Below, one piece after another: positions 1 to 49,629 of a stretch of DNA of 49,629 nt. Origin of the DNA: a bacterium (GTDB taxonomy: Bacteria; UBA4055); NCBI GenBank assembly GCA_029559475.1, contig JAKQBN010000054.1, positions 1 to 49,629 on the forward strand. The letters run 5' to 3'. The notes under the pieces are model-generated. The model ran no database searches. It was not told where the DNA came from and saw nothing but the letters and a program-made list of their open reading frames with translations. Positions within the stretch are counted from its first letter, which is position 1; each line of letters begins with the position of its first letter. Both the position numbers and the translations under genes were made by a program.

Positions 1-72
1 CTGCGCTCTTTTTATCAGCTTCTGCAATACATCTTTTTGTTCCAGTTCTTCGGGTGTTAATTTCTTTTTCAT
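1..72 (-). CDS. N-terminus of an unrecognised protein, cut by the window edge
   Basis: The first 24 codons of a minus-strand gene are visible, beginning MKKKLTPEELEQKD and running off the left edge without a stop. The ATG at 72-70 has a good Shine-Dalgarno, AAGGAG, about 8 nt upstream. The peptide is charged and helix-prone and too short to assign to a family. The gene lies 58 nt after the small lipoprotein gene and may be the last visible member of the long minus-strand run that begins at rpmH. A 6-bp inverted repeat (76-81 with 107-112) brackets the Shine-Dalgarno; this may be chance. Confidence 0.6.
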   Translation of the reverse strand, partial: MKKKLTPEELEQKDVLQKLIKRAQ

Positions 73-130
73 AGACCTGTTCTCCTTTTTCTTGAAATTT
101 AATTCCAACAGGCCATTTACACAAAATTAT

Positions 131-268
131 TTACACTCTCGTATTTGAAGTAATGTGTTCATTGCTCTCTGCTGAGCCAGCACTTAAAGCATTATAGTAA
201 GTAGTGCAGCCGGATAACAAAATACCTACAAGAATAAGAAATAATACTATTTTGATAGAGTTTATCAT
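131..268 (-). CDS. Small lipoprotein, 45 aa
   Basis: A short ORF that encodes a textbook lipoprotein start: MINSIK, then a hydrophobic stretch, then the lipobox LSGC with the modifiable cysteine at about residue 21. The mature part is only about 25 residues, polar and rich in Ser, Asn and Thr. It follows the AHSA1/VOC gene by 12 nt, and its Shine-Dalgarno-like AGGAT overlaps that gene's stop region, so the two are probably co-transcribed. It resembles the entericidin-like class of tiny lipoproteins in size only; no homology is claimed. The function is unknown. The lipobox and the tight spacing make it more likely real than chance. Confidence 0.65.
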   Translation of the reverse strand: MINSIKIVLFLILVGILLSGCTTYYNALSAGSAESNEHITSNTRV

Positions 269-280
269 ATTATCGCAATC

Positions 281-1174
281 CTATTTTGTTTTTCCATCGA
301 CGATTTTATCATATTCTTCGCTGACAGGTTCCCACAGCTCTATCTTGTTGCCGTCGCAATCCATAATGTGAACGAATTTTCCGTATTCATATACTTCGAT
401 CTCATCTAAGACCTGAACACCGTCTTTCTTAAATTCTTCGACCAGCCTGACGAGATCTTCCACTCTGTAATTTATCATGAACTGCTTATCGGAAGGCTCG
501 AAATATTTAGTTTTTTCTGCGAACGGGCTCCACTGAAGATAAGTTTTAACCGAAGGCTTTTCAGAATCCCTTGATTCGAAATTCGTGCCGTACGCATCGG
601 TTTTTAATCCGAGGTGCTTATTATACCACTCTTTGAGCTTAACAGGATCGCTGCTCTTAAAGAATATCCCGCCGATGCCGACAACTTTTTTAGCTTTGAT
701 CTCCGTCTGATCAGGTTTTCCGCAACTCTCTTCGAGGCTGTTTAAAACAAAATCCCACGCTTTATCGAAATAATCATAGACTTTATCCCACTGTTCACCA
801 TCTTTCCATCCAAGATGAACGATCTCTACTTCCGTGCTTGTATTTGGCATTATCCTGAAATTTACAACCACCCATGTTTTATGCTCATGATTCCTGATAT
901 CGGGATACTGTGGTGGAGCGCTCCATGAAAATGACAGCATTCTTTCAGGCAAGAAGCTTAATATTCTACAGCCTTCGCTGCCTTTGAGCCCGTACGGATT
1001 AGCTTCGATAAAGTAAATCTCGAATGGACCTCCGACAGCCAGTTCGATCTTATTGTCAGCTCCGAAAAAAGTTTTCAAACCTTCATGCGTCGTCCATTTT
1101 GACCAGATATCCTGAACTAACCCATTCACGATTTTGGCTTTCCGTATGATCTTTCCGTTTGAAGTACCCATCAT
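281..1174 (-). CDS. AHSA1/SRPBCC domain fused to a VOC (glyoxalase-fold) domain
   Basis: This 297-aa protein has two recognisable halves. Residues about 8-150 look like an AHSA1/SRPBCC domain (KIIRKAKIV, VGGPFEIYF, the LPERMLSFSW strand, VVNFRI), a helix-grip fold that binds hydrophobic ligands. Residues about 163-292 look like a VOC/glyoxalase-bleomycin resistance domain (GIGGIFFKSSDP, EWYNKHLGL, and the closing HIMDCDGNKIELWEP with a His and a Glu that could be metal ligands). Each domain is usually a separate protein. The substrate cannot be inferred. The first ATG is only 2 nt from GGAGG, so the second Met at 1171 is the likelier start. It lies 9-12 nt after the GNAT gene and is probably co-transcribed with it. 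Confidence 0.85.
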   Translation of the reverse strand: MMGTSNGKIIRKAKIVNGLVQDIWSKWTTHEGLKTFFGADNKIELAVGGPFEIYFIEANPYGLKGSEGCRILSFLPERMLSFSWSAPPQYPDIRNHEHKTWVVVNFRIMPNTSTEVEIVHLGWKDGEQWDKVYDYFDKAWDFVLNSLEESCGKPDQTEIKAKKVVGIGGIFFKSSDPVKLKEWYNKHLGLKTDAYGTNFESRDSEKPSVKTYLQWSPFAEKTKYFEPSDKQFMINYRVEDLVRLVEEFKKDGVQVLDEIEVYEYGKFVHIMDCDGNKIELWEPVSEEYDKIVDGKTK

Positions 1175-1183
1175 ATCCTCCGT

Positions 1184-1666
1184 TTAAAGTATAAGCTCCC
1201 AATACCCGACATCTATCCATTTGTCGCATTTAAATCCCGTCTGTTCCATATGCGCGACCTTTTTGAATCCCAGCTTCTCATGCATCTTTACGCTATTTTC
1301 GTTTGGAAGAGTTATCCCGGCAAGAACAGCATGAACATTCTTTTTCTTAAGCTCTATCAACAATGCTTCATAAAGCTCAGGTCCGATACCCATAGCCGTG
1401 CAGCCGTCCTCGATATAAACCGTTGACTCTACCGTAAATTTATAAGCGCTTCTTTCTTTCCAGCGCATTGCATAAGCAAAACCATAGATTTTTCCTTCAT
1501 TATCATATACCAGCCACAGATGATTTTCAGATACGCTGATTATCCTCTCCCTCATAGCTTCGACGGATACAGCCTCTGTCTCGAAAGTGACTGTCGTGTT
1601 CTCAATATAATAATTGTATATCCAGCATATCTGGGCGGCATCGTCAGGAACGGCTTTTCTGATCAT
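1184..1666 (-). CDS. GNAT N-acetyltransferase, phosphinothricin/methionine-sulfone type
   Basis: At 160 aa this matches the Pat/MnaT-like branch of the GNAT superfamily, which transfers acetyl from acetyl-CoA to the amino group of small amino-acid-like substrates. Family landmarks: IRKAVPDDAAQICWIYN at the N-terminus, TVTFET, the GFAYAMRWKERSAY strand-turn, the acetyl-CoA loop region around MGIGPELYEALL, and the end LHEKLGF-like HEKLGFKKV. The pyrophosphate-binding loop is slightly degenerate (CTAMGIG instead of RGxGxG/A). The natural substrate is unknown; such enzymes often detoxify methionine sulfoximine or sulfone. It lies 16 nt after the NimA-like gene in the same direction. Confidence 0.9.
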   Translation of the reverse strand: MIRKAVPDDAAQICWIYNYYIENTTVTFETEAVSVEAMRERIISVSENHLWLVYDNEGKIYGFAYAMRWKERSAYKFTVESTVYIEDGCTAMGIGPELYEALLIELKKKNVHAVLAGITLPNENSVKMHEKLGFKKVAHMEQTGFKCDKWIDVGYWELIL

Positions 1667-1682
1667 TCAGGTTCTCCAGGTA

Positions 1683-2135
1683 TTATTTGTCCATATAACT
1701 GATCTTGCAGGTCGTTGATTCTATTTCTACCTTTATCATTACGATAGTTTTCAGGCTCTGAGCACTGTGATGGACAGGTTCAGCTCCGAAATGTCCGGTC
1801 AGGTGATTTAATGCTTCCCTTTTGCCTTCTTCGTCCTCAATGATGTAAGCTTTGCCTGTCCCTGAAACACTTCTGTATTTCATAGTCAGAAGCCCTTCAA
1901 GATATTCAGGGTCGAGAGTAACGTTGAAAGCGGCTTTCGGATTTTTTCTTATCAGATCCAGCTTCATTCCTGACGGAGCGCAGTGAATATAGAGAGCATT
2001 ATGGTAATATCCGTAATTCAAAGGCACGATATAAGGCTGATCTCCGTCTGTGAGCGCAAGCTGGCACCATATCGCTTCTTTTAATATTGCTTCAATGATC
2101 TTTTTATCAGTAACTTCTTTCTTTTTATTCCTCAT
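1683..2135 (-). CDS. Pyridoxamine 5'-phosphate oxidase-fold flavoprotein, NimA-like
   Basis: A 150-aa split-barrel flavin-binding protein. The pattern of a short N-terminal helix, then a strand with ALTDGDQPYIVPLNYGY, then LYIHCAPSGMKLDLI and KNPKAAFNV, is characteristic of the NimA/PNPOx-like family (5-nitroimidazole reductase homologues). These bind FMN as dimers. Many are of unknown physiological role and only some reduce nitroimidazoles, so resistance should not be assumed. It lies between YgiQ (13 nt) and the GNAT gene (16 nt) in the same minus-strand run. Confidence 0.88.
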   Translation of the reverse strand: MRNKKKEVTDKKIIEAILKEAIWCQLALTDGDQPYIVPLNYGYYHNALYIHCAPSGMKLDLIRKNPKAAFNVTLDPEYLEGLLTMKYRSVSGTGKAYIIEDEEGKREALNHLTGHFGAEPVHHSAQSLKTIVMIKVEIESTTCKISYMDK

Positions 2136-2148
2136 ATAAATCCCTTTT

Positions 2149-3801
2149 TTATTTTTTCCACCACTGTATGAGTCTTTTCTGAATATCCCTTTCCTTATAC
2201 GATTTTGCTACATAGATCTTTTCGCCAGAAAAAAAATCCTTTTCAGTATAATACATGCAGGCAGCTATTGTCATAGGCAGCGGAATAAAATCCTGTACCT
2301 GTTCTACTCTGATATTATACATTTTCAGATATGCCGACATTTTTTTTGCCTTATCTATCGATACTCCGGGAAAGGCCGAGATCAGATAAGGCAGGACATA
2401 TTGTTCTTTTTTTGAATACTGCCTGAACAGTTTTACGAATTCCTCGTATCTGCTTATCTCTGGTTTGAGCATTAACTTCAGGATATCTGTTTCGGTATGC
2501 TCCGGTGCGATCTTGAGAAGTCCGGATGTAAACTCACCTGCAACCGTTCTCATATATTCCTTATCAAGAAGAGCAAGTTCATGCCGGATTCCGCTGTTGA
2601 TGAAGACCCTTTTATGCTCTTTAACCGCATCATAAAGATGAAGCAGTTTTTTATGAGAAATGTCGAGATTGGGACACAGCTTTGGAAACAGGCAGGAAAG
2701 CCTTACGCATTTCATGCACTTCTGAAAATCCTTTCCGTGCATACTGTACATATTCGCTGACGGTCCGCCAAGGTCGGTCACTGACTTTGATTTCAGCTTC
2801 CGTGCTTCATTTACCACCGAAGTTTCCGATCTTGACTGTATGAAGCTCCCCTGATGCTGGGATATCGAGCAGAATGAGCATCCGCCGAAACATCCCCTGT
2901 GTATCGTAATGGAATTCTTTATCATTTCGAAGGCTGGAATGCTCTCCTTATACATCGGATGCGGTTTTTTTTCAAATTCGACGTCGTAAAATTCGTCGAT
3001 ATGATCATCGGGAAACACCGGCGGATTTATTACTACAGTGCGTCCGTTGGTTTCCTGAATAAGACCTGTATTAAGATACGGATTTGTTGCCGTATGAACA
3101 GTTTTCTCGGATTCGATGAATTTATCTTTATCCGAGCTGACTTCTTCAAATGACGGCAGGCTGTGGTATGAAAACTCTTCCGGGAGAGCTTCATTTTTAC
3201 CGGGAATAAATGCTGCGCCTCTGATATTCCTTAATTCAGATATTCTCTTTCCCGCTTTTAATCCTTCGGCTATGACGAGCGCAGTTCTTTCTCCCTGACC
3301 GAAAACCAGTATGTCAGCCTTAGAATCAGACAGTATGCTTCTTCTGATCTTATCCGACCAGTAATCGTAATGAGCGATACGCCTCAGGCTGGCTTCTATC
3401 CCACCGATTATAACAGGAACTCCTTTAAAATTCTCTCTGGCTTTGTTGGCATATACGATCACCGCTCTGTCCGGCCTCTTTCCGCCCTTTCCGCCTTCTG
3501 AATAATCGTCGCTTCGTCGGGGCTTTCTGCTCGCTGTATAATTGTTGACCATCGAATCGACGTTACCTGATGTGATCCCTACGAACAGCTTCGGGAGCGG
3601 CAGTTTCTGAAAATCCGCGTTAGTTATGATTTCGGGCTGAGGTATTATTCCAACTCTAAAACCTTTTGAGAAAAGATATTTTCCGATTATAGCAGCGCTG
3701 AAAGCAGGATGATCTATGTATGCATCGCCTGAAATTATAATTACGTCAAGGCTGTCCCAGCCGAGAAGTTTCATTTCGTTTGAGTTTACCGGCAGGAACA
3801 T
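2149..3801 (-). CDS. ygiQ: YgiQ family radical SAM protein
   Basis: A 550-aa protein with the conserved YgiQ/UPF0313 N-terminus (WDSLDVIIISGDAYIDHPAF), a GGIEASLRRIAHYDYWSD segment, and a radical SAM cysteine triad near residue 305 (RGCFGGCSFC, spacing Cx3Cx2C) that would bind a [4Fe-4S] cluster and S-adenosylmethionine. It is shorter than the enterobacterial form (over 700 aa), mainly because the C-terminal extension is reduced. Extra cysteines follow in the MKCVRLSCLFPKLCPN segment and may hold another metal site. The reaction catalysed by this family is not known to me. The gene starts 19 nt after the giant AAA/TPR gene. Confidence 0.93.
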   Translation of the reverse strand: MFLPVNSNEMKLLGWDSLDVIIISGDAYIDHPAFSAAIIGKYLFSKGFRVGIIPQPEIITNADFQKLPLPKLFVGITSGNVDSMVNNYTASRKPRRSDDYSEGGKGGKRPDRAVIVYANKARENFKGVPVIIGGIEASLRRIAHYDYWSDKIRRSILSDSKADILVFGQGERTALVIAEGLKAGKRISELRNIRGAAFIPGKNEALPEEFSYHSLPSFEEVSSDKDKFIESEKTVHTATNPYLNTGLIQETNGRTVVINPPVFPDDHIDEFYDVEFEKKPHPMYKESIPAFEMIKNSITIHRGCFGGCSFCSISQHQGSFIQSRSETSVVNEARKLKSKSVTDLGGPSANMYSMHGKDFQKCMKCVRLSCLFPKLCPNLDISHKKLLHLYDAVKEHKRVFINSGIRHELALLDKEYMRTVAGEFTSGLLKIAPEHTETDILKLMLKPEISRYEEFVKLFRQYSKKEQYVLPYLISAFPGVSIDKAKKMSAYLKMYNIRVEQVQDFIPLPMTIAACMYYTEKDFFSGEKIYVAKSYKERDIQKRLIQWWKK

Positions 3802-3820
3802 TTACACAGACCCCGTTTTA

Positions 3821-6800
3821 TTATTCCGATAATTCTTTTATTAGGTCTTTAAGTTTGTTGCGCGTGATCATATCCTTGTTCTGAACAGCAAGCTTCAAAG
3901 CCGCCTTGATTATAAGTAAGGCGTCCCGTGTGCGTGAACTCTTGCAGTAAACATCCGCGAGTTCGAGAGTAAGTTCTATGTATAATTTTGAATAATCCGA
4001 TATTTTAATAGCGCTGTGCCCGGCCTGAAGATTTAATATCGCTTCCTTAGTTCTGTTCTTTCTTTTCAGGATCTTACCCAGAAGCAGATAACCGAGAGCG
4101 ATAAAATGAATGTTCTTCGCTTTTTTGGAATACAGAAGCGAGTTTTTCATATATTTTAGTATGAGCCCGATATCATCCCTGATCTCGTTCTTGTATTTAT
4201 TGAAAGGATCATCCTCGTATTCAACTATCTCGTTATAGAACATTTCGGCCATATAATAATAGATCATACCCATACGTTTGTACAGCTTTTTCTCTCTGTA
4301 TATCTTTAAAGATTCTTTGAAGTTCTTCTCAGCTTCGGCATAATTCTTTTTCATAACCTTCAGGCGGGCTGCGTGCAGAAGAGCGTAAGCGCGGGCAAGG
4401 CTTGAATTGATCTCCTTTGCGATCTTGCCGGCTTTATTAAAACATTTTTCCGCTTCAATCTGATTGTTCTGGAACATATTGCACGCTCCGAAATCCGAAA
4501 GCCTGTAGCTGATCTCTTCGAGGTTGTTCAGCGCTCTGAAGATCTTGATAGATCTTTCAAAATTAGCCATTGCCGATGTCAGATCTTTTGTCTCGAGATA
4601 AATATTGCCGAGCTGTCCGGCGCAAACCCCCTCAACATCTTTCAGGCTTAACAGCGACGCAAGTTCAAGAGCTTTTTCATAGTATTTTATCGAATCCTTT
4701 ACTTTTCCGAGCTTGTAAGTTATCTTGCCGAGATTTCCCAGCAGAATGGACTGATATTTAAGATTACTGTTTTTTTCCGCAAGCTTTAGGCCTGACTGGA
4801 ATGTCGAAATGCTTTTTGTGAATCTGAACTGGCTTTCATAAATAAGACCCATCTCGTTTAACAGAAAGCATCTGCTTTCATAATCTTTCGTTCTGGAAAT
4901 ATACTGAAGCGCTCTTGTAATGTAATTTACTGACAGCTTTATATTGCCTTCATTCTTCTTAAATACAGCGTAATTCTTGTAAAGCCTGCCCTTCTGCTCA
5001 TCCGAAAGCTTATATTTTCTCATTATGTTCGAAGCTTTATACAGAAGTTCTTTCACTCTTTTTGCAGGAGAATAGCTCATCGAATTTTCGAGTATGGTAA
5101 GCAGTATGTCAAAATAGAATTCGTAATTATCGGATCTTTCGTATTTTTCAATTAAAGTATAGGATGTTTTTCTTGCCTTTATCTGGTCGTCCATCCTGTA
5201 AAGGATCTTGATTTCTTCCAGAATAAGCCTGTCCTTCTTCCCGGGATCGGTAGTGAAGGCAATCATCTTCTGAAGATCCTGATACGCGCTTTCTACGAAA
5301 TGCTTTTCTACTGAGCTGTCATACGCCTCAAGTAAAAAATGAGCCGCCTTTTCATTCTCGCCAGCCTGATACAAATGATGCCCGAGCCAGTTCGCGTGGG
5401 TCAGCTTCGATCTTTCTTTCGTTTCCATAAGAAGTTCAGCCACGCGGCGGTGCCATATTTTCCTGTTCTCTTCTGATGCAGATGCATAAACAGCTTCGCT
5501 GATGATGGGATGGGTGAAAGTAAAATGATCCTCAAGATAATATTTCTTTATAAATCCGGTACCGGTAATTGCTTCAAGTTTTGAAGGGCTGCATCCGGGA
5601 TAATATTTCTGTACAATTTTATGATCGAACTTGACACCTACTACCGAACATGCCTGAAGAAGCTCAAGCTCGTCGCGTGATAGTTTATTCAGATTAAGTC
5701 TTACGATCTCTTTTATGTCGGACGGGATGTTCTTCTTTTTATAATGTTTTGTTTTTTCGAACTGATTTTCTTTTTCGGTTACCATGCCGTCTGTATAAAC
5801 GAATCTGAAATACTGTTCAAGGAAGAACGGGTTCCCGGCAGAAAGTTTAAGGATCACTTTTTCGACTTCAGATGATATCTTCTTGCCTCCGCTTAGCTGC
5901 TTGAGAAGCATGCGCATAGTGTCTTTCTTCAAAGGCGGAAGCTCCTGCTTAACAGGTTTAAGATATTTGTTGAACTCAAGATCGTCTTCGCTGTGGTAGG
6001 TTATCAGGAACGAGATCTTATTTATTTCACCTTTTTTATTCCTTCTGTTGCCCATTTCGACGAGATGAGATATACTGTATTGGATCACATACTGCATAAG
6101 GTCTTTTTCTTCATGCTTCAGATTATCTATATCATCAAAAATAAATATTACGCCTTCAGTTTTTTTAATAAAATAGTAATAATTAAATATGACAAGAAGA
6201 CTTAATGCCTCTTTTAGATTCTTGAGCCTCAATTCCGGCGTTAAAGTATTATAAATGCTGTCTTTCAGATCGACGTTATACATTATTTTATAAAGAATGA
6301 ACAGCTTGCTTTTGAATAGTTCCGCCTCGCTTTCGTCAGCAGTATCGTAAAGAAGTCTGCTGAAATATTTATCGAGCTTTTCCCTGACCGTAGCATTATC
6401 ATCAAAAAGAGTTATACCTGAATCCTCTTCGATAATATATTTAAAAAGATCGATGATATTGTCCCTGTCCTCGACTTTAGAATGAATGATATGAAAATTT
6501 TCATTCGACATTCTTTTGACTATTTCTTCGACCATTCTTGTTTTACCGCAGCCGTGCCAGCCTGTCAGCGTAATTATCTTTCCGCCCTGCCTGAGCATCT
6601 GGTTAAGATAAATAATCTCCTTGTTCCTTCCGATGACCTTGTGAGAGTATAGCCCGTTTAATACTATCGTATCGTGATCTTTGACCTTTTCTTCGCACCT
6701 GTCGGCACTCTCCTTTTTCTTTTCGGAGACCTTCTGTATGTTATTTATGTCCCTTCCGGGATCTATCTCTTTCAGTTCTCCGTCATCAGAAGCTTCAATT

Positions 6801-8005
6801 ACGTCATCCAGCTTTGAGGTAAGTTCTGATGAAACGATATAGGCCGCCCTGTCGTCCGATCCTGCAATAGATGCGAACATGGTGTCTTCAAAATAAACGA
6901 TCCTGTGCTTAAGTTTTCTGAATGCCGCGCAAACCTTATGGATCTCTTCAACGCAGATCAGTCTGTTCGTGGAATCGTTCTCAAATGTTTTGGGAAATGA
7001 AAATGTAACAAGCAGCCTGAGTCCGAATTTTGACAGCTCGATCTTATTGACAGCGCCATCAAAGCTGAATGAGAACCTGAATATCTTCTTTATAAGCTTG
7101 TTGAGCCCGAAGAAATAATTGTCCGTAAACACTTTGTATTCAGTTTCGTCCGCGGCTTTGAGCGCAGATTCGATGTATGTCTGGGCGAATTCGTGTATCT
7201 CCGAGAATTCGATATCGATAAGAGTTCCTTTTTTAATATCTGTAAATTCTTCTTCCTCATTGTCCTTGAGCGCGTTATAGATATGCTCGGGCAGAAAAGC
7301 TTTTATTATCGATGTTTTAAGATTTAGATAACTGTCCTCGGCGGTTCTTATGGGATCCACGCTAAAATTTATGCTGTTTATAATATGACAGTTCTTTCTT
7401 TTGCAGTAATCCGCTCTTTCTTTTATTACGGCAAGGACATCCTGCGAAACTATAATATCACCGTCTTTTCCTTTAAATGCGTTATCTACAGCATTACCGG
7501 GTACTTTGCCGAGGATCACTCTTTCCTTTCTTTTTTCGTTCCCGAAAATGATCTCTATGTATTTTCCGTTGTCTATCCCCGCGCTGAAATAACTCTCGAA
7601 TTCAATTCCGTGTTGCTTTTTTACTTCCGTCACGAAATCGTTATAAACTGATCTGAGATCTGCCGCGCATTTAACGGCATGCTCTATTATCTGTTCGGAT
7701 GACTTTTTAATAAGCTCTTTTGTAAAAACAATGTCTATTTTGTTGTCGCTCAGGTTTATGAAAATACCGCCGTTCTCATGGATTACTTCCAGAAATCGCT
7801 CTATCAGGCCGTTGAACGTATTTTTATAAACAGAAACGAACTCATCTGAATCATTCAGCTTCAACAGCAGTTCGATGAAAAGGTTGAATCTGACAACAAG
7901 AACCGATCCTTCCTCAATAAATACGAGATCATCGGTCAGAAGCTTGTTCGCCGTATTGTTGGGAAGAAATCTTTTAAGTTTTTTCAGAAGCAGTTCCGTG
8001 CTCAT
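3821..8005 (-). CDS. Giant AAA-ATPase/TPR protein with degenerate tandem cyclase-like domains (soluble adenylyl cyclase-like layout)
   Basis: A 1394-aa protein. Residues about 1-210 and 250-430 each resemble class III nucleotide cyclase domains: the first has VVRFNLF where VxFxDIxGFT is expected, then an IHENGGIFINLSDNKIDIVF strand pair and a late GNAV-D segment. The metal-binding aspartates are not evident, so catalysis is doubtful. An AAA/NB-ARC-like ATPase follows, with Walker A GWHGCGKTR near 481-489 and Walker B VIFIFDDID near 618-626. From about 880 to the C-terminus there are many TPR-like repeats. The order cyclase-cyclase-ATPase-TPR is that of ADCY10-type soluble adenylyl cyclases and related bacterial proteins. 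No signal or membrane segment is seen. AAA and TPR are secure; the cyclase reading is inference. Confidence 0.75.
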   Translation of the reverse strand: MSTELLLKKLKRFLPNNTANKLLTDDLVFIEEGSVLVVRFNLFIELLLKLNDSDEFVSVYKNTFNGLIERFLEVIHENGGIFINLSDNKIDIVFTKELIKKSSEQIIEHAVKCAADLRSVYNDFVTEVKKQHGIEFESYFSAGIDNGKYIEIIFGNEKRKERVILGKVPGNAVDNAFKGKDGDIIVSQDVLAVIKERADYCKRKNCHIINSINFSVDPIRTAEDSYLNLKTSIIKAFLPEHIYNALKDNEEEEFTDIKKGTLIDIEFSEIHEFAQTYIESALKAADETEYKVFTDNYFFGLNKLIKKIFRFSFSFDGAVNKIELSKFGLRLLVTFSFPKTFENDSTNRLICVEEIHKVCAAFRKLKHRIVYFEDTMFASIAGSDDRAAYIVSSELTSKLDDVIEASDDGELKEIDPGRDINNIQKVSEKKKESADRCEEKVKDHDTIVLNGLYSHKVIGRNKEIIYLNQMLRQGGKIITLTGWHGCGKTRMVEEIVKRMSNENFHIIHSKVEDRDNIIDLFKYIIEEDSGITLFDDNATVREKLDKYFSRLLYDTADESEAELFKSKLFILYKIMYNVDLKDSIYNTLTPELRLKNLKEALSLLVIFNYYYFIKKTEGVIFIFDDIDNLKHEEKDLMQYVIQYSISHLVEMGNRRNKKGEINKISFLITYHSEDDLEFNKYLKPVKQELPPLKKDTMRMLLKQLSGGKKISSEVEKVILKLSAGNPFFLEQYFRFVYTDGMVTEKENQFEKTKHYKKKNIPSDIKEIVRLNLNKLSRDELELLQACSVVGVKFDHKIVQKYYPGCSPSKLEAITGTGFIKKYYLEDHFTFTHPIISEAVYASASEENRKIWHRRVAELLMETKERSKLTHANWLGHHLYQAGENEKAAHFLLEAYDSSVEKHFVESAYQDLQKMIAFTTDPGKKDRLILEEIKILYRMDDQIKARKTSYTLIEKYERSDNYEFYFDILLTILENSMSYSPAKRVKELLYKASNIMRKYKLSDEQKGRLYKNYAVFKKNEGNIKLSVNYITRALQYISRTKDYESRCFLLNEMGLIYESQFRFTKSISTFQSGLKLAEKNSNLKYQSILLGNLGKITYKLGKVKDSIKYYEKALELASLLSLKDVEGVCAGQLGNIYLETKDLTSAMANFERSIKIFRALNNLEEISYRLSDFGACNMFQNNQIEAEKCFNKAGKIAKEINSSLARAYALLHAARLKVMKKNYAEAEKNFKESLKIYREKKLYKRMGMIYYYMAEMFYNEIVEYEDDPFNKYKNEIRDDIGLILKYMKNSLLYSKKAKNIHFIALGYLLLGKILKRKNRTKEAILNLQAGHSAIKISDYSKLYIELTLELADVYCKSSRTRDALLIIKAALKLAVQNKDMITRNKLKDLIKELSE

Positions 8006-8019
8006 AATTATACCCTTCT

Positions 8020-8997
8020 CTAGTATTTTCTTTTAAGCATCCACTTAGTAAATTCAATTAATTCAGAAGTATCATATTCCGCAGGTACGGATCTTATTAT
8101 TTTCTCCGCCTGTTTTATATATTTTGCGGCTTCGTCTTCGGCTTTTTGTATTATGCCGTATTTTTCGTAAAGCTTTTTGACTTTGATCAGATCTGAGCGC
8201 GAAGCGTTTTCGTTCCCTGCAATAGAATCGAACGTTTTTAGATCCTTTTCGGACATCAGTTTTCTGGCAAGAATGTAGAGATAGGTTTTCTTGCCCTCCG
8301 ACACATCGCTGCCGTAAGTTTTTCCGAACAACGCTTCATCCCCGGCAATGTCTAAAAGATCGTCCTGTATCTGGAAAGCAAGACCGAGCGCGCGGCCGTA
8401 TTTTTCTGCGAGAACGACGAGGCTGTCAGGCGCTTCGGCACAAAGTGCGCCTATCCGGGACGGTACAGCGAGGAGTGCCGCGGTTTTATTATTTATCATA
8501 CTTATATATTCTTTTTCGGATACATCCTCTCTCGTTTCGAATTCTTTATCGTATGCCTGACCCTCGCATACTTCGAGAAGTCCGTCAGTGAATACTTTTA
8601 TTATTTTATCTGAGTTCTTGAATTTCTCTTTAATAAGCACTCTGTATGCAAGGCTGACGATCCCGTCTCCGGAAAGGACGCCCGTGCTGAGGTCCCATTT
8701 AACGTGAACAGTCTGCTGATTCCTTCTCAGATCGTCATCGTCCATTATATCGTCGTGAACAAGCGTGAAATTATGAAGAAGCTCCACTGCCAGAGCGGGA
8801 TAGAGGACCTTTTTTTTCTTCCCTTTGAACATCCTGTAGAATATTCCGCACAGGATCGGTCTTATTCTTTTTCCTCCTATATTTACCGCATAACGCATAG
8901 GTTCATACAGGCTTTCAGGTTCCTGCGCAGTAAAAAGACCGCTGAGAGCCTCATTGATCTCTTTTCTATAATTTTCTATTTTAACCGTGTAGTCCAT
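8020..8997 (-). CDS. Polyprenyl diphosphate synthase (short-chain trans type)
   Basis: A 325-aa trans-isoprenyl diphosphate synthase that condenses IPP with allylic diphosphates. The first aspartate-rich motif DDIMD, followed by DDLRR, lies near residues 82-92, and the second, FQIQDDLLD, near 209-217; GGKRIRPIL is the IPP-binding strand. The residue five positions before the first motif is Phe and the next is Thr, with no two-residue insertion in the motif. In this family a bulky residue there limits chain length, so an FPP or GGPP product is more likely than a long quinone tail; this is inference. It lies 10 nt after yidC. Confidence 0.92.
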   Translation of the reverse strand: MDYTVKIENYRKEINEALSGLFTAQEPESLYEPMRYAVNIGGKRIRPILCGIFYRMFKGKKKKVLYPALAVELLHNFTLVHDDIMDDDDLRRNQQTVHVKWDLSTGVLSGDGIVSLAYRVLIKEKFKNSDKIIKVFTDGLLEVCEGQAYDKEFETREDVSEKEYISMINNKTAALLAVPSRIGALCAEAPDSLVVLAEKYGRALGLAFQIQDDLLDIAGDEALFGKTYGSDVSEGKKTYLYILARKLMSEKDLKTFDSIAGNENASRSDLIKVKKLYEKYGIIQKAEDEAAKYIKQAEKIIRSVPAEYDTSELIEFTKWMLKRKY

Positions 8998-9007
8998 TTT
9001 TGTCTCT

Positions 9008-10717
9008 TTATTTTTTAGCTAATGGTTCCATCGGCGGAGTCAGTTTCTGCTGAACTATCCTGTATAGATTTCCGACCGTGTAATAAAGGATCAGCCCCGA
9101 CGAAAGGTTGTTGAAGAGAACCGTCAGAAATACGGGCATAAAATACATCATCATTTTCTGGTTGGCATCGCCTGAAGCGGCAGAATCTTTCATCTGGAAG
9201 AACATGGTCACTCCCATAATTATCGGCAGAAGCCCTACGTTAGCTCCGTACAGCGGTATCGAGAAAGGAAGTGAGAACATTATCTCGGGCAGCGAAAGGT
9301 CATTAATCCACCAGACGAACTCTGCGCTTCTGAATTCTATCGTAGCTCCGAAAACAATGAACATTCCATAAAGTATCGGCATCGGAAGAAGCGTAGGCAG
9401 ACACATTCCGAAAGGATTGACATTATGCTTTTTATAAAGTTCCATGGTGGCAGCCTGCTGTTTCTGCATGTCGGTCTTATATTTTTCCTTGATGACTTTC
9501 AATTCAGGCTGGATCCTTTTCATTTCCGCCTGACTTTTATAGCTTTTTATTGTAAAAGGCAGAACAAGTGTGTTGACGAGGAGTGAAAGAATGATGATCA
9601 CAAGACCGTAATTACTTATGTATTTGTGAAGAAATTTGAGCGTCCAGTAAATTCCTAAAGAGAAAGGCTTGACTATGTCCCAGCCCCAGTTCATAGTTTC
9701 TTCAAAACCCATTTTGTACGATTTGTATATCTCGTAATCCAGCGGTCCGAAATAAACGAGCAGATCTTTTACAGGACTGTTTCCTTTGTCGAAACCGGCC
9801 GAAAATCCCATCGAAGAAAAAGGCTCATCCGGCTTTGCGTAAGCGGGATAATTCTCGAAAGTTGAAAGTTTTTCGTTACTTGATGCGAAGAACACTTCAA
9901 AATATTTCGATCTCGTTGCGCCCCAGTCTATGCTTTCCACGGTCTTTTCCGTATCGTCATTATGATCGTATTCAACTACGTTATCGCCGGCTTTGTAATA
10001 AGTGGCTCTGTAATAGTCTTCCCTGTTCAGATTCTTCCCTCCGTCCGACACCTCGGTATATTTTACACCATCGGGCCATTTGATCAAAACCGCGTTCTTG
10101 TCGGCAAGCTCGCTGAATACAGGAGTTGTATCTATAGTCAGATCAAATGAATATTTGTCGCCGTAGAATCTGATCTTTTTCGTGTATTTTACTTCACCGT
10201 ATTGATCTTTGAAAGTCAGAAGAAGTTCTTCGGTTTCAGTTGCTGATAGTACGATATTATCTTTATCGGCTTCATAAATCACGTTTTTAATAATCGTTCC
10301 GTTCTTTAGAGCGATCTCTGTGGAAAGATTATTTGTTTCATCATAAACAAGCTCGATAATCTTCGATGTATCAACTCTGCTCTTATATTTTTTCGGTTTC
10401 CAGCTTTTTATTACTCCGTTTTTTGTTGAGATCACAGCAGAATAAAGGTCGGTCTTAATAGTGATCTCTTTTTCTTCCGGAACAAATTTTTTCAGGCTGT
10501 CGGGCGTGATGTCGGCTGTGAGCGAAGGTTCTGATAAAGGTTTAGATAATGCTGAGTCAGTAAAATTTACAGCATCGGGCGAAATATTTGAAACATTTTC
10601 CTGCACTCTTTCTGTCTGCTGCTTCTGAACAGGCATCTGCTGCTTGGGCATAAAGAAAGGGTAAATGATAATAATAATGGCGATAAGAACAAATGCTAAT
10701 ATTGTATTTTTATCCAT
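9008..10717 (-). CDS. yidC: Membrane protein insertase YidC
   Basis: A 569-aa insertase that folds proteins into the inner membrane alone or with SecYEG. It has an N-terminal membrane anchor (residues about 5-23), a large periplasmic domain of roughly 300 residues as in Gram-negative YidC, and the conserved C-terminal core of five membrane segments beginning near residue 355, including MKRIQPELKVIKEKYK and the PTLLPMPILYGMF hydrophobic slide. The start overlaps the yidD stop by 8 nt, so translation is probably coupled. The order rpmH-rnpA-yidD-yidC is conserved widely across bacteria. Confidence 0.97.
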   Translation of the reverse strand: MDKNTILAFVLIAIIIIIYPFFMPKQQMPVQKQQTERVQENVSNISPDAVNFTDSALSKPLSEPSLTADITPDSLKKFVPEEKEITIKTDLYSAVISTKNGVIKSWKPKKYKSRVDTSKIIELVYDETNNLSTEIALKNGTIIKNVIYEADKDNIVLSATETEELLLTFKDQYGEVKYTKKIRFYGDKYSFDLTIDTTPVFSELADKNAVLIKWPDGVKYTEVSDGGKNLNREDYYRATYYKAGDNVVEYDHNDDTEKTVESIDWGATRSKYFEVFFASSNEKLSTFENYPAYAKPDEPFSSMGFSAGFDKGNSPVKDLLVYFGPLDYEIYKSYKMGFEETMNWGWDIVKPFSLGIYWTLKFLHKYISNYGLVIIILSLLVNTLVLPFTIKSYKSQAEMKRIQPELKVIKEKYKTDMQKQQAATMELYKKHNVNPFGMCLPTLLPMPILYGMFIVFGATIEFRSAEFVWWINDLSLPEIMFSLPFSIPLYGANVGLLPIIMGVTMFFQMKDSAASGDANQKMMMYFMPVFLTVLFNNLSSGLILYYTVGNLYRIVQQKLTPPMEPLAKK

Positions 10718-10985
10718 TGAGTCCGGCTGTTTTATTTATTGTTCGTTTGTGTTTGAATCTGAGCTTAAAAGCCCAGTTTTCGGGCGGGTCAAGATATCCT
10801 TTGTTAAAAGGATTGCATCGCAGAATTCTCCAGGAACCGAGAATAGAACCTTTAAAAGCTCCGTACCTGCTGATAGCTTCTACTGAATATTCCGAGCAGG
10901 ACGGCACGAAAGGGCATCTACCCGTTTTGAACGGGGACAACAGTTTCTGATAGGCTCTGATTAACAAAATCAGTAAATTTTTCAC
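10710..10985 (-). CDS. yidD: Membrane protein insertion efficiency factor YidD
   Basis: A small membrane-associated protein of about 91 aa with the family signature AYQKLLSPF, CPFVPSCSEY and GSWRILRCNPF. YidD is known to assist YidC-dependent insertion. The longest reading frame opens with a GTG at 11009, but the GTG at 10985 (MKNLLILLIRAYQ) has GGAGG 9 nt upstream and gives the usual family N-terminus, so I choose it. The gene overlaps the 3' end of rnpA by about 68 nt and the 5' end of yidC by 8 nt. Confidence 0.95.
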   Translation of the reverse strand: MKNLLILLIRAYQKLLSPFKTGRCPFVPSCSEYSVEAISRYGAFKGSILGSWRILRCNPFNKGYLDPPENWAFKLRFKHKRTINKTAGLNG

Positions 10986-11322
10986 TCCGGACGACCTCCA
11001 AAAAATCACTTTTGAGAGTAGAGTAATCCAATTCCGAGTAAGGTGATCTTGATGTGATGATTATCTGCAGACGGCCGGGGAAATACTGCTTGTTCTGCCT
11101 GAATATTTCCCTTAGCCACCTTTTAACCTTATTTCGAAGAACGGATTCTTTACCGAGTTTTTTACTGACAAGAAAAGCTGCTTTTAGATGAGTTAGCGAG
11201 TGTTTCGGTAAAATTATTATTCTTATTGATCTCAGATCGAACCGTCTTCCGTTTTTTAACGTTTCGGCGATTTCGTTCCTTTTTTTAAGAATGAGATTCT
11301 TTTTTAAAGAATTCTCTTTCAC
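10918..11322 (-). CDS. rnpA: Ribonuclease P protein component
   Basis: A 134-aa basic protein that binds RNase P RNA for 5' maturation of tRNA. The family signature RNKVKRWLRE lies at residues 63-72, preceded by KKRNEIAETLKNGRRF and AAFLVSKKLG. It begins with GTG, 13 nt after the rpmH stop, behind a purine-rich GGGAAGAG. The 3' end overlaps yidD, which is common at this locus. The C-terminus is slightly longer than in many homologues because of that overlap. Confidence 0.96.
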   Translation of the reverse strand: MKENSLKKNLILKKRNEIAETLKNGRRFDLRSIRIIILPKHSLTHLKAAFLVSKKLGKESVLRNKVKRWLREIFRQNKQYFPGRLQIIITSRSPYSELDYSTLKSDFLEVVRSEKFTDFVNQSLSETVVPVQNG

Positions 11323-11335
11323 CTGCTCTTCCCGA

Positions 11336-11488
11336 TTACCTTCTGATCTCGTCGCTGACCGTTAATCTTTTTCTTCCGACCTGTCTTCTTCTTGCAAGAA
11401 CCTTTCTTCCGTTCTTGGTGGACATTCTTTCTCTAAAGCCGTGCTTGTTGATCTTTTTCGTGACTGACGGCTGGAATGTTCTTTTCAT
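11336..11488 (-). CDS. rpmH: 50S ribosomal protein L34
   Basis: A 50-residue protein beginning [20 protein letters not shown] and continuing with an Arg/Lys-rich tail typical of L34 ([15 protein letters not shown]). The ATG at 11488 is preceded by GGAG with 8 nt spacing. It is the first gene of the rpmH-rnpA-yidD-yidC run. In many bacteria dnaA and the replication origin lie just upstream; here a PLD-fold gene is found instead. Confidence 0.97.
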
Positions 11489-11542
11489 TTCTGATTCTCC
11501 GTTTTATTTTAATTAACTTTTTTCTATAAAAATAAAGTATCG

Positions 11543-11571
11543 AATATAAACTTTATTTAATCGAATTGCAA
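11543..11571 (-). promoter_or_regulatory. Sigma-70-like promoter of the rpmH run
   Basis: Read on the minus strand, TTGCAA (11571-11566) and TATATT (11548-11543) are separated by exactly 17 bp, and the start of transcription would fall about 50 nt before the rpmH ATG. This is the best promoter candidate in the 235-bp gap before rpmH and could drive the whole run of minus-strand genes down to the left edge. Confidence 0.6.
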
Positions 11572-11627
11572 ATCTTTTTTGAGGTTTATGTTAGTATCGT
11601 AATATTCGTCATTTATGGAATTTTAAC

Positions 11628-11668
11628 GAACGGTTTTTTGACATCCGAGGTAATGGTTTTATCCGTTC
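11628..11668. repeat. Inverted repeat GAACGG/CCGTTC upstream of the rpmH promoter
   Basis: GAACGG at 11628-11633 and CCGTTC at 11663-11668 form 6-bp arms separated by 29 bp, each next to a T-rich run. They lie about 60-95 bp upstream of the rpmH promoter and downstream of the PLD gene. It is not a terminator, since no U-tract follows. It could be an operator or chance. Confidence 0.25.
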
Positions 11669-11723
11669 TTTGCTATAAATCTTTATTTTATTATCACGAA
11701 CTTGTTGAAAAAGAAGAAACTTT

Positions 11724-12239
11724 TTAAATGTGCTCGGTGCAGAATTCCTTACGCCCACACTTTTTGCAGTGCCTGCCCATCCATACTGAATCGTACTGAT
11801 CCATGATCTTATTCACTAATGCCTCACTGTCGGTAATGAATCCGTTCTCGAAATTGCGGTTGTTCTCGCTTTTTGAACCCATGCCTGCACCAGTAAGGTT
11901 CGCGCTGCCTGTGTATGCGAATGTTCCGTCTATAATAACGATCTTGAAATGCACTCTCGGACATAAAAGTCTTTCCATGCCTTTGATAAGAGCGGGATAT
12001 TTATCGAATTCCTCTCTGAAAATCTCTCCCGGTTCTTTAGCGTGGATCAGCCTTATTTCTACGCCTTTTTTTATCAGATCGGAAAGCACTTCAAGAAAAG
12101 GCACCATCTTGGTCTTTTTCTTGACATAAAGGTCTTTGATGTCGCTCGTGCCTATCCATACAAATTTTTCCGCTTTCGGGATCCTTTCTTGGATGACTTT
12201 TTCGTAAATATCTTTATTTGTTATGAATTCGGTGCTCAT
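11724..12239 (-). CDS. Phospholipase D-fold protein with one HKD motif and a zinc-ligand tail
   Basis: A 171-aa protein with a single HKD-type site: H97-x-K99-x4-D104 (HFKIVIID), GSANLT at 111-116 and NFENG at 129-133. This is the pattern of Nuc-like nucleases and other single-motif PLD proteins, which work as dimers. The last 15 residues contain C158-x2-C161-x5-C167-x2-H170, a possible zinc site not usual for the family. No signal peptide is visible, so a cytoplasmic nuclease or phosphodiesterase is plausible. The start overlaps the EamA stop by 4 nt (ATGA), indicating translational coupling. Confidence 0.85.
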   Translation of the reverse strand: MSTEFITNKDIYEKVIQERIPKAEKFVWIGTSDIKDLYVKKKTKMVPFLEVLSDLIKKGVEIRLIHAKEPGEIFREEFDKYPALIKGMERLLCPRVHFKIVIIDGTFAYTGSANLTGAGMGSKSENNRNFENGFITDSEALVNKIMDQYDSVWMGRHCKKCGRKEFCTEHI

Positions 12240-13129
12240 TTATCAGCCTTCTGTTTGTTCAGCCTTCTTTGAAGTAAGATTCCGCTTATGATGAAGATCA
12301 GCCCTATGAAAGTTGACGCGAGAATTGCCTCATTTAGAATTGTGTTGATAAATATCAGCGATAAGAACGGAGACAAAAATATAAGGTTGCTGATCTTGGC
12401 TGTAGTTTCCGACAGTTTAAGCGCTTTTGACCAGAATAAAAATGTGAGTCCCATCTCGAAAAAGCCTATGTAAATACCGCCGAGAAGTCCTTTGAATGAG
12501 ATCGTGCCGAAATCAGAGAAGAAGAACATAAATATCGTGATATATACAGAGCCGAAAATGAAATTTACGAACAGCCGGACGGAATCTTCTTTATCGTCTT
12601 TAGAATTATAAATCCAGAAAAGCGCCCAGATGAACGTTGAGCCGAGAGCGAGAGCAACGCCACCCGCATCGGTGAATTGGAATGAAAGCACATCGCCCTG
12701 AGTTGAGATTATATATACTCCGAAAAAGCTTATCATTATAGCTAAGAAGCTTTTGAAGTTGATTTTCTGCTTTAAAAGCGGTATCGAAAGAAGAACCAGA
12801 ATAATAGCCCAGAAATAATTTAAAGTCTGAGCTTCCTGCGCACGAAGAAGACTGTAGGCTTTGAACAGGATCAAATAATACATGAACGGATTTAAAGCTC
12901 CCAGAAATGCGGAATAAAGATAATCCTTCGGTTTAAATTCACGCAGAATTACGATCTTCTTTTCAATATTAAGAGCTATGAAAAGAATAAATGCCGATGA
13001 GGTGCTTGAAAGAAAAAGCATCTGGAACTGGTTGATCTCATTAAGCGTGAGCTTGAAAGCCACCGCAACGGTTGACCACAGCATCACTGCAAGGAGTGCG
13101 TAAATATAGGCTTTCTTCTGATCTTTCAC
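12236..13129 (-). CDS. EamA/DMT family transporter
   Basis: A 297-aa integral membrane protein with about ten hydrophobic segments in two homologous halves, each an EamA domain (AVMLWSTVAVAFK in the first, GSTFIWALFWIYNSK in the second). Members of the drug/metabolite superfamily export or import amino acids, purines or other small metabolites; the substrate cannot be read from sequence. It overlaps the ABC-F gene upstream and the PLD gene downstream by 4 nt each (ATGA), so the three are almost certainly one operon. Confidence 0.92.
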   Translation of the reverse strand: MKDQKKAYIYALLAVMLWSTVAVAFKLTLNEINQFQMLFLSSTSSAFILFIALNIEKKIVILREFKPKDYLYSAFLGALNPFMYYLILFKAYSLLRAQEAQTLNYFWAIILVLLSIPLLKQKINFKSFLAIMISFFGVYIISTQGDVLSFQFTDAGGVALALGSTFIWALFWIYNSKDDKEDSVRLFVNFIFGSVYITIFMFFFSDFGTISFKGLLGGIYIGFFEMGLTFLFWSKALKLSETTAKISNLIFLSPFLSLIFINTILNEAILASTFIGLIFIISGILLQRRLNKQKADK

Positions 13130-15072
13130 TCTGCCGCCTTCAATTTTTCCTCAAGTTTTTCGTTCAGATCAGCCCATTCGTCCATTTTATATGCAAGCTG
13201 AACCTCAATATTTCCTATCTCCCTGCTCAACGACATCGTTGTTTCATAATCGTGCTCTAAACCGCCTGAAAGCAGCGATTCTATCTCGGTTTTTCTGACT
13301 TCATAAGCTTCGATCTCTGCTTCGGTCTTTTCAAGTTTCTCTTTGAAATATTTAGTTTCCTTGTGAAGCTGATTGCGCCTGTCCGCCTCTGCCCTTTTCT
13401 GATCTTTGGATTTGAACGCGTTTTTATTCTCATCCTTCTCTGAAGTCTGTATCTGAACCGCCTGATTTTCTGCCTGTGCGCGCTTTTCTATATAATAACT
13501 GTAATTACCTTCAATTATCTTCAATGCGCCGTCTTTTATCTCGTAAACCTTATTAGCGAGTTCGTCTAAGAAGAACCTGTCGTGAGATACTATTATGATA
13601 GTTCCTTCGTAATTTAAAAGAGCTTCCTGGAACAGGTTTTTTGTAGCTGTGTCGAGATGATTTGTAGGCTCGTCGAGAATAAGAAGATTACTTTTGCTTA
13701 AAAGTATCTTCAGCAGCGCCATTCTTGACTTTTCGCCGCCCGACAGAACTGAAATAGGTTTATAAATATCATTGCCGGAGAATAAAAATGCGCCGAGCAT
13801 TGACCTTAATTTTGTATCGTTCTCAGCCGAACCGCAGGACTGGATCTCTTCCCATATATTTCTTTCGGCATTTAGATTCTCGCTGCTTTCCTGTGAAAAA
13901 TAAGCTGGAATAACATTCAGCCCGAATTCAACATTTCCGGAAGTAGGTTCAGTTTCTCCGAAAACTATCTTGAACAAAGTTGATTTGCCGGCACCGTTCT
14001 TTCCTACAACTGCGATCTTTTCTCCGCGATATGCCGTAAAATTGATATTTTCAAAAACTTTCAGATCGCCGTAAGATTTAGCGAGACCCTTTACTTTTAC
14101 TACTTCATTTCCGCTTTTTGTTGAATCGGGAAATTTTATCTTGATCTTCTTTGATTCATTTTCAAGCTCTATCACATCAAATTTCTCAAGCATCTTTATC
14201 CTGCTCTGCACCTGCGGCGCTTTTGATGCTTTTGACCTGAACCTGTCGATAAAATCCTGTATCCTCTTAATTTCACCCTGCTGAGCTTCATATTCCTTTT
14301 TTAAGGCTTCAAGCCGTCTTTCCTTCTCTTTTAGGTAAAATGAGTAATTTCCGCTAAAGATATTTAACTTTCCTTTTTTCAGCTCTATTATCTTGCTGAC
14401 CATTTTATCGAGAAATCTTCTGTCGTGAGATACAGTCAGTATCGCACCCTGATGGTCCCTTAAATATGATTCAAGCCATTCCATGCTCTCCGCGTCCAGA
14501 TGATTGGTCGGCTCGTCTAAAAGCAGTATATCGGCGTTCTTTGAAAGAACTACAGCCAGATTGATCCTAATCTTCCAGCCCCCTGAAAATTCCGTGCAAA
14601 GCCGGGAATGATCGTCATTCTTAAATCCCAGTCCGGCAAGAATTCTTTTAGCTTCGGAGTCAAATGAATAGCCGTTCTTTATCTCAAATTCATGGAGTAT
14701 ATTTTCATACTGCTTAAGCAGCTGAATGTATTCGCTGCTTTCGTGATCACTCACTGATATCTGTTTTTCAATTGATTTAATTTCCGCTTCTAGTTCAGTG
14801 ATCTTGGCAGAATTTCTCATATAATTCAGCACAGTGATCTCAGGCAGTTCCGTAGCTTCCTGCGAAAGATAAGCTATGCTCTTGCCTGATTTGATCTCAA
14901 TAGTACCTTTGTCCAGATAAACGTTGTTCATCAGGCTTCGCAGAAAGGTCGTTTTCCCTGTACCGTTATCTCCTACGATCCCGATCCTTTCCGTGTCTCT
15001 TATGAATATAGACACATTGTCGAAAATGACCTTGTCGGCGAATCTTAACGATATTTCGGAAATGTTGATCAT
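13126..15072 (-). CDS. ABC-F family ATPase (Uup/YdiF-like)
   Basis: A 648-aa soluble protein with two ABC ATPase domains and no membrane segments. Walker A motifs are GDNGTGKTT (near residue 34) and GKNGAGKST (near 359); the signatures are SGGWKIRINLA and LSGGEKSRMAL; both Walker B regions read LLDEPTNHLD or LILDEPTNHLD. A charged linker joins the domains and a coiled coil occupies roughly residues 550-645, as in Uup-type proteins. ABC-F proteins act on the ribosome or on nucleic acids; whether this one is housekeeping or protective is not known. Its ATG sits directly after a hairpin that holds the Shine-Dalgarno (see 15073-15099). Confidence 0.94.
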   Translation of the reverse strand: MINISEISLRFADKVIFDNVSIFIRDTERIGIVGDNGTGKTTFLRSLMNNVYLDKGTIEIKSGKSIAYLSQEATELPEITVLNYMRNSAKITELEAEIKSIEKQISVSDHESSEYIQLLKQYENILHEFEIKNGYSFDSEAKRILAGLGFKNDDHSRLCTEFSGGWKIRINLAVVLSKNADILLLDEPTNHLDAESMEWLESYLRDHQGAILTVSHDRRFLDKMVSKIIELKKGKLNIFSGNYSFYLKEKERRLEALKKEYEAQQGEIKRIQDFIDRFRSKASKAPQVQSRIKMLEKFDVIELENESKKIKIKFPDSTKSGNEVVKVKGLAKSYGDLKVFENINFTAYRGEKIAVVGKNGAGKSTLFKIVFGETEPTSGNVEFGLNVIPAYFSQESSENLNAERNIWEEIQSCGSAENDTKLRSMLGAFLFSGNDIYKPISVLSGGEKSRMALLKILLSKSNLLILDEPTNHLDTATKNLFQEALLNYEGTIIIVSHDRFFLDELANKVYEIKDGALKIIEGNYSYYIEKRAQAENQAVQIQTSEKDENKNAFKSKDQKRAEADRRNQLHKETKYFKEKLEKTEAEIEAYEVRKTEIESLLSGGLEHDYETTMSLSREIGNIEVQLAYKMDEWADLNEKLEEKLKAAE

Positions 15073-15099
15073 AAAAAAGCCCTTTTTTTACAAGGGCTT
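15073..15099 (-). terminator. Hairpin with U-run between gap and the ABC-F gene; also holds the ABC-F ribosome-binding site
   Basis: On the minus strand AAGCCCTT (15099-15092) and AAGGGCTT (15084-15077) form an 8-bp stem with a 7-nt loop, followed by a run of six T that ends exactly at the ABC-F ATG. It has the form of an intrinsic terminator for the 416-aa GAPDH gene. The AAGGG in the 3' arm is also 7 nt from the ABC-F start and is the only Shine-Dalgarno candidate, so the hairpin would occlude it. Confidence 0.65.
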
Positions 15100-15131
15100 A
15101 AATATAAGTAATTATTTTAGAAAACGCAGTA

Positions 15132-16382
15132 TCAGAATTTTCTATTAATATAGTCAGCAAGAGCAGAAAGCGTATTTACATAGCTACCGTATTCATTATC
15201 GTACCAGCCGAACAATTTAGCATGCGTTACAGGAAGCTGGATCGTTTTTAAATCTTTCATCCCGTAACTTTCGAGCATAGCAGCCGGAATATTTATAAAT
15301 CCCGTTCTTGTGTGTGTTTCATGACCTTCTATTACAACTGAAGCCTTATAACCCATCAGGTCTGAAGAAACGTTCTGCCTTTCAGAAAAAACCAGAAGGT
15401 CTTTCTGTGATCCGGCAGCGGCTTTCGCATAAATGTCGTTCAGATATTTTCTATTAATTATTGGATTCCCTTTTCCATCGAGTCCAGCGCTGAATGTAAT
15501 GTTTAATATCAGCAGAGATACCGTACTTGTGGGAATCCTTACCGAATCGGCCATAAATCCTATTTCCTGTATCTGGGGAAGTATCGATTCCAGAGCTTTA
15601 GCCGCACCGGTAGTTGACAAAATAATATTATTTAAAACCGAACGGGTCTTTCTTAGATCTGAAGCTCCTTCTTTGGGCACAGAATCGAGAACGGTCTGTG
15701 TGTTTGTTGAAGCATGAACCGTTGACATGGAAGTCGTTAGTATTTTGGAAGTTTCCCTGTCCTCCAGAAGCGGTTTTATCATATGGGAAAGTCCTGTTGT
15801 GGTACAGCTTGCTGCAGAAATAACGTGATGTTTTTCAGGATTATACTCAAGATGATTTATTCCGTAAACCATCATTGAAGAATCCTCAGGCATCTTGGCT
15901 GATTTGTCTTTGATCTTGAAAGGAGCGCTTAAAATCACTTTTTGAGCTCCACCGATAAGGTGGCCGCGAAGACTGCCTTTGGCATCGTCGAACTGAGTTG
16001 TAGGATCAACGTACTGTCCCGTACAATCAACTACTATCCTTACATCTTCATTTTTCCACTGGATATTCTTGGGATTTCTTTCCTGAGTCAAAATTTTCAC
16101 AGGCATACCGTCGATCTCGAGAATAAGTTTATCCTTATCCGCCACCTTTATAATAGAGCCTGTTTTGTTAATACCGTAAAGAAACTTTCCCAGTGGTCCG
16201 TATGTAGTGTCGCTTTCAATCGTTTGAATAAGATCCTCAATATCTTTCCCGACTTTACGGCCTAGATTTATCACAACGCCGTCGAACGATTTTTTTGCGA
16301 GCTGATGCCACAAAACAAGCTTACCTATTCTTCCGAGGCCGTTGATCCCCAGATAGTTCTTGTTTCTGACCTTGATTTCCAT
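15132..16382 (-). CDS. gap: Glyceraldehyde-3-phosphate dehydrogenase, divergent long form
   Basis: A 416-aa GAPDH with an N-terminal Rossmann motif (NGLGRIGKLVL), the catalytic Cys193 in SAASCTTTGL (usual form SNASCTTNCL), a His in STVHASTN and the C-terminal WYDNEYG. It is 70-80 residues longer than classical GAPDH, with extra sequence around residues 45-70 and 135-165. The acidic residue that normally selects NAD after the second strand is absent (INLGRK at 38-43), and the basic pair suggests NADP; this is inference. It has its own promoter in the 100-bp gap after the dikinase gene and an AAGGAGG 8 nt before the ATG. Direction of flux in vivo is unknown. Confidence 0.88.
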   Translation of the reverse strand: MEIKVRNKNYLGINGLGRIGKLVLWHQLAKKSFDGVVINLGRKVGKDIEDLIQTIESDTTYGPLGKFLYGINKTGSIIKVADKDKLILEIDGMPVKILTQERNPKNIQWKNEDVRIVVDCTGQYVDPTTQFDDAKGSLRGHLIGGAQKVILSAPFKIKDKSAKMPEDSSMMVYGINHLEYNPEKHHVISAASCTTTGLSHMIKPLLEDRETSKILTTSMSTVHASTNTQTVLDSVPKEGASDLRKTRSVLNNIILSTTGAAKALESILPQIQEIGFMADSVRIPTSTVSLLILNITFSAGLDGKGNPIINRKYLNDIYAKAAAGSQKDLLVFSERQNVSSDLMGYKASVVIEGHETHTRTGFINIPAAMLESYGMKDLKTIQLPVTHAKLFGWYDNEYGSYVNTLSALADYINRKF

Positions 16383-16416
16383 ACTTTAACCCTCCTTAGG
16401 ATTTTTGATTAAAAAG

Positions 16417-16445
16417 ATTATAAATGATTTTGAATTGCAAATCAA
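16417..16445 (-). promoter_or_regulatory. Promoter of the divergent GAPDH gene
   Basis: Minus strand: TTGATT (16445-16440), 17-bp spacer, TATAAT (16422-16417), a near-consensus housekeeping promoter. Transcription would start near 16410, and AAGGAGG follows 8 nt before the ATG at 16382. It allows this gene to be expressed independently of the dikinase and second GAPDH upstream. Confidence 0.65.
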
Positions 16446-16482
16446 CCTTAATCTTTTGATTGATTTTTTTGTTAAATCTTGG

Positions 16483-19400
16483 TTACTTAAGCGTTATAAC
16501 TGAATAATTACCTCTGTAAACACATCCTTTATTTCCATCCAGCGCGACCTTCTCACCTCTTTTTAAGGTTTCAGAACCAAAACTGCAGGTCTTATTCTTT
16601 TCGTCAACCAGCAGTCCGCCAGTATTTACGATACATATCTTTTTTAAACGTGCTGCGGTAACTGCTGCATGGGAAGTAGAACCGCCTCTCGCAGTTATAA
16701 GACCGTCACATTCGTAAATCAGTCCTATATCGTCCGGGACAGTATCGGGGCGGACTAAGATCAGCTTGATCTGAGGATCATTCTTCCTTGTGTTATGAAG
16801 ATCCTCCTTATCGAAGATCAAAACACCGTTCATCACACCGTTCCCGATACCTATTCCCGTACCGAGTATCATTTTCTCATCTACAGGGCTTTCAAACACT
16901 GTTACTTCCGTATCGGAACTCAGGTTCTGATTTCTGACCTGGAGGATGTAAAGATCATCAGGATCGCTGGACTCAAAAGTAAACTCCATTTCCTGATGAT
17001 CGAAGCCGTGATCTTTAATAAGCTCGACACATATATTTTCGATTTTTTTATGTATGCCCGGGAAAGCGCTTTTCAAAGAAATGTCTTTATTTTTGCAATA
17101 AGGCTGATCCGGAGAAACCGGAAGCGGGTTAACAAGTCCGCCGACAATATCCTCGCCCTGACTTATTGATGTGTAGTCTCCATTTATGTTTATTTCCGGT
17201 TTATCGGCATAGTCCGCGCGGGTGAAAAGAACTCCCGTGCCTGAAGTGTAGTTTAGGTTACCAAGTACCATTTTCTGCACTATAACCGCTGTTCCCCATT
17301 CATCGGCGATATCGAGAATTTTTCTGTAAGTTCTAGCCAGATCTGAATCCCATGAATTAAAAACATTTATTATAGTCTGCCTAAGCTGCTTGAAAGGATC
17401 ATCTTCAATGTAAATATTATTCTTATCGAGCACATCTCTATATGCATGGGCTATCTGTTTCATCTGGATCGGGTTGAACTCTGATTTAAGTTCGATCCTG
17501 TACTCTTTTTTGTAATCCGATATGATCTTATCGAACACATCCCTTTCAATCCCGTTTGACATTCCCCAGGTCTGAAGAAATCTTCTGTAGCAGTCCCAGG
17601 CTGTCCAAGGATAATTTTCCTGTCTGCTGAGTCCTTCAATAATTTCCTCATTTACTCCGACATTAAGAAAAGTATTCATAGCTCCCGGCATAGAGATCGG
17701 TGATCCGGACCTTACAGACAGAAGCAGGGGATTGTTTTTATTACCAAGCTGCCTGCCTGTCAATTTTTCCAGTTTCCTTACCTGATAATCTATAGTTTTA
17801 TCAATATCTTTCATCAGCTGCGGGTGATTGGAGATAGTATTTTTTCTTCGGAATATCTCAGTGCTGATTACAAATCCCGGAGGAACAGGATATCCCAGAA
17901 GATATAGTTTTTTGAGATTATAAGCTTTCTGCCCGAGAAAAACGTGATTGTCAAGATGAGGCGTTTTAGAATAAAGAGGACTTACTATCATTTCTTTGTC
18001 GAATGACATAATATCTCTGATCATCTCCGGAGGATAATTGTTAACCATATTGTTCATAGCGGTAATTATTACGGAAATGAACGCATCAAGACCCTGAAGA
18101 AGAAAAGCGTTAGAGAGCATTTCCCGGTAAAATTCCTCCGATTTCCCGTTTATCATGTTTGCAATACCTTTCTGGTCAAGGCCGGTGCAGTCAAATAACT
18201 GAGGAATAATTATCTTTAACGGATTGTCATAAGGCTTGAAGAAATATCTTTTGATTATCTCCCTTATGCTTTCGCTAATAAAACGGAACATGTTTATATA
18301 CTGATGGAGACTGAAACTTTTTGACGTAAGGCTATATCGGAACATTTCCATATTGTGGTCGAGCTCTTTGATAGAGATCCCGTCAATTTTAAGTCCTCTC
18401 TGATAATACTGAAGAACTTTAAATATTTGTTCAAGTGAATCTGCAGTGATATAGCTGAGGTTGATATCGTTCTTCAATTCCATAATAAGCTGAATTGCCA
18501 GATGTTCCAGCTTAAAGATCTTGCCCATCGATTCGAATCTTTCTTCTCTGTAAGCACCGTACATTGAAGGTATTCCGTAAGCTACATGCCTTTTGTAATA
18601 TATGTTTTCCCATCCCTCTGTTTTATTCTCGCTGAAAATGATATTGTTCAGTTGCTCCATTATTTCAAAGACCGTCTTAAGAGCCGTTTCGACCTTCTTC
18701 TCTTTTAATGACTCTTCTAGCTGATCTATCTTATCCGTAGCGGGGATAGTGAATTTTCTTAAATAACCGACAATATCGACGGTACTGAATGAATACTTCT
18801 CGACAAGGATATTATACAGTCTGCAAAGCAGGATCAGTCTCTTACCTGTAGAAGTTTCGAGCTCCCCTGCTTCAGTAACCCATTTTTTTATTTTTGATTC
18901 GCTCTGATCTATGATTTGCGCGGGATCGATCTTTGCTGTCAGTGCTATCTTGTTTATCAGATCATACTCACCGGAAACATAATCACCTTCAGCATCAATT
19001 GAATTTAAAACATCCTTATGAATCAGGTCCTTTATCATGTCCGTATTTTTTGTTACCCAGAACATAAAAATCTTTCTTGTTAGTTCAATGTGAGTATTGT
19101 TGCTTTCAGTATGCACCTGTTTTCTTAAAAAATGTATAAGTCTGTCCTGTCTGTAACTAAGTTCGTCGATTATCGTGGAAACATCCCTCAGTTCTCCTTC
19201 TGCACCGATCTCATTAAAATAGATCGGGAATATCCTGCACAGCTGCTTAACAAGTTTGTAAGATCTTTTAATATCGCAATTGAGCAGTCTTGATACATCT
19301 TTCTGAAAAAGATCAGTGTCAAATATCAGAACTCCGCCCAGTTTCAGATTGGCAGTCAGACCTGCCAGTATCATTTCGTATCTTGATGTATCGGATTCGA

Positions 19401-20568
19401 AAATATCAAGCCATGTTCTGATATTTACTACATGAGCCGGATCGACATTCAGCCTCCATTCATCTGTATGGAACGATGGTCCGGGTGATATGAACCCCAG
19501 TTCAATTGTTTTTTTTGCAAAATAATGACATAGTGGAAGTTCCTTTATTTGCGACAGTTTTGTCCCGATAGTCCTGCAGCACTCAAGTACTGAAAGTTTA
19601 TTTGATTTTTTAAGATCAGAGAAAACCTCAAAGACATCGTCAAGAAAAGGTTTAATAAAAGGTTCTTCAAGCTCTTTAAAAATATCACTGAGAACTACAT
19701 TGAGATCGTACATAAGATGATCTTTCTGATGACTCATGCATTCTATATCAAGCAGAAAAACAAGATAATGAAATTTATCAACTGAAGAAACGAGCCTGTC
19801 AATAAATTTCCGGTAGAAATTAGAAAATTCGAAATAAAGGGGAATGTTCTCTTCCAGAAAGGCATTGTCATTTCCTTTATCCAGAATTGCGTAGTAGCGC
19901 TGATACAATTCTTTACCCGTATCCGTCAACAGCTGAAGTGATTTTTCTGAAAAAAGATGTTCTCTGCCTTTTAACCAGTCTTCTATCCCTGTCTGTTCAT
20001 CCCAATATTCAATGTTCAACCTGCACATTTTTGCATAAAATTCTATGAAATCTCTTCCGTATTCTTCAGTTTTTGACAACGCTGAAAGCTGTTGCTTTAC
20101 TGTATCGGAGTTGATCAGTACAGCTTTTCTATCTGAATCGAGGTATTTTTTTAGAAGGTTAAGGATTCTGCCAATTAATTCAACGAAAGGTTTTTCGTGA
20201 TTGATCAATATGCCTACAAACTCAATTAAAGTTCTTAAAAGATCCTTTTTTATATCGAACCCGAGAGGTTTTTCCATAAGGCTTTCAAAAATGTCAATCA
20301 GAATTCCCAAAGCTCTGTCGGCGCAATCACACCTGGCATACAGCCAGTAGTCACCAACACAAATTATTCTGAACCTGTGACTTATATCTTCAAAATTCGG
20401 ATACTTGTGATGGATCTCGTTAAAAAATTCTTTGGTAAAATTATTTATTCCGTAATATGACTCAGAAATATCAAGAAAGTATTTATGGTCTTCAGGCAGT
20501 TCGATCGTATCCTGTTTGGTGTTTGACAGGTTGATCTCAAGTGCTTTTGATTTGAAATCTAATGTCAT
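16483..20568 (-). CDS. PPDK-like dikinase (ATP-grasp plus phosphohistidine domain) with a large unrecognised N-terminal region and no PEP-binding barrel
   Basis: A 1361-aa protein. The C-terminal third is PPDK-type: nucleotide-binding domain from about 865 to 1195 (FLGQKAYNLKKL, PVPPGF, LSVRSGSPISMPGAMNTF near 956, EMEFTFE and ILQVRN), then the swivelling domain with the phosphoryl-carrying His near 1299 in GGSTSHAA and the closing GEKVALDGNKGCVYRG. The chain ends there, so the TIM-barrel that binds PEP/pyruvate in PPDK is missing. Residues 1 to about 860 are mostly helical and I do not recognise them. As in rifampin phosphotransferase and glucan water dikinase, the acceptor may be a non-pyruvate substrate. 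The start overlaps the stop of the GAPDH gene by 4 nt (ATGA). Confidence 0.8.
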   Translation of the reverse strand: MTLDFKSKALEINLSNTKQDTIELPEDHKYFLDISESYYGINNFTKEFFNEIHHKYPNFEDISHRFRIICVGDYWLYARCDCADRALGILIDIFESLMEKPLGFDIKKDLLRTLIEFVGILINHEKPFVELIGRILNLLKKYLDSDRKAVLINSDTVKQQLSALSKTEEYGRDFIEFYAKMCRLNIEYWDEQTGIEDWLKGREHLFSEKSLQLLTDTGKELYQRYYAILDKGNDNAFLEENIPLYFEFSNFYRKFIDRLVSSVDKFHYLVFLLDIECMSHQKDHLMYDLNVVLSDIFKELEEPFIKPFLDDVFEVFSDLKKSNKLSVLECCRTIGTKLSQIKELPLCHYFAKKTIELGFISPGPSFHTDEWRLNVDPAHVVNIRTWLDIFESDTSRYEMILAGLTANLKLGGVLIFDTDLFQKDVSRLLNCDIKRSYKLVKQLCRIFPIYFNEIGAEGELRDVSTIIDELSYRQDRLIHFLRKQVHTESNNTHIELTRKIFMFWVTKNTDMIKDLIHKDVLNSIDAEGDYVSGEYDLINKIALTAKIDPAQIIDQSESKIKKWVTEAGELETSTGKRLILLCRLYNILVEKYSFSTVDIVGYLRKFTIPATDKIDQLEESLKEKKVETALKTVFEIMEQLNNIIFSENKTEGWENIYYKRHVAYGIPSMYGAYREERFESMGKIFKLEHLAIQLIMELKNDINLSYITADSLEQIFKVLQYYQRGLKIDGISIKELDHNMEMFRYSLTSKSFSLHQYINMFRFISESIREIIKRYFFKPYDNPLKIIIPQLFDCTGLDQKGIANMINGKSEEFYREMLSNAFLLQGLDAFISVIITAMNNMVNNYPPEMIRDIMSFDKEMIVSPLYSKTPHLDNHVFLGQKAYNLKKLYLLGYPVPPGFVISTEIFRRKNTISNHPQLMKDIDKTIDYQVRKLEKLTGRQLGNKNNPLLLSVRSGSPISMPGAMNTFLNVGVNEEIIEGLSRQENYPWTAWDCYRRFLQTWGMSNGIERDVFDKIISDYKKEYRIELKSEFNPIQMKQIAHAYRDVLDKNNIYIEDDPFKQLRQTIINVFNSWDSDLARTYRKILDIADEWGTAVIVQKMVLGNLNYTSGTGVLFTRADYADKPEININGDYTSISQGEDIVGGLVNPLPVSPDQPYCKNKDISLKSAFPGIHKKIENICVELIKDHGFDHQEMEFTFESSDPDDLYILQVRNQNLSSDTEVTVFESPVDEKMILGTGIGIGNGVMNGVLIFDKEDLHNTRKNDPQIKLILVRPDTVPDDIGLIYECDGLITARGGSTSHAAVTAARLKKICIVNTGGLLVDEKNKTCSFGSETLKRGEKVALDGNKGCVYRGNYSVITLK

Positions 20569-21572
20569 TTTATACTTCCTATTTTAATTATCAGATCGAC
20601 AATTCTTCCGGAATACCCGTATTCATTATCATACCAGCTTATAAGTTGAGCTGTATTACTATTGATCACTTTTGTCATTAATGGATCAAAAATGCACGAT
20701 TCCGGCCTGCCGATTATATCAGATGAAACAATCGGATCCCCGCAGTAAGCTATAATATTTTTCATATATCCTTCTGCACTGTTTCTGACAATATTGTTCA
20801 GCTCAGAGACATCGGTTTTTCTTTTCAGCACCACCACGATTTCAGCCAGCGCTCCGTCCAGAACCGGAACTCTTGTCGCTATTCCGTCAAACTTTCCTTT
20901 CAGTTCAGGCATAACCTCCAAAATTGCGTTAATAGCCGAGGAAGTGGTCGGTATTATATTGGAATATGCCGCTCTTGCACGGCGAAGGTCGCTATGTCCA
21001 CCGTCAGTTAAATTCTGGTTCCCGGTCGCAGGATGAACAGTATTCAAAAAAGCTGATTCGATCCCGATCTCTTTTTGGATTACGTGCAATAGTGCACATA
21101 CACAATTGGAAGTGCACGATGCATTGGATATAATTTTGTGACCGGAAGTCAGTTCTGAATCGTTCACTCCCATTATCACCGTTTTATCTAAACTGTCTTC
21201 GGATGGGCACGAAAGTATTACAAAATGTGCGCCGGCTTCAATGATCTTTTTAAGCTGCTCCTTTTTTTTGAATTTTCCTGATGATTCTATTACAATATCG
21301 ACTTTCCAATCACGGCAGGGAATGTCTGAAGGAGAATCTGCATGACTAACAGGAATTATTTTTTCTCCAATTAAAAGAGTGTTCCCGCTGTATCCGACTG
21401 AACTTTTATAAACACCGTGAACAGTATCATATTTTATCAGATGCGCCAAAGTTTCTGCCGGCAATAAATCGTTCACTCCTGCAACTTCGATCTGATCATG
21501 TTCAAGGATCATTCTTAAAACAGTTCTGCCTATTCTTCCAAGTCCGTTTATGCCTACTCTGATTTTTTTCAT
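20565..21572 (-). CDS. gap: Glyceraldehyde-3-phosphate dehydrogenase, classical type
   Basis: A 335-aa GAPDH of normal length. NGLGRIGRTVLR marks the cofactor fold, Asp35 in VNDLLP is the usual NAD-selecting residue, Cys153 in SNASCTSNC is the catalytic thiol, the base is the His of NTVHPATGNQ, and RRARAAYSNIIPT and SWYDNEYGYSGR are conserved. It oxidises glyceraldehyde-3-phosphate to 1,3-bisphosphoglycerate. It is coupled by ATGA overlap to the dikinase gene downstream, so both are expressed from one promoter (21610-21639). The Tyr of the usual HAYTGDQ motif is replaced (HPATGNQ). Confidence 0.94.
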   Translation of the reverse strand: MKKIRVGINGLGRIGRTVLRMILEHDQIEVAGVNDLLPAETLAHLIKYDTVHGVYKSSVGYSGNTLLIGEKIIPVSHADSPSDIPCRDWKVDIVIESSGKFKKKEQLKKIIEAGAHFVILSCPSEDSLDKTVIMGVNDSELTSGHKIISNASCTSNCVCALLHVIQKEIGIESAFLNTVHPATGNQNLTDGGHSDLRRARAAYSNIIPTTSSAINAILEVMPELKGKFDGIATRVPVLDGALAEIVVVLKRKTDVSELNNIVRNSAEGYMKNIIAYCGDPIVSSDIIGRPESCIFDPLMTKVINSNTAQLISWYDNEYGYSGRIVDLIIKIGSIK

Positions 21573-21609
21573 TTAAATATCTGTTCCTTTGCTTATTTTT
21601 TTATTTTTC

Positions 21610-21639
21610 ATATTAAAACTTTTTTATACCTAAAATCAA
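21610..21639 (-). promoter_or_regulatory. Promoter of the GAPDH-dikinase operon
   Basis: Minus strand: TTGATT (21639-21634), 18-bp spacer, TAATAT (21615-21610), placed about 38 bp before the GAPDH ATG at 21572. The -35 hexamer is identical to that of the other GAPDH promoter at 16440-16445. A weak Shine-Dalgarno AAGGA follows. Confidence 0.5.
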
Positions 21640-21644
21640 GATAA

Positions 21645-21673
21645 TTGTTTAGGTTGAAAACACACTTTAATAT
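21645..21673 (+). promoter_or_regulatory. Promoter candidate for the intergenic small RNA
   Basis: Plus strand: TTGTTT (21645-21650), 17-bp spacer, TAATAT (21668-21673). Transcription would begin near 21680, five bases before the closing stem of the folded segment at 21685. No ORF with a ribosome-binding site begins behind it before the MacA gene 250 bp away. Confidence 0.5.
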
Positions 21674-21679
21674 TATGCC

Positions 21680-21793
21680 GAAATAGAAGTCGGACTGTGG
21701 GATTTGAAGGTTCTTCTCAGCTTGCTGTGTATAAATACTCCGTACACGTGCTTAAATTCTTCCAGGGTGTGTTGGCCGCTTCTCCAAACTTTT
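21680..21793 (+). ncRNA. Candidate structured small RNA, about 110 nt, no family recognised
   Basis: The segment can fold into a long rod. Closing helix: AGAAG-T-CGG (21685-21693, one bulged T) with CCG-CTTCT (21776-21783), 8 bp. Middle helix: GATTTGAAG (21701-21709) with CTTAAATTC (21751-21759), 7 of 9 paired. Apical helix: TGTGTA (21726-21731) with TACACG (21743-21748), 6 bp with one G-U. A T-rich CTTTTAA follows at 21789. The rod with asymmetric internal loops recalls 6S RNA in general form, but it is shorter and no diagnostic motif is seen; the SRP RNA signature is absent. It could instead be the leader of the MacA operon. Prediction from hand folding only. Confidence 0.35.
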
Positions 21794-21926
21794 AATCCAT
21801 AACATTATAATCTGTGCCGTTGAAAGTAAAAAGAATTATAATGGCGTTTTTTTTAAAATAAAGTTAAAATTCCGCCGTTTACAGATGCTGAAAAAATGAA
21901 ATTGAATCAGGTACAGGAAAAAGTAT

Positions 21927-23117
21927 ATGAAAAAAATGATCATCATCGCTGTCACAGTCGCTGCAGTCCTTGCGGGGTCCTATTTTATCTTTAAGAAAAG
22001 CCCGGGCACAGGAAATGCTGATATTGAATATGAAACTGCAGTCATATCTTATGGAAAAATTGAGAATTCTGTATCTGCTACAGGCAGAATAGAACCTTTA
22101 TCTAAAGTTGAGATCAGCACTCAGGTTTCGGGGAAAATAGAAAAGATATATGTTGATTACAACGACAGAGTAAAAAAAGGCCAGCTGATAGCTGAAATAG
22201 ATAAAACGAACCTTCAGTCAGCCCTGAAGGAAGAAGAGAACGCATTAAATTCTGCTCAACTTGATTACGATTACAGACTTAAGCTGTATAACAGGGCAAA
22301 AGACCTGTTCGACAATAAATTCTCTAGTGATTCGGATCTTGAAACGGCTAAATACAATCTGGATAATGCCGCTGTTAAACTTGAAAGATCGAAGCTTTCT
22401 TACGAAAAAGCTAAAGATAATCTAAGCTACGCTATGATAACATCACCCATCGACGGCGTTGTTCTGTCGGTCAGCGTGGAAGAAGGCCAGACCGTAGCTG
22501 CCAGTTTCAGCGCTCCGACACTTTTCACGATAGTGAACGACCTGAGTAAAATGCAGGTGGACGCTGATATTGATGAAGCCGACATAGGCTCGGTCAAAAT
22601 AGGTCAGGAAGTCGAATTCACGATAGATGCATATCCCGATGATAAATTTTCTGGAACTGTTTCCCAGATCAGGCTCGAGCCTGCGACTTCATCCAACGTC
22701 GTTACTTATTCAGTAATCGTTGATGCGCAGAATCCTGACGGCAAACTTTTACCGGGAATGACTGCCAGTTTGAATATTTACAGTATGAAACTTGATAATG
22801 TTCTTGTCGTTCCTGCAAAAGCCCTAACATTTAGGCCTGACGGCGAAAAACGCGGAAATTTTAAAAGACCGGGCAGGCACGGGCAGGATAATGAAAAACA
22901 GGTATGGGTTCAGGAGAGCGGAAGAATAGTCCCGAGACCGGTTCAGTTAGGAGCGACTGACGGTACGAATTATGAACTCGTAAACGGCCTTGCAGAAAAT
23001 GATACGGTAATTCTGTCGGTTAAGAATAAAACAGGAAAAGATTCAGATAACAAAGAGAACCAGAATACCGAAAGAAGTCCTTTCATGCCCAATGGACCAG
23101 GTATGAGAAGAAGATAG
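21927..23117 (+). CDS. macA: MacA-like periplasmic adaptor (membrane fusion protein)
   Basis: A 396-aa HlyD/RND-type adaptor with an N-terminal membrane anchor (residues about 3-25), a biotinyl-lipoyl-like segment split by a coiled-coil hairpin (ISTQVSGKIEKIYVDYNDRVKKGQ near 56-79, coiled coil about 95-165, SPIDGVVLSVSVEEGQTV near 173-190) and a beta-barrel domain after it. The C-terminal part has a Gly/Arg/Lys-rich loop (KRPGRHGQ). The adaptor would link the MacB-type ATPase and permease encoded just downstream to an outer-membrane exit duct; no TolC homologue is in the window. A short 9-nt gap separates it from the ATPase gene. Confidence 0.9.
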   Translation: MKKMIIIAVTVAAVLAGSYFIFKKSPGTGNADIEYETAVISYGKIENSVSATGRIEPLSKVEISTQVSGKIEKIYVDYNDRVKKGQLIAEIDKTNLQSALKEEENALNSAQLDYDYRLKLYNRAKDLFDNKFSSDSDLETAKYNLDNAAVKLERSKLSYEKAKDNLSYAMITSPIDGVVLSVSVEEGQTVAASFSAPTLFTIVNDLSKMQVDADIDEADIGSVKIGQEVEFTIDAYPDDKFSGTVSQIRLEPATSSNVVTYSVIVDAQNPDGKLLPGMTASLNIYSMKLDNVLVVPAKALTFRPDGEKRGNFKRPGRHGQDNEKQVWVQESGRIVPRPVQLGATDGTNYELVNGLAENDTVILSVKNKTGKDSDNKENQNTERSPFMPNGPGMRRR

Positions 23118-23126
23118 GAGCTGTCA

Positions 23127-23903
23127 ATGTCTGGCGAGAAAATCATAAGAATTGAAAAAATTGAACGCGACTATATAATGGGCGATGAAACCGTCAGGGC
23201 TTTAAGAGGAGTTGATCTTGATATCGCAAAAGGCGAATTCGTCGCTATTATGGGTGCAAGCGGATCAGGGAAAACCACTCTGTTAAATATCATGGGCTGT
23301 CTTGACCGGCCTACTTCCGGAAATTATTTTCTCGATAACGAGAACGTAAAACTTATGTCAAAGAACGATCTTGCCGCTTTCAGGAACAAAAAGATAGGGT
23401 TCGTTTTTCAGTCCTATAATCTGCTGTCGAGAACTACTGCGCTAGAAAATGTAGAACTTCCGCTGATATACAATAGAAGCATTCAGCATTCTGTCAGAAA
23501 GAAAAAAGCGAAAGACGCTCTGGCTATGGTCGGTCTTTCCGACAGGATCTATCATACTTCTGCGCAGATGTCAGGCGGACAGCAGCAGAGGGTCGCTATA
23601 GCGAGAGCCCTCGTTAATGATCCTGTTATTATTCTTGCCGATGAGGCTACCGGAAACCTTGATACAAAATCTTCTTATGAAATAATGAGCATCTTTCAGG
23701 ATCTTAATGAAAAAGGTATAACTATCGCGTTCGTTACGCACGAATCCGATATTGCGCGCTTCTGTAAAAGAATAATCCGCCTTAAAGACGGGAACATCAT
23801 CAGCGACAGGATTAATACTTCTGTAGCTTCCGCTCATCATCTTTTAGAGGAAATTATTGAAAAATCAAAACACGAAGAGGCGGCCCATCTTGAACAACTT
23901 TAA
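23127..23903 (+). CDS. MacB/LolD-type ABC transporter ATPase
   Basis: A 258-aa ATPase with Walker [10 protein letters not shown] (43-51), Q-loop in FVFQSYNLL, signature [14 protein letters not shown] near 149-162 and Walker [14 protein letters not shown] near 169-181. The YNLL and ATGNLD variants are typical of the LolD/MacB/FtsE-like group. Unlike enterobacterial MacB, where ATPase and permease are one chain, here they are separate genes. The stop lies 47 nt inside the longest reading of the permease gene, so translation is coupled. Confidence 0.94.
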
Positions 23904-25116
23904 TCTGACTAAAATAGCTTTTAAATCTATACAGAAGAACAAATTCCGAACGTTCCTTACTATGCTCGGAATTATTATCGGCGTAGCTTCGGTGATAACT
24001 ATGCTCGCTATAGGGCAGGGTTCCAAGGCCAGTATTCAGAAAAACATTTCGGCGATGGGTTCTAATCTGATAAATATTCATCCGTCCTGGGGAAATACCA
24101 GAAGCGGCGCCAGAACCGACAGAAGCGCTTCTCAGTCTTTAAGCGTTGAAGACGTGGAATCGCTTGATAAGGATAATCCCTATCTCAAAGCTGTTTCTCC
24201 CGTTGTTTCGGCCAGAGGAGGTCAGGCTATATTCAGAACCGGCAACTCACCCACTTCAATGCAGGGCGTAGGTGAAAACTATCTTCCCATAAGAACTCTC
24301 GAAATAGGAACAGGATCTATGTTCACAGCAGCGGACGTGAAAAACGCCGCTAAGGTAGCGGTAATTGGAAAAACGGTCGTCGAGAATCTTTTTACAGACG
24401 GTTCTGACCCTGTCGGCCAGACGATACGGTATAATAAAATACCCTTTAAAGTTATCGGAGTTCTGAAAGAAAAGGGAGAGAATACTTTCGGTCAGGATCA
24501 GGATGATATCATTCTTGCGCCTTACACTACCGTTCAGAAAAGGATCATGGCAGTAACGCATATAAATCAGATCGTCACATCTGCAAAAAGCGAAGAAACC
24601 GTTGAACAGGCTATCGCATCAGCTGAAGAAATCCTACGTAAGAATCATAAAATTACAAATCCCGAAGATGATGATTTCAGGATAATGAGCCAGAAAGAGA
24701 TATTGACATCTTTAAGCTCGACCAGCGCTATGATGACTATCCTGCTTGCTTCTATAGCGGGGATCTCGCTTTTCGTCGGGGGCATCGGGATCATGAATAT
24801 TATGTTCGTTTCGGTCATAGAAAGGACCAAAGAGATCGGTCTCAGGCTCGCGATAGGAGCACGCGAGATCGACATCATGCTTCAGTTCCTTATCGAATCG
24901 ATAATTATCAGCCTGACTGGCGGACTTGCAGGATTTCTTCTAGGAATATCTGCGGCGTGGGCAGTTAATTATTTCCTGAGCTGGCCGGTACTGATCACAT
25001 CTGGCTCTATCATTATCTCGCTTGCGGTATGCTCGCTTACAGGAATTTTTTTCGGCTGGTATCCGGCATATAAAGCTTCTAAACTTGACCCGATCACTGC
25101 TTTAAGATACGAATAA
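23857..25116 (+). CDS. MacB-type ABC transporter permease
   Basis: A 419-aa permease with the family N-terminus FRTFLTMLGIIIGVASVI as the first membrane segment, a large MacB periplasmic core domain (about 45-270), and three further membrane segments, the second preceded by FVGGIGIMNIMFVSVIERTKEIGLRLAIGA. With the adaptor and ATPase it would form a mechanotransmission exporter for a peptide, siderophore or lipid; the substrate is unknown. Two TTG starts are possible: 23857 (AGAGG 6 nt upstream) or 23890 (AGAGG 9 nt upstream), the latter giving a more typical length. No ATG is available, so weak, coupled initiation is expected. Confidence 0.92.
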   Translation: MKNQNTKRRPILNNFNLTKIAFKSIQKNKFRTFLTMLGIIIGVASVITMLAIGQGSKASIQKNISAMGSNLINIHPSWGNTRSGARTDRSASQSLSVEDVESLDKDNPYLKAVSPVVSARGGQAIFRTGNSPTSMQGVGENYLPIRTLEIGTGSMFTAADVKNAAKVAVIGKTVVENLFTDGSDPVGQTIRYNKIPFKVIGVLKEKGENTFGQDQDDIILAPYTTVQKRIMAVTHINQIVTSAKSEETVEQAIASAEEILRKNHKITNPEDDDFRIMSQKEILTSLSSTSAMMTILLASIAGISLFVGGIGIMNIMFVSVIERTKEIGLRLAIGAREIDIMLQFLIESIIISLTGGLAGFLLGISAAWAVNYFLSWPVLITSGSIIISLAVCSLTGIFFGWYPAYKASKLDPITALRYE

Positions 25117-25131
25117 TTTTCAATTTTCATT

Positions 25132-25159
25132 TTGATTTCCAGGATACTGTTTTTATATT
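25132..25159 (+). promoter_or_regulatory. Promoter candidate for purC
   Basis: TTGATT (25132-25137), 16-bp spacer, TATATT (25154-25159), in the 70-bp gap between the permease stop and the purC ATG. The -35 hexamer matches the two GAPDH promoters. Confidence 0.45.
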
Positions 25160-25186
25160 TATGCAAAATTAAACCGGAGCCGAAAA

Positions 25187-26083
25187 ATGACAAAAGCCCT
25201 GATAAGTTCTGATATAAAGGATCTGAAACTAGTTAATAAAGGTAAAGTGAGAGAGATCTACGCGTTCGGTAAAGATAAACTCCTTATCGTGACATCAGAC
25301 AGGATAAGCGCTTTTGATGTGGTCATGGGTCAAGCGATCCCGGGAAAAGGCAAGATATTATCCGAGATCTCGAATTTCTGGTTTAAAAAATTCGAAAATA
25401 TAATAAAAAACCACATAATCTCAATTGAACCTGAAAAGGATTTTCCCGAACTTGCAAAATGGAAAGATCAGCTTGAAGGAAGATCAGTAGTCGTGCATAA
25501 ATGCAAACCTCTGCCTGTTGAAGCTATTGTGAGGGGATATTTAGCCGGCTCGGGACTGAAAGAATATAATAAATCAGGAACAGTCTGCGGAATAAAATTA
25601 GAAAAAGGCCTTAAAAATTCTTCAAAGATCAAAGAACCAATTTTTACTCCTTCTACGAAAGCAGAGATCGGCCAGCACGACGAAAATATTTCGTTCGAAA
25701 AAATGAAACAGCTTGTAGATCCGGCAATTGCTGAAAGAGTGAAAGAAATAAGCCTGAAACTTTACAAAACAGGCAGGGATTACGCTGAAAAAAAGGGAAT
25801 AATAATTGCAGATACAAAATTCGAATTCGGCATCCTCGGAAAAGAACTTGTTCTTATAGATGAAGTTCTGACGCCGGATTCATCAAGGTTCTGGCCTCTT
25901 GACGATTATAAAGAAGGCCAAAATCAGAAGAGCTTCGATAAGCAGTATCTTAGGGATTACCTTGAAAAACTTACTGAAGAAGGAAAATGGGATAAAAATC
26001 CTCCGGCGCCGAAGCTTCCCGCTGAAGTTACAAGAACTACAGCAAAAAAATATAAAGACGTTCTGGAAAAACTCGTTAAATGA
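25187..26083 (+). CDS. purC: Phosphoribosylaminoimidazole-succinocarboxamide synthase
   Basis: A 298-aa SAICAR synthetase, the purine-pathway step joining CAIR and aspartate with ATP. Landmarks: [47 protein letters not shown], and the active-site DTKFEFG near 208-214, followed by [13 protein letters not shown]. The length fits the longer ADE1-like form rather than the 240-aa form. The ATG has GGAG 7 nt upstream. No other purine gene is in the window. The stop overlaps the STAS gene start by 4 nt (ATGA). Confidence 0.97.
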
Positions 26084-26379
26084 TTATAGAAAAAAAAGGC
26101 AAGACCGCTGACATAGTGATCAGTTCCGATCTTAAAGATGAGCGTTCCGAAGAATTCGTTAGTACATTGAGCGGTCTGGTTGAAGAGGGCATTCACAGAA
26201 TTAATATAGATTTCGAGAACGTGACCGGAATAAGTTCGAACGCTCTTGCGGGCCTAGTTATATTGTGCGATAAACCTGACATCGAATTTAGCTTCAGGAA
26301 AGTCACTGTTCCCTTGATGAATATTTTCGGTATTGTTAAGCTAAATAAGCAGGTTCTTTTAGAAGACAATATCCCTTAA
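26080..26379 (+). CDS. STAS-domain protein (anti-sigma-factor-antagonist-like)
   Basis: A 99-aa single-domain protein with the alternating strand-helix layout of STAS domains: [19 protein letters not shown] in the middle corresponds to the DxxxxSSxGLxxL segment, and the second Ser of the SS pair would be the phosphorylation site used in SpoIIAA-like partner switching. No partner kinase (SpoIIAB/RsbW type) or phosphatase is next to it, although a histidine kinase converges on it. The start overlaps the purC stop by 4 nt, which is odd for a regulator. Fold assignment moderate, role unknown. Confidence 0.75.
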
Positions 26380-28877
26380 TTCTGTTCCAGAACCTGTCTC
26401 AGCTTTATAGATATTTCATCCATCGAAAAAGGCTTTTCCAGAAACCCTTTTGCTCCGTTCATCAGCATACTCTCCACTTTTGCGGACATACTGTAGCCGC
26501 TGCTTATAATCACTTTTACCGAAGGATCTATTTTTCTGAGCTCATTAAATACCTTTTCTCCGTCCATTCCTGGCATTATCATGTCAAGAATCACGCACGA
26601 TATCCTTCTGTTGTTGGAAAAAATGTCAACTGCCACTCTGCCGTTCTCGGCTTTTAGTATCTGATATCCGAGATATGAAAGCATTTCGGCCGTAGCATTC
26701 AGAACCATTTTTTCATCATCTACTACCAGGATGGTCTTATCTTTTGTATCAAAACTTTCTTTTACAGGCTGTGATGGGATGAATTCGTTCTCTGTTACCG
26801 GCAGAAATATTCGAAATTCCGATCCTTCGAACTTTACGCTGTCGAATTCCAGCGCGCCGTCATGATTTTTTATGATCCCGTACGCGGAGGAAAGACCAAG
26901 CCCCGATCCTTTTCCCTTTTTCCTTGTTGTAAAGAAAGGATCAAGAATTCTGCTTTTTACTTCTTCATCCATTCCAGTTCCGTTATCTTTAACCGTAAGC
27001 TGAAGATATTTCTGTTTTTTCAATCCGTGAGCATATAAGAAATCAGCTCCCGGCTCAACAAATTCAGCTCTTAATTGTACTATACCGGTTTCTGTTATTG
27101 ACTGTATGGCGTTCAGTATGATGTTGGTAAATGCCTGTCTGATCTGAGATCGATCCCCTTCTACAGCATATTTTGCCTCGCAGAGATCATTCTCGAAAAC
27201 GATATTTTTGTTGGATTTCGAAAAAACTTCTGATATCGAAAGGATCAGTTCTACGGGATCGAATTTCGTTATTTCATATTTTCCGCCTTTAGCCATACCC
27301 AAAAGCTGACGGGAGAGCGCTGATGCCTGTTTGATCTGTTCCTCGATAAGCTTTATCCTTGAGCTTATTTCTTCGTTCTGATCGTATTTCAGCTTGAGTA
27401 GCGATGTATTGCCCTGAATTCCCATAAGAATGTTATTAAAATCATGAGCCACTCCCGCGGCAAGATTACCGAGCGCTACCATTCTCTCCGACTCTCTTAT
27501 CTTTTCATTGTATATCCGGTCAATCTGTTCTGCTTTTTTATATTCCGTTATATCGGGTCCGATCAGTTGGTATTCGTTTATAATTCCATTTTCATCAAGT
27601 AGAGCCCTTAGAGTGAAGAAGAAAAAATACTCTTCTCCTTTGATATTAACAGGAAATTCGAAAGCTGTAAGCTGTTTATTTATTCCTATTTCATCAAGTT
27701 TCGAGTTAAGAATCATCGCTTCATTTTCATTCAGGATCTCTACGATATCCCTGCCTTTGATTTTTAAAGTCTTGTTTTTGAACTTCTGATAGAAAGGCTT
27801 ATTAAAAAAAATGATCTTTTTGTTTCTGTCAAGCCTGCAGACTATACAGGTCATGTCCGTTAAAATTGTTTTATACAATTTCTGGCTCGAAGAGAGATTT
27901 CTTTCGAGCTTTTCTTTTATCTCATTATCTCTAATTATAATATTCATAGTCCTGAATTTGATTACTGCAACAGACAGAAGTCCGAAGATAGCCATTATCA
28001 GAAGAATGAATTTTAACGGTATATACCCGCTTTTGGTCAAAAGCGCTGTTTCTGAAAATGCCGAAACCGCTGTCCATGAATTCTCGAACGGAAGGCTTAT
28101 CTTCTTCATTCTGACAGAATAATCTTCTCCGTTCATTCTGAATCTGAATTCCGATAAAGACCCATCAGTATTAAGTTCTCTAAATTTATTTACGAATTCA
28201 ACTGATCCTGAGAATACTTCGCTGATCTTTTTCCCTTTCAATACTTTTCTGCCGCAGTAAAGAATGTTCCCGGAATTATCTGCTATCAGCTGAATGTTTT
28301 CATCGAAAGATCTGACATATTTTTCCTTCAGAAAATCGGAGAGGTAGTCGAACGAGATCAGATATGCCAGCGACCCATTATATTCCCCGTTTGTAAATAC
28401 AGGAGCATGAAGCGCGATGGCAGAATACCCCTGGACCGCCGTAAAAACATCGCTGAATACTGGTTTGTGATCACTAATTATCTTTTTCACATGTTCCTGG
28501 TAACTTATATCCGTACCTGTAAGTTTTTTATTATCGGGAACAGTATATAAAATGATCCCGTTTTTATCGGTTCTGGTTACAGAACTGATATACGGTTTGT
28601 GTATTTTAAGGCTGTTTTCAAGCTGATTTCTGCTGCTTTCGTCCAGAACGAAATCAGAATGATGCTCTGTTTCGAGCATTAAATGTTTAGAGAGCATACT
28701 GATAACTGATTCAATGTTGCCTGAAGCCTGTTCGATGTTGAATCTGTCTGAAAGAATCGCCCTTTCAATTATCTTCGACCTTGATTCTTTTACAAAATAA
28801 TAAGAATAGTATATGAGAAGAAAAGAGATAATAACAATAAGCAGTATAAACACATAATTATTGAATCTGCCTTTCAT
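26376..28877 (-). CDS. Hybrid sensor histidine kinase with periplasmic sensor, PAS and receiver domains
   Basis: An 833-aa membrane protein. Segments in order: membrane helix (about 8-28), a periplasmic dCache-like sensor (about 35-280; SVTRTDKNGIILYTVPD, FTAVQGYSAIALHAPVF), a second membrane helix (about 287-308), a PAS domain (about 335-450), HisKA with the phospho-His in GVAHDFNNIL near 477, HATPase with GTGMDEEV and GKGSGLGLSSAYGI, and a C-terminal receiver (VVDDEKMV, phospho-Asp in ILDMIMPGMDG near 760, Lys in FLEKPFS). It has no separate regulator beside it; output probably goes by phosphorelay. The 3' end shares a TTAA with the STAS gene. Confidence 0.93.
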   Translation of the reverse strand: MKGRFNNYVFILLIVIISFLLIYYSYYFVKESRSKIIERAILSDRFNIEQASGNIESVISMLSKHLMLETEHHSDFVLDESSRNQLENSLKIHKPYISSVTRTDKNGIILYTVPDNKKLTGTDISYQEHVKKIISDHKPVFSDVFTAVQGYSAIALHAPVFTNGEYNGSLAYLISFDYLSDFLKEKYVRSFDENIQLIADNSGNILYCGRKVLKGKKISEVFSGSVEFVNKFRELNTDGSLSEFRFRMNGEDYSVRMKKISLPFENSWTAVSAFSETALLTKSGYIPLKFILLIMAIFGLLSVAVIKFRTMNIIIRDNEIKEKLERNLSSSQKLYKTILTDMTCIVCRLDRNKKIIFFNKPFYQKFKNKTLKIKGRDIVEILNENEAMILNSKLDEIGINKQLTAFEFPVNIKGEEYFFFFTLRALLDENGIINEYQLIGPDITEYKKAEQIDRIYNEKIRESERMVALGNLAAGVAHDFNNILMGIQGNTSLLKLKYDQNEEISSRIKLIEEQIKQASALSRQLLGMAKGGKYEITKFDPVELILSISEVFSKSNKNIVFENDLCEAKYAVEGDRSQIRQAFTNIILNAIQSITETGIVQLRAEFVEPGADFLYAHGLKKQKYLQLTVKDNGTGMDEEVKSRILDPFFTTRKKGKGSGLGLSSAYGIIKNHDGALEFDSVKFEGSEFRIFLPVTENEFIPSQPVKESFDTKDKTILVVDDEKMVLNATAEMLSYLGYQILKAENGRVAVDIFSNNRRISCVILDMIMPGMDGEKVFNELRKIDPSVKVIISSGYSMSAKVESMLMNGAKGFLEKPFSMDEISIKLRQVLEQN

Positions 28878-28904
28878 AAATATCCTTTTTTACTTTTGCA
28901 ATAA

Positions 28905-28934
28905 ATTTTACGTAATTTCAATATAACGTAAAAT
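28905..28934. repeat. Inverted repeat ATTTTACGT/ACGTAAAAT upstream of the hybrid kinase gene
   Basis: Two perfect 9-bp arms (28905-28913 and 28926-28934) separated by 12 bp, lying 28-57 bp before the kinase ATG at 28877, in a divergent gap between kinase and outer-membrane barrel genes. The arrangement suits a dimeric regulator binding site better than a terminator, as no gene ends there. The left arm is itself within a TTACGTAA palindrome. Confidence 0.4.
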
Positions 28935-29044
28935 CATTTTTAAAACAATAATTTTTTATTATTTTATTTTCTTTCTTTAATTGTTTATATTTGTTTATCT
29001 GAAAATTACCGGGGTATCTTATCAGAAATCATATACGGATATTA

Positions 29045-30046
29045 ATGTTTATTTTATATCTGACTGTTTCCGGTTATGCTGCAGAACAGGGCGGTAAAGA
29101 TATTACTGAGAAAAGGTTTCTGATACTGCCTTTCGGATTTTATACAACCGATACAAGCGTGGGTCTAGGTGTCTTTTCGCAATATGCAAAAGCTGAAGAA
29201 AATAAGATCTTCGGAAATGCTGTGTATACATTTAAAAATCAGTTCATGCTGATAGTTTCAGCGGACTTTAAAAACGACCGTTTTGTTTTTAATAATTTTT
29301 TCAAGATCAAAGACTACTATTCCGAGTTCTACGGATACGGTAATAACACGGATAAAGACGATCCGTTAAAATACAGGTTTTTTCAGATCGACAATACATT
29401 TGAATTCGGAAAAATGATTTCGGAAAAAATAAAGATCAGCGCTGCGGTAAATAATTTTCTTCATATCCCCGATGATCATAAAATCCAATTGGGCTATTAT
29501 AATTACGGCGGCGGTAATTTTTATAACGGGATCGGCGGATCGGCGGAATACAAGAATATTTCCGGTGATTTCTTCAGGGACGGTTTTTTTATGAAAGCTC
29601 TTTTTCTAATCTATCCCGAAATCATAGCAAACCCGAATCAGTTTTTTGTTTGCGACTTCGAAGCCGGATTCTTTAAATCTTTAAATAAATCCGCATTTAA
29701 TACTTTGTTGTCGCTGCGTTCAACTGCGGCAGATGTACACCCGGAAAAATTGTCAAGGATCGGTGGAACAAAAGTCCTTAGAGGTTATCCTGACAACAGA
29801 TTCATTGATTATAACATGGCTGCTTTACAGACACAGTACGATTTCAGAATATATAAAGACTTTTCAGGCTGCGTATTTATAGGATGCGCTGAAGTTTTTG
29901 AAATGCCTGATGAGATCACAAGATTAAAAACAGCTTTCGGCGCAGGAATTATGTATAAGTATAAAAATCTGATCATGAGATTCGAAGCAGCGACATCACC
30001 TGAAAAAAACATCGAGATCATAATAACCGGGAACAGAGTGTACTGA
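29045..30046 (+). CDS. Omp85/BamA-type outer-membrane beta-barrel without POTRA domains
   Basis: A 333-aa protein made of alternating hydrophobic strands with aromatic residues, typical of outer-membrane barrels. The segment IGGTKVLRGYPDNRFID near 238-254 matches the conserved VRGF/Y motif in the Omp85/surface-antigen D15 barrel, and it ends in a strand with a terminal aromatic residue (Tyr). No POTRA domain precedes it, so it is a barrel-only member like those fused to or paired with patatins. The ATG gives a short, uncharged signal (MFILYLTVSGYA); the upstream in-frame codons RNHIRIL would complete a normal signal but lack a standard start codon. The function is unknown. Confidence 0.7.
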   Translation: MFILYLTVSGYAAEQGGKDITEKRFLILPFGFYTTDTSVGLGVFSQYAKAEENKIFGNAVYTFKNQFMLIVSADFKNDRFVFNNFFKIKDYYSEFYGYGNNTDKDDPLKYRFFQIDNTFEFGKMISEKIKISAAVNNFLHIPDDHKIQLGYYNYGGGNFYNGIGGSAEYKNISGDFFRDGFFMKALFLIYPEIIANPNQFFVCDFEAGFFKSLNKSAFNTLLSLRSTAADVHPEKLSRIGGTKVLRGYPDNRFIDYNMAALQTQYDFRIYKDFSGCVFIGCAEVFEMPDEITRLKTAFGAGIMYKYKNLIMRFEAATSPEKNIEIIITGNRVY

Positions 30047-30052
30047 ATTAAA

Positions 30053-30073
30053 AAAGGGGCTTATCGCCCCTTT
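30053..30073. terminator. Bidirectional intrinsic terminator
   Basis: AAAGGGGC (30053-30060) and GCCCCTTT (30066-30073) form an 8-bp stem with a 5-nt loop between two converging genes. On the minus strand it follows the DUF1858 stop directly and ends in a T-run; on the plus strand it follows the barrel gene by 6 nt with TTTATT. Confidence 0.9.
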
Positions 30074-30074
30074 A

Positions 30075-30269
30075 TTACTCAACTGCCTTATTTATCTCTT
30101 TTAAAAATTCATCTACATCTATTCCGTGAGCGATCAGCCCGTCTTCAAGCGTTTCGAACCTTGCGGCTATACAACCTATGCAGCCGAGGTTATATTTCAT
30201 AAAAATGCCGTGAGCGTCAGGATACTGCTGGATTATTTCAGTAATAGACATTTCTTTTGTGACCTTCAT
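30075..30269 (-). CDS. DUF1858 protein with a CxxC motif
   Basis: A 64-aa protein of the DUF1858 family (N-terminus KVTKEMSITEIIQQYPDA, then a conserved GC30-I-G-C33 motif and FETLEDGLIAHGID). Family members are common in anaerobes, alone or fused to hybrid-cluster or other redox proteins, and the Cys pair may bind metal or act as a disulfide. It is the last gene of the unit that includes aminopeptidase P and the NifU-like scaffold, 16 nt after the latter, and ends at a strong terminator. Biochemical role unknown. Confidence 0.9.
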   Translation of the reverse strand: MKVTKEMSITEIIQQYPDAHGIFMKYNLGCIGCIAARFETLEDGLIAHGIDVDEFLKEINKAVE

Positions 30270-30285
30270 TGTTTTCTCCCTTAAT

Positions 30286-30654
30286 TTATTTATTAATGAT
30301 TTCTTTTTTTATTTTTTCAACTGCTTCGAGCGCGAGCCTGATGCTGTGATGTTTCTTCTCAGGCATTCCGCCGAGAAGATCAGAGATTTTGTCGAAAGTG
30401 ATCATATCAAGCTCTTCAGGAGTTTTCCCCACTATTATCTCGCTTAGAAGGGAAAAAACCGTGATCGTTCCTGAACAGGCTTTCAGTTTGTATTTGAGCT
30501 CGGTTATTACTCCGTTTTCTATTTTTACCGTAACATCCACATTGTCGAAACAGCCGCCTTCAGTATTTACGACGTTGCAGGCAGCGTCGGGATCTGGTAT
30601 GCTTCCGATATTTTTCGGATTTGAAAAATGTTCAATATATTTTTGTGAATACAT
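30286..30654 (-). CDS. NifU/IscU-like Fe-S scaffold with one ligand cysteine replaced
   Basis: A 122-aa protein of the IscU/NifU N-terminal family, on which Fe-S clusters are built. It has MYSQKYIEHFSNPKNIG at the start, the first ligand Cys35 with Asp37 (CFD, usual CGD) and the second Cys60 in KACSGT. The third ligand is expected in KxHCS, but here reads KKHHSI, with Ser104 in place of Cys; His103 is kept. Two Cys and a His could still hold a labile cluster, or the protein may be a carrier. No cysteine desulfurase is in the window. The ATG overlaps the stop of the aminopeptidase gene by 1 nt (TGATG). Confidence 0.88.
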   Translation of the reverse strand: MYSQKYIEHFSNPKNIGSIPDPDAACNVVNTEGGCFDNVDVTVKIENGVITELKYKLKACSGTITVFSLLSEIIVGKTPEELDMITFDKISDLLGGMPEKKHHSIRLALEAVEKIKKEIINK

Positions 30655-31922
30655 CAGCGTTTTTTCCTGTTCATTATATCTTCGATCTCATCCGCTTCGA
30701 TAGGTATCGACTCCGACAGATTCCTGCAGCCCTTATCAGTTATCAGAACATCGTTCTCAAGCCTTATCCCGATCTTCTTTTCAGCTATATAAAGTCCCGG
30801 CTCGACTGTAATAACGCAGTTCTTTTCCAAAGGCGTCTGGTAGCTTCCCACATCGTGAGTATCGAGTCCGAGAAAATGGCTTACACCATGATAGTAGTAT
30901 TTTGTCAGATCGCTCTTTTCTTTTACCATTTTCATATCGAACAGACCTTTAAAAAGAACTTCTTTTGTAACATCCTGCAGCTGAGCAAGAGTCACTCCCG
31001 GCTTTGCTTTTTTCATTACTTCCTTCGATGCTTTAAGCACAATGTTATAGAATTTTTTCTGATCTGACGTGAACTTCCCGCTTACAGGATAAGTCCTTGT
31101 GATGTCGGAAGCATAGTTTTTATATTCCGAGCCCGTATCTATCAGTATCAGATCGTTTTTACCGGTCACCTGATCGTTGTCTTCATAATGCAGTACCGTT
31201 GCGTTGGCACCTGATGCGGCGATAGTCTGAAACGCTGGCTGAACGGATCCGTATTTGATATAATTCTTGATCAGTATTCCTTCACACTCGTTCTCCGATA
31301 TTCCCGGATATAATGAATGAATAAGATCTTCAAGCCCTTTGGTTGTTATTTCGATCGCCCTTTTGATCATAGCGATCTCGCATTCGGATTTTATCTTTCT
31401 TATCTCATCCAGTATAGGATTAACTGCTTTTATGGTTATAAAGGCGAATCTCATTCGAAGCTTAGATGCAAAAACCTGAGTGTATGTAGGAACTAAAAGA
31501 TCAGTCGAGGTTTCGTTATACATCAGTACTTTTTCTATGCCTATTCCCGAAAAGACATTAGACAAATAATCATCAAGGTCATTGATATCCCTTATATCTG
31601 AAATGCCTGATGTTCTTTTTATATCTTCAACAGAGACATTTCTGCCTACCCATTTCTCTAAAGTAGGATCAAGTACCTTTCTGAAAAGTGTTTCATAAAC
31701 TTTACCGTTATATTTGTAAACGGCCAGAACTGATCTTTTCAGCTCCAGTCCGGTCAGATAGAAATAATTGGAATCCTGCCTGAACCTGTAATGCGTGTCC
31801 CTGTTCTTGATCATATCCAGTGAAGAAAGAATGAATATCACTGTTTTTTCTTCGAGTTTTTCCGTTAATTTTTTCCTGTTATTTGAAAAGAAACCTTCAG
31901 GAAAATGAATTTCTTTAAACAT
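30654..31922 (-). CDS. pepP: Xaa-Pro aminopeptidase (aminopeptidase P, M24B)
   Basis: A cytoplasmic metallopeptidase that removes an N-terminal residue before proline. The N-terminal creatinase-like domain has DTHYRFRQDSNYFYLTG; the pita-bread catalytic domain has the metal ligands in LIDTGSEY and SDITRTYP (two Asp), HFLGLDTHD (His), VTVEPGLY (Glu) and RLENDVLIT (Glu). The longest frame opens with TTG at 31934, but the ATG at 31922 has GAGG 6 nt upstream and gives MFKEIHFPEGFF, so I use it (422 aa). The start overlaps the TPR-kinase stop by 8 nt. Confidence 0.95.
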   Translation of the reverse strand: MFKEIHFPEGFFSNNRKKLTEKLEEKTVIFILSSLDMIKNRDTHYRFRQDSNYFYLTGLELKRSVLAVYKYNGKVYETLFRKVLDPTLEKWVGRNVSVEDIKRTSGISDIRDINDLDDYLSNVFSGIGIEKVLMYNETSTDLLVPTYTQVFASKLRMRFAFITIKAVNPILDEIRKIKSECEIAMIKRAIEITTKGLEDLIHSLYPGISENECEGILIKNYIKYGSVQPAFQTIAASGANATVLHYEDNDQVTGKNDLILIDTGSEYKNYASDITRTYPVSGKFTSDQKKFYNIVLKASKEVMKKAKPGVTLAQLQDVTKEVLFKGLFDMKMVKEKSDLTKYYYHGVSHFLGLDTHDVGSYQTPLEKNCVITVEPGLYIAEKKIGIRLENDVLITDKGCRNLSESIPIEADEIEDIMNRKKR

Positions 31923-34149
31923 CTGCTTCCTCAACTGATTTATTTATAACTTTATCTGAACTGTCGGCATTATCTGATACCGGAAAAGAGATCCTGAAAG
32001 TTGATCCTTCGTTCTTTTCAGATCTAATTGATATGAAACCTCCGTAGGTATCAACGATATTCTTAACTATACTTAACCCAAGACCCTGCCCCGCGCCTGA
32101 TTTTTTTGTAGTATAAAAAGCTTCGAATATCCTGTCTTTATCTTCCTGGCTTATTCCTGTACCGTTGTCCGTTACTTCAATAAAAATATTGCTGTTTTCG
32201 GTTCCGGTAACGACTTTTATGTAGCCTTCTCCCGAACTAAGTCCTTTATCTGATATCGCATCCCTCGCATTAGTTAAAAGGTTAATAAGTATCTGTGAGA
32301 TCTCCTGATAGCTGCATTTATATCTCGGCAGATTCGGATCGAGCGCAAGTTCGACATTAGCGCTGTATTTAATGCTGTTCCTCATTATAACTAGAACATC
32401 GTTGACAATGTCATTAATGAGATTGTCTGTTGTCTCTCTGTTAAAATGAGTGATGTTCGCCGTACTTTTCACTATCTGATCGATCAGATCGACCGATTTC
32501 TTGTTACTTATCACAAGATTTTTAATGTCGTTGAACAGCTTTGTGACCTTATGTTTTTCAACAAGCTTTTTGAGTTCCTGAGTACTGTTCTTTTTCTGTT
32601 TTTTATTCAGTTTAATAAGATCGTATATGAACAAAGCCAGATCGTTAAGGCTGAGCCTGACGCTGTCCATCGAGAATTTGATGACCTGTGTCGGGTTTTT
32701 GATCTCGTGCGTGATCCCCGCGACCATTGTTCCTAGAGAAGCAAGTTTATCCAGCCTGGCCGCTTCTTTTTCCGATTTTCTCAACTTTTCGTTCGATTCA
32801 TTCAACTCCGATTTTGCTTTTTCGATATCTTCGAGAAGCTTTTTGTTCAGTTCTGCGATCTGTTCAGAATATTCTTTTAAAAGTTTCTGATTTTCAGCTT
32901 TCTGTGTGAAAGATCTGTAGGCTAAAAGTGCCAGTCCGGCAATAAGAAGCAGAATAATTATAAAAAAGTTGTTGATCTGCCTCTGCTTTTCGATCTCGAG
33001 TTTTTTAAACTCGTTGTCCCTGATAAGCGAAAAATTCTGTTTTTCTTTTTGAGAGAGTTCGAATTTAGCCTGAGCTTCATAAATTTCTCGCTGTTTTGAA
33101 ACTGATGATATTTTTTCGTCTGCTTTAGTATATTTTAGTAGGTCTTCATATGCTTTTTTATAATCACCGGTTGCAGAATCAGCTTTCGCTTTAAAATAAT
33201 AATTCTCCATTATAAGTTCCTGAACTTCCATGTTTTCTGCAAACATATTGCTTTTATCAAAATATGAAATCGCTGCTTTAAAATCCTTCATATTGAAATA
33301 TGCTCTTCCGAAATTATGATCATTCAGAGCAATACCGTATCTGTCACCAACTTTGACAAAAATTTCATTAGACATTTCAAGATTTTCGATTGCTTTATCA
33401 TTTTTATTCTGCGCTACATAAATCGAAGCCATATTATTAAATATCTTTGCCTGCCTAACGACATCATTTAAATTTTTATATACCGAAAGTGCTTTCTCGA
33501 AATTATTGAGAGCTTCTTCTGGTTTATCCTCAAAATTATAGGTTATCGCAATGTTATTGTAAACATCAGCAACGTCGGACATTTTTCCATTTTTTTGGTA
33601 TATTTCAAGTGACTGGTTTAAAAAATCATGAGCTTTATTAAAATCCTTTATGCCTTCAAAAACAACTCCAAGTCCCCTCAACGCATTGGCTTCCTTTATC
33701 TCGTCATTTAGCATCTTTGCGTCGTCCAGAGCTTTAAAATAAAAGATCGAGGATGTTTTGTAATCCGAAAGAGAGTAGAATACACCGCCGAGCTGCTTGC
33801 AGTTTTCGTAAATAAATTCCGTATCGTTTAGTTTCTCAGCTATGATAAGAGAATTTTTGTATTCTTCTCCCGCAGCTTTGAAATCACCGGTGTTATAAAA
33901 AACGTCGCCCTTAGTGTAGCGGGCTTTCATAAGAAGTACGGGCTCATTCTCAGTTTCAGCAAAATCTATCGCCCCGTCAAGATATTCGAAGGCCAACGCA
34001 TTGTCGCTTTCATAAAGAACTTTCGCAAGTTCAACAGACTTATCATATTTAATTCTGCCTTCAGATCCGTCGACAACAGCTTTTAAAGAATCGGATGTCG
34101 ATCCTAAAACGATCGCAGACAAAATAAATAATACTATCAGAAACCTCAT
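31915..34149 (-). CDS. Membrane histidine kinase with a periplasmic TPR sensor region
   Basis: A 744-aa protein with a Sec signal (MRFLIVLFILSAIVLG), about eight TPR-like repeats (residues about 30-375), a membrane helix near 393-410 (FFIIILLLIAGLALLAY), a coiled coil, HisKA with the phospho-His in ITHEIKNP near 480, and HATPase with NLLTNARDAI, TDNGTGI and GQGLGLSIVKNI. The TPR region would face the periplasm and sense protein or peptide partners; this class is frequent in FCB-type bacteria. No response regulator is beside it. It overlaps aminopeptidase P, which suggests co-expression with the Fe-S genes. Confidence 0.93.
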   Translation of the reverse strand: MRFLIVLFILSAIVLGSTSDSLKAVVDGSEGRIKYDKSVELAKVLYESDNALAFEYLDGAIDFAETENEPVLLMKARYTKGDVFYNTGDFKAAGEEYKNSLIIAEKLNDTEFIYENCKQLGGVFYSLSDYKTSSIFYFKALDDAKMLNDEIKEANALRGLGVVFEGIKDFNKAHDFLNQSLEIYQKNGKMSDVADVYNNIAITYNFEDKPEEALNNFEKALSVYKNLNDVVRQAKIFNNMASIYVAQNKNDKAIENLEMSNEIFVKVGDRYGIALNDHNFGRAYFNMKDFKAAISYFDKSNMFAENMEVQELIMENYYFKAKADSATGDYKKAYEDLLKYTKADEKISSVSKQREIYEAQAKFELSQKEKQNFSLIRDNEFKKLEIEKQRQINNFFIIILLLIAGLALLAYRSFTQKAENQKLLKEYSEQIAELNKKLLEDIEKAKSELNESNEKLRKSEKEAARLDKLASLGTMVAGITHEIKNPTQVIKFSMDSVRLSLNDLALFIYDLIKLNKKQKKNSTQELKKLVEKHKVTKLFNDIKNLVISNKKSVDLIDQIVKSTANITHFNRETTDNLINDIVNDVLVIMRNSIKYSANVELALDPNLPRYKCSYQEISQILINLLTNARDAISDKGLSSGEGYIKVVTGTENSNIFIEVTDNGTGISQEDKDRIFEAFYTTKKSGAGQGLGLSIVKNIVDTYGGFISIRSEKNEGSTFRISFPVSDNADSSDKVINKSVEEADV

Positions 34150-34289
34150 TTACAGCTCCGTTTTTACCGGGGGTTTACAACAAGATAATAATTTATAAAT
34201 TAACTGGAATATTATCAAGATAAATCATTGAGTGTTTACCAAAACTTTATTATTATACACAGACAGATAATGAAGAACAGGAGTCGAAT

Positions 34290-35228
34290 ATGGACAGCAG
34301 CGCTTTTCAAATCTATAAAAAGATCAGGGATAATATTTCCGGCGTATTTAGAGGAGATACTTTCAGTATAGACCTTTTGCTTTTCGGATTCTTATCGAAC
34401 GGACACATTCTTTTGGAAGACCTTCCAGGAACCGGAAAAACGACATTGTCGAAAGCGCTCGCAATGTCAGTAAAAACCGATTTTAAAAGAGTTCAGTTCA
34501 CGCCGGACCTTCTTCCCAGCGATATAACGGGTGTAAACATTTATGATTCAAAAGAGAAAGCTTTCAGGATCCAGAAAGGTCCTGTTTTTACGAACATACT
34601 GCTCGCGGACGAGATCAACAGGACTACGTCAAGAACGCAATCAGCGCTGCTTGAAGCTATGGAGGAAAAGCAGGTTACGATAGACGGCGAAATATATGCT
34701 CTTCCCGATGATTTTTTCGTCGTTGCCACTTTAAATCCGGCGGAACTTCAGGGAACATATCCGCTGCCGGAATCACAGATAGACAGGTTCGCTCTGAGAT
34801 ATTCTCTCGGTTATCTGTCAAAAAAAGACGAATTGTCGCTTCTCGAAATGAAAAATCCTTCAAATCCTCTCGAATTCTTAAGACCATGCGCTGACAGAAG
34901 CGATCTCGATATTATCAAAAAAGCCTCCTCTGAAGTTCACGCAGAAGAGGACATTAAAGATTATATAGTCGAAATAGTACGTAGAACTCGCACATATAAA
35001 GGAGTACTTACAGGAGCAAGCCCGAGAGCATCGATAGCTCTTCTAAAGCTTGCTAAAGTCATGGCAATATCAGAAAATTCGGATTTTATTATCCCTGAAT
35101 ACATCCTCAGGCTCGCGCCTTATGTACTTAATCACAGAATAATTCTGGATCAGTATATCGAGAACAGCAGATCGGTTCAGGAAGAGATCATCGCGGCGAT
35201 ATTAAAAGAAACTCCTCTTCCGAGATAA
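34290..35228 (+). CDS. MoxR-family AAA+ ATPase
   Basis: A 312-aa AAA+ protein with Walker A LPGTGKTT near 47-54, Walker B ILLADEINR near 108-116, the sensor segment VVATLNPAELQGTYPLPESQIDRF, and the C-terminal lid with GASPRASIALLKLAK. MoxR proteins act as chaperones that load cofactors or activate von Willebrand-type partners. It is followed 1 nt later by a DUF58 gene and then a transglutaminase, a widely conserved trio. It is divergent from the TPR-kinase gene, with a 140-bp intergenic gap. Confidence 0.95.
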   Translation: MDSSAFQIYKKIRDNISGVFRGDTFSIDLLLFGFLSNGHILLEDLPGTGKTTLSKALAMSVKTDFKRVQFTPDLLPSDITGVNIYDSKEKAFRIQKGPVFTNILLADEINRTTSRTQSALLEAMEEKQVTIDGEIYALPDDFFVVATLNPAELQGTYPLPESQIDRFALRYSLGYLSKKDELSLLEMKNPSNPLEFLRPCADRSDLDIIKKASSEVHAEEDIKDYIVEIVRRTRTYKGVLTGASPRASIALLKLAKVMAISENSDFIIPEYILRLAPYVLNHRIILDQYIENSRSVQEEIIAAILKETPLPR

Positions 35229-35229
35229 T

Positions 35230-36555
35230 ATGTCAGCGGAATTCTTTTACAGAACATACGCGAAATTTTCAAAACGGGGCAGAAGATCAAGGCTAAAGAT
35301 CACGCCCTTCGGTATGATAGTTATAGCTGTATGTATAATCAGCGGAACCGCGGGACTAAATATTTTCGATTACGGTCTTTACAGAATATTCACATTGACT
35401 TTATCATTGATAATTGCCGCAAAGTTTTTTAAAACTATGATCGGAGAAAGTCTGGCTGTCACAGTATTTTTCGATAAGCAGTACAGAGAAGGAGAAATAT
35501 CAAAATACAGAATTACTCTGATAAACGGAGGATCCAAAGATCTCTCCGGTCTTGAGCTCGTACCTGAAATCGAAAACAGCATACCTTCGCTGCATGATTT
35601 TTTGAAAATGAAAGAACCCGGAGAAGAAAAAAGGAATATCTGGGACCGCAACATTTACTATTTCAGATGGGTCTGGCATATTTTAAGGCTTCACAAAGCT
35701 GAATTTACTTCTTTAAAAAATATATCGGTGAAAAAAAACGGATTCATTGAGACCGAAGGTTATTTTATTCCGCTGAAAAGAGGGATCATATATTTTAAAG
35801 GCATAAACGTTATTTCAAAAGATATCTTCGGTATCTTTTCTGAATATTATTTCATGAAGGCTGAGCATGAAATTGTTATTCTGCCAGCATTAATAAACAT
35901 AGATGATCCGATCAAAAGCAGTATCATTACAGCCTCAGACAAACGAAATACTTCGAGGTCGAATTACCTTTTAAAGAATAAATCCGGAGACTTTATTGGC
36001 ATGCGGGATTATCTGCCCGGAGACCCTCAGAAAAACATTCACTGGAAATCATGGGCGAAAAGAGACAGACCCGTTATAGTGGAAAAAGGATACGACAGGA
36101 TCAAAGAATGTTCAGTTATTCTTTTAAACTGCGGAAGTGTAAAATACGATGATATCAGGTTCGAAGACTGCGTTTCATATCTGTATTCCTTTCTGAAATA
36201 TCTGGACGGGAACGGTTTCGAAGTATCATTTTATTCGATCTCGGATAAAGCTGTCACTGAGCATTTTAGAGCCGAAGAGGAAAAAGGCAATTTTCATAAG
36301 CTGTATAACGTTCTGGCCGGGATCAGGTTTCTGGACGATCTTGCTGCCGAACAGTTTATCAGCGGACTCAGGAAGATCCATGACCCGTTTTGTCCGTCAT
36401 ACATGTTCTGTCTTGAACCGGAACCTGCTGTTTTAAGATTCGCTACAGAAAGAAACATCAAAATAATTACAGCATCTAATGACTATGCGCTGCAGGACAG
36501 TGGCTTTAGAATACCCCGGATAAATAGTTCTGTGATGGAGCTGAATCAGACATGA
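35230..36555 (+). CDS. DUF58 membrane protein (MoxR partner)
   Basis: A 441-aa protein with membrane segments in the first 70 residues, followed by a beta-sandwich stretch and the DUF58 signature DFIGMRDYLPGDPQKNIHWKSWAK near 252-275 and a von Willebrand-like region after it. DUF58 proteins typically act with MoxR ATPases and transglutaminases. The 3' end overlaps the next gene by 4 nt (ATGA). Cell-envelope assembly or stress is the usual suggestion for the trio; nothing in the sequence fixes the substrate. Confidence 0.92.
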   Translation: MSAEFFYRTYAKFSKRGRRSRLKITPFGMIVIAVCIISGTAGLNIFDYGLYRIFTLTLSLIIAAKFFKTMIGESLAVTVFFDKQYREGEISKYRITLINGGSKDLSGLELVPEIENSIPSLHDFLKMKEPGEEKRNIWDRNIYYFRWVWHILRLHKAEFTSLKNISVKKNGFIETEGYFIPLKRGIIYFKGINVISKDIFGIFSEYYFMKAEHEIVILPALINIDDPIKSSIITASDKRNTSRSNYLLKNKSGDFIGMRDYLPGDPQKNIHWKSWAKRDRPVIVEKGYDRIKECSVILLNCGSVKYDDIRFEDCVSYLYSFLKYLDGNGFEVSFYSISDKAVTEHFRAEEEKGNFHKLYNVLAGIRFLDDLAAEQFISGLRKIHDPFCPSYMFCLEPEPAVLRFATERNIKIITASNDYALQDSGFRIPRINSSVMELNQT

Positions 36556-38477
36556 AAGAATTTCCTTTTCTAATATCAGCAGCGCTCATCTACTGGGGTT
36601 ATAACTCGGATCATCTTCTGCTTTCATTCATTTTTGCCTTCGTTCTCGAATCTTTCAGATTCATTAAGTTCAGATGGGACCTTAAACAGTCGGATTTTAA
36701 TTATATCTCCATGCTGAGCACGATCACCTCCGCCGGATATATTGTTTATTTTGTCAATGTCGAGATCAGAATAGGAATAATATCAGCTCTAATTCAGTTC
36801 ATGCCCGTGATCCTGTTCCCTCTTATATTTTTCTATATTTACGGAACTTCGGATCATGTGAACGCAAAAAGGCTGTTCCTTCTTTTTGTTACAAATAAAT
36901 ACTCTGTAGTTCATCCGTACATAAGATTCTTCAGACCGGATTATTTTTATTTTACCGCTGTGCTTCTTGCGGGCAGCATAAAAGCGGGATTATATTCATT
37001 CTTTATTGTTTCCTTGCTTCTGATACCTGTACTAATAAAATTAAGATCTAAAGATCATCCGATCTTTAAATTTATAATTTCATATTCTTTAGTAATTATA
37101 CTCTCTCTGATCATGCAGTCGGGAATTTACGGTTCTTTCTATCTGCTTAGAGATTTTCTGACCGATCTCTATATCAAAAACATCATGGATGAAATAGATT
37201 CAAGCATCGGACTCGGAGATATAGCCGGTCAGAAAGATAATTTTGTAATTGAACTCAGAGCTGAGTTTTATAGCGGTAAAAAAGGTGTTCACTACCTTCG
37301 GGACAGAGTTTATAATGCATATTACAAAGGTAAATGGTCTGAAGCCGGTGCGACGCAGACAAAAATCGAAATTAACGAGTTTGAATTCGGTAAAACTCCT
37401 ATCGATTCTGTGAGGATCTACTTTTTTTCAGAATCTAAAAAAGACAGGATCAAGATACCTTTCAGCGCTATTGATTTCTCCGGGCTGAACATTGGAACGA
37501 CTTATATCAATTCGCTGGGCAGTATATCGGCTGACAGATCGCAACATCTCGTCGATTACAAAACATATTCGCGATCCGACGCTCTAACGAATCTGTTCGG
37601 ATTGCCGTCTGAAGCTGACACTAAACTCATTGACACGGATGCAAAAACCGCTGATATAATCATCGATTCGCTTTCACTTAAAAACCTTCCTCCCGATCAG
37701 GTTTTTAAAAGGCTTAGAGATCATTTCATTTCAGATTACAGATATTCTGTCGATTATTCATTTAAAGAAAAAGGCGACCTTTTAAAGACTTTCATTAAGG
37801 CTAAAAAAGGGCACTGTGAGCTTTTCGCTTCACTTTCATGCATCGTGTTCAGACGGCTCGGATATCCGTCACGCTATGTGACAGGATACCTGGTCAGTGA
37901 ATACAGCAATCTAGAAAAAAAGTATGTCGCCCGCAAAAAGGACAGGCATTCATGGATCGTCGTCTGGAACAACAACGGTTCATGGGTAGAGATGGATACT
38001 ACACCGCCAGATATAAGTTCCTTCAAAAAGAACACTTTTATCAGCAGATTTTACGATATGATGTCGTATATTTATCACGAAGCTTTCATGTTCAAAAAAG
38101 AGAATAACGATCTTTTGAGAAAAATATTGGTGTGGTCGCTTTTTCCTTTAGGGCTTTTCCTGCTTTACAGAATATTGAAAGATGTTAAAACCTACAAGGT
38201 AAAAAATGAAAACGGGCATGAAACCAATCCGTACAGGAGAGTTCCTGAACTTGACGCCATTGAAAAGGCGCTCGGCTCTTCAGACGTTAAACATGAAAAT
38301 GAAACGGTAGGTTCGTGGTTCACCAGATTTAAGAACAGCCTTATATTCGAAAAACTCGAATTGATCAGAAAATATTATTACCGGATCAGATACGGCAGAT
38401 CAGAACCGGATAATAAAGCGAGATCTGAATTCAATGAAGCTCTGAAAGACATAAATAAAGAAAGATCAGATCTTTGA
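36552..38477 (+). CDS. Transglutaminase-like membrane protein (TgpA type)
   Basis: A 641-aa protein with five or six membrane helices in the first 200 residues, an extracytoplasmic region and a transglutaminase-fold domain with the catalytic triad in GHCELFASL (Cys near 423), DRHSWIVVW (His near 464) and MDTTPPD (Asp near 484). A final membrane helix near 525-545 is followed by a charged cytoplasmic tail. It may hydrolyse or cross-link envelope peptides. It overlaps the DUF58 gene at its start by 4 nt and the converging LIM peptidase gene at its end by 12 nt. Confidence 0.92.
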   Translation: MKEFPFLISAALIYWGYNSDHLLLSFIFAFVLESFRFIKFRWDLKQSDFNYISMLSTITSAGYIVYFVNVEIRIGIISALIQFMPVILFPLIFFYIYGTSDHVNAKRLFLLFVTNKYSVVHPYIRFFRPDYFYFTAVLLAGSIKAGLYSFFIVSLLLIPVLIKLRSKDHPIFKFIISYSLVIILSLIMQSGIYGSFYLLRDFLTDLYIKNIMDEIDSSIGLGDIAGQKDNFVIELRAEFYSGKKGVHYLRDRVYNAYYKGKWSEAGATQTKIEINEFEFGKTPIDSVRIYFFSESKKDRIKIPFSAIDFSGLNIGTTYINSLGSISADRSQHLVDYKTYSRSDALTNLFGLPSEADTKLIDTDAKTADIIIDSLSLKNLPPDQVFKRLRDHFISDYRYSVDYSFKEKGDLLKTFIKAKKGHCELFASLSCIVFRRLGYPSRYVTGYLVSEYSNLEKKYVARKKDRHSWIVVWNNNGSWVEMDTTPPDISSFKKNTFISRFYDMMSYIYHEAFMFKKENNDLLRKILVWSLFPLGLFLLYRILKDVKTYKVKNENGHETNPYRRVPELDAIEKALGSSDVKHENETVGSWFTRFKNSLIFEKLELIRKYYYRIRYGRSEPDNKARSEFNEALKDINKERSDL

Positions 38478-39482
38478 CTTTGAAAGGGATTTAAATTTAC
38501 TGAATAGTCTTTTCATACCTTTATTTTTAACATAATCGGCTATATAACGATAACCTTCCCCGTAATGCGGATCAGGATTTTCCCTCATGCGGTTATTCAG
38601 TTTTTCGTTGCCATATAAAATATTAATCCGCGAGGCTGTATACTCAGCCCAGCCTTCATTGATTTTTAAGTCTTTTATTCCCGGATAATGTTTATCCATC
38701 CAGTCATGTGCCAGCTCGTGCGCGGCTACCTCAATGAACTTCACTTTTGGCAAATGATCGAGAACACATATAAAGATTGAGTCAGTTCTGCTTGTTTTGA
38801 CATCTTTGCCGATTTCAAATCCGTATAGAGTTTTTGTTGTGGTTTCTGTTTCGGTGAATTTTTCGTGGATAAAAAGGCCGAGTTCTTCTCCGGGTTTTTC
38901 AGATCTTTTTTCCAGTTCGGTTTTGTTAACAAGCCTGAAATTTATGACGCTTTTTGTTGAAAGCTTAAGCTTATTCCTCATTACTTCTCTAACTTCTTTG
39001 AATATCTTTAATGCTTCGTTGTAATCGCTGACAGCCGATTTCTCGCATTCAGAGCAAATGTTTCGTCCGTCCGGAAGAATATTACAATTACCCGGATATC
39101 CGCAGGCAAAACAGACCGGAAGTGCAGAACAATCCTGACAGAAGAACCTTCTTTCACTTCCTCCTATCTCAACTCCGCCGGAAACCTTTTTCCCGCATAA
39201 ATAACAGCTGTGCCATGTTGTCTGAAGACACTCGTTACTGCAGTAATTTTTGCCGTCCTGAACAAATCCCTGCTTTATATGCTTTCCGCAAACGCAACAC
39301 ACAGGCAGAGATTTTTCGAAGCATTCTTCATCGCAGTATTTTTTATCTCCGGCTATGAGATACGATGAACCGGCTTTGATCTCGTTTCCGCACTGGTCAC
39401 AGAAAATCTTATCCGCAGGAAAGACAAGCGGAAAGACTGATAACAGAAACGGCACTAATGCGCAGATAATTATTCTATTCAT
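38466..39482 (-). CDS. Secreted LIM-like zinc-ribbon metallopeptidase, DA1-like
   Basis: A 338-aa protein that starts with a signal peptide (ICALVPFLLSVFPLV, cleavage near 23). Four zinc-ribbon units with paired cysteines follow between 28 and 146: C28/C31-C50/C54, C62/C65-C81/C85, C93/C96-C115/C118, C124/C127-C143/C146, in LIM-like spacing. After a helical linker the C-terminal domain has AHELAHDW with His255, Glu256 and His259, then INEGWAEYTA at 274-283, whose Glu would be the third zinc ligand. This matches the layout of eukaryotic DA1 (LIM plus peptidase) and bacterial relatives. The longest frame starts at TTG 39485; ATG 39482 has AGGAGG 8 nt upstream. Substrate unknown. Confidence 0.82.
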   Translation of the reverse strand: MNRIIICALVPFLLSVFPLVFPADKIFCDQCGNEIKAGSSYLIAGDKKYCDEECFEKSLPVCCVCGKHIKQGFVQDGKNYCSNECLQTTWHSCYLCGKKVSGGVEIGGSERRFFCQDCSALPVCFACGYPGNCNILPDGRNICSECEKSAVSDYNEALKIFKEVREVMRNKLKLSTKSVINFRLVNKTELEKRSEKPGEELGLFIHEKFTETETTTKTLYGFEIGKDVKTSRTDSIFICVLDHLPKVKFIEVAAHELAHDWMDKHYPGIKDLKINEGWAEYTASRINILYGNEKLNNRMRENPDPHYGEGYRYIADYVKNKGMKRLFSKFKSLSKSKI

Positions 39483-39571
39483 CAAATTTACCTCCTGATA
39501 TTAATTTAACATTTAATTTAGCTTTTTCAAAAATAATCTTTATATTTAGCCCTGTATAAATTGAGAAAGAT

Positions 39572-40525
39572 ATGCATAATCAGATCATCATACAGCAAAT
39601 ATCGATTCTCGCACTGCTGACCTTAATCGGTTATGTTTCAGCAAGGCAGGGAATGTTCTCCGACAGCTTTTCTATAGGACTCAACAAGCTAATCATGAAG
39701 ATAACTCTCCCTCTGATGATATTTACTTCACTTTCAAAATTCGAATTTTCGGCCGAGATCTTTAAAAGCTCGGTCCTAGTTCTTATATTCGCTTTTATAT
39801 CAATGTTCATTCTGCTTTTTGCCGGGACCGTTTCAGGCAGGATCCTTAAACTTCCGCATGAATCATATACAGTACACAAAATACATACTACTTTCGGTAA
39901 TATCGCTTTTCTCGGGTATCCGCTTCTTGATTCTCTCTTTCCGGGAGGCAGCGGGCTTTTATACGCTGTAATTTACCACATAGCTGTTGAAGCATTACTA
40001 TGGACTCTTGGAGTGATCATTTTCAACAGGAATAAAAAGATCAGTTTTGCTTCCAGCATGAAACATCTTATCAATCCGAATACTATCGCTTTTGCTTTAG
40101 GATTAGCTTCCTGTTCAGTCTCAATAAAATTATCTTATGTTCCCGATAAAGTTATGAGCGGACTGGGCGGTACTACGATCTATCTCTCAATGATATATAT
40201 CGGCATAATGCTCAGTAAGATCAGTATAAAAGGAACTATGAAAGAAAAACAGATATATATTCTGACATTAAACAAAATGATCCTGGTGCCTTTTATTATG
40301 CTGATGCTTATCAATTCTGTTCAGTATATTTTCGAATTTTATATGGATGAAGCGGCAAAATCTGTAGTAATACTTCAGACTGCGACTCCGTGTATGGCTA
40401 CAATAGTGATCATGGCCGCTGAATTTAAATCTGACGCGGAGCTCGCTGCCAAAAATGTTTTCCTGACGACTCTTTTAAGCGTTATCACTCTTCCGGTCGT
40501 TTACTGGCTTATAAATATATTCTGA
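39572..40525 (+). CDS. AEC-family transporter
   Basis: A 317-aa integral membrane protein with about ten hydrophobic helices and the auxin-efflux-carrier family pattern: IGYVSARQGMFS near the start, LPLMIFTSLSKF, and a second-half repeat with FALGLASCSV and ATPCMATIVIMAAEF. Bacterial members carry dicarboxylates or malonate; the substrate here is not evident. It is preceded by a divergent gap shared with the LIM peptidase gene and its stop codon directly abuts the mraY stop. Confidence 0.9.
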   Translation: MHNQIIIQQISILALLTLIGYVSARQGMFSDSFSIGLNKLIMKITLPLMIFTSLSKFEFSAEIFKSSVLVLIFAFISMFILLFAGTVSGRILKLPHESYTVHKIHTTFGNIAFLGYPLLDSLFPGGSGLLYAVIYHIAVEALLWTLGVIIFNRNKKISFASSMKHLINPNTIAFALGLASCSVSIKLSYVPDKVMSGLGGTTIYLSMIYIGIMLSKISIKGTMKEKQIYILTLNKMILVPFIMLMLINSVQYIFEFYMDEAAKSVVILQTATPCMATIVIMAAEFKSDAELAAKNVFLTTLLSVITLPVVYWLINIF

Positions 40526-41635
40526 TCACCTGATCTTTATCGAAGCAAGGCTTATCAAAGCCAGAATAATGCTGACTATCCAGAATCTCTGTACGATCTT
40601 AGTTTCGGCTATTCCCATGAACTGATAAGTGTGATGTATGGGAGCTCTAAAGAATATCCTTCTGCCCAGCCTGTTTATGCCGATCTTCTCCTGGATCAGT
40701 ACAGAAAGAGCTTCAGCTACGAATATTCCGCCGGCTACAAGAAAGAGCAGTTCCTGCTTTACAAGAATGACAGTAACTCCCAAAAGACCTCCGATAGCCA
40801 TAGATCCCGTATCGCCCATAAAAACTGTGGCCGGATAACAGTTGTACCATAAGAATCCGAGTCCTGCTCCGAATAGGGCAGCCATAATGATCGTAAGCTC
40901 TCCCGTGCCGGGTATATAGTCAAAAAGCAGGTATTTTGAATAGACGGCGTTACCGATAAGATAAGCTAAGATCGCGTAAACGCTACCTGTTACAATTGAA
41001 GGAACAGTGGCGAGACCGTCCATACCGTCTGCGAAATTCACGGAATTAGCTATGGCGACCATCGTCAATACGATAAATCCCATGTAGAACCATCCCGTTT
41101 CTATAGAAAAAGGCCCCTTAACATACGGGATCGTAATTCTCGAGACAATACCTTCAGGGAACGGCGTAAGCTGAGAGTCCGTAAGTATCCATGCAAGACC
41201 GATAGCGAACAGGGACTGCAGTATGATTTTTGTAAGCTGCGTCATACCTTTGTCACTGTTCTTGTATTTTATTTTATCGATATCGTCTTTCGCGCCTATA
41301 GCTCCGTACCATACGATCGCACAAAGCGGAATAATGGAGAATGCAGAGGACAGGTTACTCCATAAAAGAATAGATACAACAAGAGACAGAATTATGATAA
41401 GACCGCCCATCACGGGAGTACCTTTTTTATCGTTGACGCCGATGCTGCCGTAATCTCTTACGATGTCCCTGTATCCGTTCTTATAAAGCCATTTGATTAT
41501 CATGTTTCCGAAAAAAAGAGAAACCAAAAGAGCGGTTATCATAGCTCCTATTGAGCGGAAAAGGATCGAGTCGAAAAGCCTGAAGAACGATAAGAAATTA
41601 TAATCTTTTGAAAGAAATGAAAGATAAAAAAACAT
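40526..41635 (-). CDS. mraY: Phospho-N-acetylmuramoyl-pentapeptide transferase
   Basis: A 369-aa polytopic enzyme that transfers phospho-MurNAc-pentapeptide to undecaprenyl phosphate to form lipid I, the first membrane step of peptidoglycan synthesis. Conserved motifs: GTPVMGGLIII, NSVNFADGMDGLA, FMGDTGSMAIGG and the MraY-specific PIHHTYQF. About ten membrane helices are seen. It stands alone; no mur, ftsW or mraW gene is next to it, so it is outside the usual division-cell-wall cluster. Its stop abuts the AEC stop within a TGATCA palindrome. Confidence 0.97.
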   Translation of the reverse strand: MFFYLSFLSKDYNFLSFFRLFDSILFRSIGAMITALLVSLFFGNMIIKWLYKNGYRDIVRDYGSIGVNDKKGTPVMGGLIIILSLVVSILLWSNLSSAFSIIPLCAIVWYGAIGAKDDIDKIKYKNSDKGMTQLTKIILQSLFAIGLAWILTDSQLTPFPEGIVSRITIPYVKGPFSIETGWFYMGFIVLTMVAIANSVNFADGMDGLATVPSIVTGSVYAILAYLIGNAVYSKYLLFDYIPGTGELTIIMAALFGAGLGFLWYNCYPATVFMGDTGSMAIGGLLGVTVILVKQELLFLVAGGIFVAEALSVLIQEKIGINRLGRRIFFRAPIHHTYQFMGIAETKIVQRFWIVSIILALISLASIKIR

Positions 41636-41689
41636 GATATACCTTTAAGTATGTTTAAACCCCTATGGAATTATAATCAAACGGACGGC

Positions 41690-44539
41690 TTAATTCAATA
41701 ATAATCTTTTCAGCTCGGAATAAGATCTCGGGATCGCAGGTTCGACAGGCAGTGAATTTAAAAACGCTCTTCCCCACCTGGTGTTAACAATGCGGCTGTC
41801 AAGTATGAGAACAATGCCGGTATCGTTCCTGTGTCTGATCAATCTGCCTATTCCCTGCCTGAATTTTAGTATCGTCTCAGGTACGGAATAACCCATGAAC
41901 GAATCTTCGCCCCTTTTTTCAATATCCTCAGTTCTTGCCTGAATTACAGGTTCGGTAGGCACCGCGAAAGGCAGTTTTGTTATTATCAGAGTGTGAAGGG
42001 CATCTCCGGGAACGTCTATCCCCTCCCAGAAGCTGTCCGTACCTAAGAGAAAAGAATTCCTGACCGCCTTGAACTGCTTTATAAGATTAGTTCTGCTAGT
42101 ATCCCTGTTCTGAACAGCTAAAAGCCTTTCCTTTTTTTCAAATACATCTTTAAGATCGCGATAAACAGAGTTCATCTGAGAGTAATTTGTGAAAAGAACC
42201 AGCGTGCCGTTATCGTGATCGAGACATAAATGTTTTAATATTTCTTTTACATCAGTTTCGTAAACAACAGACATTTTCGGATTGGCTATATAAGAAGGCG
42301 CGATCATTTTTAATTGCGATCTCAGATCGAAAGGTGTTCCCAGAAGCAGGTAATCCAGCCTGTCTTCGGTGTAAGAATCAAGACCGAGCTTTTTTGTCAT
42401 GTATTTGAACCTGGATTCGATCGTCATTGTAGCGCTAGTAAAAATGATCGTCTTCATATTGTCATACAGATCGCTTTTTAAAATTGAGGCAACCTCGAGC
42501 GGAGCTGCGAAGAGACCGAGATTACTTTTATCTTCAGGTCCTGTAAGTTCGTACCAGAAAACGTAATTCTCGCGGCTGGAATTGATAAAAAATTCGAAAG
42601 AATCGCTTAATTCCTCAGCCTGATCGGCTACTGATTTGATCTCAGCCGAAAGATCATCGAAATCATGATTCTTTTCCGCTTCCATATTCATTATCACTTC
42701 AAGGCGTTTAAGAATGCCTGTCAGCTCTTCATAAAGAAAGCGAAGCACGGTTATATCATTATCTGATGTAAATACATCCGAAATATCCTGATACCTGTTC
42801 CTTATATTTAAAAATGAATTGTCGTTACCCTGCTTTGACAATATGCACCACGAAGCTGATTCGAATATCTTTTTCGTCTGATCGGCGGTATTTTTGCATT
42901 TTTCAAGAAGCTGATCATTAAGAGTCTTAATTGTCTGCCGGTCTGTTTTAAACCATTCCAGCCCTCTCTCTATCCTGACATTTACCCCGTGCTTATTGTT
43001 GTAGTTTATCCGCTGACTCAGATTTTTCATCTGAAAGTAATTATATTCGTACCCGAGGTATTTAGTGGCTGAATTTTCGACATTATGAGCCTCATCAATT
43101 ACAAGATGACGGTAAGCTCCGAGAACAGCATTCTCTGAAGCCATATCGGAGAAAAGCAGCGAATGGTTTATTATGACAAGATCTGACTTAAAAGCGTTCT
43201 TTCTGATGTTCTGAAGATGACATTCATTATACATCGGACATTTCTTGCCTGAGCAGAAACCTTTATCGGAAACAAGCTTGTTCCACAGAAATCTGGAATA
43301 ACCTATTTTGAACCCGTTATTCTCTTCAATGTCGCCCGTAAGTGTTTTTTCAGCCCAATAAATAAGAGGCATGAATTTTTCATACTCATCTTTCGAAAGG
43401 TGATCATCAGGTCTTTCAAGTATCCTTTCGTACCTGTTCCTGCAAAGATAATTATTCCTGCCTTTAAGTAGAACTGCTTTGAAAGATGATCTGAACATTT
43501 CGTGAAGCACGGGGAGATCCTTAAAAAATATCTGCTCCTGCAGATTCTTTGTGTTGGTTGAGATTATTACCCTCTCTTCGTTTAAAAGAGAGAAAATTAT
43601 CGCAGGAACAAGATACGCGAAAGATTTTCCGACACCGGTGCCTGCTTCGGTCACGAGAATTTTTTCATTCTTAAAAGCTTCAGCACAACGTGCAGCCATG
43701 ATATGCTGTTCTTCACGGTACTCGAAATTATCTATGGTCTGCTTTAAAACACCATCTGAGCCGAATATCTTATCAATAATATTTTCATCAGAAATAACTT
43801 TGAGTTTTTCTTCGTCCGGTTCTTCATTGCGTTCAAGAATATTCGAGAACGAATAAGGTTTTTCCTTCGCGTTCATCCTGCGGGAAAATGATGTGCGAAG
43901 ATAATAATTCCCGAGATCGTGAAAAAAGCTGTTTATGTATTCTATTCCGGATCTTCCGGATACTTCTACAAGTTTTTTTACGGTTGAATCAGTCAGGCTG
44001 ACAGCTTTTTCAATTATCTTTAAAAAAACATAACCGGTAGTCTCGCAGTCGTTAACAGCCCGGTGAAGATTGTCGGACCTGAGCCCGAAAAATTCAGCCA
44101 GGCTTGACAGTTTATGATTATGCACTTCTACAGGAAAAAAAATCTGACTAAGAAGAAGCGTGTCGTATAAAGCTCCTGAGGACGGCATCATTAGCTCGCC
44201 CGATCTCTTGATGTTCTCATTAATAAAACCAAGATCGAACTGAATATTATGAGCTACAAGAGGTGTAGTGCCTGTGTACTCAATAAAGTCGGGAAGAACT
44301 TCATTAATGTCGGGCTTTCCCTTTACATCTTCATTGCTTATGCCTGTAATAAGTGATATGTTCTCCGAGATTTTTATTCCGGGATCTATAAGATGAGAAA
44401 ATCTTGATATGATCTCGCCGTTCCTATACTTTACAGCGGCGATCTCAATAATTTTATCGTAATGACAATCCGTGCCTGTTGTCTCAAGGTCGAATACTAT
44501 GAATTCGTTTAGTTTCAGTTCTTTTAAATATTCTTTCAT
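41690..44539 (-). CDS. DinG-type helicase with N-terminal DnaQ-like exonuclease domain
   Basis: A 949-aa protein. Residues about 15-180 form a DEDDh 3'-5' exonuclease (FDLETTGT, DIQFDLGF-like NIQFDLGF, HRAVNDCETTG). The rest is an XPD/DinG superfamily 2 helicase: Walker A TEAGTGVGKS near 297-306, DEAH near 480, HRNDTG and SFWEGIDVPG near the end. Four cysteines (NYLCRNRY near 363, and GFCSGKKCPMYNEC near 425-438) match the Fe-S cluster of XPD/DinG enzymes. The fusion resembles Firmicutes DinG in layout but keeps the Fe-S cysteines, which those often lack. It probably acts in DNA repair. Confidence 0.93.
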   Translation of the reverse strand: MKEYLKELKLNEFIVFDLETTGTDCHYDKIIEIAAVKYRNGEIISRFSHLIDPGIKISENISLITGISNEDVKGKPDINEVLPDFIEYTGTTPLVAHNIQFDLGFINENIKRSGELMMPSSGALYDTLLLSQIFFPVEVHNHKLSSLAEFFGLRSDNLHRAVNDCETTGYVFLKIIEKAVSLTDSTVKKLVEVSGRSGIEYINSFFHDLGNYYLRTSFSRRMNAKEKPYSFSNILERNEEPDEEKLKVISDENIIDKIFGSDGVLKQTIDNFEYREEQHIMAARCAEAFKNEKILVTEAGTGVGKSFAYLVPAIIFSLLNEERVIISTNTKNLQEQIFFKDLPVLHEMFRSSFKAVLLKGRNNYLCRNRYERILERPDDHLSKDEYEKFMPLIYWAEKTLTGDIEENNGFKIGYSRFLWNKLVSDKGFCSGKKCPMYNECHLQNIRKNAFKSDLVIINHSLLFSDMASENAVLGAYRHLVIDEAHNVENSATKYLGYEYNYFQMKNLSQRINYNNKHGVNVRIERGLEWFKTDRQTIKTLNDQLLEKCKNTADQTKKIFESASWCILSKQGNDNSFLNIRNRYQDISDVFTSDNDITVLRFLYEELTGILKRLEVIMNMEAEKNHDFDDLSAEIKSVADQAEELSDSFEFFINSSRENYVFWYELTGPEDKSNLGLFAAPLEVASILKSDLYDNMKTIIFTSATMTIESRFKYMTKKLGLDSYTEDRLDYLLLGTPFDLRSQLKMIAPSYIANPKMSVVYETDVKEILKHLCLDHDNGTLVLFTNYSQMNSVYRDLKDVFEKKERLLAVQNRDTSRTNLIKQFKAVRNSFLLGTDSFWEGIDVPGDALHTLIITKLPFAVPTEPVIQARTEDIEKRGEDSFMGYSVPETILKFRQGIGRLIRHRNDTGIVLILDSRIVNTRWGRAFLNSLPVEPAIPRSYSELKRLLLN

Positions 44540-44555
44540 CGCTTCTATCTAAAAT

Positions 44556-44582
44556 AAAAAGAGGAACATAAGTCCTCTTTTT
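44556..44582 (-). terminator. Intrinsic terminator after gcvPB
   Basis: AAAAAGAGGA (44556-44565) and TCCTCTTTTT (44573-44582) make a 10-bp stem with a 7-nt loop between the gcvPB stop (44610) and the dinG start (44539). On the minus strand it ends in a T-run. It separates the two genes transcriptionally. Confidence 0.85.
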
Positions 44583-44609
44583 ATCTATTTAAATTAACAT
44601 TTGGCGTGA

Positions 44610-46049
44610 TCACGGTTTTATGTAACGCACATCGAGGTTCTTCGCTGCTAAAACTTCATCTAGTCTTCTTACCGGAGTAGTTGTTGGCGCATTATGAAGA
44701 AGATCGGGGTTTGTACGTGCTTCTTCTGCGATCTGTTTCATAATTTTTATGAAATGATCAAGAGTATCTTTGCTTTCTGTTTCTGTCGGCTCGATCATCA
44801 TTGATTCATGAACAAGAAGCGGGAAATATATCGTAGGCGCATGAATTCCGAAATCAAGAAGTCTTTTAGCTATATCGAGAGTTTTTATTCCGTACATCGC
44901 AAAATTATCTCCGGAGAATACGACTTCGTGCATACAGTTCTGCTTATAAGGTAGATCGAATGTGTCTTCAAGCATTTTTTTAACATAATTAGCATTAATA
45001 ATAGCGTTCTCGGACACTTTATGCAGCCCGTCGCACCCTAGGATCTTCATGTAAATATACGCTCTTACTATTACAAGGAAATTACCGTAGAATGAATGGA
45101 CTTTCCCTATGCTTTCAGGCCTGTCGTAGCAAAGATAATATTTTCCGTTATCTTTACATACATGAGGAACTGGAAGGAATTTTTCAAGCTTTTTTACCAC
45201 ACCGATTGGTCCCGATCCGGGTCCGCCTCCGCCGTGAGGAGTTGAGAATGTTTTATGGAGATTATAATGCATTACATCGAATCCTAGTTCCGCAGGCCTT
45301 ACAATTCCCAGAAGAGCGTTGAAGTTCGCTCCGTCCATATATAAAAGTCCGCCTTTGGAATGAACTATCTCTGCGATCTGTTTAATGTTCTGCTCGAACA
45401 ATCCCAGAGTGTTCGGATTCGTGATCATAAAAGCGGCTGTTTCCTCATCAAAAGTGTTTCTTAATTCTTCTATGTCAACAAGACCGTTTTCAGTAGATTT
45501 TAACTCAACCACATCGTATCCGGCCATTACAATAGAAGCGGGATTAGTTCCATGAGCCGTGTCAGGAATAATTATCTTTTTTCTCGGATTTCCCTTAGAT
45601 TCGTGATAGGCTCTTATAACTTTAAGTCCTGTCCATTCTCCGTGAGCACCGGCAACTGGCTGAAGAGTAACTTGGTCGAATCCTGATATCTCGCAAAGCA
45701 TTTCAGCAAGGTCATGATATATCTCGAGAACTCCCTGAACGGTTTCATCAGGCTGGTAAGGATGAATTTCCGAAAAACCGTCGAGACCCGCAAGTTTTTC
45801 ATTTATTTTCGGATTATATTTCATAGTGCAGCTACCGAGTGGGTAGAAACCTTTATCAACGTGGTGATTGTTGGTTGACATGTTAACATAATGCCTTACG
45901 ATTTCAGGTTCGCTTACTTCAGCCAGACCTATAGGCTGGGTTCTCAAAAATTTTTTATCCGCATCTATTGTTTTAGACTGATCCCATGCCGGCATAGTGT
46001 ATGCCTTCTTTCCTTCCTGGGATATTTCAAATATAAGTTTTTCCGCCAT
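44610..46049 (-). CDS. gcvPB: Glycine dehydrogenase (decarboxylating) subunit 2
   Basis: A 479-aa PLP enzyme subunit, the C-terminal half of the glycine cleavage P-protein, which decarboxylates glycine with its partner GcvPA. Landmarks: YPLGSCTMKYNPKINE near the start, AHGTNPASI, YMDGANFNALLG, and the PLP-binding Lys near 264 in NLHKTFSTPHGGGGPGSGP. gcvPA, gcvH and gcvT are not in the window; since these are usually adjacent, here they must lie elsewhere. The gene stands alone, between the pilus/lipoprotein block and dinG. Confidence 0.97.
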   Translation of the reverse strand: MAEKLIFEISQEGKKAYTMPAWDQSKTIDADKKFLRTQPIGLAEVSEPEIVRHYVNMSTNNHHVDKGFYPLGSCTMKYNPKINEKLAGLDGFSEIHPYQPDETVQGVLEIYHDLAEMLCEISGFDQVTLQPVAGAHGEWTGLKVIRAYHESKGNPRKKIIIPDTAHGTNPASIVMAGYDVVELKSTENGLVDIEELRNTFDEETAAFMITNPNTLGLFEQNIKQIAEIVHSKGGLLYMDGANFNALLGIVRPAELGFDVMHYNLHKTFSTPHGGGGPGSGPIGVVKKLEKFLPVPHVCKDNGKYYLCYDRPESIGKVHSFYGNFLVIVRAYIYMKILGCDGLHKVSENAIINANYVKKMLEDTFDLPYKQNCMHEVVFSGDNFAMYGIKTLDIAKRLLDFGIHAPTIYFPLLVHESMMIEPTETESKDTLDHFIKIMKQIAEEARTNPDLLHNAPTTTPVRRLDEVLAAKNLDVRYIKP

Positions 46050-46135
46050 ATATAACTCCGTTTAATTTTCGGCTTATAATAATAAGGAAGTTATTACAAA
46101 AAAACAAACTAAATCTATAAAATTTTATAGCAGAA

Positions 46136-47026
46136 TTATAGATCGGAATCAATGCTTTTTATCCTGATCTTCATTCCGGATTCTATTTTCAGGCTATCAA
46201 TTAGATCGGCGCATACTTCATCTTCCCGGATATTTTCATAATCCATCTCTATAAATTTGTTATCAAATTTATAGCCGCTGCTGTTTCGTGAAATTACAAA
46301 TTTTCCTGTAAACTCCGGACCTTTCCCGGGGCTGACGTAGAACCTGTTGCCGAATTTTATAGATTCGTTCTTCCGGTTGATTCCGGAGATCATTATGTCT
46401 ATGGACTCAACCTCGTTGAATACTTTTTTCTCGAAATCGGAGTTCAGATTAGAAACGAAAACGACTAGGTCGCAAAAATTCTTCAAAGAGTCAGTATATT
46501 CTATAATCTCTCTGATCGACCTGTTAAAGATTGTTACCTTGTCATTTCTCGTCATGTTTTGAGGGTCGATCATACCTGTTATACATATCTTTAGGTCCCG
46601 TTTTTTAAACTCAATAAAAGGAATACATCCTTCGATGTTCCACGCCGTCACGCATGATTTGAACTTGATATTATCCAGCAACTCAAGATCATTTTCGCCC
46701 GGTACATACACATCATATCCCAGAGAATCGAACAGCGCAAGAATTATGCGGTCGTCCTTTACGTCGTTACCCTGAGTAAAAATGTTGCCTGTACTGATAT
46801 TGATTACCGAGTCTGAGTTTCCAACGCTGTCTTTTTTAAAAGTAATATGATTAAGAATACTCCCGTCCGGCAGCTTGGGACAATTACAGCTTTCATAATT
46901 TCCGTTAATATTCCCGGAATAGAAAATAATAGAAGTGTTTATTCCGGCGCAACCGTATGCCATAAAAAAAAGAAGCAGGATCAACCTGCTTCTTTTTTTT
47001 AATATCTGTTTATAACTACTCTCCAA
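46136..47026 (-). CDS. Lipoprotein related to 5'-nucleotidase/metallophosphatases, active site degraded
   Basis: About 296 aa. The N-terminus has basic residues, a hydrophobic run and a lipobox-like AYGC, so a lipoprotein is likely. The mature start FYSGNINGNYESCNCPKLPDG corresponds to the DxHGNxEPCGC-type opening of a UshA-like metallophosphatase branch, but the metal-binding Asp and His are both Asn. A later GEND replaces the usual GNHE/D. The protein is probably not a functional phosphatase. No ATG is available upstream of the signal; TTG 47026 with GAGG 9 nt upstream is my choice, GTG 47056 lacks a Shine-Dalgarno. The coding part overlaps the pilQ stop and its terminator. Confidence 0.65.
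   Translation of the reverse strand: MESSYKQILKKRSRLILLLFFMAYGCAGINTSIIFYSGNINGNYESCNCPKLPDGSILNHITFKKDSVGNSDSVINISTGNIFTQGNDVKDDRIILALFDSLGYDVYVPGENDLELLDNIKFKSCVTAWNIEGCIPFIEFKKRDLKICITGMIDPQNMTRNDKVTIFNRSIREIIEYTDSLKNFCDLVVFVSNLNSDFEKKVFNEVESIDIMISGINRKNESIKFGNRFYVSPGKGPEFTGKFVISRNSSGYKFDNKFIEMDYENIREDEVCADLIDSLKIESGMKIRIKSIDSDL
46964..47000 (-). terminator. Intrinsic terminator of the pilus operon
   Basis: Perfect 16-bp stem (46964-46979 with 46985-47000) and 5-nt loop, located 16 nt after the pilQ stop and ending in eight T on the minus strand. The same bases encode the hydrophobic core of the signal sequence of the following lipoprotein gene, whose downstream translation would therefore depend on read-through or an internal promoter. 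Confidence 0.92.
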
Positions 47027-48392
47027 AATCCTCTTCCTCGTCGAGAACGACTTCACCGTCGATCATTATATAAGGCGTAACCTCGATGATCAGGTTTGTA
47101 GTCTTCTTAGTTTTTACCTGATGCTGGAAAAGATATCCCAGATAAGGAATATCTCCTAAAAGCGGGAACTTATTAACAGAGTAAGTTTCATCTTCAAGAA
47201 GCATTCCGCCGATCCTGATCGTCTGTCCGTCTCTTACACGAACAGTTGATTCAGCTTTTCTAACTTTTGTCCATGGGATCTCTGAATTCGGTCCGACCCA
47301 GCCGTATATCGAAGAAACTTCAGCCTGAAGGTTTACCGTAATATCATTTTCTTCGTTTATTATCGGTTTTACTTTCAATTTAACGCCGACTTCTTCTTTC
47401 TGTACAGTCTGAGTAGAAGCTCCCTGCGATACTGTTGTTACTGTATAGGGAACGATATCTCCGATATGAACGTAAGCCGATTTGTTGTTAAGAGTAGCAA
47501 TCTCAGGTTCCGCAAGAACTACAGCGTCCTGGTCACTGTTCTCAAAATCTAAACTCAACTGATACTCCTGGCCGATCACTCTATGCCAAACAGTATTGAT
47601 GCCGCTTGTAGTTTCATGTTCATAATAAGGTGAAATAGCGAACGGATAATAATCGCCGGAATAATCACCACCGAGATTTCTTATAGGTTTCGATTCCGCG
47701 TCATAAGTAAAAGTATATCCGTCTGTTTCATCCCATTCCCAGGTACCCCAATCCTGATATGCTCCTTCTCTGATAGTAGTGGAATAGTTGCTTAATTTTC
47801 CCCAGTCAAGCCCATACCTTTCCTGAACATCGCTTCCGACTTCTTTTATCCTTGCTTTAAAAAGCACCTGCTGAAGAGGACGGTCGATCCTTATCAGAAC
47901 TTTCTCTATCTCTTTTGAGACTTTCGGGCTTGCCTGGTATATCAGTCTGTTTCCCAGTTCGTCGATCTGAACCATTTTGGAAATGTCTGCAAGCATCGCC
48001 TTAGCTGTCTTAGCATCTGCATACTGGAGGTCGAAAACCGCGGTGTTCAGCCCGATCTCTCTGTCGATCTTTTTCTGTGTCGCGACGATGATCGAATTGT
48101 CAATGATCTGATAGCTAAGGTCCGTTGCTCTTACAACAAGGTCCAATGCATCTTTGATAGGGATCTCATTTAGAGTAAGAGTCACTTTCTTACCTATCGT
48201 TTCCTCGCTCTGCACAAGGTTAACGCCGGCTCTTTCCGCCAAAGCGTCAAGAACCTGAGCGACTGACTGATCGAGAGCAGTCAGAGATATCGGAGTCCTG
48301 AAATTGTCCGATGTCGTGTCATAAAGAAGTTTAGAACCGAAAACCAGCCCGGAAATACTGATCATCAGAATTAAAACAATACATCTCTTCAT
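47016..48392 (-). CDS. pilQ: Type IV pilus secretin PilQ
   Basis: A 458-aa outer-membrane secretin with a signal peptide (MKRCIVLILMISISGLVFG), an STN/N-domain region (about 30-110; VTLTLNEIPIKDALDLVVRA), a second N-domain (ANYM-like ISKMVQIDELGNRLIYQ), and the secretin core with EVGVKLKVKP, VRVRDGQTIRIGGML and FPLLGDIPYLGYLFQ near 400-425. It forms the gate for pilus or secretion-fibre exit. It is short for PilQ, lacking AMIN domains, and carries an unusual Tyr/Asp/Gly-rich insert near 215-270. AGGAGG lies 8 nt before the ATG. Confidence 0.93.
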   Translation of the reverse strand: MKRCIVLILMISISGLVFGSKLLYDTTSDNFRTPISLTALDQSVAQVLDALAERAGVNLVQSEETIGKKVTLTLNEIPIKDALDLVVRATDLSYQIIDNSIIVATQKKIDREIGLNTAVFDLQYADAKTAKAMLADISKMVQIDELGNRLIYQASPKVSKEIEKVLIRIDRPLQQVLFKARIKEVGSDVQERYGLDWGKLSNYSTTIREGAYQDWGTWEWDETDGYTFTYDAESKPIRNLGGDYSGDYYPFAISPYYEHETTSGINTVWHRVIGQEYQLSLDFENSDQDAVVLAEPEIATLNNKSAYVHIGDIVPYTVTTVSQGASTQTVQKEEVGVKLKVKPIINEENDITVNLQAEVSSIYGWVGPNSEIPWTKVRKAESTVRVRDGQTIRIGGMLLEDETYSVNKFPLLGDIPYLGYLFQHQVKTKKTTNLIIEVTPYIMIDGEVVLDEEEDFGE

Positions 48393-48435
48393 TTATACTA
48401 CCTCCTAAATTTATTATATCAACAAACGATTATTT

Positions 48436-49137
48436 CTATCTTCCGCCTCTCGCCGGCCTTCTTCCTCCGGGCGTATCTGTTTTTTCAGATCCTGACTCTT
48501 TTTCTTCACCCGATGATGTGTCCATTAGTCCCCTGTTGAAAAGCGTCGCGTCTGAATTCGGTTTGAATCTGATGACATTTTTCTTATCTTCGCTATCAAC
48601 GTATACAGCACGTTCATTTATAGCTATAACTTTGTTGCTGTATTCCTTACCTGGCTTTGTTTTTCCTGTAGGTTCGTTAGTCGATTCTATAACCTCTTTT
48701 AAGAAAGATTCGCCTACTGTTATCACATCCCCGACCTTAACTTCCTGAGTTCTTCCGTTTATGGAAAATTTAGCTTTCCCGTTAAAATAAAAAGAATAAG
48801 CAATTTTATCCCTGCCGTATAGTTTAAACGAACTGACCCATTTTGTTTTCTGAACAACCGTTTTCACAGAATCAGTCGATTCTGTTTCCTGAACTTGTTT
48901 TTTAATTTTTACAGATTTTAGATTGTAAATATCTTTTGAATTTATAGCAGCGGCCTGGACGAACTGTCTTATAAGCGAGTCTGCTATAACAACGCTGTCA
49001 ACGCTTGATTTGTATTTTGTGATAAGTTCTTCTTTGCCCATTGAAGGGTCAATAGACACGACTTGAAATGCCAAAAAGACTATCGCCAGGAAAGAGACTA
49101 CCATTACAATTATCTGATCTTTAGGAAATTTTTTCAT
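48436..49137 (-). CDS. PilP-like pilus assembly protein
   Basis: A 233-aa protein with one N-terminal membrane helix (IIVMVVSFLAIVFLAFQVV, residues about 9-27), a long polar region, and a C-terminal small beta domain with FSINGRTQEVKVGDVI near 125-140, recalling the HR (homology) domain of PilP/GspC inner-membrane partners of secretins. The tail is Gly/Arg-rich (GGRRPARGGR). Its place between a PilO-like gene and pilQ fits PilP, but the sequence match is weak and no lipobox is present, so the name is inferred mainly from position. Confidence 0.6.
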   Translation of the reverse strand: MKKFPKDQIIVMVVSFLAIVFLAFQVVSIDPSMGKEELITKYKSSVDSVVIADSLIRQFVQAAAINSKDIYNLKSVKIKKQVQETESTDSVKTVVQKTKWVSSFKLYGRDKIAYSFYFNGKAKFSINGRTQEVKVGDVITVGESFLKEVIESTNEPTGKTKPGKEYSNKVIAINERAVYVDSEDKKNVIRFKPNSDATLFNRGLMDTSSGEEKESGSEKTDTPGGRRPARGGR

Positions 49138-49161
49138 TTTTTATAAATGCATCCGTTTTGT

Positions 49162-49629
49162 TTATAAATATTTTACGAACTCCAGCCTTGCTTTAAGATT
49201 AACAGGAACATTTACATTGTACTCGTCCTCATCTTTTGCAGCCCCAGCCCCGGCTTTAGAATCTGATTCCGGTTTACCTCTGAACATCTCTATCGAAACG
49301 ATATTGATGACCTGCTCGCTCTGTTCGATCTCCTGAATAAGGTTCCTGATCTTTCCGTAGCTTGTTGACAAGCTTAAATTAATATAGAAACAGCTTGTAC
49401 CTGATTTAAAATCGGTAACTTCGTCCAGCTCCTGGTTAATGTCGTTTCCCTGATATTCTATTCCTGCTTTCTGAAGCATAGTTTCAACATCTTTTATAAG
49501 ATCTGCTATTACTTCTCCGTATGAAACCTTATTCTTGTCTTCTCTTTTATTATTCTCATATAATTTTTTAATGTTTTTTACGTTATGTTGAACTAAGCTG
49601 TCTTTAAAGAATTTCGCGCTAAGATCATC
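49162..49629 (-). CDS. PilO-like pilus assembly protein, N-terminus cut off by the window edge
   Basis: The frame runs open to the right edge: from 49629 to the ATG at 49479 there are 50 further codons with no stop, so the visible ATG is internal. The visible 155 residues contain a charged helical part and a ferredoxin-like domain, with INLSLSTSYGKIRNLIQEIE and VINIVSIEMFRG typical of PilO C-terminal domains. PilO pairs with PilN and contacts PilP in the inner-membrane platform. The transmembrane helix would lie outside the window. It is 24 nt before the PilP-like gene. Confidence 0.7.
   Translation of the reverse strand, partial: DDLSAKFFKDSLVQHNVKNIKKLYENNKREDKNKVSYGEVIADLIKDVETMLQKAGIEYQGNDINQELDEVTDFKSGTSCFYINLSLSTSYGKIRNLIQEIEQSEQVINIVSIEMFRGKPESDSKAGAGAAKDEDEYNVNVPVNLKARLEFVKYL

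Follow-up and report, generated by a model that had tools for sequence, protein, structure and literature searches.

A 338-residue protein encoded by an anaerobic bacterium of Candidatus Delongbacteria is probably a DA1-family zinc endopeptidase that leaves the cytoplasm, a clan MA gluzincin that works independently of ubiquitin and whose first three cysteine modules form a docking array. The window analysed is the whole 49,629-nt stretch of contig JAKQBN010000054.1 (assembly GCA_029559475.1), from a 2.28-Mb genome in 83 contigs that is 92% complete. In plants, DA1 regulates how large organs and seeds become, limiting the size of organs, and its activation is still poorly understood.

The coding frame (positions 38469-39482, minus strand; ATG at 39482, stop at 38466-38468) specifies a short basic N-terminus, a hydrophobic core that runs to about residue 23, four cysteine quartets spanning residues 28-146, a helical linker and the peptidase domain (Table 1). 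The first-pass annotation, made from the letters of the window, had described a signal peptide, four zinc ribbons and a peptidase domain bearing HELAH and NEGWAEY; the translation bears out this layout of a signal peptide, four Cys4 modules and a HELAH-x16-EG domain, and the residue numbers given for both motifs are correct. In an alignment of 33 family members, the last cysteine quartet, HExxH, E276-G277, E280 and Y307-G-x-G are all invariant, and the layout is, judging from the homologues in other genomes, far beyond chance. Y307 may be regarded from the alignments as a candidate catalytic or substrate-binding residue. A scan of positions 38300-39750 returned no terminator, and promoter-like sites only at chance level.

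Table 1. Features of the peptidase gene and of its divergent neighbour (window coordinates)
Feature	Position	Strand	Basis
Gene for DA1-domain metallopeptidase, predicted to be exported; 338 codons and stop	38466..39482	(-)	ORF; phylum homologues, 44-54% identity
AGGAGG ribosome-binding site, 8 nt upstream of ATG	39491..39496	(-)	Read directly
Signal peptide predicted (by inspection) for residues 1-23, with a hydrophobic core and without a lipobox	39414..39482	(-)	Hydrophobic N-terminus conserved in all intact members
Treble-clef zinc module 1, C28/C31/C50/C54	39309..39407	(-)	Alignment and models; like TRASH domain 2das
Treble-clef zinc module 2, C62/C65/C81/C85	39222..39305	(-)	Alignment and model; some relatives lack it
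Zinc module 3, C93/C96/C115/C118	39126..39212	(-)	Alignment and model
Zinc module 4, invariant DA1-core module, C124/C127/C143/C146	39036..39119	(-)	All four Cys kept throughout 33 close and 13 diverse sequences
DA1-type gluzincin peptidase domain, residues 152-338	38469..39029	(-)	PF12315; M1/thermolysin/collagenase fold, Z 8.6-11.8
HELAH zinc-binding and catalytic motif, 255-259	38706..38720	(-)	HExxH invariant; in register with aminopeptidase N
NEGWAEY, 275-281; E276 as third zinc ligand	38640..38660	(-)	HExxH-x16-E-G in 33/33
YGEGYR motif, 307-312	38547..38564	(-)	Y307 invariant in close and diverse alignments; C-terminal part of PF12315 matches in one relative
Divergent AEC-type (PF03547) membrane permease, conserved neighbour in Delongbacteria	39572..40525	(+)	PF03547 2.4e-40

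Membership of the DA1 family is well supported by profile matches and alignment. The window protein matches PF12315 at 22.4 bits (8.9e-5), which is below Pfam's 25-bit cut-off; across the family, 31 of the 33 members match this profile (E<=0.01, best 1.6e-9) and 19 match Peptidase_M1, and several relatives rise above the DA1 cut-off in the genome search once all in-frame matches are summed. The relatives' matches run from the fourth cysteine module (profile position 2), which itself falls within the matched region, as far as YGxGFR near the C-terminus (profile 172-210). When 13 diverse bacterial DA1 proteins from other lineages were aligned over the core, the columns C124, C127, C143, C146, H255, E256, H259, E276, G277 and Y307 proved invariant in all of them, and for this reason module 4 and the peptidase domain are taken as the DA1 core. 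A cysteine-rich CxxC module fused ahead of the peptidase is likewise present (modules 3 and 4), and module 3, by its position, may represent the first half of the DA1 "LIM-like" pair. The DA1-type peptidase domain and the ribbon-then-peptidase order proposed at first pass are upheld. A PF12315 search of the window's genome returned no match, but the control genomes gave none either. Scans against NCBIfam, PHROGs and PADLOC offered no credible family, weak Csx19 and HNH matches being put down to chance, and a weak match in genome G022 was rejected as a relative, being the zinc region of a TnpB-like transposase.

On the structural models, the peptidase domain is a clan MA gluzincin with a thermolysin-like fold and an HExxH plus glutamate ligand set. 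In the full-length model (pLDDT 84.7, falling below 50 over the signal peptide), residues 136-337 superpose on IRAP at Z 11.8 (rmsd 4.7, 151 residues), and the same region on PepN, collagenase H and thermolysin at Z 11.2, 10.5 and 8.7, respectively, with HELAH lying within the gluzincin fold. Neither outcome named at first pass as refuting the annotation, an absence of DA1/LIM matches or HELAH placed in a non-peptidase fold, came about. A profile of the close family matched aminopeptidase N at 4.4e-5 over the active site, an alignment that places both HELAH and the EG glutamate in register. The fold and the HExxH...E site are held in common with M1, thermolysin (M4) and collagenase (M9), whereas likeness in sequence is confined to the active-site stretch and the accessory domains are not alike. 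GxMEN, the exopeptidase motif of M1, is absent from the window protein's sequence.

The ribbons are treble clefs akin to those of LIM but do not count as LIM domains in the strict sense. A ribbon-only model (pLDDT 93.4) had PINCH LIM4-5 as its top Foldseek match (E 1.9e-4), although VIA Z scores for this model were low (4.2 at best, for PINCH LIM4-5, and 4.0 for the ZMYM5 TRASH domain), and the close-family profile matched LIM proteins over the ribbons at 5.7e-4. The VIA list of PDB matches was full of ribosomal L24e at Z of about 3, matches that indicate merely a small treble clef. Each module has a fold like the treble clefs of LIM and of TRASH/FCS, but the double-finger spacing of LIM is absent, 5-7 residues separating the modules here as against 2 in LIM. 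Canonical LIM ligand spacing occurs in 0 of the 33 members and the Pfam LIM profile (PF00412) matched just three of them (best 0.0021), so that the first-pass term "LIM-like" is apt for the fold but not for the spacing of the ligands. The number of modules differs among relatives, and only the fourth is invariant. Canonical LIM spacing is present in two other bacterial DA1 proteins (L075:835-1887 and L080:724-1836), both of which carry a signal peptide as well as a genuine LIM domain of canonical type and which are, UIMs aside, the closest to plant DA1 in layout.

Export was judged by inspection and by Kyte-Doolittle hydrophobicity. A hydrophobic N-terminal segment, followed by small residues, stands directly ahead of the first cysteine in every intact family member, a conservation that supports the signal peptide and the export predicted at first pass. 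Residue -3 of the predicted cleavage site is Phe, which is not ideal. The first cysteine lies 5 residues past that site and is preceded only by the signal peptide and 4 residues; N-terminal UIMs are absent, there being no room for them ahead of the first cysteine. Among bacterial DA1 proteins of other lineages, 10 of the 15 with a readable N-terminus look exported by inspection (L075, L077, L079, L080, L084, L092, L107, L108, L112, and L114, of which L079 and L084 have twin-arginine-like starts), and L081, L083, L113, L082, and L117 do not; L081, L083, and L113 are short forms that lack a signal peptide and carry only two Cys4 modules. As far as N-terminal sequences tell, export is the rule in the Delongbacteria/Lentisphaerota clade, is common in other bacterial DA1 proteins and is not peculiar to the window's gene. 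As no homologue of DsbA or VKOR was found in the window's genome (92% complete), there is no sign of an oxidising periplasm; cysteines could remain reduced after export and coordinate zinc, which makes zinc modules beyond the cytoplasm plausible.

The gene, its homology, the fold, the conserved ligands and the export signal were computed here, and a working mechanism can be proposed around them. Sec-type export would deliver the mature protein to the periplasm or the cell surface, where H255, H259 and E276 would hold the catalytic zinc, E256 would act as the base that activates water and Y307 could serve as a transition-state or substrate residue. We infer that the protein is catalytically active and has a role in processing proteins that are secreted or belong to the envelope, cutting peptide bonds of exported or envelope substrates. 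The ribbons would bind zinc and protein partners: module 4, joined to the catalytic domain, would be structurally part of the enzyme, and modules 1-3 would constitute an extendable array that most likely docks substrates or partners and may hold the enzyme latent.

Plant DA1 is intracellular, is activated by the E3 ligases BB and DA2 and carries the motif HEMMH-x15-EE (Dong et al., 2017; PMC5322733); the HExxH-x16-E spacing of the bacterial protein corresponds to the position of the second glutamate in that motif. HExxH and the EG glutamate are alike in the plant DA1/DAR family (PF12315, Arabidopsis), a cysteine-rich LIM-like module stands directly ahead, and the C-terminal part of the profile is also matched in relatives of the exported peptidase. 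In contrast to plant DA1, the window peptidase is predicted to be exported, has neither UIMs nor a canonical LIM domain and possesses extra, variable treble clefs, and ubiquitylation cannot activate an exported form in its compartment. Ubiquitin control is very unlikely because UIMs are lacking and the protein is located outside the cytosol; by the same token, having no ubiquitin-binding part and lying outside the cytoplasm, the enzyme must have targets that differ from those of plant DA1. The first-pass expectation of a job unlike that of the plant enzyme is therefore supported. In plant DA1, the substitution C274Y affects the third CxxC/H pair of the LIM-like domain, and both the ubiquitylation and the peptidase activity are lost (Dong et al., 2017; PMC5322733); motif order suggests that this position would fall in module 4, which alone among the modules is invariant in bacteria.

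The gene neighbourhood offers two alternative readings, both of which give the peptidase a specific partner. The first-pass annotation had noted that the gene converges on a MoxR-DUF58-transglutaminase trio. This is so in the window, where the 3' ends overlap by 12 nt, but the arrangement is not conserved outside genus g1, in whose three genomes (the window, L012, and L018) the trio adjoins the peptidase gene. In genera g4 and g6, five genomes have the transglutaminase and the peptidase on different contigs; genomes G008 and G009 have the trio's transglutaminase and no peptidase, and no trio stands beside the peptidase gene in Lentisphaerota. Synteny thus does not support a functional link, and the trio, rejected as a functional partner because its position is not kept outside g1, is an accidental neighbour. 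An envelope complex in which the peptidase and the trio act on the same substrates, as the convergent, overlapping genes and their adjacency in every g1 genome might suggest, is largely refuted by this pattern and is given next to no credence. (At L018:7891-9593, in genome G002, the trio transglutaminase is split into two overlapping frames, by a frameshift or an assembly error.) The permease gene is the steadier companion in Delongbacteria, being divergent beside the peptidase gene in all 8 genomes that show both while other neighbours change, and three genomes without the peptidase are also without the AEC permease. The peptidase might accordingly serve the permease, for example through its cleavage or regulation, or as a source of permease substrate derived from peptides; nevertheless, G008 retains the permease without the peptidase, no AEC gene lies near the Lentisphaerota members, and the pair may be one inherited locus given that few independent lineages are involved, and such a service is considered unlikely. 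The Lentisphaerota neighbours include ptsI or a family-4 glycosyltransferase. The former (PTS enzyme I) is divergent and upstream of the DA1 gene in many members of that phylum (L034-L036, L046, L051, and L066), and was not adopted as a functional link since it is absent beside the gene in Delongbacteria; the latter, related to the window's gene at 40526-41635, lies directly upstream of a three-module DA1 form in L041, L044, L049, and L068. Comparison of neighbours in Delongbacteria and Lentisphaerota yielded no substrate, inhibitor or partner shared between phyla, as would be expected if the enzyme acts on its own.

Two further alternatives concern the protein itself. The cysteine array could be a TRASH-like metal sensor or store that switches the peptidase on or off according to envelope zinc or copper, the peptidase then acting in metal stress. 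Module 1 resembles the ZMYM5 TRASH domain (2das; Foldseek probability 0.98 over 36 columns, rmsd 1.5), the cysteine spacings of module 1 (CxxC-x18-CxxxC) and module 2 (CxxC-x15-CxxxC) fit treble clefs of the FCS/TRASH type, and the number of modules varies. On the other hand, whole ligand quartets are conserved, in the manner of a folded structural zinc module and not of a labile site, and no metal transporter or regulator was recognised among the conserved neighbours; we consider a sensor unlikely. A catalytically dead or vestigial DA1 domain, retained only as a binding scaffold, would agree with the fact that no biochemical demonstration of activity in a bacterial member turned up in the literature searched, but is highly improbable when all 33 close and all 13 diverse sequences retain H255, E256, H259 and E276. 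The preferred reading remains an active exported endopeptidase whose modules 1-3 dock other proteins. Of the first-pass interpretation as a whole, the export, the DA1 domain, the domain order, the peptidase fold and the distinct job were retained; a functional link to the trio was not supported, the LIM label was overstated, and the gene is not unique, other bacterial DA1 proteins having signal peptides too.

The gene is present in 9 of 13 genomes of the phylum, the relatives in 8 other Delongbacteria genomes showing 44-54% identity, and further relatives occur in about 40 Lentisphaerota-type records. A contig scan with the single protein found nothing; with an alignment, it gave 47 loci, which, those of Delongbacteria aside, come almost entirely from Lentisphaerota (Victivallales), including a cultured species, Victivallis vadensis DSM 14823 (L053), or from untitled rumen MAGs; one Verrucomicrobia MAG and one Kiritimatiellota MAG make up the exceptions. 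In an unrooted tree of the core domain, the Delongbacteria sequences form a group of their own (support 100/99), nested in a larger supported one of 38 sequences (96/94), the rest of which are Lentisphaerota and a few others. Because the tree is unrooted, gene transfer from a Lentisphaerota-like donor is suggested but not shown.

Bacterial relatives of DA1 are already on record: the paper of Dong et al. (2017; PMC5322733), citing Burroughs et al. (2011), describes the DA1 C-terminal region as highly similar to predicted Roseiflexus proteins. The exported peptidase is for this reason best regarded as a variant of a known family, and the practical value of the finding is moderate. No description of the exported clade was found in the literature searched, a set that excluded Burroughs et al. 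(2011); new here are a large clade of exported members whose treble-clef arrays are variable and non-canonical, the finding that module 4 is invariant, and a corrected claim about gene context. The exported bacterial branch offers a simple system in which the effect of the LIM-like module on the peptidase may be followed without the ubiquitin machinery. It is also conceivable, if rather doubtful, that the first DA1 peptidases were bacterial, exported and equipped with a modular treble-clef docking array, and that the ubiquitin-gated intracellular DA1 of plants arose late from them by loss of the signal peptide and acquisition of UIMs, in which case the bacterial clade would show the original, ubiquitin-free activation mechanism.

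Lastly, variant forms of the protein were encountered among the loci. Tandem DA1 pairs occur at many loci of rumen Lentisphaeria (L054, L055, L056, L058-L062, and L069-L071), wherein a short form with one or two cysteine modules is followed by a four-module form, both with signal peptides. In L117 (genome G356), the ORF at the start of the locus contains a DA1 core (one cysteine module plus the peptidase) within a 1258-aa frame, and this long protein has no export signal near its cysteine module.
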